64,000 bases of DNA, taken from Cognatishimia sp. F0-27. GTDB lineage: Bacteria > Pseudomonadota > Alphaproteobacteria > Rhodobacterales > Rhodobacteraceae. A model generated the notes under the pieces. That model had not been told where the DNA came from, did no database searches, and worked only from the letters and a program-made list of their open reading frames with translations. Numbering within the stretch: position 1 is the first letter of the stretch; each line of letters opens with the position of its first letter. The stretch spans positions 1 to 64,000 of the forward strand of contig NZ_JAFMPQ010000016.1 in the NCBI RefSeq assembly GCF_020667845.1, in the 5' to 3' direction. A program made the position numbers and the translations under genes. Below are positions 1 through 64,000 of the stretch, one piece after another.

Positions 1-619
1 AATCCAACGAGATGCGCCCTAACTTAACCGGCGCGCCCCGCCTTACCCTGTCTCTGAAGTGCCGAACCTTCCCGCCGCATCCCTGCGACCCGTCCGGTCC
101 AGCGTCCCAACCGCGCCTCAGCGCCGCCGGTGAAGGGGGTTCTACGGTTACTTCCAAATGCCCGCAAGTGCTTTTTTCAACGAAATACAACTTTTTGACA
201 AAAAAGATGTAACCATCTGTTGTAATTATATTTTGTGTTCAGAATTCGAGGGGATCCACCCGTTAGTCCAACATCCCGCCCGATCCCGAAATCACCTCTG
301 CGCAATTTTATTGCGATGCACCCAAGGGCAACATTACCACATCTTGTGACCGTGTCCCGAGTCACCCCGAATCCGCGTGGCTCAAGCCCTCAAACTGACC
401 GACTCATCGAAAGATCGAGTCGGACTGCGCTCCTCTTGGGGAACACCGGATCGTCAGGACACCCGTTCACGCCGAGCCTTCATTCAGACCGTGTCGGCAC
501 ACCGAAACCGCTCTTGTGACCGGCAAACTCACGAGGCTCGCACCCGATCTCCGGATGCGCCGCCGCACCCCGGTCTTTCCGAAGACCAAAGCACTCCAGC
601 CAAGCCCATGCGAGCCGTC
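1..619. other. No gene identified (left edge of window)
   Basis: No reading frame here has a convincing start, ribosome-binding site and protein-like composition. The short frames that exist are rich in Pro, Ser and Arg, as random GC-rich DNA would give. A T-rich patch at about 170-240 is clearly less GC-rich than its surroundings and could be promoter DNA for a gene left of the window. No tRNA or rRNA structure was recognised. Confidence 0.5.
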
Positions 620-2317
620 TCAGAAGATGAAATCGTCTGCGGAGACCGGACTTTGGACAATCACCAAGGATTGCCATCTATCGCCGTCCGTATAGATCGG
701 CACCCAAGTCGAGCCACTGTAGCGATTCCAGATCGCCCGGACGAGCCCGGGGCCAGAGTCCTCGCCCTGAAAATAGAACGGCTGGCGCCCCGGTTCATTG
801 GGATCGGCATCAAGGTGGGACATATCGATGAGATCGCCTTCCGCGGCATTGAAGTCGTTGAGGTGGTCTCCTGTGAAGCTGCCAATATCAATCACGAAAA
901 CATCCGCGCCGTCTCCACCATACATCGTGTCCGCGCCGGAACCGCCCACGAGCACGTCGTCCCCGTCTCCGCCCTCGAGCATGTCGCGGCCGCTGCCGCC
1001 CCATAGGCTGTCGTTCCCATCCTGTCCGAAGAGGCTGTCTCCGCCGTTCAGGCCCCAGAGACTGTCATCCCCGGCTTGCCCTTCGATCCGATTGTTTCCT
1101 TGCGTGCCGTAGATCTGATCCCAAGCGGCGCCTCCGATGACATCCTCAATGCTGATCAGCAGATCCGGAACATCGACGCCATCTTCAATGCTCACCGCGG
1201 TTCCATGGAGCAGATTGACATGCAACGGCTCGGAAGCGTCGGTGAAAACGGCTTGATCCTGTCCGTCGCCACCGTCCAGCGTATCGGTCCCGGTGCCTCC
1301 CCAAAGCGTGTCATTGCCGAAATCACCCTCGAGAAGGTCGGAGCCAGCGCCACCGGAGAGCATGTCTGCGCCAAACTGCCCGCGCAGGCTGTCATTCCCG
1401 CCCAAACCGTAGATTACGTCGTCGCCCGCGCGCCCCTCCAGAACGTTGGCATGGGCCTCGGTTCCCCGGATCGTATCATGCCCATGCGATCCGACGGCGT
1501 GTTCGATATTGCGCAATATGTCTGTCCCATAGGCCCCGACAGCCAATCCCGCCTCCAGATCGATCCGCGATACCGGATCGATCAACGTTGCAGGGAGACC
1601 CGTGAACAAGACCATGTCGAGCCCATCGCCGCCGTCGATCGTGTCGTCGCCCATGCCGCCGCTGACCTTGTCGTTGCCGCCTTCCCCTGCGACCACGTCG
1701 TCGCCCGTGCCGCCAAAGACGCGGTCAGCCCCATCGCCGCCGCGCACGATATCCGCGCCAGGACCGCCATAGGCATAATCGTTGCCGCCGAACATGCTGA
1801 TGCTATCGTTGCCGCCATAACCATCGCCGCGTTCTCCGGCTTCGCTGCCAAGGATCCGGTCCGGTCCACCTGCAAACGCTTCGACTGCGCTATGGAAAAT
1901 ATTGGGGACCGCCGCGCCAAACCAATCCGGAGACACGCCGCCGACGGCGGTCGACACCGCGACATTGACAAGAACAGAGCCATCCGGGCCGAGTATATCG
2001 AAACCAGTCACGGCCCCACGGGCTGGCCAAGGGTGGGACCCCTCCGGGTTCATGATGCCGGAGATATTTCCTTGAAGACGTATATCGAGATCAAGCGCGG
2101 CCCCAGACCGGGAGGTGGGCAGCGAAACCTCGAGCAAACCTTCGCTCGGCATGGTCCAGTTCTCATCGGCCCAACTCATCCAACTGACTTTGGTCCGCAC
2201 CGGATCACTGTCCCGCGCCCAAAAGAAACCCGGAAACTCTACGGAAGAATTCCCGAGAGTGCCAATATCGCTCGATTGAAGCTGCACAATCGGTTCCATG
2301 AACGTGACGATCGACAT
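620..2317 (-). CDS. RTX calcium-binding repeat protein (paralogue 1)
   Basis: This is a 565-residue acidic protein. Its unique N-terminal domain (about 1-155) is followed by three blocks of RTX nonapeptides of the GGxGxDxhx type, at roughly 160-245, 295-360 and 410-480. Such repeats form a calcium-binding parallel beta-roll, and proteins of this kind normally leave the cell unfolded through a type I secretion system. The last residues (ADDFIF, hydrophobic with an acidic lead-in) look like a C-terminal secretion signal. There is no N-terminal signal peptide. The start is supported by GGGAG about 9 bases upstream. The 160-200 region is closely similar to the next RTX protein: both carry ISMFGGND and a GERGDG/SERGDG stretch. 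The N-terminal domain was not recognised, so no enzymatic role is proposed. Confidence 0.85.
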   Translation of the reverse strand: MSIVTFMEPIVQLQSSDIGTLGNSSVEFPGFFWARDSDPVRTKVSWMSWADENWTMPSEGLLEVSLPTSRSGAALDLDIRLQGNISGIMNPEGSHPWPARGAVTGFDILGPDGSVLVNVAVSTAVGGVSPDWFGAAVPNIFHSAVEAFAGGPDRILGSEAGERGDGYGGNDSISMFGGNDYAYGGPGADIVRGGDGADRVFGGTGDDVVAGEGGNDKVSGGMGDDTIDGGDGLDMVLFTGLPATLIDPVSRIDLEAGLAVGAYGTDILRNIEHAVGSHGHDTIRGTEAHANVLEGRAGDDVIYGLGGNDSLRGQFGADMLSGGAGSDLLEGDFGNDTLWGGTGTDTLDGGDGQDQAVFTDASEPLHVNLLHGTAVSIEDGVDVPDLLISIEDVIGGAAWDQIYGTQGNNRIEGQAGDDSLWGLNGGDSLFGQDGNDSLWGGSGRDMLEGGDGDDVLVGGSGADTMYGGDGADVFVIDIGSFTGDHLNDFNAAEGDLIDMSHLDADPNEPGRQPFYFQGEDSGPGLVRAIWNRYSGSTWVPIYTDGDRWQSLVIVQSPVSADDFIF

Positions 2318-2737
2318 GATCTGCTCCCTTTTTCTCCGGCCACGGGTAAAGGGGCGTCATGCAAATGCATTGACCCACATCAATCGCATTCAAAATTTGA
2401 CATGAATACCCAAGAACGGCCCGATCTCGTCCGGGAGGCTTGTCGGTTTCGGCAATGATCGCGAGATGCCCGAACCCTTCGGGAACGGCGAAGGTGCGCT
2501 CAATGCACCCTCGCTGTCATGGCCCGGCAATGTCGACAGATTGCCGGGCGGGCGCGGTGCATCGTGGCAGGGATGCCAAGCAGCGCCGACGGACCTTTTT
2601 TCAGCCGATCCAGCCCCGTGACACAGCGGCAATCGCCCCACCCACGCACAGGACCGCCAAGGCGTCAGATCCGCGAGGGGCGCCATCCCTCCGACGTCGA
2701 ATGGCCCGAGCCCGGCCTGATCCGGCCAGATGGCCCA
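2318..2737. other. Intergenic spacer between the two RTX paralogues
   Basis: The spacer is 420 bp between the start of the first RTX gene and the stop of the second, both on the minus strand. It holds the promoter and leader of the downstream RTX gene. I see no protein-coding frame that resembles its neighbours and no clear terminator hairpin with a T-run. Confidence 0.4.
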
Positions 2738-4168
2738 TCACAACAGGATGTCATCGACGGTCACTGCCCAAGTCGCGGTGTTGATCTGTGCGTCCCTTAT
2801 TCCGTCACCATCGGCGTCGATTTCGATCAGGGTAAAGACCTGGTTCGTTGGTGCAGGTGGCAATTGGCGGATGATCAATGCGCCGGCTTCTCCGGTGAAG
2901 GCGTCGCCCACATACAGGAACGCATCGTCCTCCGGCGTGGATGGATCCGCATCGATCCCGCTGAGATCGATCATGTCGTTTCCTATAACAGGGGAGTGGG
3001 AATAAGGGTGTTTGAGGATATTGTCCCGCCCCACAGGTGTCACGCCGATGTGGCCAAGCGCGTTGAACACGAACACGTCGTCTCCGGACCCACCGATCAT
3101 CGTATCGGCACCCTGCCCGCCCTCGATCGTGTCATTGCCGCGACCGCCATAGAGGAAGTCCTGACCTGCCCCGCCAAACAGGCGATCATCATCCGAACCC
3201 GGCCAGCCGATGTAATCTTCACCATGTCCATAAATGGAGTCGTTTCCACTCAGACCGTAGATGACATCGTCTCCCCCTTCACCGGCGAGAAAGTTGCCGT
3301 GTTGGTTGGTGCCATAGATGAGGTCATCACCCTGCGAGCCAATGGCGTGTTCAATATTGCGCAAAAGGTCGAATCCATCGTCGCCCCGCGCCTCACCAGC
3401 CTCAAGACTGACATAGACACGGTCATACGGCGTGCGGTGCAGAATGGTATAGAGAACCATGTCGTTCCCATCGCCACCATCGATGGTATCGTTGCCCGCG
3501 CCGCCGAAGAGTTTGTCATTGCCACGTTCGCCTGCAACGAGGTCATTGCCAACACCCCCAATGACGCGGTCCGCCCCGTCGCCGCCACGCACGGTGTCGT
3601 TCCCCGTCCCACCGAAGGCGAGGTCGTTTCCTCCGAACATGCTGATATTGTCATTCCCGGCAAAACCGTCGCCGCGCTCGCTCTCGTCGCTGCCGAGAAC
3701 ACGATCATTGCCGCCACCGACAAGTTGAATAAACTTCTGGTAAGGGTCCGGATGCGGTTCGTTCAACGTGGCAAGATCGACACTCAACCCTGAAACCGTC
3801 ACCAGCAGGGTGTCATCCAGCTCGCGCAGCTCGAACCCGGTGAGTGTTCCGGTCTGCGGAAGGGGCCGTTCGTCTGCAGGGTCCGGCACACCAGAAAAAT
3901 CATCGCCAAGCAGCGAGACCCGTAGCCCATCTCCTGAATCAAATATGTTGTATTTGGTGACGTCCGTCAGCGCATCCGGCGCGGTGAATGTCCAGTCAGG
4001 ACCACCGCGGTCGCGCTCCATGGCCCAAGTGCCCCAACTCTCCTGCCAACCCGGATCCCTAAAATAATTCGGTCTTGCCCACGGCGCTTGCTCGAAAAAG
4101 TTCATCGTCGCAGGGTAATCGGCCTGTCCCGGATCGGAATACGATTGCACAAAGGTGATCGTCGCCAT
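2738..4168 (-). CDS. RTX calcium-binding repeat protein (paralogue 2)
   Basis: The protein has 476 residues. A unique N-terminal region (about 1-155, rich in Trp, Phe and Pro) is followed by RTX nonapeptides at about 160-245 and 295-370. The tail ends in VDDILL, a plausible type I secretion signal. The first repeat block (LGSDESERGDG, then ISMFGGND) matches the neighbouring RTX protein nearly residue for residue, while the N-terminal regions differ, which points to duplication followed by replacement or divergence of the head domain. The start is supported by GGGGGAG 9 bases upstream. No signal peptide is present. It is likely exported and calcium-dependent; its role is unknown. Confidence 0.85.
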   Translation of the reverse strand: MATITFVQSYSDPGQADYPATMNFFEQAPWARPNYFRDPGWQESWGTWAMERDRGGPDWTFTAPDALTDVTKYNIFDSGDGLRVSLLGDDFSGVPDPADERPLPQTGTLTGFELRELDDTLLVTVSGLSVDLATLNEPHPDPYQKFIQLVGGGNDRVLGSDESERGDGFAGNDNISMFGGNDLAFGGTGNDTVRGGDGADRVIGGVGNDLVAGERGNDKLFGGAGNDTIDGGDGNDMVLYTILHRTPYDRVYVSLEAGEARGDDGFDLLRNIEHAIGSQGDDLIYGTNQHGNFLAGEGGDDVIYGLSGNDSIYGHGEDYIGWPGSDDDRLFGGAGQDFLYGGRGNDTIEGGQGADTMIGGSGDDVFVFNALGHIGVTPVGRDNILKHPYSHSPVIGNDMIDLSGIDADPSTPEDDAFLYVGDAFTGEAGALIIRQLPPAPTNQVFTLIEIDADGDGIRDAQINTATWAVTVDDILL

Positions 4169-4408
4169 ATCGGATTACTCCCCCATAATATATAGGCATT
4201 ATGGAATGCGAATCGCTCGCACGCTCTGATCGAGATCAAACTTGGTGTTTTCCTGTGCGCGTCGCGCAGGGCGACGCCGATCTCATCCACGACTGCGCGC
4301 CATCCGGAAAGCGCCACCCCCACATGGAAGAGCAGGGTCCTACCGTCCACGGCGCAGAACGCATCCCCATGTCTGGCGACAGACTCCGCGCCCGCACAAA
4401 GCGGAAGC

Positions 4409-4446
4409 GACGCTACGATGACTGAGGGACGCTACGATGGCCGAGG
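4409..4446. repeat. 19-bp direct tandem duplication at the msrQ stop
   Basis: Two adjacent 19-bp units start at 4409 and 4428 (GACGCTACGATG followed by A/GC-T/C-GAGG) and differ at two positions. The msrQ stop codon (TAG on the minus strand, 4432-4434) lies inside the second unit, so the duplication touches the 3' end of that gene. Confidence 0.75.
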
Positions 4447-5046
4447 GACGGAGAACCCACCTGATCGACGCGGGACGAGCCGCAGCGCAAGCAAGCCGAC
4501 AACCGCGCCCAGATACAGCAACGGCTCGATCTGAAACCCCTTCGCGAGCATCACGAAGTGCAACCCGCCCAGCAAGGCCGCGCCATAGGTCGCCTTGTGC
4601 AAGGTCCGCCAACGCGGACCAAGCGTGCGCACCGACCAGTTGTTCGATGTCAGCGCCAGCGGCAGCAAAAGAACAAAAGACGCCATGCCGACCGTGATAT
4701 AGGGGCGCTTCACGATATCGGCCCAGATCTGGCTCACGATCTGCACATCCAGCACAAGCCACACAAGGAGATGCAGAAAGACAAAGAAGAATGCAATCAG
4801 CCCGATCGCCCGGCGAAACTTTAGCAGGTTGAAACCGATGAAGCGCCGCAACGGCGTTACGGCCAGCCCCACGATCAACAGTTGCAAGGCAATCTCGCCG
4901 AGCCTGTGTTCAAGCGCCTTGATCGGCTCCACCCCGAGCCCACCGGTCGTGGCGAGCCAGAATAGCCAGACCATATAGCCCAGCGCCGCACCATAAAGCG
5001 TCCATGCCGGTATCCGGCGCACCGCGGTGTTCAGGGTCTGCATCAT
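4432..5046 (-). CDS. msrQ: MsrQ, haem-binding membrane subunit of the MsrPQ methionine sulfoxide reductase
   Basis: This 204-residue protein has about six hydrophobic segments. It belongs to the YedZ/MsrQ family of inner-membrane b-type cytochromes, which pass electrons from quinols or flavin to periplasmic MsrP. Conserved histidines lie in the expected helices (LHLLVWL near residue 90, TLHKATYGAALLGGLHF near 150-165) and are candidate haem ligands. The start at 5046 has GGAG six bases upstream; an upstream in-frame start lacks this. The partner msrP lies 2.3 kb away on the same strand and is separated from msrQ by an oppositely oriented RTX gene and a repeat array. This is unusual, because the two genes are normally adjacent in an operon. 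Confidence 0.9.
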   Translation of the reverse strand: MMQTLNTAVRRIPAWTLYGAALGYMVWLFWLATTGGLGVEPIKALEHRLGEIALQLLIVGLAVTPLRRFIGFNLLKFRRAIGLIAFFFVFLHLLVWLVLDVQIVSQIWADIVKRPYITVGMASFVLLLPLALTSNNWSVRTLGPRWRTLHKATYGAALLGGLHFVMLAKGFQIEPLLYLGAVVGLLALRLVPRRSGGFSVPRPS

Positions 5047-5183
5047 GTCCGGCTCCAGTCCTAACCTGATACACACATAGAAACGGCGGCCGCTCCCGAC
5101 AATTAAAGACGCATCACCATCGCGTTGGAATTGCTACAGATCCGGCGTGTCGCACGCCGCGATGAAAAAAATCGCCCCGCTCT

Positions 5184-5209
5184 GAAACTTTCCTGAACCG
5201 TGCTCCGTG
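5184..5209 (+). promoter_or_regulatory. Candidate ECF-type promoter before the Met-rich RTX gene
   Basis: GAAAC (5184-5188), a 17-base spacer and CGTG (5206-5209) sit about 40 bases before the RTX start. This resembles the AAC/CGT pattern of group IV sigma factor promoters. The match is short and could be chance. Confidence 0.2.
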
Positions 5210-5247
5210 GCTTTGGGCACATCCAAGAGTTCATGAAAGGACAATAG

Positions 5248-6939
5248 ATGCTCACGAACTTCTCTGACAGCCGCACCTTCCTGATGGATGCCGAAGAATT
5301 CTATTCGGTTTCCATGGTCGCGCTCAACTCTTCCGGAGTGTCCGGTGACGTTCTGTTTGCCATCGACCGCGATGGCCCGGATGGCGCCACGCTTGCCGCG
5401 GTTGTCACCGCACAGGGCACAACGCCCGATCAGGCCCATATCCAGCATATCCACGGCGTCTTTGACGCAGATGGCAACCCGGCCAATTCCACCACCCCCA
5501 CGATTGCCAATGACATGGATGGCGACGGCATGGTCGAGGTGCTCGAAGGCCTGACAAGCTATGGCGACGTGCTTTTGTCGCTCAATGACAGCGACGCGCT
5601 GTTCCCGATGTCAGATTCAGAAGGCAATCTGATGTACACCCGGAGTTTCGACATTGACGACGACTCGATTTTCGCAAGCCCGGTGACGATGAATGACTAT
5701 TCGCTCGATGACGTGCTGCCGCTGACTTTGCGGGAATATGTCATGCATGGCGTCGCGGTGCCTGATGGCATCGGCATGGGCACGGGCGGCGAGGTCGGCG
5801 GCGATAACGGCTTTGTTCCGATCCTGCCCGCAGCGGCCGGTGAAATCCGCATGATCTCGCAGGCTGAAGCGCTGATGCAGCTCGACATGCAGGAGCGGGA
5901 CAGCTCCCAGATGCTCGTTGGCAATGGCATGGATGAACTCATCGATGGCGGCCTCGGGATGGACACGATCAATGCCGGCGCGGGCGATGACACCGTTCTG
6001 GGCGGCGATGGCGGCGACAACGTGATGGGCATGGCCGGTGCAGACATGCTCATGGGCGGCGAGGGAGACGACATGGTGAATGGCGGCTCCGGCGACGATA
6101 CGCTGGATGGCGGCATCGGCATGGATGTGATCCTCGGGGGTCGCGGCATGGACATGGTCACAGGCGGCGCGGACAATGACATCATTGCCGGTCTCGGCGA
6201 TGCGGACACGCTGGACGGTGGCACAGGCATGGACATGATCTCCGGCGGCGGCGGCATGGACATGATCATGGGCGGCGCTGGCGCAGACTCGCTCTTTGGT
6301 GTGGCTGGTGACGATGAAATCATGGGTGATGCAGGTGACGATCTGATTGGCGGCGGCGCCGGTGGGGACCGTCTCTTTGGCGGCGACGGGATGGACTTCA
6401 TCTCGGGCGGCGCAGGCGATGATCTCGTCGTCGGCGGCAACGGCATGGACATCCTGATCGCGGGAGATGGAGACGACATCATGGGCGGCGGTGCCGGCGA
6501 TGACCGTCTGACAGGCGGTGCGGGAGCGGACGAGTTCCATTTCGACGCGGGCACCGGCACGGATATCGTGCGCGACTTCACCCAAGGTGAGGATGTGATT
6601 TCGCTGCTGGACGATGGCGCGATCAGCTTTGCCAATTCGATGGAAAACGACAGCCGCGGCGATAGCGATCTGTCGATGGATGACTTCGACACCGTTGCGA
6701 TGATCTCTGAGCTGGACGCGGGCAATGACCAGCAGGTTGTCTACTCCACCGGTGGAACGACGGACGCGATGACGATGATTTCAACCGTTCAGGTGGAGGC
6801 CTACCTCGCCGCGACCGACGGGACGGACACGACGCTCTACTACGACGACGACTGGTCGACCGTTGAAGGCCGCGAAGAGATCGCCGTATTCGAAGGCCTC
6901 AATACCGAGATGACTGTCGCGGATTTCGACGTCTACTGA
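5248..6939 (+). CDS. Methionine-rich RTX protein with CHRD-like N-terminal domain
   Basis: The product has 563 residues. The N-terminal part (about 15-125) contains HIQHIHG and the general layout of a CHRD-like domain. Residues about 225-435 are RTX nonapeptides in which the variable position is very often Met (GMDM, GMDT, IMGG). I count 39 Met (about 7%), against about 12 and 7 in the two RTX paralogues to the left. It is very acidic, has no signal peptide, and ends with a hydrophobic and acidic tail (VADFDVY), as expected for type I secretion. The start has AAAGGAC upstream. It lies between msrQ and msrP in the opposite orientation. Inference: it may be a methionine-based oxidant sink, or a surface protein whose oxidised Met is relevant to MsrPQ. 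This is not demonstrated. Confidence 0.85.
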   Translation: MLTNFSDSRTFLMDAEEFYSVSMVALNSSGVSGDVLFAIDRDGPDGATLAAVVTAQGTTPDQAHIQHIHGVFDADGNPANSTTPTIANDMDGDGMVEVLEGLTSYGDVLLSLNDSDALFPMSDSEGNLMYTRSFDIDDDSIFASPVTMNDYSLDDVLPLTLREYVMHGVAVPDGIGMGTGGEVGGDNGFVPILPAAAGEIRMISQAEALMQLDMQERDSSQMLVGNGMDELIDGGLGMDTINAGAGDDTVLGGDGGDNVMGMAGADMLMGGEGDDMVNGGSGDDTLDGGIGMDVILGGRGMDMVTGGADNDIIAGLGDADTLDGGTGMDMISGGGGMDMIMGGAGADSLFGVAGDDEIMGDAGDDLIGGGAGGDRLFGGDGMDFISGGAGDDLVVGGNGMDILIAGDGDDIMGGGAGDDRLTGGAGADEFHFDAGTGTDIVRDFTQGEDVISLLDDGAISFANSMENDSRGDSDLSMDDFDTVAMISELDAGNDQQVVYSTGGTTDAMTMISTVQVEAYLAATDGTDTTLYYDDDWSTVEGREEIAVFEGLNTEMTVADFDVY

Positions 6940-7007
6940 CGCGGATCAATCTGACCCTTGGTCTTGGGGCGCGTTTACCGCATGCCCCACGACCAAAAGA
7001 CCGACGC

Positions 7008-7039
7008 GGACCGGCCCTTTCCCAAGGGCCGGTCCTTTT
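7008..7039 (+). terminator. Rho-independent terminator of the Met-rich RTX gene
   Basis: A perfect 12-bp stem (GGACCGGCCCTT at 7008-7019 with AAGGGCCGGTCC at 7024-7035) has a four-base loop and is followed by TTTT. It lies 69 bp after the RTX stop codon. Confidence 0.85.
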
Positions 7040-7098
7040 CTGTGCCGCGCCTGCTTGGCAACCGGCACATGCGATCCGGACGCCCCGGGACTTGGACC

Positions 7099-7203
7099 GA
7101 GAGCAGAGAGCAGAGAGCAGAGAGCAGAGGGCAGAGGGCAGAGGGCAGAGGGCAGAGGGCAGAGGGCAGAGGGCAGAGGGCAGAGGGCAGAGGGCAGAGG
7201 GCA
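7099..7203. repeat. 15-copy heptanucleotide tandem array
   Basis: There are four perfect copies of GAGAGCA (7099-7126) followed by eleven perfect copies of GAGGGCA (7127-7203), plus a partial unit. The switch between the two variants is clean, which fits expansion by slippage of each variant. The array lies between the terminator of the RTX gene and the terminator-like hairpin of msrP, so it should not be translated. The long frames through it on both strands (repeating QRAEGRG or LPSALCP) are artefacts. Confidence 0.97.
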
Positions 7204-7232
7204 GAGAGAAACCGGATCGACCAAGAATGACA

Positions 7233-7258
7233 AGGGCGCTGGTCTCCACCAGCGCCCT
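7233..7258 (-). terminator. Hairpin downstream of msrP
   Basis: A perfect 11-bp stem (AGGGCGCTGGT at 7233-7243, ACCAGCGCCCT at 7248-7258) has a CTCC loop. On the minus strand it follows the msrP stop and is trailed by a weak T-rich stretch, so it probably ends or stabilises the msrP transcript. Confidence 0.6.
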
Positions 7259-7341
7259 GACCTGTTTCATGATCGCAATCCGGTGGTTTGCGCACCAGAT
7301 CAAGCCAGCCCTCCGGGTGACCTCTGACGCCGCTACCCGGG

Positions 7342-8247
<906 letters not shown>

Positions 8248-8394
8248 GGTGATCCTCCTCGGGATGGCATTTGTATCCGTCTCAACACAATATCTAGGCG
8301 CAGCAGCGCACCAAGCCAAAGCAAGCCGGATCACAAGCCGGTGGTCGGCTTGTAACATCTGCGCCCCGTCACGGAGCGCCGCGCCGCGCCGGGT

Positions 8395-9939
8395 TCAACT
8401 CCCTCCCGCGGTGGACTGCGGGCCGGGCGGCACGGCATGGGCAGGCCAGAGTTCCGACATCAGAGTCGAACGCCCGTCCGCATTCACGACCCTTACATGG
8501 TCGCGCCGCATCAATCGCGGTTCCGGAACGCCGACGGAATGGGCGATTGTCTCGACTTCCTTGATGATGTCCTTGGCATAAGACGCGACGCGCTTGTCTT
8601 TCTCTTCGACCACGAGTCCGGATTGCAGTCGCTGCTTGTGCGTTGTGATGCCGGTGGGACAGGTGTTCTTGTTGCATTTCAGCGCCTGAATACAGCCAAG
8701 GGCAAACATGAATCCACGTGCGGAAGTGACAAAATCAGCGCCCGTCGCGATGGCCCAAGCCACGTCACCGGGCATCACCAGCTTTCCACTTGCCACGATC
8801 CGGATCCGCTCCTTCAGACCGTACCGGTTCCGAAGATCGACGACGATGGGCAGCGCTTCACGGATGGACATGCCCACAAGATCAATCAACGGCAAAGGGG
8901 CCGCACCCGTCCCGCCTTCGCCGCCGTCCACCGTGATAAAATCAGGCGCCGACTCGGCACCGCGCGCGGTGATCGCCTCAAACAGCCCTTGCGGGCCGGA
9001 CGGAGCCCCGACAACGATCTTGATCCCGACAGGTTTCCCCGTGACGGCGCGCACATGCCCGATCATGTCGAGCAGATCGTCCCAGTCATCCACCTCCAGA
9101 TGCCGGTTCGGAGAAATGGAATCCTTGCCCTCCGGAATGCCGCGGATCTTTGCGATTTCCGGCCCGATCTTGCCGCCGGGAAGGATCCCGCCCTTTCCGG
9201 GCTTGGCGCCCTGCGCGAGCTTGATTTCGAACATGCGTACCTGATCGTGAGCCGCTACCGCGCGCAGCTTCTCGTCATCCAGCGCACCATCGTCTGTCCG
9301 AACACCGTATTTCGCGGTGCCTATCTGGAAGACGATATCGCAGCCTCCTTCGAGGTGGTAGGGACTGAGACCACCTTCCCCGGTGTTCATCCAGATGCCA
9401 GCCGCCTTGGCCCCCCGGCTCAACGCACGCACGGCAGGCTTTGAAATCGCACCATAGGACATGCCCGACAGGTTAAAAAAGGACGGTGCGTGATAAGGGG
9501 TCCGGGCACCCTCCCCAATCACCTTGGGTTCCGAACTCGCAAACTGATTGTCCAACGGAGGGAAAGCCGCATTCACGAAGATCGGCGTGCCCGGCACCGT
9601 GAGCGACCGGGTCGAGCCAAAGGCGACCGTGTTGCCCTTGCTCGTCGAGGAATGCTCAATCCAGTCGCGCTGCGCCCGGTTGAACGGCAGTTCCTCCCGG
9701 TCCATCGCAAAGAAGTATTGCCGGAAAAACTCCCCGAGGGTGGAGAACAGCGATCGAAACCGCCCGATCACAGGGTAGTTGCGCCGGATCGCGTCCGAGC
9801 GCTGGGTGCGGTCAATCACGAAGACGACCAGCCCCAACAAAACCAGAGCGCCAATCGCCAGCGCGAACCCATAGGCCATCCATTGCAGGAATACGGCTGC
9901 TCCGTCCACCATCGGTTCCATCGCATCATCCTTTGTCAT
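8395..9939 (-). CDS. FMN-binding glutamate-synthase-family protein, membrane-anchored
   Basis: The protein has 514 residues. One N-terminal transmembrane segment (about 12-35) is followed by the FMN- and Fe-S-binding central domain found in glutamate synthase (GltB2-like). Visible elements are GEGGLSPYHL, the flavin-site stretch TVDGGEGGTGAAP, and the cysteine cluster CIQALKCNKNTCPTG that matches the 3Fe-4S motif. It lacks the glutaminase domain of true GltB, so it is probably an oxidoreductase of unknown substrate in the archaeal-type glutamate synthase group. The start at 9939 follows GGAGCC. It is a single gene with msrP downstream on the same strand, 147 bp away. Confidence 0.8.
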   Translation of the reverse strand: MTKDDAMEPMVDGAAVFLQWMAYGFALAIGALVLLGLVVFVIDRTQRSDAIRRNYPVIGRFRSLFSTLGEFFRQYFFAMDREELPFNRAQRDWIEHSSTSKGNTVAFGSTRSLTVPGTPIFVNAAFPPLDNQFASSEPKVIGEGARTPYHAPSFFNLSGMSYGAISKPAVRALSRGAKAAGIWMNTGEGGLSPYHLEGGCDIVFQIGTAKYGVRTDDGALDDEKLRAVAAHDQVRMFEIKLAQGAKPGKGGILPGGKIGPEIAKIRGIPEGKDSISPNRHLEVDDWDDLLDMIGHVRAVTGKPVGIKIVVGAPSGPQGLFEAITARGAESAPDFITVDGGEGGTGAAPLPLIDLVGMSIREALPIVVDLRNRYGLKERIRIVASGKLVMPGDVAWAIATGADFVTSARGFMFALGCIQALKCNKNTCPTGITTHKQRLQSGLVVEEKDKRVASYAKDIIKEVETIAHSVGVPEPRLMRRDHVRVVNADGRSTLMSELWPAHAVPPGPQSTAGGS

Positions 9940-10039
9940 AGTGGCTCCGGCAGTCTGACACGAAGGCCCTGCCAAGAGCGGCACATCTGTGCCAGACTGC
10001 ACAAACCGCGCGCAACTTTGCCAGTCAAAAGGAGTTCCC

Positions 10040-10486
10040 ATGCAACGCAAAGCCCTTTTTGCCCTTGCCCTTGTCGCCGCTGCATCACCGACACTTGCCG
10101 CTGACCGCATCACTTATGAAACCGATCAGAGCTTTGACGATGTCATCTTCGGCCTTGAATCCGCGATTCTCGACGCCGGTCTGGTGATAGACAGCGTCAG
10201 CCATGTCGGCGCGATGCTCGAACGCACAAGGAGCGACCTTGGCTCCGATGTCGAGCTGTTCGATCAGGCCGATGTTTACAGCTTCTGCTCTGCGGTTGTG
10301 TCCCGGTCTGTGATGGAAGCGGATCCGATGAACGTGATCTTCTGCCCGTACGACATATTCGTGGTCAGCTTCCCGGAGACGCCGAACCGCACAACCATCG
10401 GCTTCAGAACCTTTCCGGAGGGCGCGATGAAAGAGGTTGAAGCGATGCTCGATGGCATTGCACGGGCTGCAATCGGTCTGGAGTGA
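10040..10486 (+). CDS. Secreted DUF302 protein
   Basis: This 148-residue protein has an N-terminal signal peptide (hydrophobic 5-17, cleavage near SPTLAA). The rest fits the DUF302 fold, a small alpha/beta domain seen in periplasmic and cytosolic proteins of unknown function. The typical opening (FDDVIFGLESAILDAGL) and the YSFCSAVVSR-like middle are present. The start at 10040 is set by AAAGGAG eight bases upstream, in preference to an earlier frame start. It is divergent from the glutamate-synthase-like gene, with a 100-bp shared promoter region. Confidence 0.8.
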   Translation: MQRKALFALALVAAASPTLAADRITYETDQSFDDVIFGLESAILDAGLVIDSVSHVGAMLERTRSDLGSDVELFDQADVYSFCSAVVSRSVMEADPMNVIFCPYDIFVVSFPETPNRTTIGFRTFPEGAMKEVEAMLDGIARAAIGLE

Positions 10487-10751
10487 CGGAAAAACGGAGG
10501 AGACGCGCCAGCCCTGCGGCGGTCTCTGACATGCGGGAGCCCTCGGTTCGATGCTGAACGTTCGGCACGCAATACACGGTGTCAGGCGGTGGCCGGGTGT
10601 GAGAGCCATCCACCGCGAAGCCGATCACAAGAAGACACGCGCGTTCACGCCGGAGCCCTTGTTTTTCACAACAATGTCATTGGACGCGACGCAAAAAGGT
10701 GTCTTAGCGACACGCATTTTACCGTCAAGGCCGAAAGCAAATTTTTGCTTG

Positions 10752-10777
10752 TGAACCAATTGCCTAGTCGAAGCGTA
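10752..10777 (+). promoter_or_regulatory. Candidate ECF/general-stress promoter of the fasciclin gene
   Basis: TGAACC (10752-10757), a 16-base spacer and CGTA (10774-10777) are one base off at each end from the alphaproteobacterial EcfG pattern GGAACC-N16-CGTT. The predicted start of transcription lies about 40 bases before the ATG. The rest of the 340-bp spacer (10487-10826) shows no gene. Confidence 0.35.
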
Positions 10778-10826
10778 ATGAGAACGATGCTGACGGATGC
10801 ATCATCTTCAACATGGAGTGAAAGAC

Positions 10827-11309
10827 ATGTTCCGCAGAACTTTTATCGCGCTCACTGCAGCGGCTTCCATCGCAACGCCGGCCTTCGCAGGCGGTCACAG
10901 CAAAGACATCGTTGATACCGCAGTCGACGCAGGCAGCTTCGGCACGCTTGTCGCGGCTGTCGAGGCCGCAGGCCTCGTCGAAACGCTGAAGGGCGAAGGT
11001 CCGTTCACCGTTTTCGCACCGACGGACGAAGCCTTTGCCGCGCTGCCCGAGGGCACCGTGGAAAGCCTGCTCCTGCCTGAAAACAAGGACCAGCTGACCG
11101 CGATCCTCACCTACCACGTGGTGGCAGGCAAGGTCATGTCGGGTGATCTCTCCGACGGTATGGAAGCAGCCACCGTCGAAGGGTCCAACGTGACGATCAT
11201 GACCGAAGGCGGCGTCAAGGTGAACGATGCCAATGTGACAACCGCCGACATCGAAGCGTCCAACGGCGTGATTCACGTCATCGACGCGGTCATCATGCCG
11301 CCGATGTAA
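10827..11309 (+). CDS. Secreted fasciclin (FAS1) domain protein
   Basis: The product has 160 residues. A signal peptide (cleavage near TPAFAG, residue about 20) leads into a single FAS1 domain. Both conserved FAS1 motifs are clear: [11 protein letters not shown] near residue 60 and the C-terminal [17 protein letters not shown]1 domains mediate cell adhesion or bind small molecules; in bacteria they are often exported and stress-induced. The start at 10827 follows GGAGTG; the earlier in-frame ATG is too far from it. The gene stands alone, with its own hairpin terminator. Confidence 0.9.
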
Positions 11310-11318
11310 GCAACAATA

Positions 11319-11353
11319 TTGCCGGGATCGCAACATTGTTGCGATCCCGGCAA
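11319..11353 (+). terminator. Strong hairpin after the fasciclin gene
   Basis: A perfect 16-bp stem (TTGCCGGGATCGCAAC at 11319-11334 with its complement at 11338-11353) has a three-base loop, ten bases after the stop. It lacks a T-run, so it may act as a transcript-end stabiliser or a Rho-assisted terminator. Confidence 0.65.
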
Positions 11354-11537
11354 CCCATTAAGGCTGTTCTGCGCGAATTACGTCAAATTAGCGCGGTATT
11401 TCCGACAAACGCTTTTCACATTTCGTCTAAATCTATACATTTCTGGTCGATCGGATCGGGCCTCGTCGCGGTGAGTGCAGAATGCGCCATCGAGGTCCGC
11501 CGGGGGTGGGGGCACCTCCACGGATCGATCAGAGCGT

Positions 11538-12332
11538 ATGATGACCAAAACCGACACGAATACTGCACTCATTGCGCCCAGCGCTGCTGTCCCTGCTGCG
11601 GAAACGCAGCGGGCCTTTACAGATATTGTGGGAGAGCATCCCGACGACGCAGTGTCAGCAATGCCACGGCAGCCCGGTGGCGGCCTGGTGGTCGATGGAG
11701 TCTTTCCCGAGAACGCGTCGCCGACTTCTCCTGACAGTCCTGCTGACATGCCGGCACCCTTTGGATGGGCGTCTTTCTGGCCGCAGCCTGGATATCACGA
11801 ACCCACACATACATACCCCGCCGCCTCTTACTGGTTTCACGACACACCCGGCGCTTGGGACACCGTCAACGCGGATGGTGAGACCAGCGGAGGCGCTCAC
11901 GATCGCAAAATCGCATTCCAGGCCCCGGGGCCGCTTGTGGTCGATGGCACCCCGACCAGCGGCAACGACCACATTTTCGACGGGTCCGAAGACAGGTCTT
12001 TGCATGGCGGGTCGGGCAAGGATGTGCTGCACGCGGGCGCCGGTGACGATACGTTGAACGGCGGCACCGGGATTGACCGGCTCACCGGCGGGAGCGGTAC
12101 CGATACATTCGTCTTTGTTCCGCTCACCGAGCGCGACACGATCACCGATTTCGAACCGGGCAAAGACCGCATCGATCTCACCGCCTTTGCGGATCGGGGG
12201 CTTGCTTCCATGGACGATCTTGGGATGAGCCAACTCGGTGCAAGCACAGTGGTGCATCTTGTCGGCTCCGATGCGGTGATCCTGCAAGGCATTGCGCTCG
12301 ACGCGCTAAACCCTGACAACTTTCTTTTCTGA
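11538..12332 (+). CDS. Small RTX protein
   Basis: This protein has 264 residues. The N-terminal part (1-150) is rich in Pro, Ala and Trp and has no recognised fold. One compact RTX block follows (about 165-200: HGGSGKDVLHAGAGDDTLNG and onward), then a typical C-terminal domain of RTX proteins (TDTFVF, DTITDFEPGKDRIDL) and a LNPDNFLF tail that looks like a type I secretion signal. It is probably exported. Two adjacent ATGs (11538 and 11541) are possible starts, both with only a weak ribosome site. The fold order matches short calcium-binding proteins common in marine Rhodobacterales. Confidence 0.75.
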   Translation: MMTKTDTNTALIAPSAAVPAAETQRAFTDIVGEHPDDAVSAMPRQPGGGLVVDGVFPENASPTSPDSPADMPAPFGWASFWPQPGYHEPTHTYPAASYWFHDTPGAWDTVNADGETSGGAHDRKIAFQAPGPLVVDGTPTSGNDHIFDGSEDRSLHGGSGKDVLHAGAGDDTLNGGTGIDRLTGGSGTDTFVFVPLTERDTITDFEPGKDRIDLTAFADRGLASMDDLGMSQLGASTVVHLVGSDAVILQGIALDALNPDNFLF

Positions 12333-12371
12333 ACGCGATCCCGCTCCCGCGCCCTTATCAGCCCGACAGAA

Positions 12372-12397
12372 AAAGGCCCGCCAATTGGCGGGCCTTT
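12372..12397. terminator. Bidirectional terminator between the small RTX gene and clpB
   Basis: The 26-bp perfect palindrome AAAGGCCCGCCAATTGGCGG plus CCTTT has an A-run on one side and a T-run on the other. It lies between two convergent genes and can serve both. Confidence 0.85.
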
Positions 12398-12506
12398 GAT
12401 CTTGGAGCCGGCTTTCAGCGCATGGCATTCATCGCTGTATGCAGGGCGGCACGCCCTAAGTCCGCTTGGACGGGGCCTTCCGGCTGGGCGAGGAACCCAA
12501 ACGCGG

Positions 12507-15122
12507 TCAATGCACCACGGCATCATCCGGCTTTGGCCGGTTCGAAGCGCCGACACGATCCCCGATGATCAGCCCGTCGGCCCCGGCGCTCACAACCACG
12601 GTGTCACCGTCGGCGACATCACCCGCAAGCAGCATTTCTGCCAACGGATCCTGCAGCGCGCGCTGGATCACCCGCTTGAGCGGACGCGCCCCAAAGACCG
12701 GGTCATAACCCTCTTCGGCAAGCCACTTATGTGCTCCCTCATCAAGCTCGAGGCTGATCTTGCGCGCCGCGAGCCGCTTGAGCAGCCGTGCCATCTGGAT
12801 ATCGACAATCCCGACCATATCCTCACGCTTGAGCCGGTCAAAGATGATCGTTTCGTCAAGACGGTTCAGGAACTCGGGACGGAAATGTGCCCGCACCGCG
12901 TCCATGACATCGCGTCTTGCCTGGCTGCCATCGGCGCCGTCCGGCAACTGGCTCAGGGCTTGGCTCCCAAGGTTGGACGTCAAAATGATCAGCGTTTGCT
13001 TGAAGTCCACGGTGCGGCCCTGACCATCGGTCAGCATTCCGTCGTCAAGCACCTGCAACAGCACATTGAACACGTCCGGATGCGCTTTTTCGACCTCGTC
13101 GAAAAGCACAACCTGATACGGACGCCGCCGCACCGCTTCGGTGAGCACGCCACCTTCGTCATACCCGACATAGCCCGGAGGCGCGCCGATCAGACGGGCA
13201 ACCGCATGTTTTTCCATGAACTCGGACATATCGATGCGCACCATCGCGTTGTCATCGTCGAACAGGAACTCGGCAACGGCCTTGGTCAACTCGGTTTTCC
13301 CGACCCCTGTGGGCCCGAGGAACAGGAACGATCCGAGCGGCCGGTTCTCGTCATTGAGACCCGCCCGAGCACGCCGCACGGCATTGGCGACCGCGCGCAC
13401 GGCCTGCTCTTGGCCGATGACCCGCTTGTGCAGCCCGTCTTCCATCCGAAGCAGCTTTTCGCGCTCGCCTTCCAGCATCTTGGCGACCGGAATACCGGTC
13501 CACCGCTCCACGACACCGGCAATCTGTTCCGGGCGCACGGCCTCTTCGACCATCACGTCGTCATCTTGCTTTTCAGCATCGGCCAGTTGCTTTTCGAGCT
13601 GCGGGATCACGCCGTAAGAAAGCTCCCCGGCCTTGGCCAGATCACCCTGCCGCTTGGCTTGCTCCAACTCCGCACGCGCCCGGTCGAGATGCTCCTTGAG
13701 ATCCCGCGCAGAGGCGAGCTTGTCGCGTTCGGCCTGCCATTGCGCGGTCATCTCGGCCGATTGCTGCTGCTGATCGGCGAGGTCCTTTTCGAGCTTGGCC
13801 AGACGATCCTTGGATGCCTGATCGTCCTCGAGCCGCAGGGCTTCGACTTCGATCTGCTTCTGCAAGATATCGCGATCCAGCGCGTCCAGCTCCTCGGGCT
13901 TACTGTCGACCTCCATACGCAGGCGGCTTGCGGCCTCATCCATCAGGTCGATGGCCTTGTCCGGCAAAAAGCGGTCGGTGATGTAGCGATTGGACAGGGT
14001 CGCAGCGGCAACAAGCGCGGAGTCAGAAATCCGGACGCCGTGATGCAGCTCGTATTTCTCCTTGATGCCCCGCAGGATGGAGATCGTGTCTTCGACCGTC
14101 GGCTCCTGCACAACAACGGGTTGAAAGCGCCGTGCGAGGGCCGCGTCCTTCTCCACGTGTTTGCGGTATTCATCGAGCGTCGTTGCGCCCACACAATGCA
14201 GTTCGCCACGCGCCAGGGCCGGCTTCAGCAAGTTTGACGCGTCCATCGCGCCATCTGCCTTGCCCGCACCGACCAAGGTGTGCATCTCGTCGATGAAAAG
14301 CACAATCTCACCGGCCGCAGCCGTGACCTCGTTGAGCACGGCCTTGAGCCGTTCCTCGAATTCACCACGATATTTTGCACCGGCAATCAGCGACCCCATG
14401 TCCAGAGCCAGAAGCTTCTTGTTGCGCAGGCTTTCAGGCACGTCGCCATTGACGATGCGCAACGCAAGCCCCTCGGCAATCGCGGTTTTACCCACGCCCG
14501 GTTCCCCGATCAGCACCGGGTTGTTCTTCGTGCGGCGGCTCAGGACCTGCATCGCACGACGGATTTCGTCGTCGCGGCCGATGATCGGATCAATCTTGCC
14601 TTGCTCGGCCGCCTCGGTGAGGTCGCGCGCGTATTTCTTGAGCGCGTCATAGCCCTCTTCTGCGGACGCCGTGTCCGCTGTGCGCCCTTTGCGCACGTCG
14701 TTAATAGCGCTGTTGAGCGCCTGCGGTGTGACCGATCCAGCCTCCAACGCCTCCTTCGCGGGCGACTTGACCATCGCCAACGCCGTCAGAATGCGCTCAA
14801 CAGGAACAAAGCTGTCGCCCGCCTTCTTGGCCAGCTTTTCAGCCTCGTCGAGCACTTTTCCGGTGCCCTGGTCAAGGTAAACCTGCCCCGCATCACCGGT
14901 GACTTTCGGAATGCGAGCAAGCTTGGTTTCCAGAACCTGCACCACACGATCCGTCTGACCGCCAGACGCCTCGATGAGGTTTGCGGCCATGCCCTGCTCA
15001 TCATCGAGCAGCGCTTTCAACAGATGTTCTGGGGCAAGCTTCTGATGGCTTTCGCGCATCGCAATGGTCTGTGCCGCCTGAATGAAGCCGCGCGACCGCT
15101 CCGTGAACTTCTCTAAGTTCAT
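12507..15122 (-). CDS. clpB: ClpB, protein disaggregase
   Basis: This 871-residue AAA+ disaggregase works with DnaK to rescue aggregated proteins after heat stress. The Clp-N domain (1-145) is followed by AAA-1 with Walker A GEPGVGKT near 205, a coiled-coil middle domain (about 405-525) that distinguishes ClpB from ClpA and ClpC, AAA-2 with Walker A GPTGVGKT near 605, and the C-terminal D2-small domain. The length is close to the family norm. The start at 15122 is set by AAGGAGAAT upstream. It is monocistronic, with its own terminator and a possible heat-shock promoter. Confidence 0.97.
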
Positions 15123-15203
15123 GGCATTCTCCTTTTCGACAAGCGCCCCAAAAATTGAGTTCACGCCCTGTGGCGGCACGTGAGGGGTGGGGCCTTCGCT
15201 TAT

Positions 15204-15241
15204 CAAAATGGCTATGGCACGACCCCGGTTCAAGGGGGTCG
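15204..15241 (-). promoter_or_regulatory. Putative sigma-32 promoter of clpB with overlapping inverted repeat
   Basis: On the minus strand, CTTGAA (15229-15234) and CCATTTTG (15204-15211) lie 17 bases apart and resemble the heat-shock pattern CTTGAA / CCCCATnT. The -35 part lies inside an inverted repeat, CGACCCC (15220-15226) with GGGGTCG (15235-15241), which could be a binding site. Confidence 0.4.
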
Positions 15242-15405
15242 CGTTGCAATAATGTCACTTTGTTAGCGCGCCGTGATGGGTGAGTTCCGCGCAAGTCCCG
15301 CAGCGCAGCGCATAGAGCGTCGCGACGGATCACCGCGCCACCCGATCCGGGATCGTTTCTGCGCGATCGCCCGACTGTCAGCAGCCTCGGCGCGCGGCGC
15401 GGCTC

Positions 15406-15894
15406 TTATCCTTCGCTGCCGGTCACACCGTCTGCCGGCATGGATGTGTCATCCGACGCGGATTGCCTGTCGACAGCTCCTGCGGCGTTTTCCGGTATCG
15501 GGCTGACAAGGCCCGTCTCCGGGTCAACCATACCGCCTTCCGGATCAATCACCTCATCCGCGCTGAGCAAGGCACGGTCCGTATCAGCGACCGGAACGGT
15601 TTCAGGGCTTTCAATCGCCGACAGGTCGCTTGCCGCACTATGCGAAATAAGGCCCGATTCATCCGGTTGCAGGGTCACCCCATCTTGAGACAGGCCCACG
15701 ACACCATCAATGTTGGAGCCAGCACCTGTCGGGTTCTGCGCCACGCCGCCCTGGTCATATCCCGCCGTCTTGGAGGCGGTATCGGGGCTGAACACGGCAA
15801 TTCCCGCGCCGATAACGGCAGCTGTCGTTACGGCGATGATCGCCGGGCGCGCCAGAGTGCCGGACGTCGGGGTCGTTTTCTTGCGGTCTGTCAT
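15406..15894 (-). CDS. Small membrane-anchored acidic protein, function unknown
   Basis: The product has 162 residues. A basic N-terminus (TDRKK) precedes one hydrophobic helix (about 17-36). The remainder is long, acidic and Pro/Ser/Gly-rich, with little predicted structure (several DPEGGMVDPETGLVSP-type stretches that are weakly repetitive). This layout suggests an inner-membrane anchor with a disordered periplasmic tail. AAAGGAG stands seven bases before the start, so it is likely expressed. No family was recognised. Confidence 0.6.
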   Translation of the reverse strand: MTDRKKTTPTSGTLARPAIIAVTTAAVIGAGIAVFSPDTASKTAGYDQGGVAQNPTGAGSNIDGVVGLSQDGVTLQPDESGLISHSAASDLSAIESPETVPVADTDRALLSADEVIDPEGGMVDPETGLVSPIPENAAGAVDRQSASDDTSMPADGVTGSEG

Positions 15895-16097
15895 GTCTTT
15901 CTCCTTTCAAGGATGTCAGGGGAGCAACCAACACTCCGAGCGTCGTGTTCCGCTCTGCTGTCGCGCCGGCGATAAACTCCTCGCGAGACAGCGGCGCCGC
16001 CTCAGCGGGTCGCGGGCCCCATCACCAAGCCTTGACCTTGGGCGCCAACCGGATATCCCGGCATCGCATGTCCCCGATGTCAGAAAAGGAAATCCGA

Positions 16098-16817
16098 ATG
16101 TCCGACCCCGAAACGCCACACGCGGATGACCGGCTCATCGTCGCCCTCGACGTGCCCCATGCCGTCGCGGGACTGGAACTGGCGCACACGTTGGGAGACG
16201 CCGTGCATTTTTACAAAATCGGCCTCGGGATGCTGACCGGCGGCGGCCTCGCGCTCGCCAATGAACTCAAGGAAGAGCATGGCAAGCGCATATTTCTCGA
16301 CATGAAGCTGTTTGATATCGGTGCGACGGTCGAAGCGGCCGTGCGCGGTCTGGCACAGTTCGATCTGGATTTCCTAACGGTCCACGGCGACCCGCATGTT
16401 GTGCGCGCCGCGCGCGAAGGCGCGGCAAACAGCGACATGAAAATCCTCGCCGTCACGATCCTCACGTCGCTCGATCGGGAGGATCTCGATGCAAGCCTGA
16501 TCCGGGACGGCGCGATCCCGGACCTCGTGGCGGAACGGGCCGGACGCGCCTTTGAAGCCGGCGCGCATGGCGTCATCGCCTCTCCGAACGAGGCCGCGAT
16601 GATCCGCGCCCTGCCACAGGCGGAGGGCCGCCTGATCGTGACACCCGGCGTGCGGCCTGTCGGGGCGGACGCGGGAGACCAGAAACGGATTGCGACCCCT
16701 GAATTCGCCATCGCAAACGGAGCAGATCACATCGTGGTCGGACGTCCGGTGCACGGCGCTGCCGACCCTCGTGCGGCAGCAGAGGCCATCACGGAAGCGC
16801 TGCGCTCCGCGACCTGA
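16098..16817 (+). CDS. pyrF: Orotidine 5'-phosphate decarboxylase
   Basis: This 239-residue TIM-barrel enzyme performs the last step of UMP synthesis, decarboxylating OMP. The catalytic Lys/Asp tetrad motif LDMKLFDIGATV is visible near residue 65. The C-terminal phosphate-binding stretch VTPGVRP and the VVGRPVHGA motif near 215 are also present. The start at 16098 follows AAAAGGAAAT; upstream in-frame codons lack a ribosome site. It is probably monocistronic. Confidence 0.96.
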   Translation: MSDPETPHADDRLIVALDVPHAVAGLELAHTLGDAVHFYKIGLGMLTGGGLALANELKEEHGKRIFLDMKLFDIGATVEAAVRGLAQFDLDFLTVHGDPHVVRAAREGAANSDMKILAVTILTSLDREDLDASLIRDGAIPDLVAERAGRAFEAGAHGVIASPNEAAMIRALPQAEGRLIVTPGVRPVGADAGDQKRIATPEFAIANGADHIVVGRPVHGAADPRAAAEAITEALRSAT

Positions 16818-16946
16818 CAGACAAGACCCGCCTTTCAACACACTCTCGGCCCGGCATTGGGGACATGTGCTCTGGCGTCGGGCCTGAATGCGCGCGGCGC
16901 GCAACTCTGCGCGGTTTGAGCTTGGGGCAGGAATACCTCCATTTCC

Positions 16947-16987
16947 GGGGAACACAGTTTCGTGTTTCCCTCTCAAAACGAGGGAAC
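16947..16987 (+). promoter_or_regulatory. Leader with mutually exclusive hairpins
   Basis: The segment GTGTTTCCCTC (16962-16972) can pair upstream with GGGGAACAC (16947-16955; nine pairs, one G-U, six-base loop) or downstream with GAGGGAA (16980-16986; seven pairs, seven-base loop). The two hairpins cannot form together. They precede the 89-residue gene by about 65 bases. The role is unknown; it could be an attenuator, a thermosensor or chance. Confidence 0.35.
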
Positions 16988-17005
16988 TTCCTCCCCAACT
17001 TCAAG

Positions 17006-17014
17006 TTATCCACA
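17006..17014 (+). promoter_or_regulatory. Perfect DnaA box
   Basis: TTATCCACA matches the classical DnaA-binding 9-mer exactly. It lies 38 bases before the start of the 89-residue protein gene. A second exact copy, inverted, lies before another very small gene at 37533-37541. Confidence 0.5.
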
Positions 17015-17052
17015 GGCAATCACACCGTGGAACAACTCTCGGAGGCACGAGC

Positions 17053-17322
17053 ATGTCCCAACTGAAAACCGAAATTGGCAAGATTTCATATAACCCGGCC
17101 ACGAGCGCTTTCGAAGCGCTGGTCACGTTCCATTTCCCCGATGGGCCTCGGCGACTGCCCGCCAGTTGCTCTGCCGGCCTCGATGCGGAGTTCAACATGA
17201 TCGCCGACGGGCTTCTGCGTTCCGCACTCGCCAACTTTGGGAAAAAAGATCGCCTTCAGAGTAGCTTGCGCGAAAAACCAGAAAAAATCGAAACCCCGTG
17301 CAACTTTTTGCGCGCTGCGTAG
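17053..17322 (+). CDS. Conserved-type small protein, function unknown
   Basis: The protein has 89 residues and a strong GGAGG ribosome site seven bases before the start at 17053. It begins with a short beta-rich stretch (KISYNPATSAFEALVTFHF), continues with an RRLPASCSAG segment, and ends with a basic, probably helical tail. There is no signal peptide or membrane helix. The family was not recognised. The leader carries alternative hairpins and a DnaA box, so expression may be controlled. Confidence 0.65.
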   Translation: MSQLKTEIGKISYNPATSAFEALVTFHFPDGPRRLPASCSAGLDAEFNMIADGLLRSALANFGKKDRLQSSLREKPEKIETPCNFLRAA

Positions 17323-17467
17323 TTATGACAGTATCCGCGGTGCCTGCGCGGAGTTTCTGCCAGTGGCCTTCCTGTCCCTCAGGTCACGCAGCTTGATCGG
17401 GCCGTTGTCATGAGACTATGTCGACGGTCCGATCTTCCCCTCCCCTAGCTGATGACAAACTGCCGGA

Positions 17468-17929
17468 TCACGGCCCGACATCTTTTCGGTAGGCCGCAAG
17501 GATTTTCCGGAAATGCGGGATTGCGTCCTCGGCCGCGATAAACCGCTTCGGCGGCATGAGCATGCAAGCGCTGCCCTCGTCGCCGAGGGTGATGTCGCGG
17601 CCCCAGAATAGGGGCAGGTGCGCAGCAAAGAACCAGTGCCGCTTGCCATCCGCCGCCTCGCGCAGATGCACACGGCGCAAAGCGTCGGCAGGCACGCGCA
17701 AACCGATCTCTTCATAGGTTTCGCGCAACACGCATGCGTCAGGGGTCTCGCCGTTTTCCCGCCCGCCCCCGGGGAAATCGAGATACCCGGGCCAGGGAAT
17801 GCCCGGCGTCCTGTCCCGCCGCAACACCACGAGGTCCGGCCCGATGTGCAGCATGAGCTTGGCACCGGTGAAGATCGCCCCGGGCTCAGCCATGGCGCTT
17901 GCGCCGCAATTCGCGTAAACCTGACTCAT
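17468..17929 (-). CDS. NUDIX hydrolase
   Basis: This 153-residue protein has a full NUDIX box at about 52-74 (GGGRENGETPDACVLRETYEEIGL matches GX5EX7REUXEEXGU). Enzymes of the family cleave nucleoside diphosphates linked to another moiety; the substrate cannot be told from the motif. There are no extra domains. It is divergent from dinB with only 26 bp between the starts, so the two share a promoter region and may be co-controlled. A role in sanitising the nucleotide pool beside an error-prone polymerase is plausible but only an inference from position. Confidence 0.9.
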   Translation of the reverse strand: MSQVYANCGASAMAEPGAIFTGAKLMLHIGPDLVVLRRDRTPGIPWPGYLDFPGGGRENGETPDACVLRETYEEIGLRVPADALRRVHLREAADGKRHWFFAAHLPLFWGRDITLGDEGSACMLMPPKRFIAAEDAIPHFRKILAAYRKDVGP

Positions 17930-17955
17930 CCAACCCTGTCATGTCTTGATCGCTC

Positions 17956-19209
17956 ATGCCGTCCCTGTGCCGCGACTGTCTCACCCGTTTCGACAAGGGC
18001 ACACGATGCCCCGCCTGTCGGCGTCCGCGCATCATCACCCATGACGAGCTTGAAACACTCTCCATAGCGCATATGGATTGCGATGCGTTCTACGCAAGCG
18101 TTGAAAAGCGCGACAATCCCGCGCTTGCAGACAAACCGGTGATCATTGGCGGCGGTCGGCGCGGCGTCGTCTCCACCGCATGTTACATCGCGCGGATCAA
18201 GGGCGTGCGCTCCGCGATGCCCATGTTCAAGGCGCTGCAACTCTGCCCAGATGCGGTGATCGTTCGCCCACGGTTCGAGGCCTATACCGAAGCCTCCCGA
18301 GCCATTCGCGCGATGATGGAAGAGCTGACACCGGCCATTGAGCCTTTGTCGCTCGATGAAGCGTTCATGGATCTGACAGGCACGGAGCGACTCCATGGCG
18401 CGCCGCCCGCAGTGATGCTGGCGCGCTTGATAAAGCGTATGAAGGCAGAGCTTGGTCTGACCGGGTCAATCGGCCTGTCACACAACAAGTTTCTCGCCAA
18501 GATTGCTTCCGATCTCGACAAACCGCGCGGTTTTTCGATTATCGGCAAGGCGGAGACCGAGAGTTTTCTTCGCCCCCGACCTGTGCGGTTGATCTGGGGC
18601 GTGGGGGCGGCAGCGCAGGAACAGCTTGACCGCGCTGGCATTCGAACCTTTGACGATCTTCTGCGCTGGGACAGACAAGACCTGATTGCACGCTTTGGCG
18701 GGATGGGAGACCGGCTTTGGCACCTCGCGCGGGGCGAAGACCGACGGCGCGTTACCCGCAATGCACCGATGAAATCCATCTCCAATGAAACCACTTTCAG
18801 CGACGATACCAACGATCCGGACATTCTCGACGGGCACCTGTGGCGCATGGCCGAAAAGGTGGCCGACCGCGCCAAGGCAAAGGGGCTTGCGGGGCGTGTC
18901 GTGACGCTCAAACTCAAGAAATCGGATTTCGCGCTGATTTCCAGACGCCTCTCGCTGGGCGATGCGACGCAGATCGCAGACCGGATCTATCGGGTTGCGC
19001 GCGGTCTTTTTGATCAGGTGCCAACCGGACAGGCTTACCGGCTGTTGGGTGTCGGTCTTTCCGATCTCGTGTCTGAGGATCAGGCGGATCGCGCCGGCGA
19101 TCTACTGGATCCCAACGCGGAAAGCCGCGCCAAGGCGGAACGGGCAACCGATGCGATCCGGAAGCGATTTGGCGAGGACGCCATCCTCAAGGGCCGCGCC
19201 CTTCGGTGA
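17956..19209 (+). CDS. dinB: DNA polymerase IV (Y-family)
   Basis: This 417-residue translesion polymerase copies past damaged bases at the cost of fidelity. The N-terminal 25 residues carry a small CxxC-x(12)-CxxC zinc-ribbon-like element, an extension of the normal DinB fold. The catalytic motif MDCDAFYASVE follows near residue 40, and the metal-binding SLDEAFMDL near 134. The helix-hairpin-helix and little-finger regions occupy the rest. No GTTC-N7-GTTC LexA box is visible in the short divergent region, so SOS control is not evident. Confidence 0.95.
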   Translation: MPSLCRDCLTRFDKGTRCPACRRPRIITHDELETLSIAHMDCDAFYASVEKRDNPALADKPVIIGGGRRGVVSTACYIARIKGVRSAMPMFKALQLCPDAVIVRPRFEAYTEASRAIRAMMEELTPAIEPLSLDEAFMDLTGTERLHGAPPAVMLARLIKRMKAELGLTGSIGLSHNKFLAKIASDLDKPRGFSIIGKAETESFLRPRPVRLIWGVGAAAQEQLDRAGIRTFDDLLRWDRQDLIARFGGMGDRLWHLARGEDRRRVTRNAPMKSISNETTFSDDTNDPDILDGHLWRMAEKVADRAKAKGLAGRVVTLKLKKSDFALISRRLSLGDATQIADRIYRVARGLFDQVPTGQAYRLLGVGLSDLVSEDQADRAGDLLDPNAESRAKAERATDAIRKRFGEDAILKGRALR

Positions 19210-19340
19210 TGCAGCGGCGACCCTTCAGGATGCCCTTGGCACACCTGCCCGCGACGCGCCCCGCCTGTCAACGGATCCCCGCAGAACACCGGGCACCGAA
19301 CCCGCGAGCCCCGTGACAACGCTGGGCGCGGCGCAGGGGC

Positions 19341-19658
19341 TTACAGGACCTCGTTTTCCTCTTCGGAAACGTCGTAGCCCAGAGCCTCGAGACCGGCTTC
19401 GAGATTATCGGACAGGTGGGGTGTGCCAATCAGGTAATCAGCCGTCGGGGTCGAAGCCTCTCGATAAGCGGTTTCATACGCTTCCGCATAGTCTTCTGCC
19501 TCGAACGCACCGCGTCCGACCCACATCACAGCCACCAAAGCAGCTTGCGCTTCTTCATCCATTCGGTCGATGAATGCACGCAGCTCCCCCTCCGCGCGTC
19601 CCAGCTCTCGCGCCATCACGATCACGGCGGCGACTTGCCTTGGTGAGATTTTTTCCAT
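19341..19658 (-). CDS. DUF3775-type protein
   Basis: This 105-residue acidic, helical protein begins with ISPRQVAAVIVMARE, the typical opening of the small DUF3775 family. The middle (AQAALVAVMWVGRG) and the YLIGTPHLSDNLEAGLEALG tail also fit. The start at 19658 follows GGGAGG; the longer frame has no such site. The function is unknown. It lies after the sigma-E-controlled operon on the same strand, 157 bp away, and could be read through from it. Confidence 0.75.
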   Translation of the reverse strand: MEKISPRQVAAVIVMARELGRAEGELRAFIDRMDEEAQAALVAVMWVGRGAFEAEDYAEAYETAYREASTPTADYLIGTPHLSDNLEAGLEALGYDVSEEENEVL

Positions 19659-19815
19659 TGCGACCTCCCGGTTCAAGTTTCTCCCACCCTGAACCTGTCT
19701 GAGCAATGTGACTTTGATCTTGCGCAAACCACGCATCGATCTTGGCCATTGAGCGGATTGGCTCTCGAAACAGGCGCCGCGTTCCGCCGGCACCAAGCAA
19801 ACCTTGTGATGACCG

Positions 19816-20547
19816 TCAGGCAAACAGGCGGTAGTAGAGCCAGTCCGGAAGAAACTGGCTGCCCCGGAACAGCAGACCGAACGCGGTCGGGAATGACTTC
19901 TTGAAGGTGCTGCCGCTCAGATGTTCGAAATAGACCCGGGCTGCCTCTTCGGGTTCCATGATGAACGGCATCTTGAAATCGTTCTTGTCGGTCAGACGGG
20001 TCTTGATGAAACCGGGATTGACCAGCTGCACATCGATCTCTGTCTTGTGCAGATCCGCATAAAGAGATTCCGCAAGAACCATCACACCAGCCTTCGAGGC
20101 GGTGTAAGGCGCCGCGTTGGGCAAACCACGGAAGCCCGACAGAGACCCGGTCAGCACGATATGCCCGGTGCCGCGCTCAACGAATTTCGGGACAACGGCC
20201 CCCATGAGACGCATCGCGCCGGTGAAATTGATATCGGCCATAGCATTCGCCTTTTCGGGATCCCACTCGGACGCGCCGAAGGGCCAATACACCCCGGCCA
20301 TCTGGATAACCCCGTCGATGTCGCCGATGTCATCGGCAACCCTCGAGACAGCGGCAGCATCCGTCACATCAAGCGGCGCAATCCGCGCCCGGCCGGGAAG
20401 CTTGTCGGCCAGCGCCTGCAACTTGTCTTCGGATCGCGCCGAGAGGACAAGCTCGACTCCGGAACGGCTCATCCTCTCCGCAAGCGCCTCGCCCAGACCT
20501 TCGGATGCTCCAACCAACCAGTATCGTTTGCCGTTCCATTGTCTCAC
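19816..20547 (-). CDS. Short-chain dehydrogenase/reductase, last gene of the sigma-E operon
   Basis: The product has 243 residues. The Rossmann motif GASEGLGEAL sits at about 11-20, and the catalytic YTASKAG follows near 145 with an upstream Ser. It is an NAD(P)-dependent oxidoreductase of unknown substrate. A GTG start at 20547 is preferred because AAAGGAG stands eight bases before it; the longer frame runs into unrelated low-complexity sequence. It lies 132 bp after the DUF3833 gene on the same strand. The order FAD oxidoreductase, DUF1365, MFS, DUF3833, SDR matches what I recall of the sigma-E target operon of Rhodobacter sphaeroides. Confidence 0.88.
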   Translation of the reverse strand: MRQWNGKRYWLVGASEGLGEALAERMSRSGVELVLSARSEDKLQALADKLPGRARIAPLDVTDAAAVSRVADDIGDIDGVIQMAGVYWPFGASEWDPEKANAMADINFTGAMRLMGAVVPKFVERGTGHIVLTGSLSGFRGLPNAAPYTASKAGVMVLAESLYADLHKTEIDVQLVNPGFIKTRLTDKNDFKMPFIMEPEEAARVYFEHLSGSTFKKSFPTAFGLLFRGSQFLPDWLYYRLFA

Positions 20548-20679
20548 AGGTGTCTCCTTTGCCGCTGGGGCCTTCTCAAACCGTGGCAGAGCGGGCGTCC
20601 CCGTCGCCGCCCCTCTCTGCTTGCGCAGCGCGGGCCGTCTCCGCCCTGCCCCGCGCTTGTGACACAAACGCGCCGTGCG

Positions 20680-21246
20680 CTAGACCGGTTCCTCGCGGCG
20701 CATGGTTGCAACCAGCTCGGCCACCTTGATCCCGAACTTCCGGAACTGGCTTCGATTCACAATCGTCCCGTTTGGCGCAAGATACATCCAATCGACCGTA
20801 TCAAGAATATGCCCGCCCGCGTCGTCAGGCAGGCGGATTCGGTAGCACAGCCGCAAGGACGGTCCGGCCTGTTCCCCGGCCCCTTCACCCACCACGTCGG
20901 GTGCGGTTGCCACGACCCGTCCGTCATTTCCAAGGACGAGAGTCCATTCACGATCCTGAACCGATCCGTCATCATAAGTGAACCGCTCCGTCATCACACC
21001 CTTGTTGCCTTCCCAGCGCGCATCGAACTCGCCGACAAACCGGGAAGACACGCGGCCAAGCGGACCATAGATCACACCTTCACATATGATCGGACCGTTC
21101 AGGTGCCGCGGCAGGTCGAGCGCCTCTCCTGGCGCGTTTGCGTAATCCTGCGGCCTTTGACCAAGGAACGCCGCATAGCGCACCCGCAGGTATCCCAAAA
21201 TCAGCATCATGACGGCGCCGATGACAATGTAATAGAGGGCTTCCAT
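20680..21246 (-). CDS. DUF3833 protein
   Basis: The protein has 188 residues. An N-terminal membrane helix (about 4-20) is followed by a lipocalin-like beta domain of the DUF3833 family (ICEGVIYGPLGRVSSRF, ERFTYDDGSVQDREW, and a repeated sheet-and-turn layout). It is probably anchored to the inner membrane facing the periplasm. Its ATG overlaps the stop of the MFS gene in a TGATG arrangement, so translation is coupled. The function is unknown, but the operon suggests a part in lipid handling or transport during oxidative stress. Confidence 0.85.
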   Translation of the reverse strand: MEALYYIVIGAVMMLILGYLRVRYAAFLGQRPQDYANAPGEALDLPRHLNGPIICEGVIYGPLGRVSSRFVGEFDARWEGNKGVMTERFTYDDGSVQDREWTLVLGNDGRVVATAPDVVGEGAGEQAGPSLRLCYRIRLPDDAGGHILDTVDWMYLAPNGTIVNRSQFRKFGIKVAELVATMRREEPV

Positions 21247-22472
21247 CACAGATCCTCCTCTTTGATAGGGGTGGCGACCAAAAGCAGGATCGCCACGAGT
21301 TTCAACGCCAGGGGAACCCCGGCGTACAAGGCCGTCAGCGCCGCACGCGCCGAGGCCGGGTTATCTGTTCCACTCGCGTAACCCTGCCACTCCAGCAGCG
21401 GCAGGAGCACAACGGCCGCAAAAGCCAGCGTGACCTTCGAGACGAAAGACCACAGCGCAAATCCCTCTGCCGCGTTGGGCGCAACCCGCGCCATTCGGGC
21501 CGAGAACATCGCAGGCAACAGGGTGAGGTCGGCGCCCATGGCCATTCCCGACCCGACACAAACCAGCGCGAACCAGACAACGTCACCCGGTCCCAGAAAC
21601 AAGGCACCGGAAAAGGTCACAACAGCCAGCGCCATGGCCCCGAGCAACACGGTCCGAGCGCCCCAGCGCTCTGCCAACATGCCCCAGACCGGGGCTGCCA
21701 GCGCTGCCGACAGGAAGAACAGCAGCAAAAGCGGCCCTTCCCAACCCGACGCCTCAAGCCGCCCCTCCACGAAGAACAGGAACAGCGTCGAAGACACCGC
21801 CACGGGCGCCGCGTTGATCAGTGCAATCAGCAGGAAACGCCTTGCCAGACCATCCCGCAGAACGGGCCCGAACCCGGTCTGTGGCAGGTCCGCCGAAAGC
21901 GACCACTCGCGCTGCATCAACACAATGGCCAGGACCACCACCGCTGCAAATACCAGCGCATAACCAACAAACGGCGGCACACCGACCGCTTCCAGAGCGT
22001 TTGGAGCCAAGGACGCCAGGCACACGCCGATCAAGGCGCCGCCCTCGCGCCAGCGCGCAAGGCGCAGATGGCCCTCGCCGGACATGGTCTGAGCCTTGGC
22101 AACACCCGTCGAGTAGAAGGCGATGTTCAGAAACGAAAAGCTCGAGAACACCAAGGTAAGCGTGATGGCGAACCACCAAATGGGTTCCATCGGTGGCGCC
22201 ACAGCGAACAGCCCGATCATGCCGAGCGCCATGGTCGCGCCGCCAATGGTCACGGCAACACCCCGCCGCCCCTCAAGCCCGCCGGCAATCCGGCCAAAGA
22301 GCGGATCCTGGATCACGTCGAACAAGCGCAAAACGAAGAGGACAGAGCCCAGCGCCGCGAGACTCACACCATACGTGTCCACGTAAACCTTGGGAGCATG
22401 AATGTAGATGGGCAGCCCTGCGGCCGCCAGGATCCCTGCAAAAACCGCATACGCCCCGAGGCGTTCCGTCAC
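21246..22472 (-). CDS. MFS transporter of the GPH (melibiose-like) type
   Basis: This 408-residue protein has about twelve hydrophobic segments. Features such as VIQDPLFGRIAGGLEGRRG near residue 55 recall the loop 2-3 motif of glycoside-pentoside-hexuronide symporters. The substrate is unknown; neighbours with lipid roles suggest that a sugar is not certain. A GTG start (22472) with GGGAGG upstream is used. It starts 22 bp after the DUF1365 gene and is coupled to DUF3833. Confidence 0.85.
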   Translation of the reverse strand: MTERLGAYAVFAGILAAAGLPIYIHAPKVYVDTYGVSLAALGSVLFVLRLFDVIQDPLFGRIAGGLEGRRGVAVTIGGATMALGMIGLFAVAPPMEPIWWFAITLTLVFSSFSFLNIAFYSTGVAKAQTMSGEGHLRLARWREGGALIGVCLASLAPNALEAVGVPPFVGYALVFAAVVVLAIVLMQREWSLSADLPQTGFGPVLRDGLARRFLLIALINAAPVAVSSTLFLFFVEGRLEASGWEGPLLLLFFLSAALAAPVWGMLAERWGARTVLLGAMALAVVTFSGALFLGPGDVVWFALVCVGSGMAMGADLTLLPAMFSARMARVAPNAAEGFALWSFVSKVTLAFAAVVLLPLLEWQGYASGTDNPASARAALTALYAGVPLALKLVAILLLVATPIKEEDL

Positions 22473-22494
22473 TCTATGCGGCCCTCCCGATCTG

Positions 22495-23253
22495 TCATTG
22501 TGTCACGTCCTCCATCGGGGGCTCCGGACGGGTCCGGTAGCGGGCACCCTTGAACCACAGCTTCAGCGCCTGCCAATGGATCAGCGCAAGCACGCGACGT
22601 GCCCCGAACGGGCGGAGGATCAAGGAGCGCAGCACGGAGCCTGTGGTCATTTCCCGGCGGGCACCGCAAAGCGTGGCAATCAGGCCGCCCTTGGAAGAGG
22701 AGTAATCGATCCAGATGCCGATCCGGTCCTCGGAGATATCAAAGCGAAACTGGTAGCCGCCCTCAACCGGTTGAAAAGGCGACACATGAAAGATCTTCTG
22801 CGCCACCATCCGATCACTCGGCACTATTTCCGACCGGTCCGGCTTCACACAAAGGTAGGAATGCCTGTCCCCGAACGTGTTCGTGACCTCGGCAATGACC
22901 GCGATCAGCTTGTTGTCGGCCGTGTAGCCCAGCCAGAAGGAGACCGGGTTGAACACATGCCCGAACATGCGCGGCTGCGCGAGAAGCATCAACGGGCCAT
23001 CGGCACGGATCTGGTGCGCCTCGAGAACCTCCCGCGCCCAACCGGCCCCGCGACCCTTGCCCGGCATGCCGCCGTGATCGACATCGTGCAGCGATGTGAC
23101 ATTGCCCTTGTTGCGCGAGAAAAGCCGCGGCACGCGCGGATCGGTGTCCTCTGCATCGAGCATGACGAAGTCAACGGAATAGCGGAATGCATTCCCGATG
23201 GCGCCCTTGCGCCCGTGATAGGTGTGCCCTGCGATATGATCGACGCTGCTCAT
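22495..23253 (-). CDS. DUF1365 protein
   Basis: This 252-residue cytosolic protein of the DUF1365 family has a typical HTYHGRKGAIGNAFRYSVDF start, an RMFGHVFNPVSFWLGY core and a C-terminal basic segment. DUF1365 genes are regularly paired with FAD-dependent amine-oxidase-like genes, as here (four-base gap), and often with cyclopropane-fatty-acid synthases. From memory, sigma-E target genes of this kind in Rhodobacter make furan fatty acids from methylated lipid chains (UfaD and UfaO steps). Which gene carries which name should be checked by alignment. Confidence 0.88.
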   Translation of the reverse strand: MSSVDHIAGHTYHGRKGAIGNAFRYSVDFVMLDAEDTDPRVPRLFSRNKGNVTSLHDVDHGGMPGKGRGAGWAREVLEAHQIRADGPLMLLAQPRMFGHVFNPVSFWLGYTADNKLIAVIAEVTNTFGDRHSYLCVKPDRSEIVPSDRMVAQKIFHVSPFQPVEGGYQFRFDISEDRIGIWIDYSSSKGGLIATLCGARREMTTGSVLRSLILRPFGARRVLALIHWQALKLWFKGARYRTRPEPPMEDVTQ

Positions 23254-23257
23254 GGGA

Positions 23258-24553
23258 TCATGCCGCCTCGACCATCACGGCGTCACGCGCGCGGATGGCA
23301 TCTACCACGTCGACCGCGCTCGAAAGCCCGTCTTCGTGGAAGCCGTTTTTCATCCACGCACCACAGAACCACGTGTTATGGGTGCCATTGCTCGCGGCAA
23401 CAAGCTTTTGACCTTCGAGGGCAGCCAGATCGTAGACCGGGTGGCGCAGAACCGTCTCGTCATAGATCAGCTCTTCGCGGATCGGGCGATTGGAGTTCAA
23501 AGTCACGAACATCGGGTCGTCTTTGGGGATGGGCTGGAGACAATTCATCCAATAGGTCAGGTCGATGGTATTCATCGCGCCCTGCGGCGCCTCGACGTAG
23601 TTCCACGAGGACCAGCACACCTTGCGCTTGGGCATGATCGCTTCATCCGCGTGCAAGACGACCTTGTTCGGCTGATAGCGGACGGCGCCCAGCGCACCGC
23701 GCTCGACCGGTGTGGCATCGGCCAGCATGCGCAGGCTGTCGTCGGAATGGGTGGCAAAGATAACGTCGTCAAACGTATCCCAGGCGCCCTGCGCCTTGAT
23801 TGAAACCTTGCCGGGCTCCCGACGAACCGTCTCGACCGGCGCTCCAAGCCGGAGCTTCGTCCCCTGCTTGCGCATCGCGGCTTCAAGCCGGGAGACATAC
23901 TGCACCGAACCGCCGTCAACCGTGTACCATTGATGCTGGCCGCTATGATGTAACAAGGCATGGTTCTCGAAGAACTGGATCAGTGCGTGTGCCGGGAAAT
24001 CCAGGATCTTGGATGTCGGCGTCGACCAGATCGCACCGGAGAGCGGCAAGAGGTAATAGTCACGGAACCACGGGCCTGTGCCCAGCTTTTCCAGAAAGTC
24101 ACCAAGGCTCAGGGTGCGATCCTGCGCACGGTCGAGCGCATGTTTGTTGAAATGGAAAATGTCGCGGACCATCCGCAAGAAGCGCGGATCGACCGCGTTG
24201 CGCTTCTGGGCAAAGAGCGCACCCAGCGTGCGCAAGCCATATTCCATCTGTCCGCCGTTGAGAGAGGCGGAGAAGCTCATGTCCGATTTCACCACCGGCA
24301 CATCGAGGGCCTCGAACAGGCGCGCCATGTGAGGATAGTTGGCGTAGTTGAACACGATGAACCCCGTATCCACCGGCTGATCACCGCGTTTGCCGGCGAC
24401 CTTGGTGCGGGCGTGACCGCCGAGACGGGGCTCTGCTTCAAAGAGCGTGACGTCGTGATCGTCCCCGAGCATGTGCGCCGCTCCCATCCCCGAAATTCCG
24501 GCCCCGATGATGGCGATCCGTCTTGGCGCTGCTGCGCGGGCTTCAAATGGCAT
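23258..24553 (-). CDS. FAD-dependent oxidoreductase (amine-oxidase/desaturase fold), first gene of the sigma-E operon
   Basis: The protein has 431 residues from the chosen start. The dinucleotide-binding motif IAIIGAGISGMGAAHML is at about 13-29, followed by the GGHARTKV stretch typical of flavin amine oxidases and phytoene-desaturase-like enzymes. The start at 24553 has AGGGA upstream. A promoter of the form TCATCC-N18-TAA lies 36 bases before it, facing away from rpoE. It is the equivalent in position and type of the gene next to rpoE in Rhodobacter sphaeroides, a core singlet-oxygen response gene. Its likely role is oxidation or desaturation of membrane acyl chains; that is inference from the family and context. 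Confidence 0.9.
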   Translation of the reverse strand: MPFEARAAAPRRIAIIGAGISGMGAAHMLGDDHDVTLFEAEPRLGGHARTKVAGKRGDQPVDTGFIVFNYANYPHMARLFEALDVPVVKSDMSFSASLNGGQMEYGLRTLGALFAQKRNAVDPRFLRMVRDIFHFNKHALDRAQDRTLSLGDFLEKLGTGPWFRDYYLLPLSGAIWSTPTSKILDFPAHALIQFFENHALLHHSGQHQWYTVDGGSVQYVSRLEAAMRKQGTKLRLGAPVETVRREPGKVSIKAQGAWDTFDDVIFATHSDDSLRMLADATPVERGALGAVRYQPNKVVLHADEAIMPKRKVCWSSWNYVEAPQGAMNTIDLTYWMNCLQPIPKDDPMFVTLNSNRPIREELIYDETVLRHPVYDLAALEGQKLVAASNGTHNTWFCGAWMKNGFHEDGLSSAVDVVDAIRARDAVMVEAA

Positions 24554-24588
24554 CGTAAAGTCGTCCCTACTTGTCTTTTCTCTAATGT

Positions 24589-24615
24589 TTACGAGCCAGA
24601 CCCCGCGCTGGATGA
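24589..24615 (-). promoter_or_regulatory. Sigma-E promoter of the leftward operon
   Basis: On the minus strand, TCATCC (24615-24610), 18 bases, then TAA (24591-24589). This differs by one base from the known RpoE consensus TGATCC-N18-TA(A/G). The spacing is exact and the FAD oxidoreductase starts 36 bases downstream. Confidence 0.7.
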
Positions 24616-24650
24616 GTTTCATCCCCCGAAATTGTTGGGAAAAATATTTT

Positions 24651-24677
24651 TGATCCGATACGGTTCAGAGAACGTAA
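24651..24677 (+). promoter_or_regulatory. rpoE: Sigma-E autoregulatory promoter of rpoE-chrR
   Basis: TGATCC (24651-24656), 18 bases, then TAA (24675-24677). This is an exact match to the alphaproteobacterial RpoE consensus, so the operon should activate itself once ChrR releases RpoE. It stands back to back with the promoter at 24589-24615. Confidence 0.85.
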
Positions 24678-24792
24678 CTCTCATATGTTTGGACATGCAT
24701 CTCCGGTCGATAGCTCCGATGGGCACACAGCGCCCACAGCGCAGCTCCCGCGCCATATCGAGACCTTGTTTGAGTCCGGCAGAAAGAAAAGT

Positions 24793-25365
24793 GTGGACTT
24801 GCAGAGAAAGACCCACCCTAAAGACCCGTTGTCTGAAAACATGATCGAGGCGCTCATCCGCATTCGCGACAATCGCGATCAGGATGCCTTTGTGACGGTG
24901 TTCCGGCACTTTGCGCCAAGGGTAAAGGCGTTCCTCATGCGGTCCGGTGCGGATGCGACACTGGCCGAGGAATGCGTGCAGGAAGTGATGGCGACGGTCT
25001 GGCACAAGGCCGCGCAGTTCGATCCATCCCGTGCGTCGGTTTCGACGTGGATCTTCACCATCGCGCGCAACAAGAAAATCGACGTTTTGCGCAAGCAGCG
25101 TCGCCCCGAACCCGAGGACCTGCCGTGGGGACCGGAGTCGGAGCCTGATCAAGCCGAGGCACTCGGCCTGCAACAGGAAAGCGAAAAATTGGGTGCCGCA
25201 ATCGCGGCATTGCCGCAAAAACAGAGGGACCTGATCGAAAAGGCCTATTTTGGCGATCTGAGCCAGTCAGAAATCGCCGAACAGACCGGCCTGCCGCTCG
25301 GGACCATAAAATCAAGAATACGTTTGGCGCTCGATCGATTGCGACACGCCATGGACGCCACCTGA
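24793..25365 (+). CDS. rpoE: RpoE, ECF sigma factor of the singlet-oxygen response
   Basis: The product is about 190 residues. Sigma region 2 (AFVTVFRHFAPRVKAFLMRSG, then EECVQEVMATVWHKAAQFDP) and region 4 (YFGDLSQSEIAEQTGLPLGTIKSRIRLALDRLRHAM) are complete. The RRPEPEDLPWGPE linker is characteristic of the group that pairs with ChrR. The start is uncertain: the frame is open back to ATG 24685, which is almost on the predicted transcript start. GTG 24793 gives the N-terminal length seen in relatives, and ATG 24841 would cut into region 2. None has a strong ribosome site. chrR follows 69 bases later. Confidence 0.93.
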   Translation: MDLQRKTHPKDPLSENMIEALIRIRDNRDQDAFVTVFRHFAPRVKAFLMRSGADATLAEECVQEVMATVWHKAAQFDPSRASVSTWIFTIARNKKIDVLRKQRRPEPEDLPWGPESEPDQAEALGLQQESEKLGAAIAALPQKQRDLIEKAYFGDLSQSEIAEQTGLPLGTIKSRIRLALDRLRHAMDAT

Positions 25366-25434
25366 CGACCCAATACACGTCGTGCCCCCTCACGACGCTA
25401 AACCAGACACCCCAGGATACCCGTAGTTACACCC

Positions 25435-26100
25435 ATGTCAGACAAGAGACCAAACACCATTACACACCATCTCACAGATGAGCTGCTACTCGGCTATTCC
25501 GCAGGCACGCTGCCGGAAGCCGTGAACCTGATCGTCGCGACCCATGTCTCGTTATGCGATGACTGTCGTGCAGCGGTTGAAGCCTATGACGCGCTGGGCG
25601 GCGCCACGATGGACCATCTTGAAACAGTCGATGTTTCGGATGCGTGCCTTGATGGTGCGCTCGACCTGATCCGCAATGGCGCGTGGGCCGCACCGGACCG
25701 GCCGCTTGTCCCACAGGACTCCGTGCTGCCGCAGCCGCTTCGCGACTATGTCGGCGGCTCGATCGAAGACGTCAAATGGCGCCCCGTGGGCATGGGGGTG
25801 AAACAAGCCATCCTGCCGACGACGTCGGATGCCTCCGCACGGTTGCTCTATATCCCGGCGGGCACGGCGGTGCCGGACCATTCACATGGCGGTATGGAAC
25901 TGACACTTGTGCTAAAGGGCGCTTTCTCTGACGAAGATGGAACCTTTGCACGAGGCGATATCGAGGTCGCGCACGAGGATATGCATCACACTCCGGTGGC
26001 CGACATATCGGAAGACTGCATTTGCCTCGCGGTGACTGATGCACCTCTGAAATTCAAGGGTCTCCTGCCCCGCATTGCCCAGCGCTTCGTCGGCATCTGA
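25435..26100 (+). CDS. chrR: ChrR, zinc-dependent anti-sigma factor
   Basis: This 221-residue protein has two domains. The N-terminal zinc-binding anti-sigma domain shows HxxxCxxC (H37, C41, C44) plus upstream histidines at 11-12, which hold RpoE inactive. The C-terminal cupin domain (about 110-210) shows the metal ligands H-x-H-x3-E (PDHSHGGMEL) and a later His in the AHEDMHH stretch. In Rhodobacter this domain is needed to release RpoE on exposure to singlet oxygen. It is co-transcribed with rpoE from the upstream sigma-E promoter. Confidence 0.95.
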   Translation: MSDKRPNTITHHLTDELLLGYSAGTLPEAVNLIVATHVSLCDDCRAAVEAYDALGGATMDHLETVDVSDACLDGALDLIRNGAWAAPDRPLVPQDSVLPQPLRDYVGGSIEDVKWRPVGMGVKQAILPTTSDASARLLYIPAGTAVPDHSHGGMELTLVLKGAFSDEDGTFARGDIEVAHEDMHHTPVADISEDCICLAVTDAPLKFKGLLPRIAQRFVGI

Positions 26101-26223
26101 CGGGCGCTCGCGGAACGAGGTAACAGACAGTCGCCCCACCGGGGCGCCTCAGTCCCCTACGACTGCGCGGTTGGGGAGGTCACTCGATCACGCCTCAAAC
26201 CCGGCAGACCGCCTCCCTCGGAC

Positions 26224-27222
26224 TCAGGCCCGCTTGATCCACCAGGTCAGAGCCTTGTGATATCCCGCTCGCTCGAGAACCGCGCGCTTCGAGCGCCATC
26301 CGGCGGGACACACAACCATCGCCACCCGCATGTTCCGCGTCTGCAAGGCGCGCTCTGCCGCCCGCAGCAGCGCGCTGGACGCGGCGCCTTGATTTGCCAG
26401 CGCCTGCGCATCATGCATTTCGGCGTGGTACCAATCGTCGATGATCCCTGTTGCGCTGATCTCGTGACCGGCAGGCAGATGCAAAGCTGTTGCCGGTTGC
26501 GCGATGCTGTACCCATCGCCCTTATCGGCGACGAACATATCGCGATCCGGCAAGGTGAGGCTCTTGGTCATCCACGCGCCAAAGCGTGCATCGGCGTCGG
26601 GATGCGGCTTCCAGAACGCGTCGATCGCAAAAAGTGTCTCGCGGTTCTCTGCGCTGGCACGCACGAGACCCGGCACATCGCTTTCGCGCGCATGTCGCAC
26701 GTCAATGCCCGGAGCCGACAGGTCCGACATCTCTTTCGGGTAGTAATGCGTGAGAGCCGCGTAGCCGCGACGGCCCATGTCCACAGCCCATGCGCCAGCC
26801 GGAACAGAGGAACCAAGAATAATCCGCGCCCCGGCATCCGCCAAAGCCACCTCGACTGCGTCGAGCAAAGCCATGCGCACATCGCCGCCAACGCCTTGAG
26901 CAATTGCGCAATCTTCCATGATCAAACCCGGCATGCCCTGTTCGCCCGCATAGATCGGCGGAACAGGCAACAGGATCGCGTGGGCCACACCGAGGATCTT
27001 GCCCTCGGCGCCCTGCCGCTCTGCCACCAGCCAAAAATGGCGGACGGGCGAACCGTCCGGGTGAAGCGCCGTCCGCAAATTTGCTTCGATCCGGACGCCG
27101 GCATCGGCGGCGGCGGACCAAAGCGCTCCATCGAGCGCCTCCCGCTGCCGCACATCCTCTGTCAACAGCGGCACCAACACCGGAATATCATCCCGCGTCG
27201 CGGGTCGAATGGTCATCGCCAT
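26224..27222 (-). CDS. Protein with two GNAT acetyltransferase-like halves
   Basis: The protein has 332 residues. The N-terminal half starts TIRPATRDDIPVLVPLL, typical of a GNAT fold. The second half again starts like a GNAT unit (IDVRHARESDVPGLVRA, residue about 190) and ends with NMRVAMVVCPAGWRSKRAVLERAGY, the acetyl-CoA-binding end of the fold. It may be an N-acetyltransferase; the substrate is unknown. The start at 27222 follows GGGGAG with eight bases spacing. It is convergent with chrR and is not part of the pyruvate dehydrogenase operon, which ends in its own terminator upstream. Confidence 0.75.
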   Translation of the reverse strand: MAMTIRPATRDDIPVLVPLLTEDVRQREALDGALWSAAADAGVRIEANLRTALHPDGSPVRHFWLVAERQGAEGKILGVAHAILLPVPPIYAGEQGMPGLIMEDCAIAQGVGGDVRMALLDAVEVALADAGARIILGSSVPAGAWAVDMGRRGYAALTHYYPKEMSDLSAPGIDVRHARESDVPGLVRASAENRETLFAIDAFWKPHPDADARFGAWMTKSLTLPDRDMFVADKGDGYSIAQPATALHLPAGHEISATGIIDDWYHAEMHDAQALANQGAASSALLRAAERALQTRNMRVAMVVCPAGWRSKRAVLERAGYHKALTWWIKRA

Positions 27223-27297
27223 AGGAAAAGCTCCCCAAAAAGTCGGCACAGGCTACTGCTCTTTCCGCAACGATGCGCGCCCTATTCCACGACCCGC

Positions 27298-27330
27298 AAA
27301 AAAAGGCCGCCCGCTCGGGCGACCTTTTTA
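27298..27330 (-). terminator. Terminator of the pyruvate dehydrogenase operon
   Basis: On the minus strand, AAAAAGG-T-CGCCCG-AG-CGGGCG-G-CCTTTTTTT forms a hairpin with a single mismatch and a seven-base T-run. It lies about 60 bases after the lpdA stop codon. Confidence 0.85.
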
Positions 27331-27389
27331 AGTGATGCGAGGCGTTCGGGTGATGCTGCTGCCTCACCAAAACGCGATTGGCAAACCGC

Positions 27390-29129
27390 TTAGGCTTTTT
27401 TCTTTTTTGGCGGCATCAGGTCGGTGATTGTGCCTTCGAACATTTCAGCAGCAAAGTTCACCGTCTCTGACAGTGTCGGGTGGGGGTGAATGGTGTGACC
27501 GAGATCCACAGCATCAGCGCCCATCTCGATCGCCAGCGCGGCTTCGGAGATCAAATCCCCCGCGTTTGTGCCAACGATACAGGCCCCGATCACCCGGTCA
27601 TCCGCCGGATCAAAGAGCAGCTTGGTCATGCCCTCGCTGCGACCGTTGGACAGGCTCCGCCCGGAGGCCGCCCAAGGGAACACACCTTTTTCGTACTTGA
27701 TACCCTTCGCCTTGGCCTCCGTCTCCGTAAGACCGCACCACGCCACTTCCGGATCCGTATAGGCTACGGACGGGATCAGCTTTGCATCGAAATAGCGCTT
27801 GTGTCCGGCGCAGACCTCGGCGGCCACCTTCCCTTCATGCACCGCCTTGTGCGCCAGCATCGGTTGGCCGACCACGTCGCCAATGGCAAAGATATGCGGC
27901 ACACCGGTCCGCTGCTGGTTGTCCACGGCGATAAAGCCGCGGTCATCCACAGCCACACCGGCCTTGTCGGCGTCGATCAGCTTGCCGTTGGGTTTGCGGC
28001 CCACGGCAACAAGCACCTTGTCGAACATATCGGAGAAACTTTCTCCCTTGTCGTCCTCGAACGTCACTTTGAGCCCATCGTCATTGGCCTCGACCGCCGT
28101 GACCTTGGTCTTGAGGAAGATGTTCTCATACCGGCCCTTGATGCGGTTCATCAACGGCTTCACGAGATCCTTGTCGGCGCCCGGAATGATCTGATCCATC
28201 AGTTCGACGACAGTGATCTTGGAGCCGAGCGCATCATAGACGCAGGCCATCTCGAGCCCGATGATTCCGCCACCAAGGACCAGCATCCGCTCGGGGATGT
28301 CCTTGAGCTCAAGCGCGCCGGTGCTGTCGATCACGCGGGGGTCGTCATGCGGAATGAACGGCAACGCAACAGGCTCGGATCCCGCGGCGATGATGCATTG
28401 ATCGAAGCTCACGGTCTTTTTGCCGTCGGGCCCGTCCACTTCGATCATGTTCGGTCCGGTGAACTTCCCGAAACCCCGAACGACTTCGACCTTGCGGCCC
28501 TTCGAGAGGCCGGAAAGGCCACCCGTCAGCTGGCTGACGACACCATCCTTGAAGCTGCGCAGCTCGTCGAGATCGATTTCCGGTTTGCCAAAGCTGATGC
28601 CGTGACCGGCCATTTCCTCGGCTTCGGTGATGACCTTGGCTACGTGAAGAAGTGCCTTTGACGGGATGCAGCCCACGTTGAGACAGACACCGCCAAGCGT
28701 GCCGTATTTCTCGATCAACACGGTCTTCTTGCCAAGATCGGCGGCCCGGAACGCCGCGGTGTAGCCTCCAGGACCGGAACCCAGAACAACAACTTCCGCA
28801 TGCACGTCACCGGGTCCGGACGCAGTGCCCGTGGCCGCAACAGTCTGCGGCGCGGCGGGTGCCTCTTCGGCCCCTTGCGCGGCCGCCTCGGCAGGCGCGT
28901 CCGCCGCTTCGATTTCAGCGATCACCGTGCCTTCAGAGACCTTGTCTCCCTCAGAGACGGTGATCCTTGTGATCTTCCCGGCGGCGGGCGACGGCACTTC
29001 CATCGTCGCCTTGTCGGATTCCAGCTCGATCAGCGGGTCTTCCTCGGCAACGGTGTCGCCAACGGAAACGAGGATTGAGACAACGGGCACATCGGTGAAA
29101 TCACCGATATCGGGAACCTTGATATCCAT
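27390..29129 (-). CDS. lpdA: Dihydrolipoyl dehydrogenase (E3) with N-terminal lipoyl domain
   Basis: This 579-residue E3 subunit of the pyruvate dehydrogenase complex reoxidises dihydrolipoamide with FAD and NAD. It carries its own lipoyl domain (1-80; lipoyl Lys in ESDKATMEV near 41) followed by an Ala/Glu/Pro linker. The catalytic disulfide motif GGVCLNVGCIPSKALLH lies near 145-160, and the C-terminal HPHPTLSE motif with the active His near 545. E3 proteins without the lipoyl part are about 465 residues. It is the last gene of aceE-aceF-lpdA, 15 bases after aceF. Confidence 0.96.
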   Translation of the reverse strand: MDIKVPDIGDFTDVPVVSILVSVGDTVAEEDPLIELESDKATMEVPSPAAGKITRITVSEGDKVSEGTVIAEIEAADAPAEAAAQGAEEAPAAPQTVAATGTASGPGDVHAEVVVLGSGPGGYTAAFRAADLGKKTVLIEKYGTLGGVCLNVGCIPSKALLHVAKVITEAEEMAGHGISFGKPEIDLDELRSFKDGVVSQLTGGLSGLSKGRKVEVVRGFGKFTGPNMIEVDGPDGKKTVSFDQCIIAAGSEPVALPFIPHDDPRVIDSTGALELKDIPERMLVLGGGIIGLEMACVYDALGSKITVVELMDQIIPGADKDLVKPLMNRIKGRYENIFLKTKVTAVEANDDGLKVTFEDDKGESFSDMFDKVLVAVGRKPNGKLIDADKAGVAVDDRGFIAVDNQQRTGVPHIFAIGDVVGQPMLAHKAVHEGKVAAEVCAGHKRYFDAKLIPSVAYTDPEVAWCGLTETEAKAKGIKYEKGVFPWAASGRSLSNGRSEGMTKLLFDPADDRVIGACIVGTNAGDLISEAALAIEMGADAVDLGHTIHPHPTLSETVNFAAEMFEGTITDLMPPKKKKA

Positions 29130-29144
29130 GTGTCTAAGCTCCCT

Positions 29145-30419
29145 TTACCACATCAACTTGCGCATATCGCCGAGCAGCGTCTTGAGCGTCACGCAGAAGC
29201 GCGCGGCCAAGGCACCATCAACGGCACGGTGATCGTAAGACAAGGACAGCGGCTGCATCAGACGCGGCACGAATTCCTCGCCATTCCAGACCGGGGCCAT
29301 CTTCGAGCGAGTCAGACCGAGGATCGCCACTTCCGGCGCGTTCACGATGGGCGTGAAGCTTGTTCCGCCGATCCCGCCCAGCGAGGAAATGGTGAAGGTC
29401 GCGCCCTGCATATCCTTGGACTTGAGGTTGCCCTCGCGCGCCGCCTTGGACAGCGTCATCAGCTCCTTGGAAATCTCGACGAGGCCCTTGCGATCCGCGT
29501 CCTTGATCACCGGAACCATCAGGCCGTTCGGCGTATCGGCGGCAAAGCCGATGTTGTAGAAATCCTTCTTGATCAGCTTGTCGCCATCGGGGTGGATCGA
29601 GCTGTTGAATTCCCAATGCTGCTTCAGAGCAGAGACGCTGGCCTTGATGACAAAGGAGAGCAGCGTGACGCGGTACCCCTCTTCCTTGGCCTGCGTGTCC
29701 ATCTCCTTGCGATACTTGTCGAGCTCGGTGATGTCCGCCTCGTCATTATGCGTGACATGCGGAATGTTGAGCCAGGAGCGGTGCAGCGCGGGACCGGAGA
29801 TCTTCTTGATGCGGGGCATCTCGATCTCTTCGATCGGTCCGAACTTGGAGAAGTCCACGGCGGGGATCGGCGGGATCCCCATGCCACCCGAAACAGCACC
29901 ACCGGCGGCAGCAACGGGGACAGACTGGGTCTTGAGCGCTTTCTCGACATCTTCGCGCAGGATCCGCCCCTTGCGCCCCGTGCCGTTGACCGTGTTCAGG
30001 TCGATCTCGACCCGGCGCGCAAAAGCCCGGACGGAAGGCGAAGCGTGCGCTTTCGAGAAACCGGTATCCGTCTTGGATGCCGGCGCGGGAGCGGGAGCCG
30101 GAGCCGCAGCAGTCGCGGCAGCCGGTGCGCTTTCTGCCTTTGGCGCTGGCGCTTCTTCTTTTGGCGCGTCGGCGGCAGCACCGCCCGACGCTTCGATGAT
30201 CAACAACACCGAGCCTTCGGACACGCTGTCCCCTTCGGAAACCTTGATTTCCTTGACAGTGCCGGCATGGGACGACGGCACCTCCATGGTTGCCTTGTCG
30301 CTCTCGAGTTCGACGATCGGATCCTCTTCGGCAATCGTATCGCCTACGGCAACCAGGATCGAGACCACCGGCACGTCGGAGAAATCGCCGATATCGGGAA
30401 CTTTAACTTCAGTCGTCAT
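29145..30419 (-). CDS. aceF: Pyruvate dehydrogenase E2, dihydrolipoamide acetyltransferase
   Basis: The product has 424 residues. It has a single lipoyl domain (1-80; Lys in ESDKATMEV), an Ala/Pro-rich linker, an E3/E1-binding domain (about 130-165, SPSVRAFARRVEIDLNTVNG), and the catalytic core ending in SYDHRAVDGALAARF with the active-site HxxxDG. It transfers the acetyl group from lipoamide to CoA. One lipoyl domain is fewer than in E. coli, but E3 carries an additional one. It sits between aceE (24-base gap) and lpdA. Confidence 0.96.
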   Translation of the reverse strand: MTTEVKVPDIGDFSDVPVVSILVAVGDTIAEEDPIVELESDKATMEVPSSHAGTVKEIKVSEGDSVSEGSVLLIIEASGGAAADAPKEEAPAPKAESAPAAATAAAPAPAPAPASKTDTGFSKAHASPSVRAFARRVEIDLNTVNGTGRKGRILREDVEKALKTQSVPVAAAGGAVSGGMGIPPIPAVDFSKFGPIEEIEMPRIKKISGPALHRSWLNIPHVTHNDEADITELDKYRKEMDTQAKEEGYRVTLLSFVIKASVSALKQHWEFNSSIHPDGDKLIKKDFYNIGFAADTPNGLMVPVIKDADRKGLVEISKELMTLSKAAREGNLKSKDMQGATFTISSLGGIGGTSFTPIVNAPEVAILGLTRSKMAPVWNGEEFVPRLMQPLSLSYDHRAVDGALAARFCVTLKTLLGDMRKLMW

Positions 30420-30443
30420 AACGTTTTTGTCCTCTCGTTCCGC

Positions 30444-33101
30444 TTATACGATGCGCGGATTCGGCTTGCCGCCGTCGATGTCGTATTTCTTCATGGCTGC
30501 CTCAAGGTCCTTGTCGCTGACCGCACCCTCGCGCCAGAGATCGACCATGGCGGCCGCTGCGATGTGATTGGCATCCACCTCGAAGAAGCGCCGCAGGTTC
30601 ACCCGGCTGTCCGAGCGGCCGAAGCCGTCCGTCCCGAGCACCGTGTAGCGACCGGGCACAAAGGCGCGGATCTGCTCGGCGTAGTTCTTCATGTAGTCCG
30701 TCGCCGCGATGATCGGCCCTTTCGCGCTCCTGAGCGTTTCCGTGACATAGGGAATGCGCTCTTCGGCAAACGGGTTGAGCCGGTTGTGACGCGCCGCGTC
30801 CTGGCCGTCGCGCGCCAGTTCGTTGAACGACGTCGCAGACCAGATATCCGAGGTGACACCAAAGTCCTCCTTCAGCATCTCCGCGGCCATCATCGCCTGA
30901 ACGAGTATCGTGCCGGAGCCCATCAGGTTGACGTGCTTCTTGCCCGGACGGTTCGTCTTTTGCATCCGGTAAAGACCCTTGACGATACCCTCTTCGGCGC
31001 CCATCGGCATGGCCGGATGGGCATAGTTCTCGTTCATCAGGGTCAGGTAGAAATAAACGTCCTCCTGATCCGCGAACATCCGCTTCAGACCGTGCTGGAC
31101 GATCACCGCCACCTCGTAGGAGAAAGTTGGGTCATAGCTGATGCAGTTCGGGATCGTCCCGGCAAGAATGTGGCTGTGGCCATCCTCGTGCTGGAGCCCC
31201 TCGCCGTTCAGCGTCGTGCGCCCGGCCGTCCCGCCCAGCATGAACCCGCGCGCACGGCTGTCGCCGGCCGCCCAGGCCAGGTCGCCGATGCGCTGGAAGC
31301 CGAACATCGAGTAGTAGATGTAGAACGGCACCATCGGCACGCCGTGGTTCGAATAGGAGGTTGCCGCCGCAATCCAGTCCGCCATAGCGCCCGCTTCGTT
31401 GATGCCTTCCTGGAGAACCTGGCCGTCCTTGCTCTCCTTGTAATACATCATCTGGTCGCGGTCTTGCGGCGTGTAGGTCTGACCCAGAGGGTTGTAGATC
31501 CCGACCGAGCGGAACAGCCCCTCCATCCCGAAGGTCCGGCTTTCGTCGGGCACGATGGGCACCACTTGCTTGCCGATCTTCTTGTCCCGCAGCAGCGTTG
31601 TGAGGATCCGCACGAAAGCCATCGTGGTGGAAATCTCGCGGTCGCCGGTGCTTTCGAGCTGTCCCTTGAACGCCTCGAGCGGCGGGACTTCCAGCGACGG
31701 TGAATCCGTGAACCGCTTCGGGAAGGCACCACCAAGCTCCTTGCGCCGCTCCGCAAGATACGCCTTCTGCGCGTTGTTGAGCGAGACGAAAGGCACATCC
31801 TTCTCAAGCTCTTCGTCGGTAACGGGGATCTGGAACCGGTCCCGCATTGCCTTGAGCTGATCGAACTGCATCTTCTTTTGCTGGTGGGTCGTGTTCTGGC
31901 CTTCGCCAGCCGTGCCCATGCCGTAGCCCTTGACCGTCTTGACCAGCAGAACCGTGGGCTGGTTCTCAGCCTTGGTCGCCCGCAGGAACGCGTTGTAGAC
32001 CTTCTTGGGATCATGGCCGCCACGGCGCAGCGCCCAGATCTGATCGTCCGTCCAGTCCTTCACGAGTTCGGCGGTCTCGGGGTATTTGCCAAAGAAATGC
32101 TCGCGGATATAGGCGCCGTCCTTCGACTTGAAGGTCTGGTAGTCGCCATCGATGGTCTCGTCCATCAACTGGCGCAGCTTGCCGGAGGTGTCCTGCTCAA
32201 GCAGGTCATCCCAGCCACGGCCCCACATCAGTTTGATCACGTCCCAACCCGCACCGCGGAAATCGCCCTCAAGCTCCTGAACGATCTTGGAATTGCCGCG
32301 CACCGGCCCGTCGAGACGCTGAAGGTTGCAGTTGACCACAAAGATCAGGTTGTCGAGCCCCTCGCGTGCGGCAAGCGCGATGGCACCGAGCGATTCCGGC
32401 TCGTCCATCTCGCCATCGCCGAGGAAGGCCCACACCTTGCGGTCGCCCGCATCGATCAGGCCGCGGTTGTGCATGTATTTCATGAACCGCGCCTGATAGA
32501 TCGCCATGAGCGGGCCAAGCCCCATCGAGACGGTGGGAAACTGCCAGTAATCGGGCATCAGCCAAGGATGCGGATAGCTTGACAGACCGCCGCCCGCGAC
32601 CTCGGAGCGGAAATTCTTGAGTTCTTCTTCCGAAATCCGGCCCTCCATGAAGGAGCGCGCATAGATCCCCGGAACCACATGGCCCTGAAAGAACACGAGA
32701 TCGCCACCGTGGATCGCCGACTTGGACCGCCAGAAATGGTTCAGCCCGACATCATAAAGCGCGGCAGAGGAAGCAAAGCTGGCGATATGCCCGCCGTATT
32801 CGCTTGATTCCTTGTTGCGCTTGACCACCGTGGCCATCGCGTTCCAGCGATTGATTGTCCGGATCCGCCATTCCATGTCCTTGTCGCCGGGGATCTCGAC
32901 CTCGTCATCCGGCGATATCGTGTTCTGATACGGCGTGGTTGCCGAGAACGGCAGCTTGGCCCCGGCGGCACGCGCCCGCTGAACGGCCTTGTCGAGGAGG
33001 AAATGCGCGCGGTCGGCACCGTCACGCTCGATCACGTCCTCGATCGCATCCTGCCATTCTTGGGATTCGGTTGGATCAATATCCGGCGAGTTGTCTTTCA
33101 T
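30444..33101 (-). CDS. aceE: Pyruvate dehydrogenase E1, homodimeric type
   Basis: This 885-residue thiamine-diphosphate enzyme decarboxylates pyruvate and loads acetyl groups on the E2 lipoyl arm. It is the single-chain (homodimeric) E1 type, as in E. coli, rather than the alpha/beta type common in alphaproteobacteria. The ThDP-binding motif FLGDGEMDEPES is at about 230. The length matches the family. It opens the operon; GAGGG stands before the start. A perfect small palindrome about 70 bases upstream is a possible operator. Confidence 0.96.
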   Translation of the reverse strand: MKDNSPDIDPTESQEWQDAIEDVIERDGADRAHFLLDKAVQRARAAGAKLPFSATTPYQNTISPDDEVEIPGDKDMEWRIRTINRWNAMATVVKRNKESSEYGGHIASFASSAALYDVGLNHFWRSKSAIHGGDLVFFQGHVVPGIYARSFMEGRISEEELKNFRSEVAGGGLSSYPHPWLMPDYWQFPTVSMGLGPLMAIYQARFMKYMHNRGLIDAGDRKVWAFLGDGEMDEPESLGAIALAAREGLDNLIFVVNCNLQRLDGPVRGNSKIVQELEGDFRGAGWDVIKLMWGRGWDDLLEQDTSGKLRQLMDETIDGDYQTFKSKDGAYIREHFFGKYPETAELVKDWTDDQIWALRRGGHDPKKVYNAFLRATKAENQPTVLLVKTVKGYGMGTAGEGQNTTHQQKKMQFDQLKAMRDRFQIPVTDEELEKDVPFVSLNNAQKAYLAERRKELGGAFPKRFTDSPSLEVPPLEAFKGQLESTGDREISTTMAFVRILTTLLRDKKIGKQVVPIVPDESRTFGMEGLFRSVGIYNPLGQTYTPQDRDQMMYYKESKDGQVLQEGINEAGAMADWIAAATSYSNHGVPMVPFYIYYSMFGFQRIGDLAWAAGDSRARGFMLGGTAGRTTLNGEGLQHEDGHSHILAGTIPNCISYDPTFSYEVAVIVQHGLKRMFADQEDVYFYLTLMNENYAHPAMPMGAEEGIVKGLYRMQKTNRPGKKHVNLMGSGTILVQAMMAAEMLKEDFGVTSDIWSATSFNELARDGQDAARHNRLNPFAEERIPYVTETLRSAKGPIIAATDYMKNYAEQIRAFVPGRYTVLGTDGFGRSDSRVNLRRFFEVDANHIAAAAMVDLWREGAVSDKDLEAAMKKYDIDGGKPNPRIV

Positions 33102-33169
33102 AGGCCCTCTTCCCTTGGTGCACCGCGTCGGGTGCCTTGTCTCTGGACGCCGTGCGGCGCAGAAAATTT

Positions 33170-33202
33170 GTTTAGCTCTAAACGACCCTTCAGCGAGTCC
33201 AA
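33170..33202 (-). promoter_or_regulatory. Candidate promoter/operator of the pyruvate dehydrogenase operon
   Basis: GTTTAG-CT-CTAAAC (33170-33183) is a perfect inverted repeat with six-base arms. On the minus strand a TTGGAC (33202-33197) lies just upstream of it at a spacing where the palindrome would overlap the -10 region. The regulator is unknown. The rest of the spacer 33102-33411 shows no gene. Confidence 0.35.
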
Positions 33203-33411
33203 TGCGTCAGATGGTCTTACCCGCCCACGCGCATCGGTTCGCTGTCAGGTCAGCGTTAGCGCGGCGTTTAGCACGGCATATGACGCCGCGGCAGACGACT
33301 CCGCGCATATCCTCCATGCGTAGAGTGCATGGCAGATTGTTCACATTTAAACATTGTTACTTCCCCCCCCCTATCTTGCATCGGCGTCTGCCGTGCCTTC
33401 CCGACAACGCC

Positions 33412-34341
33412 TCAACCGTTGCCGTGTTCCAACTTGCGCCAGACCTGCGCTGACAAGGCGAAATCACCAACGGCAATTCCACGGAAGAAAAAGCCGCGTG
33501 GCGCGGGGGATGGCGAAACCCCCGAGGCGGCAATGTCTGTCAGGTCTGCAGCAATCCGGTCTTCGGTGACCAGCGGATCCGGCATCGACAATTCCTGCTC
33601 CCGGTCATCAACGGCAATGGTGCCGAAAGCGTCGAAACTCTCGCGGATCCAAGGCTTTCCCGCATCGGTGACCACGGCGAGAGCCCCCGGTTTGAGCCAG
33701 CGCGCATCGAGAAATGGCGCGCCGTCATATGTGATCGTGATGGTGGACACCACGATATCGGCGCCGTCGAGCGCGGATCGCGGGTCTGGCGACACCTCAA
33801 ATCCAAGGCCCATCTGCGCCGCAAGCGCACCGAGCGTGTCGATATTCGCCTGCCCCCTCCCCAGCGCGCGCACCGTCTTCAGCGGAAAGAGTGTCGCAAA
33901 GAATTCCAGATGGCTGCGCGCCTGCACGCCACAGCCGACAAGTGTGATAACGGACGCGTCCGGCTCTGCCAGTGCCTGCGCCGCAACCGCGCTGAGGGCC
34001 GGCGTGCGCATCGCCGTGATCCATTCGGCATCGAGCACCGCGCGGCACAGTCCGGTCGTCACATCCATGACCATGATCGCCCCGGTGATCGTCGGCAAGC
34101 CGCGTTCAGGGTTGTCCGGGCAAACCGTCACCGCCTTGACAACCGACAGCCCGTCCGACGCCGAGAGCGTTGTCATCATGTAGCGCCCGTCACCGGGTTG
34201 GATCACGGATTTCGGCGTCGTGACAAGCCGACCCTCGCCCTTGGCCACCAAGGCATCGCGGATCGCCGCGATGATGTCGGCAGGGGTCAATCCCAATGCG
34301 GTCATCTGGTCATCAGACAGGACGCGCGGGGCAAAGGGCAT
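33412..34341 (-). CDS. Ornithine cyclodeaminase / mu-crystallin family protein
   Basis: This 309-residue NAD(P)-binding protein has a Rossmann motif VGCGVQARSHLEFF near 138. The N-terminal part carries the KSVIQPGDGRYM and AGLC-like substrate stretches of the family (ITGAIMVMDVTTGLCRAVLDAEWITAMRT). Members include ornithine cyclodeaminase, alanine dehydrogenase and pyrroline-2-carboxylate reductase; which one this is cannot be decided here. It lies three bases after rmuC on the same strand, so it is probably the last gene of mutL-rmuC-this. Confidence 0.85.
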   Translation of the reverse strand: MPFAPRVLSDDQMTALGLTPADIIAAIRDALVAKGEGRLVTTPKSVIQPGDGRYMMTTLSASDGLSVVKAVTVCPDNPERGLPTITGAIMVMDVTTGLCRAVLDAEWITAMRTPALSAVAAQALAEPDASVITLVGCGVQARSHLEFFATLFPLKTVRALGRGQANIDTLGALAAQMGLGFEVSPDPRSALDGADIVVSTITITYDGAPFLDARWLKPGALAVVTDAGKPWIRESFDAFGTIAVDDREQELSMPDPLVTEDRIAADLTDIAASGVSPSPAPRGFFFRGIAVGDFALSAQVWRKLEHGNG

Positions 34342-34344
34342 GGG

Positions 34345-35526
34345 CTATTCTCCGGGTTCGGTCACCCGCCTCGTCGACGCGGGACTCGGGGCAGGATCAC
34401 CCGGAAGTTCCGCAAAGTCAAAATTATCCAGACGCAGCGCCCGTTTGCCTACCTTGTCACTGCTGATCTTGATTTCCTCGATGTCGCGGGCCGCCTGATT
34501 GAAGTGGCGATCAAGATTTGCAACGCGCCCCGCCAGCCGCTCGACATCGGAATAGAGCATCTGCAATTCGGTGCGAATTGCACCCGCCTGCTCGCGCATC
34601 CGTGCATCCTTGAGGATTGCGCGCATCGTGTTGAGGGTCGCCATGCAGGTGGTGGGAGACACGATCCAGACACGCGCATTGAAGCCCTCGCGGACAACAT
34701 CGCTGAAATTCGCATGCAACTCGGCGTAGACCGCCTCGGATGGCAAAAAGAGGAGCGCACTGTCGGCGGTCTCGCCCTCGACGATATAGCGCTCTGATAT
34801 ATCGCGGATATGTTTGCGCAGGCTCAGGCGGAGCATCTGCGCGGCGCGCTTCGCGCTTTCACTGTCCTCCGCACGGCGCAGCGCTTCATAAGCTTCCAGC
34901 GGGAACTTGGCATCAATGGCAATCGAGCCGGGCGGGTTGGGCAAATGAACGAGGCAATCGACGCGCCGCCCGTTCGACAGGGTCACCTGCAAGCTGTAGC
35001 TGTCCGCCGGCAGCGCTTTTGTGACGATGTCATTGAGCTGGATCTCTCCAAATGCTCCGCGTGTCTGCTTGTTCGACAGGATATCCTGAAGGCTCAGAAC
35101 GTCGCCGGAGAGCCGCGTGATGTTCTGCTGCGCGTGATCGATGACCTGCAACCGTTCCTGTAATTCGCCGAGGCTCTTGGCGGTGCGCCGCGCCGATCCC
35201 TGAAGGCTTTCGCCCATCCGTTCCTGAACTTCGGCAAGCCGCGCTTCCATCAATTGCAACATGGCGGTTTGCGATTTCGCCTGCGCTTCGGAAACGTGGT
35301 GCAGCCCCCCGGCAAGCCTCTCCTGGCCGGCGCCGAGCGCCTCGACGCGCTGACCGAGCTTGCCCATCTGCCAAGCGAGCGGTTCCGTGATACGGGCTGA
35401 GCGCCCCGCGGCGCGCACCGCGACAACGAGCAACACAAGGATCAAGAGAACGACTCCTGCCCCGCCGATTGCCAGAAGCGTCAGCGGATCGTCGAGCTCC
35501 AGAACCAGATCACCGATCTGAATCAT
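34345..35526 (-). CDS. rmuC: RmuC, DNA recombination-limiting protein
   Basis: The protein has 393 residues from the chosen start. An N-terminal membrane helix (about 14-38) is followed by a coiled-coil region and the RmuC nuclease-like domain (SNGRRVDCLVHLPNPPGSIAIDAKFPLEAY near 190, then the VSPTTCMATLNTMRAI motif). RmuC limits inversions at short inverted repeats in E. coli. The start overlaps the mutL stop (ATGA), so the two are translationally coupled, which fits a shared role in genome stability. Confidence 0.93.
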   Translation of the reverse strand: MIQIGDLVLELDDPLTLLAIGGAGVVLLILVLLVVAVRAAGRSARITEPLAWQMGKLGQRVEALGAGQERLAGGLHHVSEAQAKSQTAMLQLMEARLAEVQERMGESLQGSARRTAKSLGELQERLQVIDHAQQNITRLSGDVLSLQDILSNKQTRGAFGEIQLNDIVTKALPADSYSLQVTLSNGRRVDCLVHLPNPPGSIAIDAKFPLEAYEALRRAEDSESAKRAAQMLRLSLRKHIRDISERYIVEGETADSALLFLPSEAVYAELHANFSDVVREGFNARVWIVSPTTCMATLNTMRAILKDARMREQAGAIRTELQMLYSDVERLAGRVANLDRHFNQAARDIEEIKISSDKVGKRALRLDNFDFAELPGDPAPSPASTRRVTEPGE

Positions 35527-37385
35527 GTGCGTCCGAAGAGCCGCTCGATATCGCTCAGTTTGAGTTCGACATAGGTCGGACGCCCATGGTTGCACTGTCC
35601 CGAATGCGGGGTTGCCTCCATCTCACGCAGGAGCGCATTCATCTCGTCGCCCCGCATCCGTCGTCCGGACCGGATGGACCCGTGACAGGCAACACGGCTG
35701 AGAATCGCTTCGATCTTCTCCTGAACAAGCTGGCTTGAGCCGAAATCGCCCAATTCATCGAGCACATCGCGCAAAAGCGCGGTCGCGTTGATCTCTCCAA
35801 GGATCGCGGGGGTTTCGCGCACGGCTATGGCCCCGCCCCCAAATGCCTCGATCACAAGGCCCATCTGCGCAAGCGAATCCGCGATCCCGAGCAACCGGTC
35901 CCGATCATCGGGTGACAACTCGACGATCTCCGGAATCAGCAGCGCCTGCGCCGCGACACCGTTTTGGGCCATCTGGCGTTTGAGTTTTTCATACACCAGC
36001 CGCTCATGCGCCGCGTGCTGGTCCACGATCACCACGCCATCAGCAGTCTGCGCAATGATGTAATTCTCGTGCACTTGCCCCCGCGCCGCTCCAAGGGGCA
36101 GCGCTTCTTGCCCCAAAGCGGCGGGCGCCCCCTGCTCTTCTGCTCCGGGTCTCAGGTCCGGTTCGGGATCGAGCAGGCGACCAGAAAACGACTCGGCGAG
36201 CTCTGCAAAACCCGGATCCGGGGCCTGCGCGGCATAAGCTGCGCGGCGCGCATCCCGTGACGGGCGGTCCATTTGGTAAACCCGCGGCGCCGTCGGTTCG
36301 GGCCGCATGGCGCCAAGGGTTGCCTGCGCCACCGTGGAGGAGGCGCGATGTCCGGCCTGCGCCAAAGCATGCCTCAACCCGGTGACGATCAGGCCCCGGA
36401 CGATACCAGGATCACGAAACCGCACCTGGGACTTGGCCGGATGGACATTCACATCGACGAGGTGCGGGTCACAATCGACGAAAAGCGCCACTGCCGGATG
36501 CCGGTCGCGGCTCAGGAAATCCGCATAAGCGCCCCGCAAAGCGCCCAACAGCAAGCGGTCCTGCACAGGGCGGCCATTCACGAAAAGGAACTGCGCCACG
36601 GCAGCCCCCCTCGAATAGGTCGGCAAACCCGCATAACCCGTGAGCCGAAAACCGTCGCGCTCCGCATCAATCGGCACGGCGTTCTCGACAAAGCTCGCGC
36701 CCATGACATGCCCAAGACGCGCGCGCAACGCATCGAACAGGTCGCCGCTCTCGGGTTCTGTGCGAAAGCGCAACTTGTCCTCGCCGCCGGAAACATCCCG
36801 GAGCGTGAACCCGATGGATGGCTCCGCCATTGCCAGCCGCTTTACGGTTTCGGTGATCGCCTGTGTCTCTGCCCGGTTGCTGCGCAGGAATTTCAGCCGC
36901 GCAGGTGTTGCAAAGAACAGGTCCCGAAGCGTGACCACCGTTCCGCCATTGAGCGCGCAGGGCCGCGGCGCGGAATGCTCTCCGCCGGACACGGACAGGC
37001 TCACGCCCTCATGCCCGCGCGCGCGGCTCTGGATCGTCAGGCGTCCGACCGCACCGAGCGAGGGCAGCGCCTCGCCCCGAAATCCGAAGGAATGGATATT
37101 GAGCAGATCGGAACCATCGATCTTGGAAGTCGCGTGCCGCGACAGGGCCAACGGGAGGTCCGCCTCCGTCATCCCGCACCCGTCATCCGTCACGCGGATC
37201 AGCGTCTTGCCCCCGTCGGCGATCTCGACCGCAATGCGCCGCGCACCAGCATCAACAGCGTTCTCGACCAGTTCCTTGACAGCGGAAGCAGGGCGCTCAA
37301 CGACTTCCCCAGCCGCGATCCGATTGATGGCGGCATCGTCAAGCTGTCGGATCTGAGGCCGCATGTTGAGGTCAGGAGCGTTCAT
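35523..37385 (-). CDS. mutL: MutL, DNA mismatch repair protein
   Basis: This 620-residue GHKL ATPase links MutS recognition to strand removal. N-terminal ATPase motifs are present: IAAGEVVERPASAVKELVENAVDAG, DDGCGM and GFRGEAL. The C-terminal domain contains DQHAAHERLVYE, the DQHAxxExxxxE metal-dependent endonuclease motif, near residue 445. This indicates that MutL itself nicks the strand, as expected in bacteria without MutH. The start at 37385 is accepted; a second in-frame ATG lies seven codons later. Confidence 0.96.
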   Translation of the reverse strand: MNAPDLNMRPQIRQLDDAAINRIAAGEVVERPASAVKELVENAVDAGARRIAVEIADGGKTLIRVTDDGCGMTEADLPLALSRHATSKIDGSDLLNIHSFGFRGEALPSLGAVGRLTIQSRARGHEGVSLSVSGGEHSAPRPCALNGGTVVTLRDLFFATPARLKFLRSNRAETQAITETVKRLAMAEPSIGFTLRDVSGGEDKLRFRTEPESGDLFDALRARLGHVMGASFVENAVPIDAERDGFRLTGYAGLPTYSRGAAVAQFLFVNGRPVQDRLLLGALRGAYADFLSRDRHPAVALFVDCDPHLVDVNVHPAKSQVRFRDPGIVRGLIVTGLRHALAQAGHRASSTVAQATLGAMRPEPTAPRVYQMDRPSRDARRAAYAAQAPDPGFAELAESFSGRLLDPEPDLRPGAEEQGAPAALGQEALPLGAARGQVHENYIIAQTADGVVIVDQHAAHERLVYEKLKRQMAQNGVAAQALLIPEIVELSPDDRDRLLGIADSLAQMGLVIEAFGGGAIAVRETPAILGEINATALLRDVLDELGDFGSSQLVQEKIEAILSRVACHGSIRSGRRMRGDEMNALLREMEATPHSGQCNHGRPTYVELKLSDIERLFGRT

Positions 37386-37532
37386 GCCACAAGACCTAGC
37401 ACCACATCGGCGATTCTGAAATCAGTTTATGCTGGGCGGTCTGTGCGTGTTGCGATCACGCAATCCAACATTCAGAAGCAAGAATTGATCAAAAGTCGAA
37501 TATCATGCGACAGAAAACTACATTAACATTCT

Positions 37533-37541
37533 GTGGATAAG
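37533..37541 (-). promoter_or_regulatory. Perfect DnaA box (inverted)
   Basis: TGTGGATAA is the reverse complement of TTATCCACA. It stands 24 bases before the start of a 34-codon ORF, in the AT-richer spacer between mutL and that ORF. Compare the copy at 17006-17014. Confidence 0.45.
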
Positions 37542-37564
37542 TATAGGCAACAGAGGAGACCCGC

Positions 37565-37669
37565 ATGCTCGTGCCCCTTTTGACGTTCGAGACAATCGCT
37601 GCAGTCTATGGCGAGCAATTCGCCCGCACATGGTTTAAGCCCTACTCGCCTGTGCGCCGGGCCGAGTAA
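37565..37669 (+). CDS. Possible 34-residue small protein
   Basis: ATG at 37565 is preceded by GAGGAG with six bases spacing, one of the clearest ribosome sites in the window. The frame runs 34 codons to TAA. The product is amphipathic and basic at the end (MLVPLLTFETIAAVYGEQF, then ARTWFKPYSPVRRAE). It overlaps no other gene and lies between divergent mutL and the convergent aminotransferase. There is no family assignment. Support is the ribosome site and the clean spacing only. Confidence 0.5.
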   Translation: MLVPLLTFETIAAVYGEQFARTWFKPYSPVRRAE

Positions 37670-37753
37670 CCCCCCGTAGTCCCCGCGCACCACGTCACGG
37701 TATGCTCCCCGGCCCGCGATCGCGGTGCGGCCACTATCTATGCGCGCGAGACC

Positions 37754-39157
37754 TTACACTTTCGGTGCCGCAACCATCAGCCCATCGGCTTCCAACTGCG
37801 CCATCGCTTCGTCAAGGCTTTTCCAAGCGCGCTCCATCAGAGTGTCAATCTCTGCGCGGGATATGGTCAAGGGCGGAGAGATAATCATGCGATCTCCGAC
37901 GTGGCGCATGATTAAATTATTGGCAAAACACCGATCCCTGCACACCAAACCGACCGTCCCCGGCTCGGACGCAAAGGCCGCGCGGGTGGCCTTGTCCGGT
38001 GTCAGGGCCAAAGACCCCATCATCCCGACAATCTTGGCCTCTCCGACAAGCGGATGCTCTGTCATTGCCTGGAATTTCTCCGCCAGGTAGGGGCCGGTTT
38101 CCGTCCGAACGCGCTCGACGATTTGTTCGTCGCGCAGAATGCGCAGGTTTTCGAGCGCCACGGCGCAAGCCACCGGGTGGCCGGAATAGGTGTAACCGTG
38201 GTTGAATTCGGTCTGGTTGATGACCTCCGCCACAGCGTCTGTCACGATCGACCCACCGATTGGCTGGTAACCTGAGCTCAACCCCTTGGCGATCGTCATG
38301 ATGTCGGGACGAATCCCCAGCGTTTCGGACCCGAACCAGTTGCCCGTCCGTCCGAAGCCGCAGATCACCTCATCCGCGATCAGCAGAATACCATATTTGT
38401 CAACGATCCGCTGGATTTCGGGCCAGTAGCTGTTGGGCGCGACAATCACGCCGCCAGCCCCCTGCACAGGTTCCGCGATGAAGGCCGCAACCGTGTCCGG
38501 CCCCAGTTCGAGGATCTTCTCCTCAAGCGCCCGCGCTCTCGCGAGGCCGAACTCCTCCGGCGTCATGTCCCCGCCGTCAGTCCACCAGTTCGGCTGATCG
38601 ATATGCGCAATACCGGGAATTGGCATGCCGCCCTGGGCATGCATGCCTTTCATGCCGCCCAGCGATCCCGACCCGACAGACGACCCATGATACCCGTTCC
38701 AGCGCGCGATGATCGTCTGGCGCTCCGGTTGGCCTTTTTCGGCCCAATAGGTCCGCACCAGCCGCAGGTTTGTGTCATTGGCCTCAGACCCCGAAGACGC
38801 AAAGAACACGTGGTTCAGGTCTCCCGGGGCGAGCTCTGCCAACCGGGCTGCAAGCTGGATCGCCGGCACGTGGGTGGTCTGAAAGAAGGTGTTATAATAC
38901 GGCAGTTCCTGCATCTGGCGATGCGCCGCATCCGCAAGCTCGGTCCGCCCGTAACCGATATTGACGCACCACAGGCCGGCCATGGCATCAAGGATACGGT
39001 TGCCGTCGCTATCGGTGAGCCAACAGCCGTCCGCACGCAGGATCACCCGCGCGCCCTTGTCGCGCAGACCATCCCCATGGGTGAAGGGATGCATGTGATG
39101 CGCAGCGTCCAGCGCCTGCAGTTCGGGCGTCGGTGTATTGGTGGAAATCACGGTCAT
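37754..39157 (-). CDS. Class III aminotransferase, probably putrescine/polyamine-pyruvate type
   Basis: This 467-residue PLP enzyme shows the SSGSEANDTNLRL phosphate-binding motif near 118, IADEVICGFGRTG near 262, and the PLP-binding Lys in IAKGLSSGYQPIG near 292. The sequence resembles SpuC-type putrescine or spermidine aminotransferases, which open polyamine degradation. The setting supports this: polyamine-type transporter genes, an FAD amine oxidase and a GntR regulator follow. The exact amine is not decided by sequence. It is oriented away from the regulator with an operator-like palindrome upstream. Confidence 0.85.
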   Translation of the reverse strand: MTVISTNTPTPELQALDAAHHMHPFTHGDGLRDKGARVILRADGCWLTDSDGNRILDAMAGLWCVNIGYGRTELADAAHRQMQELPYYNTFFQTTHVPAIQLAARLAELAPGDLNHVFFASSGSEANDTNLRLVRTYWAEKGQPERQTIIARWNGYHGSSVGSGSLGGMKGMHAQGGMPIPGIAHIDQPNWWTDGGDMTPEEFGLARARALEEKILELGPDTVAAFIAEPVQGAGGVIVAPNSYWPEIQRIVDKYGILLIADEVICGFGRTGNWFGSETLGIRPDIMTIAKGLSSGYQPIGGSIVTDAVAEVINQTEFNHGYTYSGHPVACAVALENLRILRDEQIVERVRTETGPYLAEKFQAMTEHPLVGEAKIVGMMGSLALTPDKATRAAFASEPGTVGLVCRDRCFANNLIMRHVGDRMIISPPLTISRAEIDTLMERAWKSLDEAMAQLEADGLMVAAPKV

Positions 39158-39185
39158 GGCGGCCTCCGATTGAGTTGGTCGCAGA

Positions 39186-39197
39186 ATATGATCAAAT
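39186..39197. promoter_or_regulatory. Operator-like palindrome before the aminotransferase
   Basis: ATATGATCAAAT matches eleven of twelve bases of the perfect palindrome before potF (40032-40043). It lies 29 bases upstream of the aminotransferase start. It is the likely site for the adjacent GntR-family protein. Confidence 0.6.
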
Positions 39198-39243
39198 TTT
39201 CCGCTGTCAATCGAATCGGCAGACGCAAGACGCGCTCAGCGGA

Positions 39244-39927
39244 TCAGACCGTGCTGCCGGTCACTGGCGCGGCGCTGCGTGCGATCAGAGCCATACCCTG
39301 CTCCACATCCGCGCGCATGGCTTCCTGTGCCGCCTCCAAATCTCTGGTCTCAAATGCATCCAGAAGGTCCTTGTGCCGGTCTGGCAGGTTCCGTGTCCCC
39401 ACCTGCCCACAGATCACACGCATGGACGGCCCGAACCGAAGCCAGAGACCTTCGACAAGCGCCGTGATAATCGGCGCCTCTGCCACTGCGTTAAGCGAGG
39501 TATGAAACTGGTGATTCGCGCTCAGGTAGCCCGATACATCGCCGCGCGCGATGGCGTCATCCAGCGCCCGATCAATGGACCGGAGCATCGCGATCGTCTT
39601 GGCATCAACCCGTTGCGCCGCGCGATATGCGAGCCGCGGCTCAAGAGCCAATCGCGCCTCGGTCAGCTCTTCGATATGCTGCGCGGTAAGCTCGGGCACC
39701 ACGATCCGCCGATTGCCTAGCGCGTGCAATGCGCCCTCCGCCGTCAGCCGGCGCAGCGCTTCCCGCACCGGCGTCATACCCGCACCAAGCCTTTCCACCA
39801 GACCCTGAATCGTCACCGGCTCCCCGGGGGCAAGCGCGCCAAAAAGCACCTGGTCGCGGATCTCGCGATAGACCCTTTCATGTGCAGGCAAGCCCGCCCG
39901 CCCGGTTTCAGATGACGCATTGTTCAT
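39244..39927 (-). CDS. GntR/FCD-family transcriptional regulator
   Basis: The product has 227 residues. The N-terminal winged helix (about 15-75) contains ERVYREIRDQVLFGALAPGE and MTPVREALRRLTAEGAL. The C-terminal FCD helical domain (about 85-215) shows LTEARLALEPRLAYRAA and NHQFHTSLNAVAEAP with likely metal- or ligand-binding His residues. The start at 39927 has AAGGGATG upstream. It lies between the aminotransferase and the transporter genes, with the same palindrome on both sides, so it is probably the local repressor, responding to a polyamine-derived compound. Confidence 0.9.
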   Translation of the reverse strand: MNNASSETGRAGLPAHERVYREIRDQVLFGALAPGEPVTIQGLVERLGAGMTPVREALRRLTAEGALHALGNRRIVVPELTAQHIEELTEARLALEPRLAYRAAQRVDAKTIAMLRSIDRALDDAIARGDVSGYLSANHQFHTSLNAVAEAPIITALVEGLWLRFGPSMRVICGQVGTRNLPDRHKDLLDAFETRDLEAAQEAMRADVEQGMALIARSAAPVTGSTV

Positions 39928-40031
39928 CGCCCATCCCTTATCACCCAGCCTTGTCATCTCGATTGATCGCACGTGGCTTGCACCCGCCGCAAACGCATGA
40001 AAGCATCATTCATGTTGCACGTCGACGCAAC

Positions 40032-40043
40032 ATTTGATCAAAT
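40032..40043. promoter_or_regulatory. Operator-like perfect palindrome before potF
   Basis: ATTTGATCAAAT is a perfect 12-bp palindrome, 45 bases upstream of the substrate-binding protein start and shared with the site at 39186-39197. Another inverted repeat (ATGAA/TTCAT at about 39998-40014) lies nearby. Confidence 0.65.
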
Positions 40044-40088
40044 CACGGGGCAAGAGGCGAAAGACCTCAATGACCCAGGGAGACCCGA

Positions 40089-41171
40089 ATGAAGACCCTC
40101 ATGAGTTTTACCGCGACCATCGCGCTTGTCGCCTCCGCCGCATCGGCCGACGAGGTTCGCGTCTACAATTGGTCGGATTATATCGACGAGAGCCTGTTGG
40201 AAAAGTTCGAGCAGGAGACGGGCCTCGAGCTTGTCTATGATGTGTTCGACAGCAACGAGGTTCTCGAAACCAAGATGCTTGCCGGAAGCTCCGGCTACGA
40301 TGTGGTCGTGCCCTCCGGTACGTTCCTCCAGAGACAGATTCAGGCAGGTGCGTTCCAAAAGCTGGACAAGGGGCAGTTGCCCAATCTGGAGAACATGTGG
40401 AGTGTGGTCAGCGACCGCACCGCGCAATATGACCCCGGCAACGAGTATTCCATCAACTACATGTGGGGCACCACCGGTATCGGTGTGAACGTCCCCAAGG
40501 TGAAGGAGCTCCTTGGCGAGGACGCCCCCATCACCAGCTGGGATCTGGTGTTCAAGCCGGAGAACATGGAGAAACTCGCAGAATGCGGCGTCTATTTCCT
40601 CGATGCCCCTGCCGAGATGATCCCTGCCGCGCTGAACTACATCGGAGAGGACCCCGACAGCCACGACCCCGAGGTCATCGCAAAGGCAGAAGACGTCTTC
40701 ATGGCCGTCCGTCCCTACATCACCAAGTTCCACAGCTCGGAATACATCAACGCGCTGGCAAACGGCGATATCTGCGTTGCCGTCGGCTGGTCCGGTGACA
40801 TTCTTCAGGCTCGCGACCGCGCAGCCGAAGCCGATAACGGCGTCGAAGTCGCCTATCATGCTCCTGATGAAGGCGCGCAGATGTGGTTCGACCAAATGGC
40901 CATTCCGGTCGATGCGCCGAACGCGGAAGGCGCGCACAAGTTTCTGAACTTCATCATGGACGCGCAAAACATGGCTGCGGCGTCGAACTACGTCTACTAC
41001 GCCAATGGCAATGAGGCCTCGAAGGAGTTCCTTGTCGAGGATGTGATCGGCGACACCGCCATCTATCCCGACGATGCGACGCTGGAAAACCTCTTCACCA
41101 CAACGCCTTATCCGCCGCGCGTGCAACGCACGGTGACCCGGCTCTGGACCAAGATCAAGTCCGGCACCTGA
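40089..41171 (+). CDS. potF: PotF/PotD-like polyamine substrate-binding protein
   Basis: This 360-residue periplasmic binding protein has a signal peptide (cleavage near SAASAD, residue 20). The mature start VRVYNWSDYIDESLLEKFEQ and the YDVVVPSG motif are typical of polyamine-binding proteins. It delivers putrescine or spermidine to the membrane parts encoded downstream. The start has GGGAG eight bases upstream. A strong terminator separates it from the ATPase gene, which should keep binding-protein mRNA in excess. Confidence 0.92.
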   Translation: MKTLMSFTATIALVASAASADEVRVYNWSDYIDESLLEKFEQETGLELVYDVFDSNEVLETKMLAGSSGYDVVVPSGTFLQRQIQAGAFQKLDKGQLPNLENMWSVVSDRTAQYDPGNEYSINYMWGTTGIGVNVPKVKELLGEDAPITSWDLVFKPENMEKLAECGVYFLDAPAEMIPAALNYIGEDPDSHDPEVIAKAEDVFMAVRPYITKFHSSEYINALANGDICVAVGWSGDILQARDRAAEADNGVEVAYHAPDEGAQMWFDQMAIPVDAPNAEGAHKFLNFIMDAQNMAAASNYVYYANGNEASKEFLVEDVIGDTAIYPDDATLENLFTTTPYPPRVQRTVTRLWTKIKSGT

Positions 41172-41186
41172 TCCCCTCCATCAGGT

Positions 41187-41219
41187 CCGCGCCTCGTCAT
41201 CCGGGGCGCGGGCTTTTTT
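41187..41219 (+). terminator. Terminator within the pot operon
   Basis: CCGCGCCTC (41187-41195) pairs with GGGGCGCGG (41203-41211), nine pairs including one G-U, followed by six T (41214-41219). It lies between potF and the ATPase gene. Partial termination here would favour the binding protein over the membrane subunits. Confidence 0.75.
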
Positions 41220-41235
41220 CAAGGTCGGAACGCAT

Positions 41236-42699
41236 ATGGCTGAAACCGCTGCCAAGCCCAAACCAAAAGCAAAGCCAATGCCCCATGAGGGCGTGTTCGA
41301 GCCCTGGAACGACCCGAACGCCAAACCTCTGATCGAGTTTCGGAATGTCACCAAGCGCTACGGTGATTTCACGGCAATCGACGATCTGACCCTGAACATC
41401 TACGAGAAGGAATTCTTTGCCCTTCTCGGCCCGTCCGGCTGTGGCAAGACCACGATGATGCGGATGCTCGCCGGTTTTGAGTCGATCACCCAAGGCCGTA
41501 TCCTGCTTGCCGGGCGCGATATTGGCGACGTGCCGCCCAACAAGCGCTCGGTCAACATGATGTTTCAGAGCTATGCGCTTTTTCCGCATCTTTCCGTTTG
41601 GGAAAACATCGCTTTCGGTCTCCGCCGCGAAACCAAGGACGCCGCGCGGATCACGGAACGGGTCGAGGAAATGCTCCGGCTGACCCGGCTCGAAAAATTT
41701 GCTCGGCGCAAGCCCCATCAGATTTCCGGCGGTCAGAGGCAGCGCGTCGCGCTGGCGCGTTCGCTGGCCAAGGCCCCGAAGCTTCTGCTCCTCGACGAAC
41801 CGCTCGGCGCGCTTGACAAGAAACTGCGCGAGGAAACGCAGTTCGAGTTGATGGACATCCAGGAGAAGACCGGCACCACCTTCGTGATTGTGACCCATGA
41901 TCAGGAGGAAGCGATGACCGTCGCTTCGCGTGTTGCGGTGATGGATGAAGGTCGACTGGTGCAAGTGGCGACGCCCCCGGTGATCTACGAAGCACCAAAT
42001 TCCATCTATGTCGCTGATTTCATCGGTGACGTATCCCTCATTCAAGGCAAGGCCAGCGCGCGCCCCGAAACCCCTGTGCCCGCGCCCCCTGTGTCTCCGA
42101 CAGAAGACCCCGCCGCCAAGGCCGCGCCTGCCGCTATGCCGGAAGTGCCGGTGGCAAGCGCCGCCCCACTCCCTGACGGGCGCGCGCCCGCACCAAACGT
42201 CATGGGGGAATGGTTGCACGACAAGGTTCTGTTTCCAATCCTTGGCCGGCGCCCCCCAACACCCAAGGCGCTTTCGGCTCCGGATAAGGCTCCAGCGGTC
42301 CCGGAACCGGCACCGGCGCCGCCCGAATCAGGTACGCCCGAGAGCCCCCCCGAGCTTCCCGGTGGCGGCCTCGCGATCCACTGGGCCGACGGGCTGGACC
42401 CGCTCGTCGCCGTGAATGGCGACCCCGCGCTTGCAGGCCGCACCGTGACGCTTGCGATCCGCCCCGAAAAGGTGACCATCTCGCGCGACAAGCCCGCCAC
42501 AGACAACGCCATTGAAGGGACGGTGATCGATATTGCCTATCTCGGCAATATCTCCACCTATCACGTCGAGATCGCCGGTGGCGTGATGGTCAAGGCACAG
42601 ATGACCAACACCCGTCGCATCGCCAAGCGGGACATCACATGGGACGACGCGGTGTGGATCGGGTTCTCGGCCACCGCAGGCGTGGTGCTCGACGCATGA
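41236..42699 (+). CDS. potG: Polyamine ABC transporter ATPase with Pro/Ala-rich insertion
   Basis: The protein has 487 residues, about 110 longer than usual. It has Walker A GPSGCGKTTMM near 66, the signature SGGQRQRVALARSL near 163, Walker B LLLLDEPLGALD near 184, and the TOBE substrate-linked domain at the end (LAIRPEKVTI onward). Between the ATPase core and TOBE, about residues 268-375, lies a Pro/Ala-rich stretch broken by a short hydrophobic segment near VMGEWLHDKVLFPILG. It powers polyamine import. The insertion could be a linker to another partner; there is no frameshift. Confidence 0.93.
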   Translation: MAETAAKPKPKAKPMPHEGVFEPWNDPNAKPLIEFRNVTKRYGDFTAIDDLTLNIYEKEFFALLGPSGCGKTTMMRMLAGFESITQGRILLAGRDIGDVPPNKRSVNMMFQSYALFPHLSVWENIAFGLRRETKDAARITERVEEMLRLTRLEKFARRKPHQISGGQRQRVALARSLAKAPKLLLLDEPLGALDKKLREETQFELMDIQEKTGTTFVIVTHDQEEAMTVASRVAVMDEGRLVQVATPPVIYEAPNSIYVADFIGDVSLIQGKASARPETPVPAPPVSPTEDPAAKAAPAAMPEVPVASAAPLPDGRAPAPNVMGEWLHDKVLFPILGRRPPTPKALSAPDKAPAVPEPAPAPPESGTPESPPELPGGGLAIHWADGLDPLVAVNGDPALAGRTVTLAIRPEKVTISRDKPATDNAIEGTVIDIAYLGNISTYHVEIAGGVMVKAQMTNTRRIAKRDITWDDAVWIGFSATAGVVLDA

Positions 42700-42738
42700 T
42701 GCTCGATCGCACATACCGGCATGGCTGGAGCCGTTCCG

Positions 42739-43629
42739 ATGCGTAAGGCACTTGTCATCGCGGTGCCCTATCTCTGGCTGCTCGCGCTGTTTCTTGTGCC
42801 GTTTCTCATGGTGCTCAAGATCTCGCTGTCGGATGTCGCGCTGTCGATTCCGCCCTATACGCCTCAGCTTGACCTGACCGGGGGGCTTGCCGCGATCGGT
42901 GAGTTCTTTTCGCAGCTTGACCTGGAGAATTTCGTCTTTCTCACGTCGGACGATCTCTACATCAAGGCCTATGCCAGTTCCCTCACCATTGCGGTCATCT
43001 CGACCTTCCTGACGCTGTTGATCGGCTACCCGATTGCCTATGCCATGGCGCGCGCCGCGCCGGAATGGCGCCCGACGCTGTTGATGCTGATCATCCTGCC
43101 ATTCTGGACGTCTTTCCTGATCCGGGTCTATGCGTGGATGGGTATCCTGTCGAACACGGGCCTGCTGAACCAGTTCCTGCTGTGGCTCGGGGTGATCTCG
43201 GAACCGCTGGAAATTCTCAATACCAACATCGCGGTCTATATCGGTGTGGTCTACACCTACCTGCCTTTCATGATCCTGCCGATCTACGCCACGCTGGAGC
43301 GTATGGACGGCTCGCTGCTCGAAGCCGCGGAAGACCTCGGATGCTCGCGTCTCTCCGCTTTCTGGCTGGTGACGCTGCCGTTGTCAAAAACCGGCATTGT
43401 TGCGGGCTGCTTCCTTGTCTTCATCCCAACCCTCGGGGAATTCGTCATTCCGTCCCTTCTCGGGGGCTCTCAAACCCTGATGATCGGCAAGGTGCTTTTC
43501 GAGGAGTTCCTCAACAACCGCGACTGGCCCGTGGCCTCCGCTGTCGCCGTGATCCTGCTGCTGATCCTGATCATCCCCATCATTCTGTTCCAGCGGAACG
43601 AACAACGGGCGCGGGAGCTCGACCAATGA
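42739..43629 (+). CDS. potH: Polyamine ABC transporter permease, PotH/PotB-like
   Basis: This 296-residue inner-membrane permease has about six helices. The EAA-type loop (LLEAAEDLGCSRLSAFWLVTLPLSKTGI) near 200-230 contacts the ATPase. The start at 42739 is chosen because GGAG stands eight bases before it; an upstream ATG six codons earlier lacks one. It forms the transport channel with PotI. A 121-bp spacer containing a dispersed repeat separates it from potI. Confidence 0.92.
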   Translation: MRKALVIAVPYLWLLALFLVPFLMVLKISLSDVALSIPPYTPQLDLTGGLAAIGEFFSQLDLENFVFLTSDDLYIKAYASSLTIAVISTFLTLLIGYPIAYAMARAAPEWRPTLLMLIILPFWTSFLIRVYAWMGILSNTGLLNQFLLWLGVISEPLEILNTNIAVYIGVVYTYLPFMILPIYATLERMDGSLLEAAEDLGCSRLSAFWLVTLPLSKTGIVAGCFLVFIPTLGEFVIPSLLGGSQTLMIGKVLFEEFLNNRDWPVASAVAVILLLILIIPIILFQRNEQRARELDQ

Positions 43630-43657
43630 GCGGATCCTCGAACACAAGCGGCGGTGC

Positions 43658-43740
43658 GTGTTTCTTCTGTCCGGAAATACTCCGGGGGAGTCGCCCTTCG
43701 GGCGACGGGGGCAGCGCCCCCTCCCCCGTCACCATCACGG
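43658..43740. repeat. Dispersed repeat element between potH and potI
   Basis: The element opens with TTTCTTCTGTCCGGAAATAC (43661-43680), a sequence I associate with many Rhodobacterales genomes, and carries three tight hairpins: CTCC/GGGAG, GTCGCCC-TTC-GGGCGAC (43690-43706) and GGGGGC-AGC-GCCCCC (43707-43721). A related opening sequence is at 52794-52815. It resembles a REP-type palindromic element. It replaces the usual tight coupling of the two permease genes. Confidence 0.75.
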
Positions 43741-43750
43741 GATTGCGCCG

Positions 43751-44572
43751 ATGAACAGGTTCTCATGGTTCAACGTCACGTCCCTGACACTGGGTTTCGC
43801 CTTCCTGTATCTCCCGATGCTGATCCTCGTGATTTACAGCTTCAACGAAAGCAAACTGGTCACGGTTTGGGCGGGCTTCTCGACCCGGTGGTATGGCGAG
43901 CTCTTTCGCAACGAAGAGTTCCTTGACGCCGCATGGATCACGCTTCAGGTCGCGTTTTATTCGTCGACCATCGCAACCGTTCTGGGAACCATGGCCGCCT
44001 ATGCGCTTGTGCGCGGCGGGCGTTTTCGCGGGCGGACCCTGTTTTCCGGCATGGTCTACGCGCCGCTGGTGATGCCGGAAGTGATCACCGGCCTGTCATT
44101 GCTGTTGCTGTTTATCGGGCTGGGCATGGCGACCGGGATGCTGACGGTCACGCTTGCCCATACGACCTTCTCGATGGCTTATGTGTCGGTCGTGGTGTCC
44201 TCGCGCTTGTCGACTTTCGATCGCTCGCTGGAAGAGGCAGCCCTCGATCTGGGTGCCTCGCCGTTCGAGGCGTTCCGCCTCGTGACCCTGCCGATCATTG
44301 CTCCAGCCGTCATTTCTGGCTGGTTGCTGGCCTTCACGTTGTCGCTCGACGATCTGGTGATCGCCTCATTCACAACCGGTCCCGGTGCCACAACGCTGCC
44401 GATCAAGGTCTTTTCCGCGGTCCGCCTCGGCGTCAGTCCCGAGATCAACGCCCTGTCCACCATTCTCATCGCGATCGTGACGGTCGGTGTGGTCACCGCA
44501 TCGCTGGCCACGAAGCGCCAGGCGATCCGCCAAGCCCGCGAAGAAAAAATGGGCGAACGCGGCGTCGCGTGA
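43751..44572 (+). CDS. potI: Polyamine ABC transporter permease, PotI/PotC-like
   Basis: This 273-residue permease has about six helices and an EAA loop (LEEAALDLGASPFEAFRLVTLPIIAPAV) near 180-205. The start at 43751 is preferred. An upstream frame start would translate the dispersed repeat into the N-terminus, a known annotation artefact. It pairs with PotH to form the channel. The stop overlaps the start of the following oxidase by four bases (GTGA), so the two are coupled. Confidence 0.92.
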   Translation: MNRFSWFNVTSLTLGFAFLYLPMLILVIYSFNESKLVTVWAGFSTRWYGELFRNEEFLDAAWITLQVAFYSSTIATVLGTMAAYALVRGGRFRGRTLFSGMVYAPLVMPEVITGLSLLLLFIGLGMATGMLTVTLAHTTFSMAYVSVVVSSRLSTFDRSLEEAALDLGASPFEAFRLVTLPIIAPAVISGWLLAFTLSLDDLVIASFTTGPGATTLPIKVFSAVRLGVSPEINALSTILIAIVTVGVVTASLATKRQAIRQAREEKMGERGVA

Positions 44573-45885
44573 AACGGCTTTACGAAGCACCCGCTTACGG
44601 ACCACAAGGCGCCTGCTACTGGTCTGACACGGTCCCCCCCGAACCATGGCCCAAGGCCGAGGGCATCCAGCATTGCGACGTGGCAGTGATCGGCGGCGGC
44701 TTCACAGGGGTGTCGGCGGCCCTGCGCCTTGCAGAGGCGGGCAAATCCGTTTGCCTGTTCGAAGCAGAAAACGCAGGCTACGGCGCATCCGGTCGCAATG
44801 GGGGCTTTGCCTGTCTCGGCGGGAGCAAGGCATCCGGATCACTGCTCCGACGACGCTACGGCGATGACGGTCTGCGCGCGTGGCGAGAGACGGAGAAAGC
44901 CGCCGTTTCAACCGTCGACAGGCTGATCCGCACGCATGATATGGCCGTAGACCGGCATTCGGAAGGTGAAACCCAGCTTGCGCACACGCCCCGTGCCTGG
45001 GCGACGATGCAAGCCTCGGTGAACGAAGTTCGCGCGGACTATGACGTGGAACCGATCCTGACCTCACGCACGGAGCTGCTTCAGGCCGGCATGGGTGGCC
45101 CATGGTATGGCGCGCTGACGATCCCCATCGGTTTTGCGCTGGATCCTCGGAAATATCACGCCGGGCTGGCGCGTGCGGCGCGCGCTGCCGGGGCGCGGCT
45201 GTTTGGGCACAGTCCGATCACGCAGATCGCGCGGCAAAAAGGGCTGTGGCGGCTCTCAACGCCGCGGGAGCAACTGACGGCCGAATCCGTTCTCATCGCC
45301 ACAAATGGCTATTCCTCGGAGGATGTGCCGGATTGGCTCCGGGCACGGACCTTGCCCGTGCAGTCGAGCGTGATCGTCACACGTCCGCTCACGGCGGCTG
45401 AGCGCGATGCACAAGGCTGGCGCAGCGGTCAAATGGCCTATGATACCCGCCAACTGCTTCACTATTTTCGCCTGATGCCCAACGGTCGGTTTCTGTTCGG
45501 GATGCGCGGCGGATTGCGGGCCACCCCGCGCGCGAGCGCCCGCACCCGCGCAAGGATCCATGCCGATTTTGCCAAGCTCTTCCCGGCGTGGCGCGACGTG
45601 GAGATCACGCATCACTGGTCCGGGCTGGTCTGTCTCATGGCCGGTCTGACGCCCTTCGCCGGGGCCGTGCCAAACACCAGCGGTCTTTACGCGGCGCTGG
45701 GCTACCATGGGAACGGTGTCGCCATGGCCAGCCACGCCGGGAAACTGATCGCCGATGAGATACTTGGCCGGACGCCCGACATCCCCGAAGCGATGCGCAG
45801 GCCGCCCGGTCGCTTTCCGTTTGGGCGGTTTCGGCGCGCGCTTCTGGCGCCCGCCTATTGGGGCGCCGAGCTGTTCGACCTCTGA
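44569..45885 (+). CDS. FAD-dependent amine oxidase (DAO fold), PuuB-like
   Basis: The product has 438 residues. The FAD motif VAVIGGGFTGVSAALRLAEAG is at about 32-52, followed by GYGASGRNGGFA, typical of gamma-glutamylputrescine or glycine-type oxidases. The C-terminal GLYAALGYHGNGVAMAS flavin motif is also present. It starts with GTG overlapping the potI stop. In this operon its likely substrate is an imported polyamine or its glutamylated form; it may supply an aldehyde to downstream catabolism. No gamma-glutamyl ligase is visible nearby, so simple amine oxidation is equally possible. Confidence 0.88.
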   Translation: MKRLYEAPAYGPQGACYWSDTVPPEPWPKAEGIQHCDVAVIGGGFTGVSAALRLAEAGKSVCLFEAENAGYGASGRNGGFACLGGSKASGSLLRRRYGDDGLRAWRETEKAAVSTVDRLIRTHDMAVDRHSEGETQLAHTPRAWATMQASVNEVRADYDVEPILTSRTELLQAGMGGPWYGALTIPIGFALDPRKYHAGLARAARAAGARLFGHSPITQIARQKGLWRLSTPREQLTAESVLIATNGYSSEDVPDWLRARTLPVQSSVIVTRPLTAAERDAQGWRSGQMAYDTRQLLHYFRLMPNGRFLFGMRGGLRATPRASARTRARIHADFAKLFPAWRDVEITHHWSGLVCLMAGLTPFAGAVPNTSGLYAALGYHGNGVAMASHAGKLIADEILGRTPDIPEAMRRPPGRFPFGRFRRALLAPAYWGAELFDL

Positions 45886-45902
45886 CGACGCGCGCCACTT
45901 TG

Positions 45903-46817
45903 TCAGTTATGCGTAACGCCGGACTGCCGCGCCTTGCCCCGCTGCAACCCAAGCTGGCGTTCGCGCCAGATGATCAGACCGCCAGCCGCGATGACAATTG
46001 CCGAACCCACCAGCACGGTGACCGTCGGCACCTCCGAAAAGAAGACATACCCGAACAGGATCGCAAACAGGATCGAGGCATAATCGAATGGCGCCAGCAG
46101 GGCCGCCTCTCCGAACCGATAGGCCGATGTGATCAGGATCTGTGCAACGCCTCCGATAAGTCCCGCGGAGACCAGCATGACCAGCGTTGCGGTGTCGGGC
46201 CACACCCAGCCGAAGGGGATGGTCAGCAAGGCAAAAGCCGAGGACGTCAGGGAAAAATAAAAGACGATCGCCGAGGTTTCTTCGGTCGCAACAAGCCTGC
46301 GGATATGGATCTGGGACAAGGCACGAAGCGCCGCAGAGGTCAGCACGAAAACGACACCGAGCTGTGCCGCACCACTGACATCATCCAGCGTAAGCCTCGG
46401 CCACATGACCACACCGACCCCCAAAAGCCCAAGGAACACGGCGCTGATCCGAACAAGGCGAATCCGCTCACCCAGAAGCAACGCCGCCAGGATCACGGTG
46501 AGCAGCGGTGAGGCGTAGCCCAGCGCCGTGACTTCCGGCAAGGGCAGCAAGCCGAGCGCGGAAAAGCCGAAACCCATTGCGCCGACGCCGATCAAACCCC
46601 TCCAGACATGTCCCATGGCCCGTTTGACACGCAGCCCGGTGGAAAGATCCCCCCGATAGCCGAGCCAGACCAGAATGACGGGGATTGCAAAGAAGGACCG
46701 GAAAAACACCGCCTGCCCCGCCGGCACGGTTGCCATGCTTGCCTTGATAAGCGACGCCATAATCGTGAACAGGAAGACCGAGGCCAGTTTCAGGCCAATA
46801 CCACGCCAGGGGGACAT
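45903..46817 (-). CDS. DMT-superfamily (EamA) transporter
   Basis: This 304-residue protein has about ten hydrophobic helices in two EamA repeats (first near 5-135, second near 145-285). The family exports or moves small metabolites such as amino acids and nucleotides; the substrate is not inferable. The start at 46817 follows AAGGAG. It converges with the amine oxidase gene, 17 bases away, and is separated from the next gene by a repeat-containing spacer. Confidence 0.88.
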   Translation of the reverse strand: MSPWRGIGLKLASVFLFTIMASLIKASMATVPAGQAVFFRSFFAIPVILVWLGYRGDLSTGLRVKRAMGHVWRGLIGVGAMGFGFSALGLLPLPEVTALGYASPLLTVILAALLLGERIRLVRISAVFLGLLGVGVVMWPRLTLDDVSGAAQLGVVFVLTSAALRALSQIHIRRLVATEETSAIVFYFSLTSSAFALLTIPFGWVWPDTATLVMLVSAGLIGGVAQILITSAYRFGEAALLAPFDYASILFAILFGYVFFSEVPTVTVLVGSAIVIAAGGLIIWRERQLGLQRGKARQSGVTHN

Positions 46818-46976
46818 GAACGCTCCTTTTCGTGCCCGGCCCAGCCGGACACGCTTGCAGGCAACCCTGTCCTGTTCGCCAAAGCGCGTCAATGGCTTGA
46901 GCGATAGGGCGCGCCCCATCGGCACCCGCAGGCAAGCCTGGCGAATTACCCGCCTTTGTTCCGATTTTCGATACCC

Positions 46977-47055
46977 GGTCGTGGCCCGAAGGCGGAGGTC
47001 GCGGCCCAAAGGCGCGGATCACAAACCGAAGGCGCGGGTCGCGACCCGAAGGGCC
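46977..47055. repeat. Imperfect tandem repeat of about 21 bp
   Basis: Four imperfect copies of GGTCGCGGCCCGAAGGCG-type units run in a row (for example GGTCGTGGCCCGAAGGCGGA, then GGTCGCGGCCCAAAGGCGCG). The period is about 20-22 bases. It lies in the spacer upstream of the EamA gene; no known function. Confidence 0.7.
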
Positions 47056-47071
47056 GAGCAGGTGTAGAAGT

Positions 47072-47482
47072 CTACGGTTGGTGTGCGACGGCCTGCCGTC
47101 TGACCACCTGTTTGAGAAGCTCCATCTCCGCCCGCAACAGCGCCACTTCAGCCCGGAGATCCGCGTCTGCGCCTTCTCCCGCAATGACCGGGACACTCTC
47201 GAGCACGGTGTTGTTCAAGGCATCGCGGATCACCAACGTGCGGATACCGTCGCCCAGCGCTTCGCGTGGCACAGGGATTTCAATGAACCACTGAGACGTC
47301 TCCGGGATCGGGGAAAGCGTCACACCCGGACAGCGCCGGCCATCCAGGGTGACCGCGATATCAGGATGGCCAAAGGCTCCGCTGCCTGGATCAAGGACCC
47401 CTTCCCACAGCCCATCGGCAAACCGTGTTTTGACCAACGAATAGAGTGAGTTGTAACTCGGCTGCCCCCAGCTCTCGGACAT
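47072..47482 (-). CDS. Small protein, function unknown
   Basis: The protein has 136 residues, with AAGGAG before its start at 47482. It is beta-rich in the first 95 residues (FGHPDIAVTLDGRRCPGVTL, WFIEIPVPREALGDG) and ends in a coiled-coil-like helix (ADLRAEVALLRAEMELLKQVVRRQ). There is no signal peptide. It is followed by a gene of similar unknown type. The family was not recognised with confidence. Confidence 0.7.
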   Translation of the reverse strand: MSESWGQPSYNSLYSLVKTRFADGLWEGVLDPGSGAFGHPDIAVTLDGRRCPGVTLSPIPETSQWFIEIPVPREALGDGIRTLVIRDALNNTVLESVPVIAGEGADADLRAEVALLRAEMELLKQVVRRQAVAHQP

Positions 47483-47564
47483 CAGGCGCACTCCTTTGGC
47501 ATCGCGGGTGCAGCAGTGTCGGGACGGTGTAAGGGCCAAGCAAAAGCGCCCAAAGCGGCTGCTC

Positions 47565-48338
47565 TCAAAGCGCGGCCCTCCACCGGCGTGACACCACGAG
47601 GTCACGGACCGACACCGCATTCATCGCCGGTTGCACACAGATCAGGTCAAGCCAAAGCTTGTCCACGCGCGCAGCGTTGAACCCTGTATAAGCGAGATCA
47701 AACGCAACGCTCCGCTCTTCAAGGTGCATGGGAACTTCACGCACAAGGCGCTCGATATTCGGCCCCGTTCGAATGTTGAGCCGGATATAGACCTCCATCG
47801 GGCGCTCCACCTCAAAGACGCCATCCACGGCGATCAGATGCGCCTTTGTCAGGCCGCGCACCGCATCGAGCGGCAAATCGACGGCCATCGACAGATAAGT
47901 GCCCGAAAAACCGAACACCTCAAGGCACAAGGCATAGGGTGCCGGGTCCGCCGACCGGTTTGACGGACATTGCCGCATCGCGATTTCCGTCCGGTCGCAA
48001 TCGTGAAACAGATATGTCCCCCGGCCAAGCGCCGCGCGCCGCCCAACCCCGGCCTGTCCGACTTTGTCCAGCGGTTCGCGCCATGCCGGCGGGCGCCACA
48101 CCCAATCCGAACCAAGGGGCACAAGCGGCGTTGCCGGATCGTGCCCTTCCCCGACCGGCCGACTTTCCGCGGATTGGAGGAATCGGTCAATCCGTGGCAT
48201 GAGCCGACGCGCCGTCCCCTGATTGCGGCGCAAAGCCAGAAGATCGCCCGCAGCCGCCTTCTTCGTGGCGCGGCGCAAACGGCGCGTAAGCCCGGCATGC
48301 AAGCCGTCATCAAACCAGTTCAGTGAGTCGTGCAACAT
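47565..48338 (-). CDS. Hypothetical protein, possibly DUF6478
   Basis: The product has 257 residues. The N-terminal third is basic and helical (GLTRRLRRATKKAAAGDLLALRRN). The rest is beta-rich, with GRGTYLFHDCDRTEIAMRQ near 110 and a LEVFGFSGTYLSMAVDLP core near 145. I tentatively associate it with the DUF6478 family found in Rhodobacterales, from memory. There is no membrane helix or signal. The two genes after it lie on the same strand with short spacers, so they may be co-transcribed. Confidence 0.65.
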   Translation of the reverse strand: MLHDSLNWFDDGLHAGLTRRLRRATKKAAAGDLLALRRNQGTARRLMPRIDRFLQSAESRPVGEGHDPATPLVPLGSDWVWRPPAWREPLDKVGQAGVGRRAALGRGTYLFHDCDRTEIAMRQCPSNRSADPAPYALCLEVFGFSGTYLSMAVDLPLDAVRGLTKAHLIAVDGVFEVERPMEVYIRLNIRTGPNIERLVREVPMHLEERSVAFDLAYTGFNAARVDKLWLDLICVQPAMNAVSVRDLVVSRRWRAAL

Positions 48339-48397
48339 CAGCCAACCATTTGCAGCAACGGATTTTTCAAACCCGGCGCGATCTTGGCTGAGAAAGG

Positions 48398-49177
48398 CTA
48401 AGGATTGAGTAAACGGCCCAGGAATCCGCGTTGCTTTTCCCCCGCGGCATCGCCGACAGCGGGTTTTGCAGGGCCGGCGCGGAAGATCCCCAAACCAGAC
48501 ACCTGTTGTTTCGGCGACCCGGCAAGAATGCCATCCCGGACCTGCCCGAGGAGCTGCGCGCCACCGCGCCCGGCAAGCGGACTGCCTTCGGGAACGTAAA
48601 GCGCCAAGGCAACCAACCTGTCATTGACAAGCAGCGTTGCACGCCAATACCGCGGGTCGGGTCGCGCCAACACTCTGATCGTGTCATCGGACAGGTTTGC
48701 CATGACCATACCCGATTGGCGCGCACCCGACACGAGGCTTGCGCCGCTGGCGCTGGCCAGCTGTTCCGGTGTGGGCAAGTCGTCCATCGTGGCACGGTCA
48801 CCAACGGCAACGGTGATCAGCGCTGGCCGCACCCGTCCTTGTCCCGTTTCACCGCTCAGGATGTGGCAGCTGCCGAGCACCGCGAAACCGGCCTCCGCTC
48901 CCGTCTTGAGCGTGGTGCGGTCGATGCAATAGCCGCGCGGGGCATCGATGCCGACAGCCCCGCGCACCAGCATGGCACTTCTGAGTGTTGCACCTTCACG
49001 CGGCGAAGACAGGCCCCCGAGAACGCCGGGCTCGTCATCCCTCTGCGGCTGTGTCGCCAACGCAAGGATGTTCGGCAACCCGGCGCGTGCGCCCTCCGCC
49101 CCGGTCGCGATCTCTTCGGAGCAGGCCGCCGTCAGGCCAAGGCTCGCGCAAAGAGCGGCACGCCGCAGAAGCCGCAT
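48398..49177 (-). CDS. Lipoprotein of unknown function
   Basis: The protein has 259 residues. The N-terminus is a lipoprotein signal (LRRAALCASLGLTAACSEE with lipobox LTAAC, modified Cys near 19). The mature part has no recognised domain; it contains one Cys pair (near 84 and 104) that could form a disulfide. It is probably anchored to the inner or outer membrane. Its start lies directly after the ilvD stop, so it is co-transcribed with ilvD, although no metabolic link is evident. Confidence 0.75.
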   Translation of the reverse strand: MRLLRRAALCASLGLTAACSEEIATGAEGARAGLPNILALATQPQRDDEPGVLGGLSSPREGATLRSAMLVRGAVGIDAPRGYCIDRTTLKTGAEAGFAVLGSCHILSGETGQGRVRPALITVAVGDRATMDDLPTPEQLASASGASLVSGARQSGMVMANLSDDTIRVLARPDPRYWRATLLVNDRLVALALYVPEGSPLAGRGGAQLLGQVRDGILAGSPKQQVSGLGIFRAGPAKPAVGDAAGEKQRGFLGRLLNP

Positions 49178-49180
49178 CAC

Positions 49181-50944
49181 TCAGATATCCGCATAGACGT
49201 GCTTTTCCTTCTCCGCGCCGGGATGTGTCACGGCGCCCTTGTAAGTCTCACCCACGAGCTGCGCGTATTTCCACAATGCGCCCGACGCATAGATCGTCTC
49301 ACGCGGACCGCTCCACGCCTTTTTGCGCGTATCCAGCTCTTCGTCTGAGAGATCGACGGACAGCACACCCGATACAGCGTCGATGGTGATCATGTCGCCG
49401 TTCTTCAGCAGCGCGATCGGTCCGCCATGCGCCGCCTCGGGTCCGACATGTCCGACACAGAAACCGCGCGTCGCACCGGAGAAGCGACCGTCGGTGATAA
49501 GCGCCACCTTCTTGCCCATGCCCTGCCCGCTGAGCGCGGCGGTCGTCGCCAGCATCTCGCGCATGCCCGGACCGCCTGCGGGGCCTTCGTTGCGGATGAC
49601 GATCACCTCTCCTTCTTCGTATTCACGCGCCTTGACCGCCGCAAAAGCGTCTTCCTCGCATTCAAACACGCGCGCCGGACCGGTAAAGACTTGATCCTCC
49701 GCAGAGATGCCAGCGACCTTCACGATAGCACCCTGCGGGGCAAGGTTGCCCTTGAGCCCCACGACACCGCCCGTCTTGGTGATGGGCGTTTCAATGGAAT
49801 AGATCACCTTGCCGTCCGCTTTCCGCGTGACCTTGTCGAGCTCTTCCCCGACGGAATAGCCCGAGGCGGTCATGCAATCCTCGTGAATAAGACCCGCCTT
49901 GCGCAGTTCGTTCATCACGACAGGCACACCGCCCGCCTCGTAAAGGTCCTTGGCCACATACTGACCACCGGGCTTGAGATCGACAAAATAGGGCGTGTCG
50001 CGGAAGATCTCACAGACATCATCAAGGAAGAACTCGATGCCCGCTTCATGCGCGATGGCCGGCATGTGCAACCCGGCATTGGTCGACCCGCCGGTGCAGG
50101 CAACGACGCGTGCCGCGTTCTCGAGCGCTTCTCGCGTGACGATGTGGCGCGCGCGAATCCCGTTCTCGACAAGGTCCATGACCGCCCGGCCCGAAGCCTC
50201 GCCATATTGATCGCGGCTTTCATACGGGGCCGGCATGCCCGACGAGTTGAAAAGGGCAAGCCCGATCGCTTCGGAGACGCAGGCCATGGTGTTCGCGGTA
50301 AACTGTCCGCCACAGGCGCCAGCCGACGGACAGGCGACCCGCTCCAGCATGTCGAGCGCCGCGTCGGACATCTGATCGTTCTGGTGACGCCCAACCGCTT
50401 CGAACATGTCCTGAACCGTAAGGTCCCGCGAGCGGAAATCATCGGGGATTTCATCCACCTGCGGTGCGCGGCCCGGAAGGATGGAACCGCCATAGATAAA
50501 CACCGAAGGCACATTGAGCCGGACCATCGCCATCATCATGCCCGGCAAGGACTTGTCGCACCCGGCCAGCCCCACGATGGCGTCGTAGGAATGGCCACGC
50601 ATTGTCAGCTCGACCGTGTCCGCGATCGCCTCGCGCGACGCCAGCGACGAACGCATGCCTTCATGGCCCATCGCGATGCCGTCCGTCACGGTGATCGTCG
50701 TAAATTCACGCGGGGTGCCAAAGGCCTGCTTGACCCCCATCTTGACCGCCTGCGCTTGTCGGTTCAGCGCGATGTTGCAGGGCGCCGCCTCGTTCCAGCA
50801 AGTGGCCACGCCGACAAGCGGTTGATGGATTTCCTCCTCGGTCATGCCCATGGCATAGTAATAGGACCGGTGGGGCGCCCGTTCCGGCCCTTCGGTCACG
50901 TGACGGCTGGGCAGCTTGGATTTGTCGAAGGGGCGCTTGAGCAT
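49181..50944 (-). CDS. ilvD: Dihydroxy-acid dehydratase
   Basis: This 587-residue Fe-S dehydratase of branched-chain amino acid and pantothenate synthesis converts dihydroxy acids to 2-oxo acids. Cluster-binding cysteines are seen in GCDKSLPG near 128 and in [16 protein letters not shown] near 200; a third lies in [11 protein letters not shown] near 48. The length matches the family. The gene starts with the usual [24 protein letters not shown] opening. It seems to head a short operon with a lipoprotein gene. Confidence 0.96.
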
Positions 50945-51782
50945 GGCGGAAGCCTCTTAAGGGGATCTGAGTTGAATTCGCTCCCGCTTCTGTAGCAACG
51001 CGTTTTGTCGCAGACAAGCATTGCGCATACTCCGCCCGTCAATGCACTTCGTCCGTGCGCCGCCCTCGCCGGACCGGATCGCCGCAAAAGGCCCGCAAGG
51101 TTTGACAGAGCGCCAGCTGCGCCCGATGATCCCGACGAACCCCAGTTTCGCGACCGAGGTGCCACCGATTTACACCAACCGGACCCCTGATCCGCCATGG
51201 ACCTCGAACAAATAGGATACCGGTCAAGGCCCGCAGAGCGTCTTGGGGCATCCGCGCGACGGGCAGTCGCTCCGGTCGCAGCAGCGCAGGGCCAGCGATC
51301 CGTTGCACAGAGCCACCGGTCTCAAAGGGCAACGCCGTCATGACGCAACCGAGCCCGATAACCGCTCTTGTGGCCTTTTTCGCGATCCGTCTGCGCCAAC
51401 TCACCCGCGCAATACCGGTGCAAGTCGCGGCGCTTGCTAGAGCGTTTCCGGCACGCCGCGCCGAGGCTCGGTTCGGCGCGAAGCATGGCCGCCGGACGAT
51501 CCGCGTCGAACCCGTCACTTGCCCGCGCGACCATGGGGGTGGCTGCAACCGGTGCCCGATCACGCAAGCAACCATCCGGACCAGCGACGCCAGGCGCGGC
51601 CTGGCCGTCCCGCTGATGCCATCGCGAAGGAAAAACCCCCGGCGAAAGACCCCCGAAAGACAGGGCTCAGCACAGAGCCGGAAGCGGCCCCGTGCCCAGC
51701 TCTGCTCCGCACCGTTGGAAGCCTCCATCGCCTTGGCAGTCATGAGGTCCACCCCCTTGCGCCAGCGCAGGGCGCTTGGGAT
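50945..51782. other. 838-bp spacer without a convincing gene
   Basis: Frames in this stretch are Arg/Pro/Ser-rich and lack ribosome sites. The longest, at 51340-51786 (+) and 51039-52058 (-), overlap a real protease gene or have random-like composition. It may be decayed coding sequence or regulatory DNA for ilvD and the protease. No repeat or RNA gene was recognised. Confidence 0.45.
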
Positions 51783-52676
51783 ATGACCGCCTATCGCCCC
51801 TTCCGGCTGTTGACAGACCCTGCGCGACCCAGCGCGGCTCTGTGGCGCCTGACGCTTGGTCTGTTGGTGGCTCTGGTCGTCATGTTTGGCCTGAGTCGCG
51901 CCGTCCTCGCGCTCGCCCGCGCAAGCCTCGAGGATGACAGCTACTGGGCGCTCGTGGCCGCTCTGGAGCGCGCCGACACCCCTCTGGGGCTGTTGGGACT
52001 CCTGACGATCATGGGCGCCATGGGCGTCGGCGCCCTCGTCGCATGCGAGCATGTGCACAGGCGACCGGTCTCAACACTGTTCGGACCATTGCGCCTGTTC
52101 CGCCGGCAATTCCTTGTCGTCGCCTTGGCCGTCTCCATGCTCCATATCGGTGTCGCGATATTACCGCCCTGGCCGCATGCGCAAACACTGCAACCGGGCC
52201 TGCCGCCGACACTATGGGTGAGCCTGCTGCCGCTGACGCTGGTCGCCCTGCTGATCCAGACAGGGAGCGAGGAACTGCTCTTTCGCGGCTACTTGCAAAG
52301 TCAGCTCGGCGCGCGCTTTGCGCATCCCGTGGTTTGGTTGAGCGTGCCCTCCGCCCTGTTCGCGCTTGGGCATTACGCACCTGAGGTATACGGCGAAAAC
52401 GCGCTGGCCGTGATGCTCTGGGCCGGGGCCTTCGGGCTCGCGGCCGCCGATCTTACCGCACGTGCCGGCAGCCTCGGCCCGGCGATCGCCCTGCATCTCG
52501 TCAACAACATCGCCGCAATCGCCCTTGTCTCGCTAAGTGGCGAAATGTCCGGGCTCGCCCTTTATCGCCTGCCCTTCGGCGCCGATGACAGCGCGGCCAT
52601 CGCCGCAATCCTGCCCGCAGACCTCGCCATGATCGGCCTGAGCTGGCTCACCGCCCGCATCGCGCTCGCGCGATGA
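51783..52676 (+). CDS. CPBP-family intramembrane glutamic-type protease
   Basis: This 297-residue protein has about eight hydrophobic helices. The family motifs are EELLFRG (EExxxR, near 162), FALGHYAP (FxxxH, near 197) and HLVNN (HxxxN, near 239), the expected active-site set of CAAX-protease/bacteriocin-processing proteins. It cleaves within the membrane; the substrate is unknown. The start at 51783 is chosen from the context of the first helix; the ribosome site (GGGAT) is weak. Confidence 0.85.
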   Translation: MTAYRPFRLLTDPARPSAALWRLTLGLLVALVVMFGLSRAVLALARASLEDDSYWALVAALERADTPLGLLGLLTIMGAMGVGALVACEHVHRRPVSTLFGPLRLFRRQFLVVALAVSMLHIGVAILPPWPHAQTLQPGLPPTLWVSLLPLTLVALLIQTGSEELLFRGYLQSQLGARFAHPVVWLSVPSALFALGHYAPEVYGENALAVMLWAGAFGLAAADLTARAGSLGPAIALHLVNNIAAIALVSLSGEMSGLALYRLPFGADDSAAIAAILPADLAMIGLSWLTARIALAR

Positions 52677-52793
52677 CCCCATAGCACATCGGCCACTGCA
52701 CGCCCGCGGATCCCGCACAGCGCGCCACAGCCACCATAGAGACCCGAAACCAAGCCAGGCGTCCCGCCTCCCGCCTGTAACGCGCAACCCAGG

Positions 52794-52815
52794 TTTCTTC
52801 TGTCCTGAAATACTC
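52794..52815. repeat. Second copy of the dispersed repeat opening
   Basis: TTTCTTCTGTCCTGAAATAC plus TC differs from the opening of the element at 43661 at a single base. The hairpins that follow there are missing here, so this is a truncated or variant copy. It lies in the 332-bp spacer before accD, which otherwise shows no gene. Confidence 0.6.
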
Positions 52816-53008
52816 AAAATATCACCGCCCACCACCACAACACCGGCAACCGAGACACCGCGCACCGGTCCACACCCGCGCCTGGCACCGCATTACACCC
52901 GTGTACGCCGTCACAATCCGATCCCGACACGGTCCCGCCTGCCTGATTGCAATTCCGCTTGGCCGCGCTTAAGTCTCCCGCAGCATCAACAGCCTCGGGC
53001 CGTTCCCC

Positions 53009-53947
53009 ATGAACTGGATCACAAATTACGTCCGCCCCCGGATCAACTCGATCTTTTCGCGTCGTGAAACGCCGGAGAACCTGTGGTCGAAATGCGATGG
53101 TTGCGGCACGATGCTCTTCCACCGCGAGATCTCCGATAACCTCAATGTTTGCACGAACTGCAACCATCACATGCACATCACACCGCGCGACCGCTTTGCC
53201 GCGCTGTTTGACGGAGGGATCTTCAGCGAGGTCGCCGTGCCGGAACCGCTCTCCGATCCGCTTCAATTCCGCGATCAGAAACGCTATCCAGACCGGCTCA
53301 AAGCCGCCCAGAGAGACACGGGCGAGAAAGAGGCGATGCTGGTTGCGACCGGAGAGATCGGTCGCACGCCCATTGTCGCGGCCGCACAGGATTTCAGCTT
53401 CATGGCGGGGTCCATGGGGATGTATGTCGGCAACGCGATCATTGCCGCCGCCGAAGAGGCCGTGCGCCTTGGTCGGCCGCTGATCCTGTTTTCGGCCGCA
53501 GGCGGCGCGCGCATGCAGGAAGGCATCCTGAGCCTGATGCAAATGCCGCGCACAACCGTCGCGGTCCAGATGCTCAAGGAAGCGGGGCTTCCCTATATCG
53601 TCGTGCTGACCCACCCGACGACCGGCGGCGTAACCGCCTCTTACGCCATGCTGGGCGACATCCAGATTGCAGAACCCGAAGCCTTGATCTGTTTCGCCGG
53701 ACCGCGCGTCATCGAACAGACGATCCGCGAGAAGCTGCCCGAAGGGTTCCAGCGCGCGGAATACCTGCTCGAACACGGCATGCTCGATCGCGTCACCGAC
53801 CGCCGCGAGATGCGCAAAGAGCTGATCGTCATTACCCGCATGCTGATGCAGATGCCGCCACCCACATGGGGTGACCTGCCCCCGCCCGGTCCGGAAACGG
53901 TCAGCGGCTCTCCGGAACCGGCCACCCAAACCGATCGTTCCGGATGA
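53009..53947 (+). CDS. accD: Acetyl-CoA carboxylase carboxyltransferase subunit beta
   Basis: The product has 312 residues. An N-terminal zinc ribbon ([12 protein letters not shown], then CTNCNHHM, at about 28-50) precedes the carboxyltransferase domain ([11 protein letters not shown], then [19 protein letters not shown] near 165). With AccA it transfers carboxyl from biotin to acetyl-CoA, the first step of fatty acid synthesis. The C-terminal tail after about 285 is Pro-rich. The stop overlaps the folC start (ATGA), a common arrangement. Confidence 0.96.
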
Positions 53948-55218
53948 CCATGCGAAAATCCGACGCCATCCTCGAAGAGATGATGGCGCTGCATCCGAAA
54001 TTCATGGATCTGACGCTGGATCGCATGTGGCGTCTGCTCGACAAGCTTGGCAACCCGCAGGACAAACTGCCGCCCGTCATCCATATTGCCGGAACCAATG
54101 GCAAGGGCTCGACCCTTGCGATGATCCGGGCCGGGCTGGAAGCCGCAGGCCATATCTGCCACGCATACACCTCGCCCCATCTCGCCCGGTTTCACGAGCG
54201 CATCCGGCTTGCGGGCGCGCTGATCAGCGAAGACGCGCTGGCGAAGGTTCTTGACGAATGCCGGCGGATCAACGGCGGCACGCCAATCACCTATTTCGAG
54301 ATCACGACCTGCGCAGCGCTTTTGGCCATGTCTCGCGAACCAGCGGATTACATCCTGCTTGAGGTGGGGCTGGGTGGCCGGCTCGACGCCACCAATGTCA
54401 TCGCCCGGCCTGCCGTGACTGTAATCACCCCCGTGTCCATGGACCACGAAGCCTATCTTGGTGATACGGTCGCAAAAATCGCCGCAGAGAAGGCCGGCAT
54501 TATCAAGCGCGGCGTGCCATGCGTGGTGTCGCAACAGGCCGACATGGCGATGGAAGTCATCGAAGCCAAGGCCGACAGGCTCGGGGCCCCGCTGATCGCC
54601 AATGGCCAGCATTGGCACGTCTGGAAGGAACATGGGCGACTTGTCTTCCAGGATGAATACGGGCTGCGCGACTTGCCCCTGCCCGTGTTGCCCGGCGCCC
54701 ATCAGATCCAGAATGCCGGCACCGCCATCGCCGCCCTGCGCGTTCTGGATGCCGGCGATGCGGCGTATGAAGGCGCGATGCGCGATGCGGTTTGGCCCGC
54801 ACGCATGATGCGGCTCCGCGAAGGGGCGCTTGCAGAATTGGCCGGCAATGCCGAACTCTGGCTGGATGGCGGGCATAATCCAGCGGCAGGACAGGCAATT
54901 GCCGAACATCTTGCCACGCTTCCCGCGCGCCCCACCCACGCGATTTGCGGGATGCTGAACACCAAGGATGCGTCCGGCTTTCTGAAACCACTGTCCCGGG
55001 TCGCCGACAGCCTGACGGCGGTGGCAATCCCGGGCGAAGCAAACAGCCTGTCGGCAGAGGCACTGGCCGAAATGGCTGTCGAATCCGGGCACGACACGAC
55101 AACCGCGTCATCCGTGCGTGACGCGCTGAGAAGGATCGTGGCTGAAGCCCCCGATGCGCGGATCCTGATTTGCGGCTCTCTTTATCTGGCGGGTGCGGTG
55201 CTGCGCGAGAACGGCTGA
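53944..55218 (+). CDS. folC: FolC, dihydrofolate synthase / folylpolyglutamate synthase
   Basis: This 424-residue Mur-ligase-fold enzyme adds glutamate to dihydropteroate and to folates. The P-loop [18 protein letters not shown] is at about 49-66, with the [13 protein letters not shown] motif near 140. The start overlaps accD and a second ATG lies two codons in, so either is possible. The accD-folC pair is widespread in bacteria. Confidence 0.95.
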
Positions 55219-55320
55219 CAGAGCAATCCCGGTCTGCGCGCGTCGATTCGTTCGACATATCTTGCGTTGTCGTGCGAACCGGTATGATTCGCCGCTAAAT
55301 GTTGCCTCCAATACTAGATA

Positions 55321-55350
55321 TTGACGCCCTTGCAGCGATTCGCCTATGAT
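55321..55350 (+). promoter_or_regulatory. Sigma-70-type promoter before the LysM gene
   Basis: TTGACG (55321-55326), an 18-base spacer and TATGAT (55345-55350) give a good housekeeping promoter about 50 bases before the ATG at 55403. Confidence 0.5.
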
Positions 55351-55402
55351 TCGGGTGCGTGGGGTCGGCCTGCCACCAGACCGCATGCAAGGGGGAGAAG
55401 CC

Positions 55403-56188
55403 ATGACTGCGCGCCACAGCGACACGCGCCTGCCTTTTGAAACGCCCCCGACGCGTCGCAAACGCTCGCCCGCGCTTTTTCTAAGTCTGATCGGTCTGCT
55501 TACCGGATTTGGCGCGGTGTATTGGAGCCTTGAACATGGCAGCACGCTCGACGAGGGCGACATGGCCGCAGACCTCGTGGCACGCGGTGTTCAGATGCCG
55601 TTGACCGTGGCCACGCCAGAGCCCGCGGCGCTCCCCGAATTGGCCCGTGCCGTGCCCGTTGCTCCCGCAGCCCCGGAACGCCGCCCAGCCGCGCCCAGCC
55701 AGGCCGTTTCTGTATCTCTGCGCCCTCTTGCGCGCCCGGAGGCCTTGTTTGCTCCGGGATCGGCGTCTGTGCCAGAAACAGATCTCACACCCGCGCCCGT
55801 ATCGGGGGCGCGCACCGCCCCCATCGCACCCGCGCCAGCAGCCATCGCTGAGGACAGCGCAGCGGACAGCCGCTCCGGGTTCGACCTTATGCGCCAGATG
55901 AGCTTTGGCATCGTCGGGAGTGACGCATCGGGCACGCAGGCACCTCCCCCGCCGGAACCCAACCGGCTTGCAGCCGCGCCCCCGGCCCAACCCATCCCGG
56001 AGACGATCGCGGCGCCGGAAGCGCCCGATAACCTCTACGTTGTGCAGGACGGGGACAGCCTGCATGGCATCGCCTTCAAGACATACGGCAGCATGGTCCG
56101 GTATCTCGACATTCTGGAGGCCAATGCGGATGTGATCACCCATCCCTCCGATCTCCGCGCCGGCATGGTGCTGACGATTCCCGATTAG
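55403..56188 (+). CDS. LysM-domain cell-envelope protein
   Basis: The protein has 261 residues. A basic N-terminus is followed by one membrane helix (about 27-46), then a long Pro/Ala-rich linker (about 65-205), and a C-terminal LysM domain (about 212-261, NLYVVQDGDSLHGIAFKTYG onward). LysM binds peptidoglycan, so the protein likely tethers the inner membrane to the wall or positions another factor there. The start is set by GGGGGAG. It is monocistronic, with its own promoter and terminator. Confidence 0.88.
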   Translation: MTARHSDTRLPFETPPTRRKRSPALFLSLIGLLTGFGAVYWSLEHGSTLDEGDMAADLVARGVQMPLTVATPEPAALPELARAVPVAPAAPERRPAAPSQAVSVSLRPLARPEALFAPGSASVPETDLTPAPVSGARTAPIAPAPAAIAEDSAADSRSGFDLMRQMSFGIVGSDASGTQAPPPPEPNRLAAAPPAQPIPETIAAPEAPDNLYVVQDGDSLHGIAFKTYGSMVRYLDILEANADVITHPSDLRAGMVLTIPD

Positions 56189-56223
56189 AACGACAGGCAG
56201 AAGACGACCATAACGAGCAGCCT

Positions 56224-56250
56224 TGGGGCCCTTAGGGGCCCCATTTTTTT
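56224..56250 (+). terminator. Terminator after the LysM gene
   Basis: TGGGGCCC-TTAG-GGGCCCCA (56224-56243) is an eight-pair stem followed by seven T. Confidence 0.9.
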
Positions 56251-56327
56251 CGGTCCCAGCCAACGGCCGGGTGATGCCGACGGAGGCTGCCTGTGGTGCG
56301 AGCCAGTCCGCATGACGGACGCCAGTC

Positions 56328-57413
56328 TCACCCCGCCGATGCATCGTCTTTGGGTGCTTCGATCCAATCGACGCTTTGCATCTCGCGCAGGCGGCTGGCG
56401 GTTCTTTCGAACTCGAAACTCCCCGCACCTTCCACATAGAGCATTTCCGGCTGCGCCGCTGCCGACGCCACGAGTTTGACCCGCGCCTCGTAAAGCGCGT
56501 CGATCAGCGTGACAAAGCGCTTGGCCTCGTTGAAATTCCGGCGAGAGAGTTCGGGAATGTCGTCGATAAACAGCATCCGGACCGCTTCGGCCAGAGCCAG
56601 ATAATCCGCCGGGCCAAGCGCCTTGCCGCACAGGTCATAGAATTTCGCGCGCGCCACGCCGTTGTGATAGCGCGGCAGCACAACCTCGCGCCCCTTCACG
56701 TGCAGGGTCAGCGTTTCCTGTTGGCCATGGGTCAGCTCCGTCCAAAGGGCGTCCATCGCCTGACGTGCCGCGGTATTGGCAGGCGTGAAATAAACCTCTG
56801 CCCCAGCCAATCTGTCCTGTCTGTGGTCGCGCGGGGATGCGAGTTCATGCACCACCATCCGTTCCTTTAGCAACGCGATGAACGGCAGGAAAAGCTGCCG
56901 GTTCAGCCCATCCTTGTAGAGATCATCGGGCACGCGGTTGGATGTTGTCACGACCACGCAACCGGCCTTGAACAACTGCTCGAACAGGCGCCCGACGATC
57001 ATGGCGTCTGTGATATCGGTGATCTGCATCTCGTCAAAGGCAAGCACGCGCAGGGCATCGCTCACGGCCTTGGCAACCGGCTGGATGGGGTCTTCGATAC
57101 CCTTGCTGCGCAGGCGGTGAATCTCGCTCTGGATCTCCTGCATGAAGGCGTGAAAATGCACTCGACGAGCCGGCACGGTCAAAGTCTCGACAAACAAATC
57201 CATAAGCATGGATTTTCCGCGCCCGACGCCGCCCCAGAGATAAAGCCCCTTGGGTGGCTCCGGGGCCTTGCGAAACAAGCCCCGCCGCGGTGGCGGCGCG
57301 GCCAGCGCCGCACGAATGCGTTCAAGCTCGGGGATCGCCGCCTCTTGCGCCGGATCCCGGACAAGGCGACCTTCTGCAACAAGCGCGTCGTAACGTTCGG
57401 ACAAATTTGGCAT
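56328..57413 (-). CDS. zapE: ZapE, AFG1-like ATPase
   Basis: This 361-residue AAA+-type ATPase has Walker A GGVGRGKS near 60 and a VLAFDEMQITDITDAM Walker B region near 125. The family (ZapE/YhcM) associates with the division ring in bacteria, and its mitochondrial relatives handle respiratory complex turnover. The start at 57413 gives the standard family opening (LSERYDALV); the longer frame does not. The gene is convergent with the LysM gene, and the long spacer upstream has no partner. Confidence 0.92.
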   Translation of the reverse strand: MPNLSERYDALVAEGRLVRDPAQEAAIPELERIRAALAAPPPRRGLFRKAPEPPKGLYLWGGVGRGKSMLMDLFVETLTVPARRVHFHAFMQEIQSEIHRLRSKGIEDPIQPVAKAVSDALRVLAFDEMQITDITDAMIVGRLFEQLFKAGCVVVTTSNRVPDDLYKDGLNRQLFLPFIALLKERMVVHELASPRDHRQDRLAGAEVYFTPANTAARQAMDALWTELTHGQQETLTLHVKGREVVLPRYHNGVARAKFYDLCGKALGPADYLALAEAVRMLFIDDIPELSRRNFNEAKRFVTLIDALYEARVKLVASAAAQPEMLYVEGAGSFEFERTASRLREMQSVDWIEAPKDDASAG

Positions 57414-58568
57414 GCCTTCGCATACCGCGCTTATCCCGACTTGAACAGAGGCCGAATGCCGGCCCATGTGTATCACGTGCGGGCGTGCCCGACCGGGGCT
57501 TCATATTTGCCGTCTCATTGGTCCTTGGACCGTGTCCCGGGTCAGGACTCATCAACACAGAACTGCCGGGGCGATGCAAAAACCCAACCGGGACCGGTCG
57601 CCGCATTGCTCCGAACAAGTCACAACGGGGCGCCGGTCTTTCGCCCGCGAGGCCCTCGTCTCGCTCGAAAGGCGTTCGCGTCACAAACTGGCGTCATCGT
57701 CAGATGGGTCGGTCCTCCGTCACGTGCAGCGATGCGTGCGTTGATGCAGCGTTTGCCCCCTCTTGAACCGGCTTGCGTGGCGTCCGTGTTTCGCCCTCAG
57801 CATGCTGGCAGGGGGCAGGCTGTCGGGCAAAGCCAGAGCATGTTTGGTAACGCGCGATCAGCCACCTTGGTCAAAGAGACACCCCTGTTTCCCGCATCCG
57901 TTGCAGACTGCGTGGTTGCTGGAAGCCATGGCAAAGACGATTGGCGCGCGTGTCGTCGCCCCGGGTTTCCAATGCCGGGGAAGACGCGCATCAAGGTCGG
58001 TATCGAGGAAATCGTGCGACGGCTTTTGTGTCGTTGCATGGGCGGCGCGCGTGACGTTGCATCCACTGTCCGGAGCAGGATCGTGCAGGGGTCCCGCGCC
58101 TTAGTGGACCGGTTTGTTTTTTGGGAGCAAAGACCCGTTTGGGGCCATCCGGGAGCAATCTGACGAGTCTTTGGGCTTGGGACCGACTTGTCAGGCATGA
58201 TCCGCGATGGAGGATCGCTTGACCTCGGGGAGCCCGCGAAACCGACAGCCCTTTGGGCCAGTCTGTGGCCCCGTGGCCGGTGGGACAGAGAGCAAGCGCC
58301 CCAAATCAATGCCCCTACGCCACCGTCGTCCCGCAACCCGGGCGTTGCCCCGAACCGGTCAACCATCTTCGGCAGGCAGAAGCCACCGTTGCGTCAGGGG
58401 CAGGACTGTCGATCATCACGCCACCCGGTGCCGTTTGTGAACCACGCGCGCACCCGGAAGCCGCTCGCAACCGCTTGTCTCCCCTCCCCGTTGCAGCCAT
58501 GGTATCGCCGCACCCGGTCTCCACATGGTCGCCCGGACGCGATCACGCTTTGCAGAACTGGAGCCACC
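57414..58568. other. 1,155-bp spacer without a convincing gene
   Basis: Several frames of 90-350 residues cross this region on both strands, but all are rich in Arg, Pro, Ser and Cys with no ribosome site or family likeness. It contains promoter regions for zapE and the MFS gene. The MFS frame itself extends upstream here without a start that fits a transporter. Confidence 0.45.
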
Positions 58569-59810
58569 TTGGTTCGAACGCCTTCTCTCTTTACGCCCGT
58601 TCTGATCGTTGGATGCCTGATCATCATCGTGTCCTTCGGGATCCGGGCCAGCTTTGGCCTGTTCCAGATTCCCATCGCCGAAGATCTCGGGTGGATGCGT
58701 GCGGATTTTTCCATCGCCATTGCCATCCAGAACCTCGCATGGGGCGTGGGCCAGCCGTTTTTTGGCGCGCTCGCAGAACGGATCGGCGACCGCAAGGCCC
58801 TGTTGCTTGGCGCGTTGCTCTATGTGATCGGTCTGCTTTTATCGGCAGAGGCCACAACCCCTTTCGCCATGCAACAGCTGTCCTGGCTGGTGGGTTTTGG
58901 CGTGGCGGGAACCGGCTTTGGCGTGATCCTTGCCATGGTCGCGCGCAGCAGTTCGGACGCCAATCGCTCCATGGCGCTGGCGATCACCACGGCCGCCGGC
59001 AGCGCCGGGCAGATCTTTGCCCCGCCCCTGACCGAAGCACTGCTTGCCGTGATGCCGTGGCAAAGCGTTTTTGTGGTCTTTGCCGGGATGGTCGCGGCTT
59101 CAATGCTGCTGCTCCCGGCAATGCGGGCACCAGGCCCGACAAGCGCAACCGAAATCCGCGAAGACTTTGGCGCAATGCTGTCTCGTGTGGCGCGAGATCC
59201 CAATTTCGGCCTGATCGCACTTGGCTTTTTCAGTTGCGGCTATCACGTGGCCTTCCTGACGGCGCATTTTCCGGCCTTCGTCACCGAACGCTGCGGCCCG
59301 GTGGCACCGGGCGGTTTGCTCGACAGCATCGGCATCACAACCACATCGGCGCTCGGTGCGCTGACAATTTCGGTGATCGGCCTGTTCAACATCGTGGGCA
59401 CGCTTGCGGCCGGGTGGGCCGGCAACCGCGTCCCCAAGAAATACCTGTTGTCGAGCATCTATGCAGGGCGCGCGGTCGCATCGGTGATCTTCATCCTGAC
59501 CCCGATGACACCGGAAACGGTTCTCGTCTTTGCAGCGGTGATGGGCATCCTCTGGCTTGCAACCGTACCGCTGACCTCGGGGCTGATCGCGCATATCTTT
59601 GGTCTGCGCCATCTCGGAACCCTGGTCGGTCTGGTGTTCCTGAGCCACCAGCTTGGCAGCTTCCTGGGGGTTTGGCTCGGCGGACGCCTGTATGATGTGA
59701 CCGGGGATTATACCCTTGTCTGGTGGATCGGCATTGCCGTCGGGACGGTGAGCGCGCTTGTGCATCTTCCGATCGAGGAAAGACCCGCGCCCGTGCCGAA
59801 CCCGGCATAG
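58569..59810 (+). CDS. MFS transporter
   Basis: This 413-residue protein has about twelve hydrophobic helices (first at about 10-30). The inter-helix motif GALAERIGDRKALLLGALLY near 65 is the MFS signature loop. The general look is of the oxalate/formate or monocarboxylate antiporter branch, but the substrate is not determined. A TTG start at 58569 with GGAG five bases upstream is chosen; the longer frame adds 127 residues of non-membrane, Arg/Pro-rich sequence and is rejected. Confidence 0.82.
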   Translation: MVRTPSLFTPVLIVGCLIIIVSFGIRASFGLFQIPIAEDLGWMRADFSIAIAIQNLAWGVGQPFFGALAERIGDRKALLLGALLYVIGLLLSAEATTPFAMQQLSWLVGFGVAGTGFGVILAMVARSSSDANRSMALAITTAAGSAGQIFAPPLTEALLAVMPWQSVFVVFAGMVAASMLLLPAMRAPGPTSATEIREDFGAMLSRVARDPNFGLIALGFFSCGYHVAFLTAHFPAFVTERCGPVAPGGLLDSIGITTTSALGALTISVIGLFNIVGTLAAGWAGNRVPKKYLLSSIYAGRAVASVIFILTPMTPETVLVFAAVMGILWLATVPLTSGLIAHIFGLRHLGTLVGLVFLSHQLGSFLGVWLGGRLYDVTGDYTLVWWIGIAVGTVSALVHLPIEERPAPVPNPA

Positions 59811-59876
59811 CCACAAAGGCGCAACCGGACAGTCTGGATGCCCGGTTGCCTCTCATGCGGTCGGGGAGCCTGCCAC

Positions 59877-60851
59877 CTAGCCCGACCCGATGAGCACACC
59901 GGCTGCGAACACGAGCGCCCCGCCGAGCACGACCTGAAAGGCCGCGCGGAAGAAGGGTGTTTCCATGTAGCGGTTCTGGATCCACGCAATCGCCCAGAGT
60001 TCGATGAACACAACGATGATCGCAGTGATCGTCGCGGTCCAGAAGTCCGGGATCAGGTAGGGCAGGGCGTGCCCCAAACCGCCAACGGTCGTCATGATCC
60101 CGGAAGACAGCCCGCGCTTGATCGGGGAACCGCGGCCGGACAGTTGCCCGTCATCGGAAGCCGCTTCGGTGAAGCCCATGGAAATCCCCGCCCCGACGGA
60201 CGCGGCAAGCCCGACGAGAAAGGTTGTCCAGGTATCCTGCGTCGCAAAGGCGGTGGCAAAGATCGGCGCGAGGGTCGACACCGAACCGTCCATCAACCCG
60301 GCAAGCCCCGGCTGCACCCAGGTGAGGATGAACCGGCGCTTTTCGACGGCATCCTCGGCCTCCCTTGCCTCTTGATCAAGATGCGTCTTTTCAAGGGACT
60401 GGGCCTTGATGTGATGTCCGGCTTCAGCGGCCGCAAGATCGCCAAGCAGTTTGCGCGTCGCGGCATCCTGCGTGGCCTGTGCTGCCAATGTATAGAAGCG
60501 CTCGGCATTGCTCTCCATGGTCGCGGCTTCCTCGCGGATCCGCTCCAGCGGAAGCGTATCGAGCAGCCAGACCGGTCGCCGCGCGTAAAAGCCTGCCACA
60601 TGCTCCCGACGGATCAGCGGGATCACATCGCCGAACCGTGCCCGGTGCATCTCGATCAAGGCCGCGCGGTGCTGATCCTCTTCCTTGGCCATCCCCTCAA
60701 AAACCTTTGCGGTGTCGGGATAGCTCTCTCGCAACTTGTCCGCATAGCTCCGATAAATCCGCGCATCGTCTTCTTCGGAGGATATGGCCAGCGCGAGCAC
60801 TTCCCTCTCGGACAAATCCTTGAAACGCCGTCTCTGGGTCAAAAACCGCAT
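59877..60851 (-). CDS. mbfA: MbfA-like membrane-bound ferritin/VIT1-type iron exporter
   Basis: The product has 324 residues. The N-terminal rubrerythrin/ferritin-like domain (1-165) carries likely di-iron ligands (SSEEDDARIY, KEEDQHRA near 58, AAEAGHHI near 145). The C-terminal CCC1/VIT1 membrane domain (about 180-324) has about five helices (PGLAGLMDGSVSTLAPIFA and onward). In related alphaproteobacteria this fusion protein exports iron and lowers peroxide damage under Irr control. An exact iron-control-type palindrome lies 14 bases before the start. Confidence 0.92.
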   Translation of the reverse strand: MRFLTQRRRFKDLSEREVLALAISSEEDDARIYRSYADKLRESYPDTAKVFEGMAKEEDQHRAALIEMHRARFGDVIPLIRREHVAGFYARRPVWLLDTLPLERIREEAATMESNAERFYTLAAQATQDAATRKLLGDLAAAEAGHHIKAQSLEKTHLDQEAREAEDAVEKRRFILTWVQPGLAGLMDGSVSTLAPIFATAFATQDTWTTFLVGLAASVGAGISMGFTEAASDDGQLSGRGSPIKRGLSSGIMTTVGGLGHALPYLIPDFWTATITAIIVVFIELWAIAWIQNRYMETPFFRAAFQVVLGGALVFAAGVLIGSG

Positions 60852-60864
60852 ATCTCACCCCACC

Positions 60865-60879
60865 TTAGAATGATTCTAA
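60865..60879 (-). promoter_or_regulatory. ICE-type (Irr) palindrome before mbfA
   Basis: TTAGAA-TGA-TTCTAA is a perfect inverted repeat matching the iron control element core (TTAGAA...TTCTAA). Its position, immediately upstream of the start codon, would let Irr block mbfA when iron is low. Confidence 0.75.
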
Positions 60880-60914
60880 TTTATGGATCACCCGCCAAAT
60901 TGCAATCCGGAAAT

Positions 60915-60932
60915 GTGAACGATACAGTTCAC
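60915..60932. promoter_or_regulatory. Inverted repeat GTGAAC-N6-GTTCAC
   Basis: The six-base arms are perfect around a six-base spacer. It lies between mbfA and the small secreted protein gene. A second repeat of the same form follows 56 bases further on. Confidence 0.5.
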
Positions 60933-60970
60933 TTTATGCATTGAACGCGCAACTGCCCTGCCTAAGTCTT

Positions 60971-60988
60971 CTGAACCGGTTAGTTCAG
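60971..60988. promoter_or_regulatory. Inverted repeat CTGAAC-N6-GTTCAG
   Basis: It has the same layout as the repeat at 60915-60932. It sits 18 bases before the start of the small secreted protein gene and could bind the TetR protein encoded next. Confidence 0.5.
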
Positions 60989-61005
60989 TTTGATAAGGAT
61001 ATCTC

Positions 61006-61194
61006 ATGACAGTGTCCAAACCACTCTTCGTCGCAGCCCTGTCGGGTGTTTTGATGGCGTTGGCCATTTCCGGCGCGCAGGCGCTCCCGCATGGGTTTTT
61101 GTCTCCCGATCCGGCAATGCCCGCACCGCTACCCGAGCCGGACAGCACGCCTTTGGAGTGTCACCCCGACGCGGATGTTTCGCGATGCCCGTAG
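61006..61194 (+). CDS. Small exported protein, possible
   Basis: The product has 62 residues. A clear signal peptide (hydrophobic 6-24, cleavage near GAQALP) is followed by a 35-residue Pro-rich tail with two Cys. AAGGA lies nine bases before the start. It may be a small periplasmic or secreted peptide, but the length is short and no family was recognised. It lies just before a TetR gene and is flanked by palindromes. Confidence 0.5.
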   Translation: MTVSKPLFVAALSGVLMALAISGAQALPHGFLSPDPAMPAPLPEPDSTPLECHPDADVSRCP

Positions 61195-61217
61195 TCGCGG
61201 TTCGCTTGCTGAAAATG

Positions 61218-61229
61218 AACCGTTCGGTT
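61218..61229. promoter_or_regulatory. TetR-type operator before the TetR gene
   Basis: AACCGTTCGGTT is a palindrome with AACCG/CGGTT arms, 35 bases before the tetR-family start. This layout is typical of autoregulated TetR genes. Confidence 0.6.
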
Positions 61230-61263
61230 TATGGTATGCAAGGCAAGACAGGCAGGGGACGGC

Positions 61264-61881
61264 ATGGCAACTGACATGATGGCGGTGCGTAAGGGGCGCA
61301 AGTTCGACCAGGTTCTGGAAGGCGCGAGAGAGGTCTTCCTGCGCGACGGTTTCGAAGGCGCAAGTGTCGATGAAATCGCGCGCACGTCAGCCGTGTCCAA
61401 GGCCACGCTCTACAGCTATTTCCCCGACAAGCGGCTTCTGTTCATGGAGGTCGCCAAGGCCCAGTGCCAGCGACAGGCCGAAGAGGCGCTCGACACGCTC
61501 GACCCCAGCAAGCCGCTGGAGGAAACCCTGCGCTACGTGGCCACAAGCTTTCTCGGGTTCATCTTTTCGGACATGGGCCAACGCATCTTCCGAATTTGCG
61601 TGGCGGAGGCGGATCGCTTCCCGGATCTTGGGAGGGAATTCTATAAATCCGGGCCCATGACCATGCGCAGCGCCCTTGTCTCCTACCTTCGGGCCGCGCA
61701 GGATCGCAATGAAGTGGAGATCGACGATCTCAACCTCGCGGCCGACCAGTTCGCCGAGCTGTGCAAGGCCGATCTCTGGCCCAAGCTGATCTTTGGATTG
61801 CAAACGCGGTTCACCGATGCCGAAGTGACCCGCGTGGTGGACGGAGCGATCAAGACGTTCATGGCGCGTTACGGGCGTTAG
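61264..61881 (+). CDS. TetR-family transcriptional regulator
   Basis: The protein has 205 residues. The N-terminal helix-turn-helix (about 12-60) contains DGFEGASVDEIARTSAVSKATLYSYFPDKRLLF. The remaining helical part binds an unknown ligand. The C-terminal half resembles the AcrR branch, which controls efflux or lipid genes. The start at 61264 follows GGGGA. A palindrome lies before it and two similar ones precede the upstream small gene, so autoregulation and control of a neighbour are likely. Confidence 0.9.
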   Translation: MATDMMAVRKGRKFDQVLEGAREVFLRDGFEGASVDEIARTSAVSKATLYSYFPDKRLLFMEVAKAQCQRQAEEALDTLDPSKPLEETLRYVATSFLGFIFSDMGQRIFRICVAEADRFPDLGREFYKSGPMTMRSALVSYLRAAQDRNEVEIDDLNLAADQFAELCKADLWPKLIFGLQTRFTDAEVTRVVDGAIKTFMARYGR

Positions 61882-61962
61882 GCCGGTCGTCACACCACCG
61901 CTCTGGCACAGACGCCCGCGACATGGCAGGGTGCGCGCAACAACGCCCGAGGGAGAACTTCC

Positions 61963-62793
61963 ATGCAGACCGTGTCCGAAAACCGCGCCTTTGGCGGAAC
62001 CCAAGGTGTCTATTCGCATCGCTCCGCATCCTGCGCCTGTGACATGACCTTTGGTCTCTATCTGCCGCCCGCGGCCTCGGACGGGCCGGTGCCCGTGCTG
62101 TGGTATCTGTCCGGGCTGACCTGCACGCATGAGAACGCCATGACGAAGGCCGGCGCGCAGACATGGGCGGCCGAAACCGGGATTGCCCTTTTCTTTCCCG
62201 ATACCTCACCACGCGGCGAAGATGTGGCAGATGACGATGCCTATGACCTTGGACAGGGCGCGGGATTCTATGTCAACGCAACCGAGGCGCCTTGGGCGCC
62301 ACATTTCAACATGTGGGATTACATTGCAGCGGATCTTCCCGCGCTGCTGGCCGATCACTTTCCCATCGATCTCGAACGGCAGGCGATCACCGGGCATTCC
62401 ATGGGGGGCCACGGCGCCCTGACCTTGGCCATGGCCCATCCCGGCCGTTTCCGGTCCGTATCCGCTTTCGCGCCCATCGCCAACCCGACGGCGTCGGACT
62501 GGGGCCGGAAACAGCTCTCCGCCTATCTCGGCGATGATGAGGCGCGCTGGACCAAGCATGACTCCACGCTCCAGATGACGGCGGTCGGCTTTGACGGGCC
62601 GGTGCTGATCGATCAGGGCGGCGCAGATCAGTTCCTCGATCTGCTGCGGCCAGAAGCGCTTGCCCACGCAATCGCGGCGCGCCGTCAGCGCGCGCAGGTG
62701 AACATTCGCGCCGGGTATGACCACTCGTATTTCTTTGTCTCCACTTTCATGGAGCACCATGTCGCCTTTCACGCGGAGGCGCTCTACGCGTGA
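61963..62793 (+). CDS. fghA: S-formylglutathione hydrolase
   Basis: This 276-residue serine hydrolase (esterase D family) completes glutathione-dependent formaldehyde oxidation by releasing formate from S-formylglutathione. The nucleophile is in GHSMGGHG near 148, the acid in [12 protein letters not shown] near 224, and the His in [10 protein letters not shown] near 258. Start and length are standard. GGGAGAA is upstream. The alcohol dehydrogenase partner is not in the window. It overlaps the next gene by four bases. Confidence 0.95.
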
Positions 62794-63248
62794 CAACGCT
62801 CTATGTCGACGCCGATGCCTGCCCGGTAAAAGCCGAGGCGGAACGCGTGGCCACCCGCCACCGTGTCGCCATGAAACTGGTGGCCAATGGCGGCTTGCGG
62901 CCCTCACAGAATCCCTTTGTCGAAACCGTCATTGTGCCCGACGGACCAGACGTGGCCGATATGTGGATTGCGGAGCGCGCCGGACGCGGCGACGTGGTGG
63001 TGACCTCGGATATGCCGTTAGCGGCGAAATGCGTGGAGGCGGGAGCGCAGGTTCTTCGACATGACGGGTCTGAACTCACCGCGCGCAATATCGGGCAACA
63101 GCTGGCGATGCGTGACCTGATGTCGGATTTGCGGGCCGCGGACCCGTTTCGGCAAGGCTCCGGCCGGAGCTTTTCAAAATCGGACCGATCCCGCTTCCTC
63201 AACGCCTTGGAAACCGCTTTGCGCCGGGCTGCGAAGGAAACGCCATGA
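62790..63248 (+). CDS. YaiI/YqxD (DUF188) family protein
   Basis: This 152-residue protein begins with [12 protein letters not shown], the hallmark of the DUF188 family, thought to have a PIN-like nuclease fold. Conserved Asp residues appear at D7, D9 and in VVTSDMPLA near 71-76. Its function is not established. A GTG start overlaps the fghA stop and the stop overlaps the following HAD gene, so the three are translationally linked. Confidence 0.88.
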
Positions 63249-63868
63249 CCAGACCTGCCGCCGTGATCTTCGATATCGGAAATGTGCTGATCGAATGGCA
63301 ACCGGAACGGTTCTATGACGCGGAGATTGGCGCGGAGCGCCGGCGCGCGATGTTTGCAGAGGTGGACCTGCATGGCATGAACGATGAAATCGACCGCGGC
63401 GGCGATTTCCGCGATGTCATCTATGCCACGGCGGAGCGTTATCCGCACTGGCGCCGCGAAATCCGCATGTGGCATGACCGCTGGCTGGAGCTTGCCAGCC
63501 CCGCCATCGAACGGTCTGTGAGGCTCAAGGCGGCATTGCGCGCCAAGGGCATCCCGGTTTTTGCGCTGACCAATTTCGGTATCGGCACCTGGGCCATTGC
63601 CACGCCCCGCTATCCGTTTCTGAACGCGTTCGACAAGCACTACATCTCCGGTGCATTGCAGGTCATCAAGCCGGACGCGGAGATCTATGCAGCGGTCGAG
63701 CGCGATTGCGGGTTGGCCCCGGAAACCCTGCTTTTTACCGATGACCGGGTGGACAATATACGCGCTGCACAGGCTCGCGGGTGGCAGACCCACCTCTTCG
63801 ATGGACCGGAGGGCTGGGCTGCGTGTCTTGTGGGGCATGGTCTGCTCGACGAGCGCGAAGCACTGTAG
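63245..63868 (+). CDS. HAD-superfamily hydrolase
   Basis: The product has 207 residues. Motif I is DIGNVLIEW near 10 (the usual D-x-D/G nucleophile region), motif II LTNFG near 113, motif III lysine in IKPDAEIY near 144, and motif [10 protein letters not shown] near 163. These mark a phosphatase or dehalogenase of the HAD IA type. It is the last of the overlapping trio that begins with the formylglutathione hydrolase. No terminator with a clear T-run follows within the remaining 130 bp. Confidence 0.9.
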
Positions 63869-64000
63869 AGATCAACGGCCAAAGGCCCGCCGCAAGGGTT
63901 CTTTACTGCTCAAAACTCACGGGATTGTTTCAAGGCATCCGCCGCCTCAATTGAACGCACGGCTATAGGCAGCAAAGCATAGGGAATTGACGCCCGTGGC

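Follow-up and report, generated by a model that had tools for sequence, protein, structure and literature searches.

A probable divergent ECF11 RpoE control region in Cognatishimia with a predicted leaderless rpoE start and a probable, overlooked N-terminal extension

The 131-bp gap between rpoE and ufaD in a 64,000-nucleotide stretch of Cognatishimia sp. F0-27 DNA (the window) is probably an ECF11 control region that works in two directions, with a leaderless rpoE mRNA that encodes a disordered extension on one side and a leadered ufaD mRNA on the other; we give this reading a probability of roughly 0.8. Its motif, gene content, conservation, reading frame and extension were observed in this analysis, and RpoE dependence, feedback and the roles of the enzymes are taken by analogy from work in R. 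sphaeroides. The divergent promoter layout is already known ECF11 biology. What is new is the predicted leaderless rpoE, with a probable, overlooked extension at the N-terminus of the protein; sequence comparison strongly supports this prediction. In a literature search that took in few subscription papers, no report of a leaderless rpoE from this group came up. The genes and promoter elements of the region are as follows.

19816-20667, reverse strand: short-chain dehydrogenase, RSP_1087-like (PF00106); the actual start codon may lie more internally
20680-21249, reverse strand: DUF3833 protein, RSP_1088-like (PF12915)
21246-22472, reverse strand: MFS transporter, RSP_1089-like (PF13347)
22495-23253, reverse strand: ufaO, DUF1365, RSP_1090-like (PF07103, E=1e-67)
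23258-24553, reverse strand: ufaD, FAD-dependent fatty acyl desaturase, RSP_1091-like (Pfam Amino_oxidase/NAD_binding_8; position and order as RSP_1091, PMC7380195)
24615-24589, reverse strand: predicted RpoE promoter of the ufaD operon (-35 TCATCC 24615-24610, N16, CGTAA 24593-24589)
24616-24650: 35-bp gap separating the two -35 elements
24651-24677, forward strand: RpoE (ECF11) promoter of rpoE-chrR (-35 TGATCC 24651-24656, N16, CGTAA 24673-24677)
24685-25365, forward strand: rpoE, ECF11 sigma factor of 226 aa if translated from the long start (Sigma70_r2 and r4_2 in Pfam; PDB 2q1z, E=1e-73)
25435-26100, forward strand: chrR, zinc anti-sigma factor (TIGR02451, 213.8 bits against a cut-off of 124.5; Cupin_7; H-x3-C-x2-C)

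The identity of the unit follows from both arms. The sigma factor has only sigma-70 regions 2 and 4 (PF04542, PF08281), its closest solved relative is R. sphaeroides RpoE (2q1z), and it is preceded by its own TGATCC-N16-CGTA promoter and followed by a ChrR with the zinc anti-sigma motif and a cupin domain, as expected of an ECF11 pair. To the left, the order FAD desaturase, DUF1365, MFS, DUF3833 and SDR is that of the RSP_1091-1087 type, in which the first two genes encode the desaturase UfaD and UfaO, which acts in furan ring formation (PMC7380195). The left-arm genes are ufaD and ufaO of furan fatty acid synthesis, which the preliminary description had missed, as it had the in-frame ATG at the predicted start point of the rightward RNA. 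Its proposal that both arms form one singlet-oxygen response unit is supported by homology, since the arrangement is that of the known ECF11 core regulon (RSP_1092-1093 and RSP_1091-1087). The ECF11 RpoE unit has been described (PMC3818230, PMC7380195, PMC6852236). In R. sphaeroides, where activation of RpoE-ChrR by singlet oxygen has been demonstrated, the promoters of both operons depend on RpoE, and singlet oxygen cannot trigger the breakdown of ChrR without RSP_1091/1090, which creates positive feedback (PMC3818230). In D. shibae, rpoE/chrR has the same neighbours, which belong to the light-induced stress response (PMC4373377), and the genome of the window carries reaction-centre genes, which give the cell a singlet-oxygen source of its own.

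By this analogy, singlet oxygen would trigger the breakdown of ChrR, and the freed RpoE would fire both promoters. Rightward, RpoE would transcribe its own rpoE-chrR operon, such that sigma and anti-sigma factor rise together, and leftward it would transcribe ufaD-ufaO and the three further genes. The resulting rise in UfaD and UfaO, which are needed for ChrR breakdown in R. sphaeroides, would then close a positive loop. The window resembles the R. sphaeroides (Cereibacter) region in its two operons, gene order and predicted RpoE promoters (PMC3818230, PMC7380195), and differs from it in having TCATCC in the ufaD arm and an in-frame ATG where the rpoE RNA is predicted to start, which is absent from the Cereibacter-group loci L142-L145. 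The regulons of P. syringae PSPTO_1043 and Shewanella oneidensis RpoE2 share with the window the TGATCC-N16-CGTA motif, a chrR partner and overlapping targets (PMC5507510, PMC4336711), whereas the P. syringae ufaD/ufaO homologues lie at a separate locus with phrB and cfa and are not divergent from rpoE.

The preliminary description had reported an exact TGATCC-N18-TAA site ahead of rpoE-chrR and a one-mismatch TCATCC-N18-TAA site, with identical spacing, facing the gene for the FAD oxidoreductase (ufaD). Both sites were read in the sequence (24651-24677 on the forward strand, 24615-24589 on the reverse), and the N18 spacing to TAA is indeed the same on the two strands, with TAA at 24675-24677 (forward) and 24591-24589 (reverse). 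The distance to ufaD needs a small correction, as TAA and the ATG at 24553-24551 are separated by 35 bases, not 36. Both sites have the form TNATCC-N16-CGTAA, which fits the motif better than TAA alone; TGATCC-N16-CGTA is the P. syringae consensus for sigma factors of this family (PMC5507510), and TGATCC(N15)GCGTA stands ahead of Pos19 in R. sphaeroides (PMC5036791). TGATCC-N18/19-TAA occurs once in the window against 0.25 expected from shuffles. Across the 4.89-Mb genome, TGATCC-N16-CGTA occurs nine times and TCATCC-N16-CGTA six times, mostly within long open frames. At genome densities, the 131-bp gap would contain an exact outward-facing site by chance about 1e-4 times, and a one-mismatch partner about 1e-3 times. 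A chance origin of the pair is ruled out by these gap statistics and by conservation, because the pair recurs between the same two genes in relatives.

This recurrence was assessed in 125 distinct Rhodobacteraceae loci (relatives and 80 named records), with the rpoE-arm site counted as present at a score of at least 12 of 14. The rpoE-arm site was present in 124 loci and perfect in 120, and the ufaD-arm site was found in 112 of the 119 loci where the search was possible. The ufaD start shows a clear Shine-Dalgarno signal, and the ufaD mRNA of the window would have an ordinary leader of about 28 nt. The gap between the -35 elements is often only 12-25 bp in relatives, compared with 35 in the window, and two RNA polymerases may therefore compete for the region in many species.

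The two arms differ at the second base of the -35 element. The rpoE arm keeps TGATCC, with G at this position in 111 of 112 loci against 54 of 112 in the ufaD arm, where the base varies between C, A and G by clade; G is found in the rpoE arm but not the ufaD arm in 58 loci and the reverse in one, although the loci are related and raw counts overstate their independence. Mapped on the RpoE tree, bases other than G occupy large clades and need about 10 changes, at least three of them forced by well-supported branches, and such a base is the usual state of the ufaD arm in the window's clade. One could take TCATCC as a decaying, non-functional site, with ufaD transcribed from another promoter, given that its single mismatch falls on a base that is near-invariant in the rpoE arm. 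We consider this highly improbable, as entire clades retain C at base 2, the distance from CGTA to the ufaD start is tight across genera (mostly 26-46 nt), and in P. syringae a TaATCt promoter gave 41-fold induction on sigma overexpression (PMC5507510). The mismatch is not decay because a non-G second base is common to dozens of genera and confined to the ufaD arm. Judged by its clade, the window's TCATCC is inherited and kept, not a fresh error, and the ufaD arm carries a predicted RpoE promoter that would tolerate other bases at -35 positions 1 and 2.

Whether the second base also tunes the response is a separate matter. Both arms could depend on RpoE with the ufaD arm weaker, as the preliminary description had suggested, or needing more RpoE, so that the sigma factor is made before the enzymes. 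The strong asymmetry and its spread beyond a single clade favour such tuning, but relaxed constraint explains the asymmetry equally well, and related species with TGATCC in both arms indicate that it is not essential. We therefore hold tuning only tentatively, at somewhat less than even odds; it is a refinement of the two-way control region, not a replacement for it.

The main departure from the published picture concerns the start of rpoE. Three further features are relevant here.

24685-24687, forward strand: ATG at +8 from CGTA, where the RNA is predicted to start and the leaderless rpoE mRNA to have its first codon
24685-24867, forward strand: 61-codon N-terminal extension of RpoE, predicted to be disordered
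24793-24795, forward strand: GTG, candidate second start behind a weak Shine-Dalgarno (-5.6 kcal/mol); the resulting short RpoE would resemble the solved R. sphaeroides protein

An ATG lies exactly at +8 after CGTA in 111 of 124 loci, among them the window, compared with about 3% at other offsets among the first 25, and it opens stop-free into rpoE in 109. Eight further loci have an in-frame ATG at +9, +10 or +11. A pyrimidine precedes the A in 114 of 117. The ufaD arms show an independent excess of YA at the same offset of 8 (0.33 vs 0.06-0.19 elsewhere), and ATG at that offset is rare in them (3 of 112). An S. meliloti ECF motif ending in CGTC lies 9 nt upstream of a mapped start (PMC3616915). 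Because the +8 ATG, the frame, the pyrimidine, the YA excess of the ufaD arm and the S. meliloti spacing agree, we take the A of this ATG to be the RNA start, which would leave the DNA upstream untranscribed; the 5' end is thus predicted from promoter spacing and an initiator signal. From such a start it follows that the rpoE mRNA would be leaderless and encode a disordered extension of about 60 residues. As in leaderless mRNAs, rpoE would begin with AUG, and no Shine-Dalgarno was found before the +8 ATG (mean -1.5 kcal/mol vs -6.35 at ufaD). Outside the Rhodobacteraceae, an in-frame ATG at +8 to +11 is present in 11 of the 19 alphaproteobacterial loci that have the site.

Leaderless translation, which we infer for the window organism, has a precedent in R. 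sphaeroides, which translates a leaderless acuR mRNA (PMC3017554). The acuR-acuI-dddL transcript is, like the one predicted here, an alphaproteobacterial regulator mRNA that begins at AUG without a Shine-Dalgarno (PMC3017554), although acuR encodes a TetR-family repressor with a start mapped by 5' RACE, whereas the window has a sigma factor and a predicted start. For rpoE itself, R. sphaeroides seems to be an exception among its relatives. An ATG at +8 is absent from 13 of the 124 loci, and none is present in any of the four loci of the R. sphaeroides-like Cereibacter group; our stand-in for R. sphaeroides, L143, whose RpoE is 98% identical, and its congeners are among those without it. That the model species is an exception would explain why the leaderless start went unnoticed.

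The extension is 44-63 codons long across loci and variable in sequence, with a predicted pLDDT of about 48-50 over residues 1-40. Its pN/pS, from only eight pairs, is 0.71 in the first part and 0.31 in the last 20 codons, compared with 0.07 in the core, and the wrong frames give 0.81 and 1.07 against the 0.71 of the extension frame. These values suggest weak constraint at the protein level. In most loci a second in-frame start, usually GTG, lies about 17-23 codons ahead of the core, with a Shine-Dalgarno better than background. The solved R. sphaeroides chain 2q1z starts in this region, 14 residues upstream of the matching stretch.

These observations raise an alternative in which the ATG at 24685 serves merely as a preferred RNA start (YATG) and is untranslated, with RpoE made solely from the internal start and the extension acting as a 5' leader. 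The conserved internal start with its Shine-Dalgarno signal, the missing +8 ATG of the Cereibacter group and the weak amino-acid constraint would all be expected if this were so. However, there is no reason why an untranslated leader should retain G at +3, which is conserved in 90% of loci, or hold the distance from +8 to the core at a multiple of three, as in 115 of 124. Furthermore, the rpoE frame alone is stop-free, in 120 of 124 loci, against 3 and 27 for the other two frames, which are stopped in 121 and 97. We regard an untranslated ATG as unlikely and favour a translated extension, with a predicted RpoE longer than the crystallised one.

With a second in-frame start, two forms of RpoE are possible, and the better Shine-Dalgarno at the internal start in most loci means that the long form may be minor. 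In many Alphaproteobacteria, the autoregulated promoter of rpoE could be merged with its start codon, so that RpoE drives a leaderless long isoform only when it is already active, alongside a short isoform from the internal start, with the long form lacking in the R. sphaeroides group, on which the system was worked out; we put the chance of this just short of even. If the leaderless start is true, RpoE of most Rhodobacteraceae and of other alphaproteobacterial families is probably mis-annotated, and the species chosen for its study is not representative. The protein would then be translated by leaderless rules and carry a tail that the crystal structure lacks and that could influence its stability or its binding to ChrR.

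In some lineages the short form perhaps has a second promoter of its own. An element of the form GAAAAA-n-CGGATGCR-N18-CTATGCTG lies inside the rpoE extension, about 32 nt after the rpoE ATG, in about 37 of 129 loci (L011, L059, L094, L096, L097, L105-L109, L111-L114, L142-L145 and others), the window not among them. It is fixed at the DNA level, occurs about once per genome and resembles an additional rpoE promoter placed upstream of the internal start. Some extensions encode a D-A-x6-Y motif; a function as a peptide was ruled out because its codons are fixed at the DNA level (GAT in 33 of 33, TAT in 31 of 33, Ala as GCR in 32 of 33) and the motif survives in broken frames. No conserved RNA fold of this motif was found when one was looked for, and with about one copy per genome, at rpoE, it is unlikely to be a general promoter type.

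Elsewhere in the genome of the window, a search of the available flanks of the cyclopropane-synthase-like genes found no RpoE-type site, including at the best ufaM candidate (L026, G000:C134:11089-11904), and the first step of furan fatty acid synthesis may therefore not be co-controlled here. Two other perfect RpoE-type sites precede genes: one (L147, G000:C41:81549-81574) lies 29 nt before a gene for an HlyD-family membrane fusion protein and one (L152, G000:C56:11031-11056) 58 nt before an rpoH-like gene, which its sequence suggests is similar to RpoHII. Finally, an assembly titled Enemella evansiae, an actinobacterium by name (L038, JAFKDC010000005.1), contains an rpoE-ufaD locus of the Rhodobacteraceae that is identical to the one in G003, and it is probably mislabelled.
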